Of a stretch of 25,037 bases of DNA, positions 1-25,037 are shown piece after piece (the first letter of the stretch is position 1; each line of letters starts with the position of its first letter). The stretch is taken from the IMG/VR virus record IMGVR_UViG_3300000930_000115, positions 1 to 25,037 of that record. One strand, written 5' to 3'. This stretch comes from a virus. The translations under genes and the position numbers were made by a program. The notes beneath the pieces were generated by a model. It searched no databases, was not told the DNA's origin, and worked only from the letters and a program-made list of their open reading frames with translations.

Positions 1-2
1 CC

Positions 3-569
3 AAAGAAAATTATATGGAACCTTCTATAGATATTATTCAATCAAAGATAAGATTTATGGACAGTGCTAAGACTCCTTGGGCTCTTAGAATAAATGATCT
101 GGTACGGCAGGAGGAGTATGGCAAATTAGTAGCCTTTCTTGCTGCGGCATATAAAAACCAAGGGCATAAAATACTGCTTGTATCGGACAGAGTATACTTT
201 TTGAAACGACTAAAAGAAACGTTAGGGGATCACTGTGAACTTATAACGGGGGAAGTTCCAGAGGAAGAGAGAGAAAGAAAGATAGAAAAAGTAAAAGAGG
301 GGAAAGTAGATATCTTATTAGGGACTCAGAGTATATTCTCGGAAGGAATTAGTGTAAGCCCTCTTAGTTGTTTAATTTTGGCTACTCCTGTAAGCAATGT
401 ACCTCTTCTTACCCAACTTATAGGTAGGGTAGTAAGAGAGCACCCAGGTAAACCTTCGCCCGTAATAGTAGATATAAACTTAATAGGGAGAACAGCCGAA
501 AGACAGGCAAAAGTACGTCTAGGTCATTATCTAAGAGAAAGCTATAAGCATTCTTTCAAGGACATGTGA
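3..569 (+). CDS. SF2 DNA helicase, C-terminal part (5' end outside window)
   Basis: The reading frame is open to the left edge (KENY precedes the first internal Met at position 15), so this is the 3' part of a longer gene; coordinates begin at the first complete codon. The visible 188 residues form a RecA-like second helicase domain: a strand with KILLVSDR (motif IV area), GTQSIFSEGIS (motif V) and QLIGRVVRE (motif VI with its arginine finger). This is the classic layout of superfamily 2 helicases, such as the UvsW-like recombination helicases of T4-type phages. The Walker A and DEAD-box half would lie upstream. Such an enzyme would unwind or branch-migrate DNA during replication or repair; the exact subfamily cannot be told from this half. 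A strong promoter begins 13 bases after the stop, so the downstream genes can be transcribed separately. Confidence 0.82.
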   Translation, partial: KENYMEPSIDIIQSKIRFMDSAKTPWALRINDLVRQEEYGKLVAFLAAAYKNQGHKILLVSDRVYFLKRLKETLGDHCELITGEVPEEERERKIEKVKEGKVDILLGTQSIFSEGISVSPLSCLILATPVSNVPLLTQLIGRVVREHPGKPSPVIVDINLIGRTAERQAKVRLGHYLRESYKHSFKDM

Positions 570-581
570 GAAAAATAGTTC

Positions 582-610
582 TTGACATATGAAGCTGTTT
601 CCTGTATAAT
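582..610 (+). promoter_or_regulatory. Consensus sigma70 promoter
   Basis: TTGACA at 582-587 and TATAAT at 605-610 match both consensus hexamers exactly, with a 17-base spacer. Transcription would start near 617. It lies in the gap after the helicase gene and about 50 bases before the first start codon of the next gene, facing the SSB-gp47-gp46 operon. It implies recognition by the host housekeeping RNA polymerase. No operator-like repeat overlaps it. Confidence 0.85.
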
Positions 611-659
611 ATACTTCCTGACTGCGAGATTAATAGTGATTTTTTATAATTGGGCTAAA

Positions 660-1025
660 ATGTATAGACTCTTAGGGACTTCTTCCTCTGATATCGTTAC
701 CTTAATAGCGTATTTAACATACCCACATTTACCGAAAAATTACTATGACTCGGTAAACCGCTGGACTAATGAAGACTGGTCTGGAGATAGTTATCTTCTA
801 CATCCAGAAAAAATTATTACCAACAGAAAGAAATTTAAAGATCGAGAATTAGCACAGTATGTGGCACTGGCTAGTTTTCGTAGCTTTGCTGAGTACCAAG
901 CCACGAATAAACGAAGTCTGGACACGCTGGAATCTCCAGTGCCAAAAGAATTCATATACCAACATAGACTACTAACCCTAGTGGAAGATGAAATATATTT
1001 TCACTGGGAAGAAGTCATACATTAA
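660..1025 (+). CDS. Hypothetical protein, first gene after the promoter
   Basis: A 121-residue protein that I do not recognise. The frame is open further upstream to a TTG at 582, but that TTG is the -35 box of the promoter and lies before the predicted transcript start, so I chose the ATG at 660. The ribosome site there is weak (GGG about six bases upstream). The protein is soluble-looking, rich in Tyr, Trp and charged residues, without signal peptide, membrane span or cysteine motif; the centre (FKDRELAQYVALASFRSFAEY) is likely helical. It opens the operon that carries the SSB and recombination genes, so a role in early DNA metabolism is possible, but that is inference from position only. 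Confidence 0.65.
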   Translation: MYRLLGTSSSDIVTLIAYLTYPHLPKNYYDSVNRWTNEDWSGDSYLLHPEKIITNRKKFKDRELAQYVALASFRSFAEYQATNKRSLDTLESPVPKEFIYQHRLLTLVEDEIYFHWEEVIH

Positions 1026-1042
1026 ATTATAGGAAAATATAT

Positions 1043-1693
1043 ATGGGCATTAAATTCAGTTCCGCTGCCGGTGGAGCAAAAAGAAAATCAATATCTCAAT
1101 ACGTAATGAAAGAGGGAGATAACCGTCTACGCATGTTCGGGGATCTTCTTCCCAGAATGCTGTATTGGGTACCAAACGGGGAAGGAGGAAACATGCCAAT
1201 GGAATGTTTGTCTTTTAACCGTGAAAAGGAAACTTTCTTAAATGAAGAGAAAGACTGGGTTAGGGAATATTACCCTGATCTTAAGTGTGGCTGGGCTTAT
1301 TCAATACAGTGTCTTGATTATAGTGATGGAACGGCTAAAGTATGGAATATGAAGAAAAAGTTAACAGATCAGATAAAGGTAGCTGCGGAAGACTTAGGGG
1401 ATCCTACGGATGAAACCGTGGGTTGGGATGTTCACTTTAAAAGAGTTAAAACTGGCTCTAAAAAGTGGAATGTAGAGTACCAACTACAGACTCTAAAATG
1501 TCAAAAATCTATTCGTGCTTTAGACGATAACGAAATGGCACTGGTGAAAGAAGCTGCTGTTATTGACGAGCTTTTCCCTCGCCCAACACCTGATGCGCAG
1601 AAAGAACTTCTTGAGCGTTTTATGTCTGCGGGGGCTGGAGCAGATAGTAATACCGACGATGACAGTGTAGATAACGAGTTTGACGTTTCTTAA
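1043..1693 (+). CDS. Single-stranded DNA-binding protein, gp32-like
   Basis: 216 residues with the layout of phage gp32-type SSBs: a basic N-terminus (residues 10-20, GGAKRKSISQY), a central aromatic-rich OB-like core (repeated Trp/Tyr/Phe at about 35-150, including RMLYWVPNG and KWNVEYQLQTLK) and a flexible, strongly acidic C-terminus (DDDSVDNEFD) that in this family recruits other replication proteins. It is shorter than T4 gp32 (301 aa), and the Zn-binding Cys/His cluster of T4 gp32 is not obvious. Role: coats ssDNA during replication and recombination. AGGA at 1031-1034 supports the ATG at 1043. The stop overlaps the next start (TAATG at 1691-1695), coupling it to the gp47-like gene. The assignment rests on layout and context, not on a sharp motif. 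Confidence 0.62.
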   Translation: MGIKFSSAAGGAKRKSISQYVMKEGDNRLRMFGDLLPRMLYWVPNGEGGNMPMECLSFNREKETFLNEEKDWVREYYPDLKCGWAYSIQCLDYSDGTAKVWNMKKKLTDQIKVAAEDLGDPTDETVGWDVHFKRVKTGSKKWNVEYQLQTLKCQKSIRALDDNEMALVKEAAVIDELFPRPTPDAQKELLERFMSAGAGADSNTDDDSVDNEFDVS

Positions 1694-2652
1694 TGAAAAT
1701 TCTATTTTCTGCCGATTGGCACATTAAATTAGGACAGAAAAACGTGCCCATTAATTGGGCGCGTGCTCGGTACGACTCTTTCTTTCACCAGATTAATCTA
1801 TTGGAAGACGATGTTGACTTGCATATTATTGGCGGTGACCTATTTGATAGAGTTCCTACCCTTGAAGAATTAGAGCTATACTTTTCGTTTATAAAAACCT
1901 GTAGTATAGAAACGATTATCTATGATGGCAACCACGAGGCTACGAAGAAGAATAAAACCTTCTTCACCTCTTTAAAAGAAGTTACTAGTACTATCAACCC
2001 TAAAGTTATTATAGTTGATGAGGCATATGAGGATTCAAGGGGCTTTAGTATATTGCCTTACTGCGATTTGCACAAGAAAAATTCTATCGAAATGCTAAAT
2101 AAGAGAGTACCTTTATTTACGCATGTTCGCGGAAAAATACCTCCTCATGTGACTCCCGAGGTTGACCTGGGCAGGTTTAAAGGGTTCCCAATAGTTTTTG
2201 CGGGAGATTTACATTCCCACTCAAACTGTCAAAGTAATATAGTATACCCAGGAAGTCCTATGACCACCGGGTTCCACCGAAGTAAAGTAACTACGGGGCT
2301 AATAACTATAGATACAGAGACCTGGGAGTATGTTTGGGATGCGCTAGAACTTCCCCAACTACTTCGCAAGACAATCACTAACCCCGAGGACATGTTATAT
2401 GGTCTCTATGACCATATTATTTATGAGTTAGAGGGAGACTTGGGGGATCTTGTAAAGGTAGCCTCTACGGAGCTTCTCGATAAGAAAATAGTTAAGAGAA
2501 GTACTGAAGCTAGCTTAGTTCTTGATAAAGATCTAACTATGGGAGAAGAGTTATGGGAGTACTTGGTCTATGTACTAGAGATACGCGAAGATAAAATGTC
2601 TGGAATAATGGGAGTATTCAATGATTACGCTAAAAGTGTTGAGATGGAGTGA
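1693..2652 (+). CDS. SbcD/Mre11-like metallophosphoesterase nuclease subunit (T4 gp47-like)
   Basis: 319 residues, close to T4 gp47 (339 aa). All phosphoesterase motifs are visible in order: SADWH (D8, H10), GGDLFDR (D49, D52), GNHE (N80-H81-E82), THVRG (H144) and AGDLHSH (D172, H174, H176). These residues hold two metal ions in the SbcD/Mre11 family, which acts as a DNA nuclease in complex with an SbcC/Rad50 ATPase. In T4 the gp46/gp47 complex resects DNA ends to start recombination-dependent replication. The start overlaps the SSB stop by one base. The 3' end overlaps the start of the ATPase gene by 32 bases, consistent with stoichiometric production of the two partners. Confidence 0.93.
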   Translation: MKILFSADWHIKLGQKNVPINWARARYDSFFHQINLLEDDVDLHIIGGDLFDRVPTLEELELYFSFIKTCSIETIIYDGNHEATKKNKTFFTSLKEVTSTINPKVIIVDEAYEDSRGFSILPYCDLHKKNSIEMLNKRVPLFTHVRGKIPPHVTPEVDLGRFKGFPIVFAGDLHSHSNCQSNIVYPGSPMTTGFHRSKVTTGLITIDTETWEYVWDALELPQLLRKTITNPEDMLYGLYDHIIYELEGDLGDLVKVASTELLDKKIVKRSTEASLVLDKDLTMGEELWEYLVYVLEIREDKMSGIMGVFNDYAKSVEME

Positions 2653-4417
2653 TTGCTTTTCTTACGGGGAAGGCAATGAGCTTGATCTATCTTCAACAAA
2701 ACTTACTCAGATTATGGGTAGTAATGGTGTAGGTAAATCATCTATTCCTCTTATACTAGAAGAGGTACTGTTTAATAAAAACTCTAAGGGCATAAAGAAA
2801 GCCGATATACCTAATAGAGAGTTAAAAGGAGGGTACTCAATAGGTCTTTCCTTTTCAAAAGATGCAGATGAGTATGAAATTGATCTTCAGCGTAAAGGTT
2901 CTCTGAAAGTTAAACTACTCAAAAATGGTAAAGATATTGGTAGTCATACGGCTACCAATACTTACAAGACTATACAAGAAATACTTGGAATTGATTTCAA
3001 AACATTTTCTCAGATAGTCTACCAAAACCCTAACTCAAGTTTGAACTTCTTAACGGCTACAGACGCTAACCGTAAAAAATTTCTTATAGATCTACTGGGT
3101 CTGGAGAAGTATGGTACTCTTTTTGAAATATTTAAGGATGCTTCGAGAGAGGTTGAGCAAGACTTTTCAAACATTGAGGGTCGGATATCCACTATTGAAA
3201 AATGGTTGGAAAATAATCAATTGACCGATACTACCCCACAGCAGCTCCTTGACATTCCGAAATTATCGGAGAGTGCTGAGGAGGAGATTAGTATTCTTAT
3301 GGTTGAAATTAAGAATATTTCTTCAACTAATAGACAAATTTCTCAAAATAACCAATATAAAAAGTTATTGAAAGAAATTAATATTGCGGAAATTCAACAG
3401 ATAGAAGCATCAAGATTACTATCATATGATAGTTTACAATCTCAACTCGGGGCTATGGAAGGGTCAATTGGTCTTTCTCAAAAAGTCATTAAAAAGATGG
3501 AGAGCTTGGAAAATGTGTGTCCTACTTGTGAACAACCTGTTAGCAAAGACTTTAAAGATAAGCATATTTCGAAAGAAAATGAAAAAATTAAAGTCACTAA
3601 AAACAAGCAAACTGATATACAGGAGGAGATTAAAGAAGTTCAAGAGAACAATAAGAAATTCAATATAAAATCTAAGAAACAGAAAGAGTGGGAGGAATTA
3701 TATCGTTCAGTAGACGATGCAATTCCGAGCAATCTTGTAGATGAAGAAAAGTTGCGTGTACAACTCGATACTGTTCGTGCTCGACTAAAAGACCAAAAAT
3801 CTAAGATAGAGACACTACAGAAAGAAAACAATACTCGTTCTGCTTACAATGCAAGAATCGAGGTAGTGGTAGAACAAACTATTGAGTTCGAAAAACAGCT
3901 TGAAGAAGTTATGGATAGACACACTGAAGTTTCTGAAAAACGTGGTAATATTGAAATTCTTAAAAAAGCCTTTAGTACCAATGGTTTAGTAGCCTACAAG
4001 ATCGAAAATCTTGTGAAAGAACTGGAAGAGCTGACAAGCGAATACCTCGCAGAACTCTCAGACGGTCGTTTTACCCTTAATTTCGCGGTAAATAACGATA
4101 AGTTAAATGTAGAAATTACGGATAATGGAAATATTATTGATATTCTTGCGCTTTCAAGCGGAGAACTAGCCCGAGTAAATACTTCTACTCTTCTTGCAAT
4201 TCGTAAGTTGATGAGTAGTCTATCCTCTAGCCGTATCAATGTATTATTCTTGGACGAAGTTATGACAGTTTTAGACGAAGTAGGAAAAGAAAAGCTCGTA
4301 GAAGTTCTACTAGAAGAAGAGGAGCTTAATACTTATCTTGTAAATCATGGGTGGTCTCATCCTCTTTTAGAGAAAGTAGAAGTTCAAAAACAAAATAATA
4401 TAAGTAGGTTAATATAA
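2621..4417 (+). CDS. SbcC/Rad50-like SMC-type ATPase subunit (T4 gp46-like)
   Basis: 598 residues, near T4 gp46 (560 aa) and far shorter than cellular SbcC. Walker A is GSNGVGKSS (33-41). Charged coiled-coil segments flank a zinc hook CPTC at about 300-303, which dimerises Rad50-type proteins. The ABC signature LSSGEL lies at about 510 and Walker B INVLFLDE at about 540-547. The ATPase opens and closes the nuclease partner encoded just upstream and bridges DNA ends. GGGAG at about 2610-2614 supports the ATG at 2621, which is inside the end of the gp47-like gene. The stop overlaps the following ATG (TAATG at 4415-4419). No motif is missing, so the complex should be active. Confidence 0.94.
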   Translation: MITLKVLRWSDCFSYGEGNELDLSSTKLTQIMGSNGVGKSSIPLILEEVLFNKNSKGIKKADIPNRELKGGYSIGLSFSKDADEYEIDLQRKGSLKVKLLKNGKDIGSHTATNTYKTIQEILGIDFKTFSQIVYQNPNSSLNFLTATDANRKKFLIDLLGLEKYGTLFEIFKDASREVEQDFSNIEGRISTIEKWLENNQLTDTTPQQLLDIPKLSESAEEEISILMVEIKNISSTNRQISQNNQYKKLLKEINIAEIQQIEASRLLSYDSLQSQLGAMEGSIGLSQKVIKKMESLENVCPTCEQPVSKDFKDKHISKENEKIKVTKNKQTDIQEEIKEVQENNKKFNIKSKKQKEWEELYRSVDDAIPSNLVDEEKLRVQLDTVRARLKDQKSKIETLQKENNTRSAYNARIEVVVEQTIEFEKQLEEVMDRHTEVSEKRGNIEILKKAFSTNGLVAYKIENLVKELEELTSEYLAELSDGRFTLNFAVNNDKLNVEITDNGNIIDILALSSGELARVNTSTLLAIRKLMSSLSSSRINVLFLDEVMTVLDEVGKEKLVEVLLEEEELNTYLVNHGWSHPLLEKVEVQKQNNISRLI

Positions 4418-4860
4418 TGGTAGACCCAAGAGCAAAAGGACAGCGAGGAGAATACCTTGTGAGAGATATGCTTCGTGAAGCTACAGACCTACAGTTTGAG
4501 AGGGTGCCCAGTTCGGGTGCCCTATCTTACTTGAAAGGAGATCTATACGTTCCAGATGCCAAAAATCTTTTTTGTATAGAAGTAAAAAACTACGAAAAAT
4601 CTCCATTTACGGATAAGATATTTACTAATAAAACTAATCACTTTTTACAGTGGTGGGACAAAATAGTAAAACAGGCTTCTCTAAAAGACCAGCAGCCTTT
4701 ATTACTTTTTAAGTATTCACGGTCAAAAGTTTTTGTAGCTACATTGATTGAACCCGCTGCTACTAGATATATGAAAGTATCTTGGTTAGACTGTTATATA
4801 ATGTTAGCTGAGGAATGGTTAAATAACGAAGAAGTGAGGTTTACAAATGGTCAGCTTTAA
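4417..4860 (+). CDS. PD-(D/E)XK nuclease, Hjc-type Holliday junction resolvase-like
   Basis: 147 residues. The N-terminus RAKGQRGEY with E12, then VPSSGA (31-35), KGDLY with D42 and CIEVKNY with E55 and K57 reproduce the E, S-G, D and E-x-K pattern of archaeal Hjc-type resolvases within the PD-(D/E)XK fold. Such enzymes cut four-way DNA junctions or related branched DNA; T4 uses an unrelated enzyme (gp49, endonuclease VII). Position between the gp46-like ATPase and a flap exonuclease supports a role in resolving recombination intermediates before packaging. It overlaps the previous stop by one base and the next start by 14 bases. A more general DNA-repair nuclease of the same fold is the main alternative. 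Confidence 0.78.
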   Translation: MVDPRAKGQRGEYLVRDMLREATDLQFERVPSSGALSYLKGDLYVPDAKNLFCIEVKNYEKSPFTDKIFTNKTNHFLQWWDKIVKQASLKDQQPLLLFKYSRSKVFVATLIEPAATRYMKVSWLDCYIMLAEEWLNNEEVRFTNGQL

Positions 4861-5698
4861 GAGTCAAATTATGGAACCTAACAATAATGTACTTATAGTA
4901 GACGCTATGAATATAGCTTTTCGTTGGAAGTATAATGGGAAGAAAGATTTTGAAGATGACTATATACAAACAGTAGAGAGTCTTGCTAAATCCTATGAAT
5001 GTAGTAATATTATTATTGCTGCGGACTGGAGTAGTAGTAAATGGCGTAAGAGTATTAGTCCAGACTATAAAGCAGATAGAAAAGAAAAATATAAAGACCA
5101 GACACCTAAAGAGAAAGAAGATACTAAAGATTTCTTTGAGGAATACGAAAGAACTCTAGTAACTCTAGAGAAAAGGGCTTTGGTGCTTAGGTACTATCAA
5201 GTAGAAGCAGATGATATTGCAGCCTACATAGTTCGTAATAGGGAAAAGTATGGAATTGAAGATATTTGGATGATTTCAAGCGACCGTGACTGGGATTTGC
5301 TTATAAATGAAAACGTATCTAGATTTTCTACAGTTAGTCGAAAAGAAACTAGCGTATGGACTTGGAAAGAGTTTTTCGACTTCCCCATAGAGTCTTATAT
5401 TAGCTTCAAAGTTCTTACGGGGGATAAAGGCGATAATATTCCTGGTATCCCCGGTATAGGACCAAAAAGAGCTACAGACCTGCTTCATGAGTATGAGTCT
5501 GCATTTGATGTATATGACGCAATGCCGCTCCCCGGTACATATAAATACATACAGGCACTTAATGAGAGTAAGGATTTAATTCTCAAAAATTATAAAATGA
5601 TGGATCTTCTGACCTACTGTGAAGAAGCTATAGAGTATCCAGGGCACAGTCTATCAGAGATAGACAATCTAATAGAGGATTTTATAAATGATAATTGA
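4847..5698 (+). CDS. 5'-3' exonuclease / flap endonuclease (T4 RNase H-like)
   Basis: 283 residues with the FEN-family acidic residues in place: IVDAMN (D19), AADW (D60), QVEADD (E120, D122, D123), ISSDRDWD (D146, D148) and TGDKGDNIPGIPGIGPKRA (D193, D196), the last being the helix-three-turn-helix DNA-binding motif. The length is close to T4 RNase H (305 aa). The enzyme removes RNA primers and 5' flaps from lagging-strand fragments. It stands alone, not fused to a DNA polymerase. GAGG at 4836-4839, seven bases upstream, supports ATG 4847; a second in-frame ATG (residue 9, LIM-E-P) would give a slightly shorter protein that still keeps every motif. The 3' end overlaps nrdA by 11 bases. Confidence 0.92.
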   Translation: MVSFKSQIMEPNNNVLIVDAMNIAFRWKYNGKKDFEDDYIQTVESLAKSYECSNIIIAADWSSSKWRKSISPDYKADRKEKYKDQTPKEKEDTKDFFEEYERTLVTLEKRALVLRYYQVEADDIAAYIVRNREKYGIEDIWMISSDRDWDLLINENVSRFSTVSRKETSVWTWKEFFDFPIESYISFKVLTGDKGDNIPGIPGIGPKRATDLLHEYESAFDVYDAMPLPGTYKYIQALNESKDLILKNYKMMDLLTYCEEAIEYPGHSLSEIDNLIEDFINDN

Positions 5699-7451
5699 TT
5701 ATGGTCGTGATCGACTTTTATCCAAATTTGGTATTCAAACACTAGAAGATAGATACTTAGTAGCTGACGAGAAGTCACCTCAAGATGCTTTCGCAAGAGC
5801 TGCTACTGCTTTCGCTGATGATGAGGCACATGCGCAACGTCTTTATGACTATGCTAGTAACTTATGGTTTATGTTTTCTACCCCCATTTTATCTAATGGG
5901 GGAACTGACCGTGGGCTACCAATTTCCTGTTTTCTCAATTATGTAGAGGATAGTAGGGAAGGTTTAACATCCCACTACACGGAAAACGCTTTTCTTTCTT
6001 CCGCAGGGGGCGGAGTTGGGGGGAGTTGGACTAGTGTACGTTCTGTAGGCTCCCTCACAAGCAATGGAAGTGAGAGTACAGGAGTAATTCCTTTTTTGAA
6101 AGTAGTTGATGCCGAAATGCTTGCTTTTTCCCAAGGGGTAACTAGACGGGGTTCATATGCCGCGTACTTACATATATCTCATCCTGAAATCGAAGAGTTT
6201 TTAGATGTTAGGAAACCTACTGGGGGAGATATTAATAGAAAGTCTACTAATTTGCATCATGCTGTAGTCATTCCTGATACTTTTATGAAGTTAATATCTC
6301 AAGCCACTACAGAGCCCGGATTTGATGATAGTTGGAGTTTAGTTGATCCACATAGTGGTAAAGTTACTAAAACTGTAGCTGCTAAAGCCTTATGGGTGAA
6401 ATTGATTCAGAATCGTGTTGAAACGGGAGAACCTTATATAATGTTTGAAGATGCTGTAAATGAGGGTCTGCCAGAATTTCAGAGAAATATGGGACTAAAA
6501 GTTCATCATTCTAATCTATGCTCAGAAATAACATTAGCTACTAATGAGGAAAGGACGGCTGTATGTTGCTTGTCTAGTGTTAACTTGGAAGAGTATGATA
6601 GCTGGAAGAACGTGCCTGAATTCATTCCTGATCTAGTACGAATGTTAGATAATGTTTTAGAATATTTTATACAGCATGCTCCAGAAGCCCTACAAAAGGC
6701 TAAGTTTTCCGCTATGAGAGAACGTTCCATTGGTCTTGGGGCTATGGGATTTCATGCCTATCTGCAAAGGGCTAATATAGCTTTTGAGGGTGCAATGGCC
6801 AAGAGTTTTAATAGGAGAGTTTTCTCCTCTATTAAAGAACAAGCTTTAGAAGCTAGCAAACAACTTGCTAAAGATCGAGGAGCTTGTCCTGATGACCCTA
6901 CAAATACAATACGTAATGCTCATTTATTAGCGGTTGCTCCTAATGCTTCTTCCAGTATTATTTGTGCGGGTACTAGTCCTAGTATTGAACCCTATCGAGC
7001 TAATGCTTATACCCAAAAAACTAAATCTGGCACATCATTAGTTAAAAACGAGTATTTAGAACATATGTTGCAGGAACTAGGTATGAATACGGACGAAGTA
7101 TGGAAAGATATCATAACTAATGGAGGTTCCGTTCAGCATCTCGATTTTCTGGATGAATATACAAAAGATGTATTTAAAACAGCCGTCGAGATAGATCAAC
7201 GATGGATTATAGAATTCGCAGCAGATAGACAGCAGTATATTTGCCAGTCACAATCTGTTAATTTATTCTTCCCTGCGGATGTCAGTAAACAAGAGTTACA
7301 TAATGTCCATATGCTTGCGTGGCGTAGAAGAATGAAAACCCTATACTACGCTAGAAGTGAGGCTTATAAAAGGGCTGAAGTGGTCTCTGATGAAGCACTT
7401 AGAGAATTCGTGTTTGATGACGAGGATGGGTGTCTGGCTTGCGAAGGATAG
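5688..7451 (+). CDS. nrdA: Class I ribonucleoside-diphosphate reductase, large (alpha) subunit
   Basis: 587 residues. It makes dNDPs from NDPs together with the NrdB radical subunit. Active-site features visible: SC81 (first redox cysteine), NLCSE with N276, thiyl-radical C278 and E280, C293/C294 as second redox cysteine region, the radical-transfer tyrosine pair TLYYARS (Y553-Y554), and the C-terminal shuttle C582-x-x-C585. APNASSS followed by GTSPSIEPY is the family substrate-binding block. The N-terminus goes almost directly into the catalytic domain, so the ATP-cone that lets dATP switch cellular NrdA off is absent, as in many phage enzymes; this would favour sustained dNTP supply. GAGG at 5675-5678 supports ATG 5688. 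The gene overlaps the exonuclease gene, placing it in the same operon. Confidence 0.96.
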   Translation: MIIDYGRDRLLSKFGIQTLEDRYLVADEKSPQDAFARAATAFADDEAHAQRLYDYASNLWFMFSTPILSNGGTDRGLPISCFLNYVEDSREGLTSHYTENAFLSSAGGGVGGSWTSVRSVGSLTSNGSESTGVIPFLKVVDAEMLAFSQGVTRRGSYAAYLHISHPEIEEFLDVRKPTGGDINRKSTNLHHAVVIPDTFMKLISQATTEPGFDDSWSLVDPHSGKVTKTVAAKALWVKLIQNRVETGEPYIMFEDAVNEGLPEFQRNMGLKVHHSNLCSEITLATNEERTAVCCLSSVNLEEYDSWKNVPEFIPDLVRMLDNVLEYFIQHAPEALQKAKFSAMRERSIGLGAMGFHAYLQRANIAFEGAMAKSFNRRVFSSIKEQALEASKQLAKDRGACPDDPTNTIRNAHLLAVAPNASSSIICAGTSPSIEPYRANAYTQKTKSGTSLVKNEYLEHMLQELGMNTDEVWKDIITNGGSVQHLDFLDEYTKDVFKTAVEIDQRWIIEFAADRQQYICQSQSVNLFFPADVSKQELHNVHMLAWRRRMKTLYYARSEAYKRAEVVSDEALREFVFDDEDGCLACEG

Positions 7452-7466
7452 AGTTTTTTATGATAT

Positions 7467-7490
7467 GGGTGAGTTTAATCTCACTGTCCC
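7467..7490 (+). other. Short hairpin between nrdA and the next gene
   Basis: GTGAG (7469-7473), a six-base loop TTTAAT and CTCAC (7480-7484) form a perfect five-base-pair stem, flanked by GG and CCC. No T-run follows, so it is not an intrinsic terminator. It sits in the 86-base gap between nrdA and a small gene, just upstream of a lone TATAAT (7504-7509) that lacks a good -35 box. It may affect RNA stability or be chance. Confidence 0.3.
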
Positions 7491-7537
7491 TGCTACTTTG
7501 GTATATAATACTTACTGCAATATTTTAAGGAGAGAAA

Positions 7538-7798
7538 ATGCAAATAAAAGTAACTGAGCTTGATGAGCAACCAGATGGTACTGCTACTATGACTGTTGAA
7601 CTGGATAAAGAAACAACGCAAATTTTAATTGAAAGTGCTATTATTGGAGCAATTAAACACTATGTTGATAAGCATAATGATAAACGTACTCCGAGACAAT
7701 TAGAGTTACCAATTGAACATATCAAGGCAGCCGTTGATATGGCCAGGTCGGGCTGGAAGGAGCCCACTGCTAACTATGAGAGTAACACCCTATGTTAA
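7538..7798 (+). CDS. Hypothetical protein between nrdA and nrdB
   Basis: 86 residues, not recognised. A strong ribosome site AAGGAGA (7527-7533) lies five bases before the ATG, and the stop overlaps the nrdB start by seven bases, so it is clearly a translated gene. Residues 1-30 look like beta strands (IKVTELDE, TATMTVELDKE); the rest looks helical (TTQILIESAIIGAIKHYVDKH), with an amphipathic C-terminal part. There is no membrane span and only one Cys, four residues from... the end (NTLC), so it is not a glutaredoxin or thioredoxin. Its place inside the reductase cluster hints at a link with NrdA/NrdB, but the sequence does not show it. Confidence 0.75.
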   Translation: MQIKVTELDEQPDGTATMTVELDKETTQILIESAIIGAIKHYVDKHNDKRTPRQLELPIEHIKAAVDMARSGWKEPTANYESNTLC

Positions 7799-8745
7799 CT
7801 AAAGATAGAAATTATTACAAGCCTTTTCACTATGGGTGGGCTTATGAGGCGTACAAGTCTGCTCATCATATGCATTGGCTACCAGCGGAAGTACCTATGG
7901 CCGATGACCTCAAGGATTTTAGAACTCTTGATAAAGACAGTAAAAACCTATTGAGTCAGGTGTTTAGATTCTTCACACAGGCAGATGTGGATGTAGCTGG
8001 TGGGTACGCCAAACACTATCTACCGACATTTAAACCCCCGGAAGTTAGGATGATGTTGTCTTCTTTTGCATCTATGGAAGCCGTGCATATAGATGCTTAT
8101 TCCACTCTGTTAGAGACCTTAGGGTACCCAGAGGATGAGTATCAAATGTTTATGAAAATAGAAGCTATGGCCGATAAACATGAATACTTGACCAAGTTTA
8201 GTATGGAAACTAAAAAAGATATAGCTAAGACTGTAGCAGTATACAGTGGCTTCGGAGAGGGGGTTCAACTGTTTAGTAGCTTTGCTATTTTATTAAATTT
8301 TCCTCGCCATAATCTTATGAAGAATATGGGTCAAATAATCACATGGTCAATAAGGGATGAAACTCTTCATGTTGAAAGTATGAGCAAGCTTTTTAAGACA
8401 TATGTTAGAGAAAATCCCGAAGTGTGGGATGATGATCTAAAATATGAAATTTATTGTGCGGCTGAAAGAGTAGTAGAGTTAGAGGATGCTTTTATTGATA
8501 CTGTATTTCAAAACTGTACTATACAAGATCTTACTCCCGAGGATGTAAAAGCATATATTCGTTATATTGCTGATCGTAGACTGCTTCAGCTGGGAATGAA
8601 GAAAATATTTAATTCAGAGAACAATCCACTACCGTGGCTTGATTATATGATCAATGCTGTAGAACACACAAATTTTTTCGAGAACCGCTCTACTGAATAT
8701 GCTAGAGCAAGTACAACAGGAAACTGGAAGGATATATTTAAATGA
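7792..8745 (+). CDS. nrdB: Class I ribonucleoside-diphosphate reductase, small (beta) subunit
   Basis: 317 residues. The ferritin-like di-metal site is complete: D65 (FTQAD), E96 and H99 (MEAVH), E156 (GEGVQ), E190 and H193 (RDETLH). The radical tyrosine is present as Y103 (HIDAY, the E. coli Y122 position), so it is a tyrosyl-radical enzyme and not the Phe-bearing class Ic type, although the C-terminal block (NFFENRSTEY) resembles proteins of that wider group. It generates the radical that is passed to NrdA. The start ATG overlaps the end of the preceding small gene, with only a weak GAGAG site upstream, suggesting translational coupling. The stop overlaps the next ATG (ATGA). Confidence 0.96.
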   Translation: MLTKDRNYYKPFHYGWAYEAYKSAHHMHWLPAEVPMADDLKDFRTLDKDSKNLLSQVFRFFTQADVDVAGGYAKHYLPTFKPPEVRMMLSSFASMEAVHIDAYSTLLETLGYPEDEYQMFMKIEAMADKHEYLTKFSMETKKDIAKTVAVYSGFGEGVQLFSSFAILLNFPRHNLMKNMGQIITWSIRDETLHVESMSKLFKTYVRENPEVWDDDLKYEIYCAAERVVELEDAFIDTVFQNCTIQDLTPEDVKAYIRYIADRRLLQLGMKKIFNSENNPLPWLDYMINAVEHTNFFENRSTEYARASTTGNWKDIFK

Positions 8746-8969
8746 CAGACATAAAAGAAGAAAGTACCCCAACACTAGAGTTTAATGGGTCTACTTATGT
8801 AATAGACGATCTATCGGATAGTGCTAAATACATAGTAAACCAAATTCAAGACATGAATTCCCAAATTAATCAATCAAAAGCTAGGCTTGACCAGCTAACG
8901 GTTGGAAAAGATGGATTTATTGACTTGCTCAAGAAAGAGTTGGACTCAGGGGAACCAGGGGCTATGTAG
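8742..8969 (+). CDS. Small hypothetical phage protein
   Basis: 75 residues, unknown function. Residues 10-30 (LEFNGSTYVIDDLSDSAKYI) followed by a helical stretch (QIQDMNSQINQSKARLDQL) look like short coiled-coil proteins often seen in marine phages, where they follow metabolic or structural genes; I recall the type but not a role. It starts by the ATGA overlap with nrdB and is the last gene of the operon; its stop codon lies inside the terminator hairpin. No membrane span, cysteine or catalytic motif. Confidence 0.7.
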   Translation: MTDIKEESTPTLEFNGSTYVIDDLSDSAKYIVNQIQDMNSQINQSKARLDQLTVGKDGFIDLLKKELDSGEPGAM

Positions 8970-8980
8970 CCCCTTTTTTT
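8958..8980 (+). terminator. Intrinsic terminator after the reductase operon
   Basis: GGGGCTA (8958-8964) pairs perfectly with TAGCCCC (8967-8973) and is followed directly by seven T residues (8974-8980), a textbook rho-independent terminator. The TAG stop of the preceding gene is part of the 3' arm. It should end most transcription of the replication operon before thyX. Confidence 0.92.
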
Positions 8981-9007
8981 AGAATAATAAGAAAGGAAAG
9001 AAAATTT

Positions 9008-9688
9008 ATGAAAGCAGAGGTAATTAGTTACAGTCAAGCACCGACACTCGAACTTGCTAAAGACACAAGCCTTTTAGGATTAGTAGCCTATTGTGCCAGA
9101 GTAAGTAACCCTGAGAATCAGAACAATACAAAAACAAACGAAAAACTTGTGAAGTACTTGATGAAACACAAACATTGGTCGCCACTTGAAATGGTAAGTG
9201 TTTGTATGGAAGTAGAAACAACCAGAGACATTGCTAGACAATTGTTGAGACATAGGAGTTTTAGTTTCCAAGAGTTTAGTCAACGTTATGCAGACCCGAC
9301 ACAGAGTTTAGCTTTTGAAATTAGACAAGCACGATTGCAAGATCCTGTTAACAGGCAAAACAGTATTGAACTTGATCCTGAGATGGATGGACATAAGGTA
9401 CTTCAAGGCGAATGGAAAAACAAGCAACAACGTGTCATAGACGCTGCACTAGATGCATACAACTGGGCTGTGTGGAAAGGCATCGCAAAAGAACAGGCAA
9501 GATCAGTACTACCTGAAGGAAACACACTAAGCAGGCTATACGTTAATGGCACGCTTCGTAGTTGGATTCATTATATTGAACTACGGGGAGCTAATGGTAC
9601 ACAGCTAGAGCATATGGAACTAGCTCATGCTATTGCAGAAGTTATTGCAAAAGTATTCCCACTAGCAGAAAAATCTGAAAACTTATGA
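9008..9688 (+). CDS. thyX: Flavin-dependent thymidylate synthase
   Basis: 226 residues. The ThyX signature RHR-x7-S is present as RHRSFSFQEFSQRY (R81-H82-R83, S91), the FAD- and dUMP-binding motif of the family. The enzyme methylates dUMP to dTMP using methylene-tetrahydrofolate and reduced flavin, completing the dNTP supply started by NrdA/NrdB. The segment RLQDPVNRQNS after the signature resembles phage and marine bacterial ThyX as I know them. AAAGGAAAG (8992-9000) is a good ribosome site. No clear promoter lies between the upstream terminator and the gene, so expression may rely on terminator read-through. By eye the codons favour A-ending Thr and Ala (ACA, GCA) more than nrdA does. Confidence 0.96.
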   Translation: MKAEVISYSQAPTLELAKDTSLLGLVAYCARVSNPENQNNTKTNEKLVKYLMKHKHWSPLEMVSVCMEVETTRDIARQLLRHRSFSFQEFSQRYADPTQSLAFEIRQARLQDPVNRQNSIELDPEMDGHKVLQGEWKNKQQRVIDAALDAYNWAVWKGIAKEQARSVLPEGNTLSRLYVNGTLRSWIHYIELRGANGTQLEHMELAHAIAEVIAKVFPLAEKSENL

Positions 9689-9857
9689 ATATAGTTTTCG
9701 ACGAATACGAATTGCAGGATGCTGTACCTTCACAGGTACAGGAGCTGCTCTTTTTATTATTATAACTGAATGGCTCATATTATTTCCAATCTGGGCCTTC
9801 TACCCAAGAAATTACGCCACTGTGCCCAAGCGGACCTGAGATTACCACAACCTAACA
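9689..9857. other. Convergent non-coding junction
   Basis: The two transcription arms face each other here. Apart from the hairpin at 9714-9755 I see only very short frames: a 26-codon frame starting at 9685 in the ATGA overlap with thyX, which runs through the hairpin, and two minus-strand frames under 30 codons downstream of the 49-aa membrane protein. None has convincing support. No tRNA-like fold, origin-like repeat or attachment site was seen. Confidence 0.5.
9714..9755 (+). terminator. Probable terminator after thyX
   Basis: CTGTACCT (9722-9729) and AGGTACAG (9734-9741) form a perfect eight-base-pair stem with a TCAC loop. An outer GCAG (9714-9717) can pair with CTGC (9745-9748) across small internal loops, and T-rich sequence begins at 9751. 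The T-tract is offset from the main stem, so it is less classical than the terminator at 8958. On the minus strand no T-run follows, so it points rightward only. It would stop rightward transcripts from entering the tail genes antisense. Confidence 0.6.
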
Positions 9858-10007
9858 TTATTTTTTATTCCATAAATCAAACAAGTCTTTTACCTTCTCT
9901 TTGAGAGTATCGATTTCAGCGTGCATCTTGGCAAGTATGACAACTAGCATGATTAAGCCAACGAAGATGGGCCATGCAGTGCTTATCACTGTTATTGGAT
10001 CATTCAT
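9858..10007 (-). CDS. Small single-span membrane protein with helical tail, last gene of the tail operon
   Basis: 49 residues, a small gene with strong support: an exact AAGGAG ribosome site (10015-10020) lies seven bases before the ATG at 10007. Residues about 6-27 (VISTAWPIFVGLIMLVVILA) are a hydrophobic segment long enough to cross the membrane; residues 28-49 form a charged, amphipathic, possibly coiled-coil tail (HAEIDTLKEKVKDLFDLWNKK-type). Short proteins of this build occur near phage lysis and tail genes and include holin- and spanin-like proteins, but no specific family motif is visible. No lipobox or second span is present. The gene follows the chaperone-like gene by 52 bases and lies at the end of the leftward operon. 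Confidence 0.72.
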   Translation of the reverse strand: MNDPITVISTAWPIFVGLIMLVVILAKMHAEIDTLKEKVKDLFDLWNKK

Positions 10008-10059
10008 CTCGTTACTCCTTGTTTTTTAAAATGATTTTTTTTCATAGGATTCGTATTTT

Positions 10060-10452
10060 CTACGTTATAGTTGGTTTAGTGTCTGGGAATGACGGTGTAC
10101 TAGGCCAATCACGCAGTGCCTCTCGGTACGCTAGGTACGAAGCATGCTGCGGATGATCAGTTACTGGAACTATCCAATCAGTACTCTGCAGCTCACGATC
10201 ACGCCACTCTCGACCCTCTAGTTCAACCGGTTCTACTTCTTCAACAGGGTCTGGATTAGTATCAATAAACTCTGCCTGATAATCAGCTAAAGGTATTATT
10301 TCTGCCGTCCAAGACCCCTCCGCATACTTCCTTCTTAAATAACTAGCGTCATAGCCAGGGATTTCTATATAAGAAGAATCGCCCTCAATTGTAGAGTTAA
10401 TACTACTAATACCGATACAAACACCTTCATCGTCTAAGTTTGCATAAAACAT
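10060..10452 (-). CDS. Tail fibre assembly chaperone-like protein (phage_tail_APC type)
   Basis: 130 residues. The C-terminal third, WRDRELQSTDW then a short linker, YLAYREALRDWPS and FPD, matches the pattern (WRdxEL..tDW...YR.aLRd.P...gFP) of the Phage_tail_APC family, small proteins found after tail-fibre genes and thought to aid fibre assembly. The N-terminal half (FYANLDDEGVCIGISS) is a beta-rich segment that often carries the partner-binding variable part, and a Glu/Pro-rich linker joins the two. An AGGAGG site (10460-10465) overlaps the stop of the preceding gene and supports ATG 10452. Location directly after the fibre genes fits the role. Confidence 0.75.
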   Translation of the reverse strand: MFYANLDDEGVCIGISSINSTIEGDSSYIEIPGYDASYLRRKYAEGSWTAEIIPLADYQAEFIDTNPDPVEEVEPVELEGREWRDRELQSTDWIVPVTDHPQHASYLAYREALRDWPSTPSFPDTKPTIT

Positions 10453-10463
10453 TTTTTATCCTC

Positions 10464-10853
10464 CTAGTTGTATTCGACAACTTGCCATTCACAGGGGCCA
10501 TCAGCGGTTATTGTGGTGGCGTTAGTTATTACCGCGCTATATTGTTTAGTAATTAAGCTTGTAGTCCCTGCTGATAAAGCTCTAGTACCGACATAAGAAG
10601 GAAAACTAGCACCATAGTAGGTTGTATTGAGTTGGCCAAAAGTCGTGCCTGGCGTGATCGGGGTTCCCCCTGAAGGAGTCAATGTTCCAGTAATATTTCC
10701 TGTAGCTGCTACTGTTCCCGCGCTACTTTTACTTACGGTTGAGATTACGGATTTAGTTATATCAACTGAAGTTATAGTAATTGTTCCTCCAGCGCCGGCA
10801 TAAACTCCGCGCTGTACCGACTTAATGCCCCCGCCGCTGCCTAAAACTGCCAT
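10464..10853 (-). CDS. Probable small virion or tail protein, function unknown
   Basis: 129 residues, rich in Thr, Ser, Gly and Ala and beta-prone throughout (GGTITITSVDITKSVIS, SAVITNATTITADG). The opening IKSVQRGVY is a pattern I associate with short phage structural proteins that begin I-K-S-[IV]-Q-R-G and are encoded beside tail-fibre genes; their exact place in the virion is not known to me. It lies three bases after the giant fibre gene and 11 bases before the chaperone-like start, so it belongs to the fibre operon. GAGG eight bases before the ATG supports the start. Confidence 0.7.
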   Translation of the reverse strand: MAVLGSGGGIKSVQRGVYAGAGGTITITSVDITKSVISTVSKSSAGTVAATGNITGTLTPSGGTPITPGTTFGQLNTTYYGASFPSYVGTRALSAGTTSLITKQYSAVITNATTITADGPCEWQVVEYN

Positions 10854-10856
10854 AAT

Positions 10857-13800
10857 TTATACCTCGAACCAGCCGACAGTTGCGTCGACGTAAACTAATT
10901 GGGTTGAATTGCCCGTGGGCAGCGTGCCGTCAGCAGCTGCTGAATTTATATTTGAACTGTTTCGTCCTATTGTCACTAATGCTGCTCCTGCGTTGCTAAG
11001 TATTACTGTATCTCCCGCACTTGGACTTGCAGGTAAAGTAATTGTGAAAGGTGTAGTTGCGTGATTACAAATCAACTGGTCGCCGCTAGCTGCGGTAAAG
11101 GTTGTTGTTTTGATCAGCCATGGCGAGTAAGATCCTCCCCCTAATAATGTTCCATTAACATATAATCCTGTGGAGTTTACCTTAATTCGTTCAGTGTTAC
11201 CTGTACCAATTAATATTGTGTTTGAAAGTGCTGCTGTACCAGGGAGGTCCCCGATGATAGTATTATTACTACCCGTAGTGATATCGTCTCCAGCTCCATA
11301 ACCAATCCCTATGTTTTTAGAGCCAGTGGATTCGTATAAAGCACGGTGGCCAGAAGCTGTGTTGTTACTTCCGGTGGTGTTGCTATTTAAAGCTTGATAG
11401 CCAGTAGCTGTGTTATTAGAGCCTTCGGTGTTTCCAACTAACGCTGATCTACCAGTAGCTACATTATAGTTACCGATGGTGTTAAAATATAGCGCTGATC
11501 TGCCGAGGCCTGTGTTGCCACTGCCCGTTGTGTTAAGAGTAAGCGCTACTGTACCCACAGCTGTGTTGTCACCGCCATTGCTGTCATTTAACGTTCCATA
11601 CCCAACCGCAACAGAATTAGAAGCTGTGGAGTTATTCTCTAAAGCGCCATGCCCAAACGCAGAATTGTAGCCCCCCGAAGTGTTAGCGTATAAAGCATGG
11701 TACCCGAAAGCATGATTGTAGAAACCAGCAGTCTGGGTACTTAATGCCTCATACCCAACAGCAAGGTTTTGCTGCCCATTAGTGTTAGCATATAAAGCTC
11801 GATACCCCATAGCTTGATTAAGAACACCTGTGGTATTTGATCTTAGTGCCTGATATCCAACAGCGATCTGACCAGGTGATGTAGTAGTATTGCTGTACAA
11901 GGCTTCGTAACCAACAGCAACATTATTATCACCCGTAGTAATCGCATCCCCAGCACCATCCCCCACAAGTACATTGTAATTACCACCAGATACAATGCTG
12001 TTACCTGCGCCTGCACCCAAGACTAAGTTGCTAGTGCCCAGTGTAGACGTAATGATTTGGCCAGTAAAGGTCTTTGTACCTGCAAAGGTTTGTGTCCCTG
12101 TAGTGACAGCACCAGAGGCAGAAGCAGAAGCAGAAGGTATAACTGCATCTAATCCTGTAGAAGAATTAACGGTAGGACCAGCAGTTGTTCCAGCGGTCCA
12201 AGTGAGATTAGTATCAACATTTGCTTCAGCTCCAGAGGGGGCATGGGCGGCTTGACTGTGAGTGTATGCTGTACTACCATGGTCTCCTCTATGTGATGTA
12301 ATGGATGTTGAACCTAAAGTAACTCCTAATGTATCACCAGATGAATTTACTGTACCTATTAAACCGGCCGTACCAGCATGTGAAGCTATACTAAACACTG
12401 TTCCTGATTGAGTTATACCATTCCCATCAGTATACTCAGTATTAGGCCATGCTCTATCATATGCCGCTTTAGCTGCAGTACTAGAAGCCGAAGTGGTACT
12501 AGAAGTAGTAGATACTGAATCACTTATTGCTCTATTTGCTTCAGCAGCATTCCAATTAGTTGAGTTACCCCCAGAAGCAGTTATAACCCCAGCTGCAACT
12601 ATAGTTGCTGCAGAATAAATACCTGCGGTACCAATACCACCCTCTAATGATCCATTTTGGTGTACATATATTCCTTCACCAATATTCGCATGCTGTCCAG
12701 TACCTGCCCTTCTCCAAGCTAAACCATAATGTGAAGTTGAAGTCCAAGTGCTGCCACTGACTCCGCCCCCATCGTAGCTCGTGCCGATAGCCCATATATT
12801 CGCTCCCCAAGCACTACCAGTGCCCGCATCTACATTATACGAACCATTTAATCCATACCTCGTGGCTATTCCACCTGATACATCGATACCCGCATCTACA
12901 TTAAGATTATTGACATTAAAGTCTTGTGAGAAATCTCCGCCTATTAATGCATATGTTCCGGTGTGGTTATGGCCTGATGTTGCAAAGGCAGTAGCTTGGT
13001 TACCATCTAATAAATCGGCATCTAAGCCTGAACCTGAACCATCAACAGTTTTAATAGCAGTGAGAATTTCACTAGCTGTTTGATCTGCAGTGGCGCTTGC
13101 TTCAATAAGATCTAACTTACTACCGTCATTCGCTACATCTCGTCCGTCTACTGTACCAGCTACAATAATATTACGACCAACAGTTAAATCCCTAGAAAGG
13201 GAACTATCTCCATTTTCGTCATTAATTGTGGATGTGTTTCTTCCCGCCCAACCAGTAACCCAGTTATCGGGGGATGAATTAATCTGCATACCATTTTCGG
13301 AGTTTATATATAATATCTCCGCCGTTTGACTCGTTGCATACGAGGCAGACTCACCAACATTAATTTTTAAGTAGTTACCATTTAATGAAGTCAGATTATC
13401 AACTTTAGTAGACGTTGCATTCAGTATGCCAGTAAAGGTCTTTGCACCTGCAAAGGTTTGTGTACCTGTAGTGACAGCACCAGAGGCAGAAGCAGATGCA
13501 GAAGGTATAACTGCGTTAGCTCCTGTAGAAGAATTAACGGTAGGACCAGCAGTTGTTCCAGCGGTCCAAGTGAGATTAGTAGCAACATTTGCTTCAGCAG
13601 CATTCCAATTAGTTGAGTTACCCCCAGTAGCAGTTATAACTCCGTCAACGTCCAATGTAGTCGCTGGAGCAATTGTTCCGATGCCAACGTTGCCATCAGA
13701 GTCGATTCGCATAGCTTCGTCTAGGGTTTCATCATCTTGACTAGTAAAGAAAGCTAAATCTGCAGTAGAAATAGTATCCTCACTAGATACTCTTATTGCA

Positions 13801-16385
13801 GCTATTGATGCCCCAACTAGACTATTGCCTGGAGTTGCCCCACTATTTCCGGCTAATCTGAATTTAATTCCTACACCTTCCTCGCCTAGTTGATTAACCG
13901 AGTTACTGTCATCTCTAGAAGAAACTGTGAGAGGATAATCTATTGTTTGTGCCGCAGAAAGCTGCATACTAATATCTAACGTGGAAGTCGGGGTGGGAGT
14001 GCCGATACCAATATTACCTGTAGTATTAATTAAGAAGTCAGGATTAGTATCGTCACCAAACCAAATATAGTCTTCACCTGTTGTTCGTGTGTTGGTATCT
14101 ACATAGAGGCCCTTTCCACTTCCATTAGCTGCGGCATTGATATGTAGTTTTGCTTCTGGGTCCGTAGTACCAATACCGACATTGCCTGATGAATCAATAC
14201 GCATACGTTCTACTGGTACAATAGCTGCATCTTTAGTTCTTGCGGCGTCCGCTCCTGTATAGAACTTCATCCCGTCATCAGAAAAGGAATCTAGTTCAAT
14301 TGCGGCATAGCCATAAGTTCCTGTGAATGGGTTTAGAAACGATGCGGCAGAGGTGCTTCCTTTTAAGCCAGCACCTACTATAATAGAGGCATTACCATAT
14401 TCAGACCATATACTACTGTAGTGGTTTGTCCCAGAGGAGCCACCCCAAGCAATACCTCTACCTCCTGTGGCACTTCCTAAGTCAAGCACACCTTGCGGGG
14501 AGGCAGTACCTATACCCGCATTTCCAACAACAGATAGATCATTATTGATGCTAGTATCTTGAGAATTATTTATAGTAATGGCTGTAATGTTGTTGGTACC
14601 TATGAGCAGATTGTGTGCACTGCCTGTACCAACAAATGAATTAGCATCCTGAGCGTAAGCTTGGAATACCGAATTATTCGTTGTATCTTCTAGTCTTAGC
14701 TTAGGGCTTACAGCCTGAGTTACTCTGAGATCTTGGTTGAACTCCCATGCATCATTGGCATTACTCCAAGCAATAGTTTTATTTGTGGTACCTAACAATG
14801 TAATACCACCACCATCAGCCGTTGTATCAGACGGAGTAGTCACATTACCTATTTCAATATTTTTATCTTCTACTAGTAAATTGGTAGTATCTATAGTAGT
14901 AGTTGTACCATTAACTGTTAAGTCACCACTTAGAACTAAATTGGGGGCGTTCAGAATATTAGTACTTGGATTATAGTATAAATTAGCTGCACTGTCTTTA
15001 AAGATACTAGCACTATTTTCTGTTGCATCGCTGGCACCTGTAAATATCATTCTATAATTGCCGCTTGTACCAGTAGCTGTAATTTCTATCGTATCGGAAC
15101 TGCCAGTTGTATTCTGGTTTAATGTTGGGAATGTACAGTTAGCTAAGTCACCTGAAGTAGGGGTGCCTAGTACGGGTGTTACTAGTGTAGGGCTAGTTGC
15201 AAATACTAATGAACCAGATCCAGTTTCATCTGACATTACACTAGCTAATTCAGACGATGTTGTAGCAGCTAAAGCAGATATTTTATCAGCATCATGAATA
15301 AGTTTTTTGCCCGTGCCTTGCAAGTCTGCCGAAGTACCTACTAATACTTCACCGGAAACATCTGGATCTAGACCAAAATAAGTAGTCCTTACAGTATTCG
15401 AAAATTTAATATTAGAATTAGATGTACTAGCTCTATGCACTGTAATTGGACTTGGGCCTGACGCAAATGTTTTTACACCTGAGAAAGTCTGTGTTCCAGA
15501 TAAGTGTGCTGTATCTGTGTCAAGATATGCAGACGCAATTGCGCCACCTTGCCAGGTACCTGTTGCGATAGTACCTACGGATGTCAAACTCGATGCAGTC
15601 ACGCCACTGGCCAATGTGTTGCCAGTTAAGTTATTGGCGTTATGTGTATGCGTGTCATTACCAACTGTTGCGGCAAACGATATATTACCTGTTCCATCCC
15701 ATGCGGCACTAGTACCAGTGACGTCGCCTGTTAACTCTATTGTTCTGCCTGTTGTCCATCCATCGGCATTTGGGTGATAACCGTCATCGAACACACGGTC
15801 TGCGCCGATATACATTGTGGCTGCAGTTCCTCCAAAATCTATTCTACCGCTGGAGTTAGCTGTGACGTTTATATAAGCTGCGCCATCATACCACGCATGT
15901 CTAAAGTTAGAGGTTCCTGCAGCATCGGTCATACCATACCAATGTAATCTGGAATAGTTGGTGGCATCATCACGAGCATCCGCTCGCTGTCGCGCCGCAT
16001 CGGCTACACTTACTTGCCAATAAGAGGTCCCCAACATAGTAGGTCCATCATTAAAAGTTTTTGCACCTGAGAAAGTCTGTGTTCCAGATAAGTGTGCTGT
16101 ATCAGCATCCATATTGACTGATGGTAACACTCCAGTTACATCAGTAGTTAAATCAATCTGATTCCTAGTTATAACCTGGCCGGATATTGTTATATAATTA
16201 GGAGTTCCAGATAATGTTACGCCAGTTGAACTCCCTACCTCTACAATAGATTCGGTTCCGTCGTCTTTTTTGATATACATCTTACCATCATAGGTATTGA
16301 TGGCTACTTCACCAAGTTCTAGGCTAGACGTAGTGGGGGGTGTACCCTGCAATGCAGAGCGCTTTAATTTGATAGTTTGTGCCAT
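10857..16385 (-). CDS. Giant tail fibre / adhesin with modular repeats
   Basis: 1842 residues, no signal peptide. N-terminal module (residues 1-45, IKLKRSALQG...ELGEVAINTYDGKMYIKKDDG) is the virion-attachment type seen in fibre and baseplate proteins of T4-like marine phages. Then come: two HLSGTQTFSG-x-KTF repeats (about 95 and 295), tail-fibre segments with ADGWTTGRTIELTGDVTG (about 205), four GNxGIGTxxP motifs (about 622, 735, 793, 900), two nearly identical 57-residue blocks (930-986 and 1386-1442), a YadA-head-like repeat block (about 1456-1729) and a compact beta-rich tip (about 1750-1842). No S74 chaperone domain is visible at the end, so folding would need other help, perhaps the chaperone-like protein two genes downstream. 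GGAGG upstream of ATG 16385 supports the start. Role: receptor binding, by inference. Confidence 0.88.
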   Translation of the reverse strand: MAQTIKLKRSALQGTPPTTSSLELGEVAINTYDGKMYIKKDDGTESIVEVGSSTGVTLSGTPNYITISGQVITRNQIDLTTDVTGVLPSVNMDADTAHLSGTQTFSGAKTFNDGPTMLGTSYWQVSVADAARQRADARDDATNYSRLHWYGMTDAAGTSNFRHAWYDGAAYINVTANSSGRIDFGGTAATMYIGADRVFDDGYHPNADGWTTGRTIELTGDVTGTSAAWDGTGNISFAATVGNDTHTHNANNLTGNTLASGVTASSLTSVGTIATGTWQGGAIASAYLDTDTAHLSGTQTFSGVKTFASGPSPITVHRASTSNSNIKFSNTVRTTYFGLDPDVSGEVLVGTSADLQGTGKKLIHDADKISALAATTSSELASVMSDETGSGSLVFATSPTLVTPVLGTPTSGDLANCTFPTLNQNTTGSSDTIEITATGTSGNYRMIFTGASDATENSASIFKDSAANLYYNPSTNILNAPNLVLSGDLTVNGTTTTIDTTNLLVEDKNIEIGNVTTPSDTTADGGGITLLGTTNKTIAWSNANDAWEFNQDLRVTQAVSPKLRLEDTTNNSVFQAYAQDANSFVGTGSAHNLLIGTNNITAITINNSQDTSINNDLSVVGNAGIGTASPQGVLDLGSATGGRGIAWGGSSGTNHYSSIWSEYGNASIIVGAGLKGSTSAASFLNPFTGTYGYAAIELDSFSDDGMKFYTGADAARTKDAAIVPVERMRIDSSGNVGIGTTDPEAKLHINAAANGSGKGLYVDTNTRTTGEDYIWFGDDTNPDFLINTTGNIGIGTPTPTSTLDISMQLSAAQTIDYPLTVSSRDDSNSVNQLGEEGVGIKFRLAGNSGATPGNSLVGASIAAIRVSSEDTISTADLAFFTSQDDETLDEAMRIDSDGNVGIGTIAPATTLDVDGVITATGGNSTNWNAAEANVATNLTWTAGTTAGPTVNSSTGANAVIPSASASASGAVTTGTQTFAGAKTFTGILNATSTKVDNLTSLNGNYLKINVGESASYATSQTAEILYINSENGMQINSSPDNWVTGWAGRNTSTINDENGDSSLSRDLTVGRNIIVAGTVDGRDVANDGSKLDLIEASATADQTASEILTAIKTVDGSGSGLDADLLDGNQATAFATSGHNHTGTYALIGGDFSQDFNVNNLNVDAGIDVSGGIATRYGLNGSYNVDAGTGSAWGANIWAIGTSYDGGGVSGSTWTSTSHYGLAWRRAGTGQHANIGEGIYVHQNGSLEGGIGTAGIYSAATIVAAGVITASGGNSTNWNAAEANRAISDSVSTTSSTTSASSTAAKAAYDRAWPNTEYTDGNGITQSGTVFSIASHAGTAGLIGTVNSSGDTLGVTLGSTSITSHRGDHGSTAYTHSQAAHAPSGAEANVDTNLTWTAGTTAGPTVNSSTGLDAVIPSASASASGAVTTGTQTFAGTKTFTGQIITSTLGTSNLVLGAGAGNSIVSGGNYNVLVGDGAGDAITTGDNNVAVGYEALYSNTTTSPGQIAVGYQALRSNTTGVLNQAMGYRALYANTNGQQNLAVGYEALSTQTAGFYNHAFGYHALYANTSGGYNSAFGHGALENNSTASNSVAVGYGTLNDSNGGDNTAVGTVALTLNTTGSGNTGLGRSALYFNTIGNYNVATGRSALVGNTEGSNNTATGYQALNSNTTGSNNTASGHRALYESTGSKNIGIGYGAGDDITTGSNNTIIGDLPGTAALSNTILIGTGNTERIKVNSTGLYVNGTLLGGGSYSPWLIKTTTFTAASGDQLICNHATTPFTITLPASPSAGDTVILSNAGAALVTIGRNSSNINSAAADGTLPTGNSTQLVYVDATVGWFEV
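11200..12025 (-). repeat. YadA-head-like repeat block inside the giant fibre
   Basis: The encoded protein contains about a dozen units of roughly 16-22 residues following the pattern N-x-A-x-G-Y-x-A-L-x-x-N-T-x-G (for example VAVGYEALYSN, QAMGYRALYAN, TASGHRALYES). This periodic Ala/Gly-x-Gly pattern forms the left-handed beta-roll of YadA/Hia-type trimeric adhesin heads, so the fibre is probably trimeric here. Units are diverged at DNA level, so the block is old and not a recent expansion. Confidence 0.75.
12060..12230 (-). repeat. 171-bp direct repeat, copy 1
   Basis: Matches 13428-13598 over the same length with about nine differences by eye (about 95% identity). It encodes the block TNLTWTAGTTAGPTVNSS...AVIPSASASASGAVTTGTQTFAG-x-KTFTG. 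Both copies are in the same frame of the giant fibre gene. Confidence 0.9.
12534..12587 (-). repeat. 54-bp direct repeat, copy 1
   Basis: Differs from 13587-13640 by one base. Encodes GGNSTNWNAAEAN. The other copy overlaps the 171-bp repeat copy 2 by 12 bases, so the two repeats are joined there but separated here by about 300 bases. Confidence 0.88.
13428..13598 (-). repeat. 171-bp direct repeat, copy 2
   Basis: Second copy of the repeat at 12060-12230, 1368 bases away in the same gene and frame. Length is preserved exactly between copies and most differences sit in one five-codon patch (GANAV versus GLDAV). Confidence 0.9.
13587..13640 (-). repeat. 54-bp direct repeat, copy 2
   Basis: Second copy of the GGNSTNWNAAEAN-coding segment at 12534-12587, with a single mismatch. 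Confidence 0.88.
15476..15515 (-). repeat. 40-bp perfect direct repeat, copy 1
   Basis: Identical to 16064-16103. Encodes the DTAHLSGTQTFSG module of the giant fibre. The flanking KTF residues are also conserved, with silent and coding changes outside the 40 bases. Confidence 0.92.
16064..16103 (-). repeat. 40-bp perfect direct repeat, copy 2
   Basis: Second identical copy of the 40-base segment at 15476-15515, encoding the first DTAHLSGTQTFSG module near the N-terminus of the giant fibre. Confidence 0.92.
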
Positions 16386-16401
16386 GTGGCCTCCGATTGC
16401 C

Positions 16402-16415
16402 TGCGTATATACGCA
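16402..16415. repeat. 14-bp perfect palindrome between tail genes
   Basis: TGCGTATATACGCA reads the same on both strands and lies in the 43-base gap between the 572-aa tail gene and the giant fibre gene. As RNA it gives a five-base-pair stem. No T-run follows on either strand, so it is not an intrinsic terminator; it could be an RNA-processing signal, a protein-binding site, or chance. Confidence 0.6.
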
Positions 16416-16428
16416 AGGAGTTTAAATT

Positions 16429-18147
16429 TTAGTAAGTTCCTCCGTCGAGAACGTTGCCCCATACAGGGTTACCAGAAGTATCCATACTAAGTAAATAGTT
16501 ACTTGTGGTAACGTCCCCCGCAGAAGGTTTTACAAGAGAATTAAACCCTCCATTTGCAGCAGAACCATACATTAGATCTCCTGCGGCAGTAGAACTTATC
16601 CCTTTAATTCGTATATTATCAGAAGAAATTTCGGTAGAAATATTATCGTCATTTACTTCAAGGGTATTTCCACTCTTAGTAAGTCCCCCACCAGCATTAA
16701 TTTGTCCTGCTCCGGAAAACTGAGAAACCGTAAGATCTGTAGTACCAAAAGTGGGTGTTCCATTATGGGTAAATACAAACCCATTATTAGCATTATCAGT
16801 GCCTTCTTCCACAAAGACGAACGTGCCCCCAGTAAGTTCCGACTCTAAGTCAGCATCACTTGACCTAGTAAGAACCCAGGCAACAGCGCCAGAACCTAGG
16901 GTAGTTATATCATATATACCATTTTGAACAGCATTCGATTGATCTTTTACAATAACTCTATCACTAGTGCTTAAAGTAATACTATCTAAACTTAAAGCAG
17001 TATTAGCCGCTGAGTTAGTAAGTGTCCCATTAGCATTATTATAGGTGGCTGTTAAATTTCCCGTTGTACCTACTCTTACAGAATCTTTAACACCTAAACC
17101 TTGCTGAACAGCGTCTACGTATGATTTGGATACTAAAGAGTTAGTCCCGAAATTAGCCCTATCTTTATACCCAGAGGGAACTTGAACCGTACCCTCACCA
17201 TTAGGAGATAAAGTAATATCTCCATTAGTATTGGTTGAGGAAATCGTATTACTATCAATATTAATATTATCAACATCAATAGAATTCAAACCTGTTATAC
17301 TTGAAGTAGTTGCTCCTGGGTTGAGAGTAGAAGTACCAAGAGTAATTGCATTTACTGCTACAACTCCTGTAGTTACTGTGAAATCAACAGCATCAAACGA
17401 GGCAACGCCCTTATTAGCAGAACTGGCTAGTTCAGCCGCAATAGTGACAGTGTTATTAGTTACTGTGGCATCAATTCCTTCCCCTCCAGTAAAAGTAAGG
17501 GTATCAGAAACAAGAGATACAGTATCTGTACCAGTATCCCCTGCAATATCTAATTCTGTAGAAATTGTAGTAAAAGTTACTGCTCCACTTCCATTAGTTA
17601 TAAGAGCTTGCCCTATAGTTCCATCCGCTACAGGCATTGTGTACCCAGAGGACCCGTCTAACCCAAGACTTAGTTGTTTATTAAACACAATTTTTTCAGA
17701 AGAATTTGTAGTATCTATAGTTATATAGTTATTCGTATCTTCTGATATAGTAAAAGCAGTAGACGAGCCATCTAAGACCTTAAACTCAGTTGCTTGGGCA
17801 GAAATATCCACACTACTAGAATTAATCACTAAATTACTAGAGGGGGATAAAACTAAGTTGCCCGTAGTGGACGAAATTGTATTACCATTAAGATCTATAT
17901 TATCGACAATTAAATTGTCAATTTTCTTATTTGAGTCTACAACAATTGCACTACTAGCAGTTAAAACTCCAGCAGTATGATCTAACATATCTACATAAAT
18001 TTTTCCTCCAATAGTGAGAATAGTTCCATTAGTGGCAGAGCCTATAAATAGTTTACTAGTTTGATCTGAATAAGCTAATTCTCCCTGAGCTAACGTAGAA
18101 GGAGCTACCGTGGTAGTACTTCGTTTAATCTGTATAATTTGAGTCAT
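16429..18147 (-). CDS. Tail fibre / baseplate-associated structural protein
   Basis: 572 residues. The N-terminus (IIQIKRSTTTVAPSTLAQGELAYSDQTSKLFIG in outline: IKRS, LAQGELAYS, KLFIG) is the same type of attachment module that opens the giant fibre next door. The centre is beta-rich with short repeats (GNTISSTTGNLVLSP and SNTISSTNTNGDITLSP). From about residue 340 a second domain (SKSYVDAVQQGLG, then RVIVKDQSNAVQNGIYDI) is of a kind common in fibre proteins of marine and T4-like phages. No enzymatic motif is visible. AGGAGAT overlaps the stop of the preceding gene and supports ATG 18147. Probably part of the tail tip or fibre base, by family resemblance. Confidence 0.8.
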   Translation of the reverse strand: MTQIIQIKRSTTTVAPSTLAQGELAYSDQTSKLFIGSATNGTILTIGGKIYVDMLDHTAGVLTASSAIVVDSNKKIDNLIVDNIDLNGNTISSTTGNLVLSPSSNLVINSSSVDISAQATEFKVLDGSSTAFTISEDTNNYITIDTTNSSEKIVFNKQLSLGLDGSSGYTMPVADGTIGQALITNGSGAVTFTTISTELDIAGDTGTDTVSLVSDTLTFTGGEGIDATVTNNTVTIAAELASSANKGVASFDAVDFTVTTGVVAVNAITLGTSTLNPGATTSSITGLNSIDVDNINIDSNTISSTNTNGDITLSPNGEGTVQVPSGYKDRANFGTNSLVSKSYVDAVQQGLGVKDSVRVGTTGNLTATYNNANGTLTNSAANTALSLDSITLSTSDRVIVKDQSNAVQNGIYDITTLGSGAVAWVLTRSSDADLESELTGGTFVFVEEGTDNANNGFVFTHNGTPTFGTTDLTVSQFSGAGQINAGGGLTKSGNTLEVNDDNISTEISSDNIRIKGISSTAAGDLMYGSAANGGFNSLVKPSAGDVTTSNYLLSMDTSGNPVWGNVLDGGTY

Positions 18148-18155
18148 TTTATCTC

Positions 18156-18494
18156 CTAAAATCCTCCAGCGTCTACTGTATCAGAATCATTTGAAATGTT
18201 GCCTATCATTATAGGTACCCACTCAAAGACTCCCGTGCTAGTTTCTCGGTATATTTTTAACTGTGCTGTGTCAATCTTATACCAGGTATCACCTACCTCT
18301 ACGTTAGATGTAGGCTCCGAATTAGATCTGAAATCTTGGTCTGCGAGCTGTTCTAAAGCTCCTTGTAAATTGGTAGACGTTATAGTTCCATGAGGGGTTA
18401 CTTGCATACTAGTAGAAACTAACCCACCACTATTGGCTATTTCAGTACCATTTACATATATTTTATTATTTTGGTTATCAAGTACAATAGCCAT
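18156..18494 (-). CDS. Small tail-associated protein
   Basis: 112 residues with the start I chose at ATG 18494, which overlaps the preceding stop (TAATG) and has AGGTGA upstream; a 13-residue longer form would begin inside the preceding gene and is less likely. The N-terminus (IVLDNQNNKIYVNGTEI) is beta-rich, and the C-terminal part VEVGDTWYKIDTAQLKIYRET is a motif I know from phage fibre proteins (GDxWYdt..nqLkiYr). This looks like a small fibre-like or linker protein of the tail. It sits between the BppU-like gene and the 572-aa gene. Confidence 0.75.
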   Translation of the reverse strand: MAIVLDNQNNKIYVNGTEIANSGGLVSTSMQVTPHGTITSTNLQGALEQLADQDFRSNSEPTSNVEVGDTWYKIDTAQLKIYRETSTGVFEWVPIMIGNISNDSDTVDAGGF

Positions 18495-19264
18495 TAAAAG
18501 TTCACCTGTGTGTACTGGACTTCCGCCGACCATTTAGTGCTATTAGTAGATGCGGCGGTAACTTCAACTTTTAGAGTATCCGTAGTATCATCTGCTGTAA
18601 TTGATGCGTCAAAACCGGGTACATCTTCCCCGAGAATATTTATTCCTATACTACCAATAACTTCAGTCGTTACAGTATCCTTTTTAATAGCCCCGTACAA
18701 CTGAAAAGCACAAGAATCCCCCGTAGTATTATCTCTACCAACTATTAAAGTATCGAAGGCTAAAATACCTTCGTCTTCTATAGGTAGTCTTGAATTTGAT
18801 ATCCCACCAAGAAATATTTCAGTAGAATTTGTAGTAGTAGTTTCTCCATAGTAATTAGCTCTTCCAGATATAGAGGAACTAAGTGTAGAGCTTCCACTAT
18901 AGTCCGCTGTTCTTGTAACATCTGCTTTTACTTTTACTTTTCCAATCAAAAGAGTCGAAACAGTCTGGTCTGTTTGTACCTCTTGTAAGTCGTAATTATA
19001 GGTTTTAGGAGTTAATATAGTTGTTAAGGCTCCTGCTACCGATAGATTTACTATGCCCTGTACTGCTTCTGAACTTGAAATAGATATAGGCCCTACCTGT
19101 AACTCAGCCTGAGAATCTATAAAAGCTACATCAGATTTTAGAGTAAACCAGTACTGGCTTCCTGTAACATCTAAAGCGTTTCCGTTTACATCTTGCATAA
19201 GAAATTGCAAGTTCCAAGTATCCCCTCGGGCTTGCGCGGGTAAATCTTGCTGAATATATGACAT
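18494..19264 (-). CDS. BppU-like baseplate/tail protein
   Basis: 256 residues. Residues about 12-60 (ARGDTWNLQF, QDVNGNALDVTGSQYWFTLKS) follow the pattern of the BppU N-terminal domain, which anchors receptor-binding proteins to the baseplate in some siphophages: RGD-x-hydrophobic strands, then D-G-x-x-hydrophobic-D/L-T-G and a further strand. The rest is Ser/Thr-rich and beta-prone, with ADDTTDTLKVEVTAASTN near the end resembling virion decoration segments. The family match is by pattern only. Its ATG follows the stop of the 64-aa gene without a gap (TAA-ATG, same frame). Confidence 0.6.
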   Translation of the reverse strand: MSYIQQDLPAQARGDTWNLQFLMQDVNGNALDVTGSQYWFTLKSDVAFIDSQAELQVGPISISSSEAVQGIVNLSVAGALTTILTPKTYNYDLQEVQTDQTVSTLLIGKVKVKADVTRTADYSGSSTLSSSISGRANYYGETTTTNSTEIFLGGISNSRLPIEDEGILAFDTLIVGRDNTTGDSCAFQLYGAIKKDTVTTEVIGSIGINILGEDVPGFDASITADDTTDTLKVEVTAASTNSTKWSAEVQYTQVNF

Positions 19265-19459
19265 TTAAAAAGCTCCCTCCACATCCAAGGATGATACTTC
19301 CACTGAAATTACTTCTATAGTTGCTACGGGTACTGTTTCTATAATATCTATATTTACTAAACCTTCATCTAAAGAGATAGCTTCATTAACATAAAATTTT
19401 TCCGCAAAAGTACCTCGGAAACCCCGAGTGGCTACTGCTAATTGTCTGCTCATTGACAT
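19265..19459 (-). CDS. Small hypothetical protein, first gene after the tail promoter
   Basis: 64 residues, not recognised. AGAGG about seven bases before ATG 19459 supports the first of two close Met codons. The N-terminus is basic (SRQLAVATRGFRGTFAEKF) and the C-terminal half is a hydrophobic-acidic beta-like stretch (GLVNIDIIETVPVATIEVISVEVSSL) with no charge pattern of a membrane span. It is the first gene downstream of the promoter region at 19486-19531 and abuts the BppU-like gene in the same frame, so it may be a structural partner of it. Confidence 0.65.
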   Translation of the reverse strand: MSMSRQLAVATRGFRGTFAEKFYVNEAISLDEGLVNIDIIETVPVATIEVISVEVSSLDVEGAF

Positions 19460-19485
19460 GAAATTTCCTCTTTAAATTTCTCCCG

Positions 19486-19493
19486 TATTTATA
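19486..19493 (-). promoter_or_regulatory. T4-type late promoter motif (candidate)
   Basis: TATAAATA on the minus strand, an exact match to the T4 late promoter core, lies 26 bases before the first codon of the 64-aa gene, a spacing typical of T4 late genes. An 8-mer of this composition is expected a few times by chance in this AT-rich window (it also occurs inside the exonuclease gene at 5540-5547), so position is the main support. Confidence 0.5.
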
Positions 19494-19502
19494 GATTGAT
19501 GA

Positions 19503-19531
19503 ATTATAATATTTACATAGCTAAAAGTCAA
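19503..19531 (-). promoter_or_regulatory. Sigma70-type promoter for the tail operon
   Basis: On the minus strand TTGACT (19526-19531) and TATAAT (19503-19508) are separated by exactly 17 bases: five of six and six of six matches to consensus. Transcription would start near 19496. It lies in a 111-base gap, one of the few in the leftward arm, and faces the run of tail genes from 19459 to 9858. Confidence 0.78.
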
Positions 19532-19570
19532 GAATTATTTTTACTCGATTCAATAAAATATAGTAGAGTA

Positions 19571-21886
19571 TTATGGGTTATTATACACCGGGTCACCATC
19601 CTGGGTTATTGGAATAGTAACATTTAACCCAGCAAATGACACACCCTCTCTTCTAGTTATACCTTTATCTAAAGTTATAACAACTATAGTTCCTGAGTTT
19701 TCAACAGTGGAGAACTCAAAATCCCCTGAAGAGGATGTTGTAGAATTTATTACGTTATCTGTAGGTAGTGGTCCATCAAATACATAGATTGTGCTACCAT
19801 TTTCAATACCCGTAATAGTAACATTATTTGTGTTGACAATAGTGATAGTACCACCGTAAGGAACAATACACTTAGACTGTGTAATATTACCTCCGGCATT
19901 AATTACAGTCAGAGTTTCACCAGCAGTTCCTAAGAATAAAATGTGTACTGAAGCACGATCATCGAACGTTACGTTAGACATAGTTAGAGTAAAGTTACCT
20001 CCACCCGTTACTTTTTCAACCAAAACTCCCGCAGGAACATCTCCATAAGCGGTATCATCTATGTTCGCTTCCACGAATGCTTGCATATTAAGTGTCGAGT
20101 CGGTGTAAACATCCTCTACTGCCAGAACACCTTTATTAAAAAACGTTGTTTTTAATTCAGCGCCTGTCGGTGGATCCCCTGAAGTTCTTCCGTTAGAACC
20201 TTCACAATATGTTCCCCAAAAATTAAACATAGAGTTTAGTGCGGCGGGGTAGTTAATGTCTGTACCTCCCGTATCTAGGTTACCGTTACTAGCCCCATAC
20301 CCATAGTCACCACTATGTGACGATTGGTTAGTCACGTTCTGAATAGTGCCGCCAGATACTTCGAGAGAATCAATAGTCTGTTCGATTCCGTCAATAAAGC
20401 ACTTAACGAAGTTGTTGCCCGTTCCTAATGTGAAGTCAAACTGTACTGCTATGTGATATGTCCTGTTAGGCGACAGGTTAAAGTTACTAATTGCTTGTGT
20501 ACCAATACCACCATCTTGATTACTATCGGCATAGTTCGCTAACAACCTTCCACCAAAACCAAGCGCAAGGTAAATATTGTTTACACCACCCCCCTCTTCA
20601 AAGAAAAGAGTAGGTGTGCTGTACTGGTTGGGGAACCTTATCCAACCGAAGATTAGACGTTCGCCATGCAAAACTGTGATATTAGTATAACTACCATTAG
20701 AAATCTCTATTTTCGCAGAAGTAGTATTAGGTATCCAAGATTCTGATGTATCTCTACATAATCCTGTACCTGTATAGGTTTCAGTTCCGTTTGATTGAGT
20801 TGCATTGAATCCATTATAGACATCTCGTATGTTGGAAGATAGTATATGAAGAATATCGGGTTGTCTTCCTCCTATATCTGTTTCGATAGAGTCTAGGTAA
20901 GATACTCTACCAAAACTTGCAGGAATAGAACCTTGTGCAGTCGCACCATCATTAGTAACGAATACGTATAAATCGCCTTGTGGAAGATAGGTTGCCCCAG
21001 AATTACGAACAAAATTGAAAGTGATCGATTGCCCGTTAACATTCCAGTTCGTGACCGTTTGAGTTACCTTAGTTGCGGCCGCATAAGTTACACTATCGCC
21101 AATCTCTACTGTTCCTTGAACTGCACCGAAATTTACACCCGTAAGTGTGATGCCAGTTTGCCCAATGTCTAGAGTACTATCAGATATAGTATCCACTGAG
21201 AGAGCAGTAGGATCTTCATTTAAAGCAATCCAGAAACCGACATAGGGAGTACTACCCCCCGAAGTTACAGCCGTAGGTGTCGCACCCATACTTCCTGCGG
21301 TAGTTTGTAAGTAGTCAGCAAATGCACCAGAAGAGGATCCTGTACCATTGCCAGGAGGACCACCAACATTATCCGCTCTTTCGTTAAAGGTTCCCGTACC
21401 GGTGGGCCAAGAAGTGATAACTGCTGCACTAGTATTGCCAGATTCTAGTGCTAGAAACCCCACCACCATACAGTCATCTGTAGTTGGTGTAAAGTTTGTG
21501 GGTAAAATAAGATTAGTACCAGCAGTATTATTTGAATCAACAGCACTTGAGTCTATTGGATTGCTTGTAAGAACTCCGTCATATACCGCAGCAAATGCAA
21601 CAGCTCTTTCAGCATTAGCTAGTGTAATTGTTTGAGTAGTGTCATCTCCTGATTGCCACACTCGATAATACACAGAACCACTGTTAGAACCACCAGCATC
21701 TACTTGTGGTGCGTAAAGTTGAGTCCATATATTAGGAACTTCAAATGTAGGTGTTCCTTGGGCAGCAGTACCATCACTAGACAACAATAGTAATACAAAC
21801 TGACCTACATTAGCAGTTATATTGAGATTCGAAGTAAGGTCGTTATCAAATCCTGTAGAAGAAAAATTGTTAAATGAAACTGCCAT
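19571..21886 (-). CDS. Large adhesin: N-terminal beta domain, TIG-like domain, lectin-like domain
   Basis: 771 residues. Residues 1-220 form a beta-rich domain of unknown family (FVLLLLSSDGT, YYRVWQSGDDTTQTITL, FLALESGNT). Residues about 225-320 are an IPT/TIG-like immunoglobulin fold (DIGQTGITLTGVNFGAVQGTVEIG ... VTNDG). About 355-565 looks like a concanavalin/LamG-like jelly roll (LIFGWIRFPNQY, YHIAVQFDF, NNFVKCFIDGIEQ, FNFWGTYCEG), a fold that binds sugars or proteins. The last 170 residues, ending DPVYNNP, match the end of the 523-aa neighbour. Likely a cell-surface-binding virion protein. It starts within the stop of the 523-aa gene (TAATG). The promoter at 19503-19531 follows its end. 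Confidence 0.8.
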   Translation of the reverse strand: MAVSFNNFSSTGFDNDLTSNLNITANVGQFVLLLLSSDGTAAQGTPTFEVPNIWTQLYAPQVDAGGSNSGSVYYRVWQSGDDTTQTITLANAERAVAFAAVYDGVLTSNPIDSSAVDSNNTAGTNLILPTNFTPTTDDCMVVGFLALESGNTSAAVITSWPTGTGTFNERADNVGGPPGNGTGSSSGAFADYLQTTAGSMGATPTAVTSGGSTPYVGFWIALNEDPTALSVDTISDSTLDIGQTGITLTGVNFGAVQGTVEIGDSVTYAAATKVTQTVTNWNVNGQSITFNFVRNSGATYLPQGDLYVFVTNDGATAQGSIPASFGRVSYLDSIETDIGGRQPDILHILSSNIRDVYNGFNATQSNGTETYTGTGLCRDTSESWIPNTTSAKIEISNGSYTNITVLHGERLIFGWIRFPNQYSTPTLFFEEGGGVNNIYLALGFGGRLLANYADSNQDGGIGTQAISNFNLSPNRTYHIAVQFDFTLGTGNNFVKCFIDGIEQTIDSLEVSGGTIQNVTNQSSHSGDYGYGASNGNLDTGGTDINYPAALNSMFNFWGTYCEGSNGRTSGDPPTGAELKTTFFNKGVLAVEDVYTDSTLNMQAFVEANIDDTAYGDVPAGVLVEKVTGGGNFTLTMSNVTFDDRASVHILFLGTAGETLTVINAGGNITQSKCIVPYGGTITIVNTNNVTITGIENGSTIYVFDGPLPTDNVINSTTSSSGDFEFSTVENSGTIVVITLDKGITRREGVSFAGLNVTIPITQDGDPVYNNP

Positions 21887-23457
21887 TATGGATTCTCATA
21901 TACTCTGTCAAAAAATTGATCAACTTGAAAGGAAAAATCCTGTGACACTCCTAAGTTATATATTTCTCTTATTTTAAAATCGACACTAACAATTCTAACA
22001 TCTACAGTCCCGTTAGGAATACTGGCAACGAAATCACCACTAGTGTTTTCTATTCCATCTAATTCTGTTATAGTACCCGCCTCAAATATTCGTATCTCTG
22101 TATTGTTTTCTGCACCTGTAAACGTCACGTTGAAATTGTTAATGATGTTAACTGAACCCCCAGATGTGGATATAAAGGTTACTGCATTAGAAGTTCCGTT
22201 GTTTGTAAAGTTAACGGTACCTGTGCCAGTATAAACAATATCTACACTTAATTTATCGTCAAATATTATGTTGGTAGCAGTAAGATTAATTGTGCCGTTA
22301 CCCGTGATTATAATACCTGCGGGAACTGTATTAGCACTTCCTATGGTACTGTTATTTAGTGCATTCAGTCCAGTCTGATCTGTAATAGTATCGTTAGACA
22401 ATGTACCTCTACCAAACATATCAACTCGTGTCTCTGCTTCGTTGGGTAGATAGTCTCCACTCCACATCCCCCAGGAAGAGAAATTCATATTAGTTGAGGA
22501 GGCTAGGGTAAGTGCCTCTCCTCCGATACCTGTACCAGCTCGATCTGTCCCGAACTCGATCTGAGAACGTGCGGGTAATGTGCCTATATCAGAAAAGTCA
22601 CTGCTATTGAGACTTGTAGTCACAGGTAGTCCATCTAAGGTTGCCTCAAACTTTCCTGTTCCAGAATCAAACTTTGCCATAACATGATATGGACGAGCAA
22701 TGTCTATAATCACGTCCGAATAAAATTGGAGTGAAGTTGTGGAAGTAGAACAACCAAATAAAAGCGTATTTCCGTATCCTAGTAGTATTTGAAATTGTTC
22801 GGTCGTGTCATACTCAGAGAATATAATACAAGGTGGTCCTTGAATTGAACTAACTTGAAACCATCCCGCAACGCAATGAATAGTTGCTTGGTCGCCAATT
22901 GTAGCCACACCAGTAGGCGCGTCCCAATGGTCTGTTCGAGCATCAGTAAGACCACTGTTGCCTAAAAACTGACAAATTTGAGTAGCGGCATATGTTGTGC
23001 CAGTTGCCGTCAGATCTTGAGTACCCACTGCATCTGTAATGGAATTATTAAATGTCCAATAGTGATCTGCATCTAATAAATTGGACCCACCTGAGTTAGA
23101 ATATACCCCTCTATAATCTGTAGGTTGCCCTGCGTAGTTTAAGGTGAAGGTATATAAATTTGTTTTTGTTCCGTCATCTATAGTTACCACAACATAATTG
23201 GTTCCCGAAGGAAGGCCCCCACCGCACATATTCACTACAATAGAGGTGGAGCTCCAACTTTGAATAGTAAGTTTAGCTTTTACGGTAGCACTATCATATG
23301 TGGCGTTATTTACAATCTCGACGAAACCATTACCTTGAGCAGCACCAAAACCTACTCCAGTAATAGTAATACCATCTTCATTTGTATCATGACTTTCGTC
23401 TCCAAAATCAGTAATAGAGAGAGCGAGTAAAGTAAGATTAAAAGCATAGCCTGCCAT
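21886..23457 (-). CDS. Adhesin with TIG-like and lectin-like domains, paralogue of the 771-aa protein
   Basis: 523 residues: an IPT/TIG-like domain (about 10-110; ITITGVGFGAAQGNGFVEI, NYVVVTIDDG), a concanavalin/LamG-like domain (about 125-350; HYWTFNNSITDAVG, AGWFQVSS, YHVMAKFDSGTGKFEATLDGLP) and a C-terminal beta domain (about 375-523) ending DRVYENP, shared with the 771-aa protein. The DNA start is an ATG directly after the stop of the TIG-repeat gene, in the same frame; AGGTGAGG about nine bases upstream can serve as ribosome site. Likely role: recognition of host surface or capsule sugars, inferred from domain type. It lacks the extra N-terminal 220 residues of its neighbour. Confidence 0.8.
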   Translation of the reverse strand: MAGYAFNLTLLALSITDFGDESHDTNEDGITITGVGFGAAQGNGFVEIVNNATYDSATVKAKLTIQSWSSTSIVVNMCGGGLPSGTNYVVVTIDDGTKTNLYTFTLNYAGQPTDYRGVYSNSGGSNLLDADHYWTFNNSITDAVGTQDLTATGTTYAATQICQFLGNSGLTDARTDHWDAPTGVATIGDQATIHCVAGWFQVSSIQGPPCIIFSEYDTTEQFQILLGYGNTLLFGCSTSTTSLQFYSDVIIDIARPYHVMAKFDSGTGKFEATLDGLPVTTSLNSSDFSDIGTLPARSQIEFGTDRAGTGIGGEALTLASSTNMNFSSWGMWSGDYLPNEAETRVDMFGRGTLSNDTITDQTGLNALNNSTIGSANTVPAGIIITGNGTINLTATNIIFDDKLSVDIVYTGTGTVNFTNNGTSNAVTFISTSGGSVNIINNFNVTFTGAENNTEIRIFEAGTITELDGIENTSGDFVASIPNGTVDVRIVSVDFKIREIYNLGVSQDFSFQVDQFFDRVYENP

Positions 23458-25035
23458 TTAACTCACCTCACCTGTCGCATTCGTTACGAAAATGTAATTG
23501 GTACCTGCCGTTAAACCGGAACTATCATCTAAGTTAAATATGATTTGACTATCATTCCAGGTTGTAGTTGTTTGCTCGTTCTTAACCGTTGCGCTTACAT
23601 AAGTAGAGTTGTTACATACTTCTATTTTGCCAGTACTTTTAGGGTTTCTGAAATCCGACCCATTTAGAACAATGGCTGTATCACCTACAGTAATTTCTGC
23701 ATTCTGAGCCCCACCATCTCCATCTAGATTTGAGATACCAGGAACTACTGAAGCGAGTGTAACCGCTAAACCGTTTGTGTTTACACCACCATCTGAGTTA
23801 GTGACATAAGCATAAACAGTCCCAGTAGACAATGCGCCTCTTAATGCACTGACTGTGATAGAGGTTTGTCCACCCCAAGTTGTTACTGTTTGTTCAACTT
23901 TAGTGCCAGAACCAGCATAGGTACTGGCATTACCCAATTCAACTTTTGCTGGTCCTACGTCGGCGGCACCAAAATCAAGTCCTACTACTGCGATTCCAGT
24001 GGTATCACCAAATATCTGTGTGCCTCCATTAAAAGAAGACACAGTGGGATTGACTGCAACCAGTGTGATTGTTTGTTGGTCTCTGCCACCAGAATCGTTA
24101 GTAACATAAAGATACAGAAAAGTACCAACAGATAGACCAGTGCGTACTAAGTCGAATGATATAGAAGTGTCGCTGTTCCAAGTGTCTATCGTTTGTTCTA
24201 CAAGTACACCCGCTCCATAGGTACTGTTGGGAGAGATCTCTATTTTACCAGTACCCTGTGAGGTTTGAAATCCGGTACCTGTAATTGTAATTCCTAACTG
24301 ACCAACTAATAGACTGTCATCACCATCAACATTAGTAATAGATACGGGTTGCTGAACAGATATAGATAATGCAGCCGAAGATACGTTGTCGCCATTATAA
24401 ACTCTTGCGAAGTACGTGCCTGGAAAACTAAGGCCACCTTCAGTAAGATCAAATTGAATACTCTGATCTGCCCACGTGTCAATGGACTGGGTGACTCTCG
24501 TTCCACCAGTTGCTGCGGAAGTTGTTGCGAGTTCTACAAAACCTGTTCCTGGTCCATCTGTTTGGTTTGGATAGAATCCATCACCGGCTATAACAATATT
24601 TGTTTGGTTGATTTGTAGTGCATCGTCACCATCGATGTTAGTAATCGAAGGTGTTTCTGCTGTAAGAGTAATCGGAAACGCAGTAGTGTTTTGTGCACCA
24701 GTACTGTCTGTTACCCAAACATAGTTTGTACCCGCAGATAACCCTGTTCGAACAACATCAAACAGAATACTAGTAACTGACGCCCAACTATTAATGGTTT
24801 GCAGTACTAATCCACCAGCGGCATAAGTGTTATTTGGCGATATTTCTACTTTAGCAGAACCAGTTTGCGTACCAAAACTAGAACCTGTGATAACTACAGC
24901 GGTTTGCTGAACACCAATATTCTCATCAGTGTCAATATCTGTAATAATAGGATTAGCAGCAAGGGCTTGAGTTGTAATAGTGGTTTCACTAGGACTAGAC
25001 GAACAAACTTCATCATCCGAATCAAGTACCCGAAA
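23458..25035 (-). CDS. Tandem IPT/TIG-repeat virion protein (5' end outside window)
   Basis: The frame is open without a stop from the right window edge to 23458, giving 525 residues of a longer protein; internal GTG at 24042 is not a credible start because the repeat pattern continues upstream of it. Five consecutive units of about 85-100 residues share the plan: P-x-I-T-x-[IV]-D-G-D-D, TGITITG-x-x-F, K-[VI]-E-[IL]-x-x-N-x-T-Y, Q-T-[IV]-x-x-W, TGLS-x-GT-x-[YV]-x-[YW]-V-T-[ND]-x-x-G. This is an IPT/TIG-like immunoglobulin repeat. Such arrays form extended stalks on phage tails and bind carbohydrates. The last unit ends abruptly at its final strand (TNATGEVS), with the remaining strand apparently encoded by the next gene. 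Confidence 0.82.
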   Translation of the reverse strand, partial: FRVLDSDDEVCSSSPSETTITTQALAANPIITDIDTDENIGVQQTAVVITGSSFGTQTGSAKVEISPNNTYAAGGLVLQTINSWASVTSILFDVVRTGLSAGTNYVWVTDSTGAQNTTAFPITLTAETPSITNIDGDDALQINQTNIVIAGDGFYPNQTDGPGTGFVELATTSAATGGTRVTQSIDTWADQSIQFDLTEGGLSFPGTYFARVYNGDNVSSAALSISVQQPVSITNVDGDDSLLVGQLGITITGTGFQTSQGTGKIEISPNSTYGAGVLVEQTIDTWNSDTSISFDLVRTGLSVGTFLYLYVTNDSGGRDQQTITLVAVNPTVSSFNGGTQIFGDTTGIAVVGLDFGAADVGPAKVELGNASTYAGSGTKVEQTVTTWGGQTSITVSALRGALSTGTVYAYVTNSDGGVNTNGLAVTLASVVPGISNLDGDGGAQNAEITVGDTAIVLNGSDFRNPKSTGKIEVCNNSTYVSATVKNEQTTTTWNDSQIIFNLDDSSGLTAGTNYIFVTNATGEVS

Positions 25036-25037
25036 CT

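Follow-up and report, generated by a model that had tools for sequence, protein, structure and literature searches.

In the window, the whole 25,037-nt stretch of viral DNA analysed here, the boundary between two consecutive minus-strand genes falls inside the F–G hairpin of the fifth of six TIG-like domains. We give not quite an even chance to the fuller reading, that the two chains are joined through this split domain (R5) in the style of donor-strand complementation.

We hypothesize that one mRNA yields two proteins by tightly coupled translation, by way of a TAA stop, the Shine–Dalgarno (SD) sequence GAGGTGA and an ATG. The product of gene 1 would consist of an N-terminal domain, four complete TIG domains and a fifth without its G strand, and that of gene 2 of a strand-like arm, a sixth TIG domain, a lectin-like (LamG/ConA-type) domain and a beta-rich, tagged C-terminal region. 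The chains would then reassemble end to end, the gene 2 arm completing the fifth domain of gene 1, with the array anchored via gene 2. What we infer is that the products are separate and, most of all, that a strand is donated.

The gene boundary and its translation signals

Gene 1 is a frame of 525 aa in the ORF list and translation, open at the contig end. As the original prediction had it, and as the ORFs and translations confirm, its stop is followed in the same frame by the ATG of the 523-aa gene 2 (23457..23455) as the very next codon; taking the TAA as Q gives an uninterrupted frame of 1,049 residues. The gene 2 stop is overlapped by the start of gene 3 as TAATG, and since abutting or overlapping neighbours are routine here, in-frame adjacency is by itself unremarkable. 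In L005, a sibling contig (97% identical in protein over 155 codons), gene 1 has 158 further N-terminal residues, which brings its complete length to at least 683 aa. Gene 1 there sits behind portal-like and collagen-like genes, a tailed-phage structural module, and the contig stops short of the junction. L005 was the sole match to the gene 1 N-terminus as a query, and an exact-flank search for further copies of the junction in the collections returned none; a single metagenomic contig (a 25 kb virus record) shows the junction, and gene 1 is incomplete in it.

The right half of the window carries structural genes on the minus strand. At 10857-16385, also on the minus strand, a tail-fibre-like protein of 1,842 aa is encoded. 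It has internal segments that are near-identical (EANVATNLTWTAGTTAGPTVNSSTG / EANVDTNLTWTAGTTAGPTVNSSTG ... SASASASGAVTTGTQTFAG), and its N-terminus, IKLKRS, resembles the IQIKRS of a neighbouring 572-aa protein.

The ribosome site AGGTGAGG, predicted just upstream of gene 2, is present. Its best match to the 16S tail, GAGGTGA, is 7 nt long, ends 5 nt before the gene 2 ATG and is the joint longest SD match before any gene in the window, where 10 of 7,250 internal codons have an SD of comparable length and spacing. Because this 7-base SD sits 5 bases before the ATG, separate, coupled cistrons are strongly favoured over read-through or a new nonsense mutation, and we consider two cistrons with coupled initiation very probable. 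The suggestion that the split is kept with a ribosome site of its own is thereby supported as far as a maintained two-gene split is concerned (7-nt SD, 5-nt spacing); that the genes once formed, or still form, one adhesin of over 1000 residues is possible.

Elsewhere in the window, the only internal ATG with a 7-nt SD is found at about 1193 on the plus strand, in frame within the ORF 1043-1693 and with AAGGAGG 4 nt upstream. The product of this ORF looks, by eye, like a single-stranded DNA-binding protein.

Table 1. Positions in the window of the genes, repeats and signals around the junction
Feature	Position	Strand	Evidence
Gene 1: TIG/Ig-like array protein, R1-R4 complete, R5 cut	23458..25035	-	ORF, translation, repeats
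TIG-like repeat R1	24652..24951	-	repeat alignment, HMM match
TIG-like repeat R2	24346..24651	-	repeat alignment, HMM match
TIG-like repeat R3	24049..24345	-	repeat alignment, HMM match
TIG-like repeat R4	23743..24048	-	repeat alignment, HMM match
R5, part encoded by gene 1, ending ...FVTNATGEVS after the F strand, without G strand	23461..23742	-	profile match
Shine-Dalgarno GAGGTGA, within the final codons of gene 1	23463..23469	-	16S tail match
TAA stop of gene 1, ATG immediately next	23458..23460	-	sequence
N-terminal arm of gene 2, MAGYAFNLTLLA, candidate G strand of R5	23422..23457	-	mixed tests
TIG-like repeat R6, gene 2	23128..23421	-	HMM 2e-32
Gene 2, 523 aa: arm, R6, LamG-like domain, C-terminal beta region, ending DRVYENP	21886..23457	-	
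Gene 3, 771 aa: N-domain, one TIG, LamG-like domain, C-terminal region, ending DPVYNNP	19571..21886	-	
C-terminal tag ends of gene 2 (DRVYENP) and gene 3 (DPVYNNP)	21886-21909 and 19571-19594	-	

The cut fifth domain and its candidate strand

Six TIG-like units of about 100 residues each extend across both genes, R1 to R4 and the cut R5 in gene 1 and R6 in gene 2. Their pairwise identities lie between 29 and 51% at the amino acid level, with no closest pair spanning the boundary, and on this comparison they are old repeats, about equally diverged. A recent tandem duplication across the boundary was considered and rejected: R5 and R6 (36% protein and 47% DNA identity) are no closer than other pairs. 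A domain tree had two supported forks, too little signal to place R6 with or without the array. Neither gene 1 nor gene 2 matched Pfam, its TIG/IPT model included, at thresholds up to E = 10, and PDB sequence searches gave nothing useful. AlphaFold modelled the stretch from R5 to R6, read through, as two Ig-like domains (mean pLDDT 79.8), and Foldseek matched this model to tandem Ig/FN3-like proteins of the PDB and to NFAT; the name TIG-like is therefore justified by fold and not by Pfam.

The cut in the F–G hairpin ends gene 1 about 10 residues before the end of the domain. Along the 98 positions of the HMM profile, R5 can be followed to position 87, where gene 1 stops; its siblings in the array reach 95-97. 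From the end of the F strand (VTN) to the next A strand the array has 17-20 residues; across the boundary there are 20 codons, the stop included, and the F–G loop of R5 is about three codons longer than in the intact repeats. The length of the missing strand is filled by the first 12 residues of gene 2, ahead of R6. As judged from the sequence, R5 is without a G strand, which is the state of an acceptor in donor-strand complementation.

The likeness of the gene 2 arm to a G strand is weak (P 0.01-0.04 in two tests, two others without signal). Adding the arm brought no gain to the TIG profile HMM, and an ungapped anchored score left it at chance (P 0.36-0.54 against shuffles). With a gapped pairwise score against the six true linkers, the arm ranked above 96% of shuffles (P = 0.036) and, in comparison with other phage N-termini, beat 89 of 90 (P = 0.011), so that it scores within the range seen for true inter-repeat linkers. 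The arm also has the strand motif of the array (hydrophobic-x-hydrophobic-T/S-L/V), which was defined post hoc and is present in 4 of 221 other N-termini. As to the original prediction of one continuous repeat junction, the match in sequence is borderline, with a gapped signal and null HMM and ungapped results.

In the AlphaFold model of fused R5-R6, YAFNLT of gene 2 forms the last strand of R5; since the input alignment had already placed the G strands of the repeats over the arm and joined the chains, this model is no independent proof of the strand. When gene 2 is modelled alone, the arm has low confidence, confounded by poor alignment at the arm. The structure predictions were made from shallow alignments of 4 and 13 sequences. 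On these data, it is plausible that the chains are joined through the split fifth domain and that the arm is the donor strand, our estimates running from unlikely to somewhat short of even.

A lone TIG-like domain at L015 155-475 (+) has an uninterrupted F–G region, TNATGDRNPVGFPFTLNL, close to the junction read through (TNATGEVS*MAGYAFNLTL).

Relatives, the C-terminal tag and alternative explanations

Several protein and profile queries recovered the family of genes 2 and 3 at 17 distinct loci, one of them in Maribacter phage Panino; P0002 as the sole query had no match. All follow one plan: a SHORT gene of 401-433 aa that begins at the LamG-like domain, followed by a LONG gene (N-domain, one TIG, LamG), the latter cut by the contig end in a few fragments. 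SHORT has its own start in 17 of 17 relatives, from overlapping the upstream gene to about 90 nt behind it, and in none of the 17 does it carry an N-terminal TIG or follow an upstream TIG array. Gene 3 is the LONG orthologue and gene 2 the SHORT orthologue (E 8e-171 against a SHORT profile that includes gene 2), the only SHORT member with an N-terminal TIG. Because the 17 relatives start separately and without TIG, the start codon before the SHORT gene is ancestral and the array an addition in the lineage of the window. No fused or intermediate form of TIG array and SHORT was found among the relatives and collections searched; a fused ancestor is possible. The comparison of fused and split forms proposed at the outset therefore gives separate genes in all relatives, without the array upstream. 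Separate genes in relatives and complete folds in each protein had been named as signs against a split adhesin; the former are what we find, but gene 1 appears to end on an incomplete domain.

The LamG/ConA-like lectin domain of gene 2 was recognized by profile or fold match: the gene 2 model resembles laminin G, pentraxin and lectin domains, and gene 2 is homologous, by sequence comparison, to the LONG protein of L008, which matches Laminin_G_3 (PF13385) just above the cut-off. The window's own SHORT and LONG members had no PHROG match. The lectin-like pair is conserved in diverse tailed phages, including the podovirus Panino, an example being L004 7085-10503.

As neighbouring virion proteins, SHORT, LONG and a non-homologous MALITDPDD-type protein that often precedes or follows them have a short C-terminal tag in common. 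Compared at the C-termini in L004, L006, L008, L018, L019, L021, L023-L025 and L029-L032, it varies as a set between phages, being [DE]RxYxN[PA] in most, ETNx in L023/L024/L028 and xxDE in L011/L031/L032. Its appearance suggests a shared tail for docking or assembly. Genes 2 and 3 and most relatives have it, whereas it is absent from gene 1. Should the tag serve for docking, gene 1 would depend on gene 2 as its carrier, consistent with a joint between the chains, and may reach the virion in this way.

Alternatively, and we regard this as possible if on balance doubtful, domain shuffling or boundary drift may have recombined the array beside a short lectin gene, the breakpoint falling by chance in a TIG hairpin, so that truncated R5 and arm would be leftovers without a joint function and the two proteins would work separately. 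The separate, TIG-free starts of the 17 relatives speak for an array added in this way, as do the HMM and ungapped tests, which miss the arm, and non-homologous recombination of Ig-like domains is the picture suggested for phages (PMC5009743). However, the frame and the spacing across the boundary match the array, the arm is strand-like in the gapped test and by its motif, and gene 1 does not have the tag of its neighbours. The same continuity of frame and repeat spacing would follow from fission of a single TIG-array/lectin adhesin of about 1,200 residues, the split being now fixed, and TIG is indeed fused directly to LamG in gene 3 and in the complete LONG genes of relatives. To fission we give a small chance, since no fused TIG-array form was found, the boundary precedes the SHORT gene in every relative and the repeats, old as they are, hold no record of a recent fused state; it concerns history only and is compatible with complementation or with shuffling.

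Read-through and a recent nonsense change, both raised in the original prediction, are disfavoured by the TAA, by the strong SD in place and by the longer F–G loop. Programmed read-through to a minor long fibre could use a frame that is open past the stop, but that stop is TAA, normally the least leaky one, and it coincides with a strong SD and an ATG, which serve re-initiation. Phages do extend proteins with Ig-like domains by recoding, although the phage cases in the review PMC5009743 are frameshifts and not TAA read-through, and we give this explanation scarcely any chance. That the protein is normally fused, and the stop a recent nonsense change, a strain variant or an assembly error, is compatible with a junction seen in one metagenomic contig, with no other copy by exact-flank search and a sibling that ends before it. 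The chance of this is nevertheless very small: along with the stop, a single base error would not bring in a 7-nt SD at ideal spacing, an ATG next to the stop and a loop some three codons longer.

Significance and comparison with known systems

If the two chains do complete one domain, this would be a simple co-translational means of linking separate adhesins end to end that needs no covalent bond, no chaperone and no trimeric coiled coil; it would also offer a natural template for joining proteins by a split Ig domain. If they do not, the junction still illustrates how phages extend adhesins via Ig-like domains at existing gene boundaries. We found no description of a split-Ig or donor-strand joint in phage tails in the open-access literature. 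Stated in full, that a tailed phage has here a natural split Ig domain, with strands A–F in gene 1 and a G strand donor arm in gene 2, and that heterotypic complementation joins the co-translated chains into one fibre, the proposal is unlikely.

Ig-like domains on the virion proteins of tailed phages were described by Fraser et al. 2006 (cited in PMC5009743). In that review, these domains, like the ones here, are found on virion proteins, moved between genes by recombination and sometimes expressed across a frame interruption. The known recoding cases differ in that one ribosome makes an extended protein by a -1 or +1 frameshift, whereas the stop, SD and start here would result in two proteins, divided within a domain. 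Panino (PP540027.1, PANI_CDS0099/0098) and the 16 other loci share the SHORT/LONG order and the abutting starts and stops, and the tag type is the same as in Panino, but the N-terminal TIG on SHORT and the upstream TIG-array gene occur only in the window. In structure, the best Foldseek match of the R5-R6 model is the Bacteroides SGBP-B (6e9b, E 2e-8), a tandem Ig-like surface glycan-binding protein; as this is a cellular surface protein and the TM-score is only 0.36, a fold is shared and not kinship.

In chaperone-usher pili, the next subunit uses its N-terminal extension to supply the G strand that an Ig-like domain is missing. The window has no chaperone, usher or pilin, but a phage TIG array with a single heterotypic joint, at which strand donation is proposed only. 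By analogy, the logic that we propose is alike: an Ig-like domain would be completed by the N-terminal arm of the next chain.
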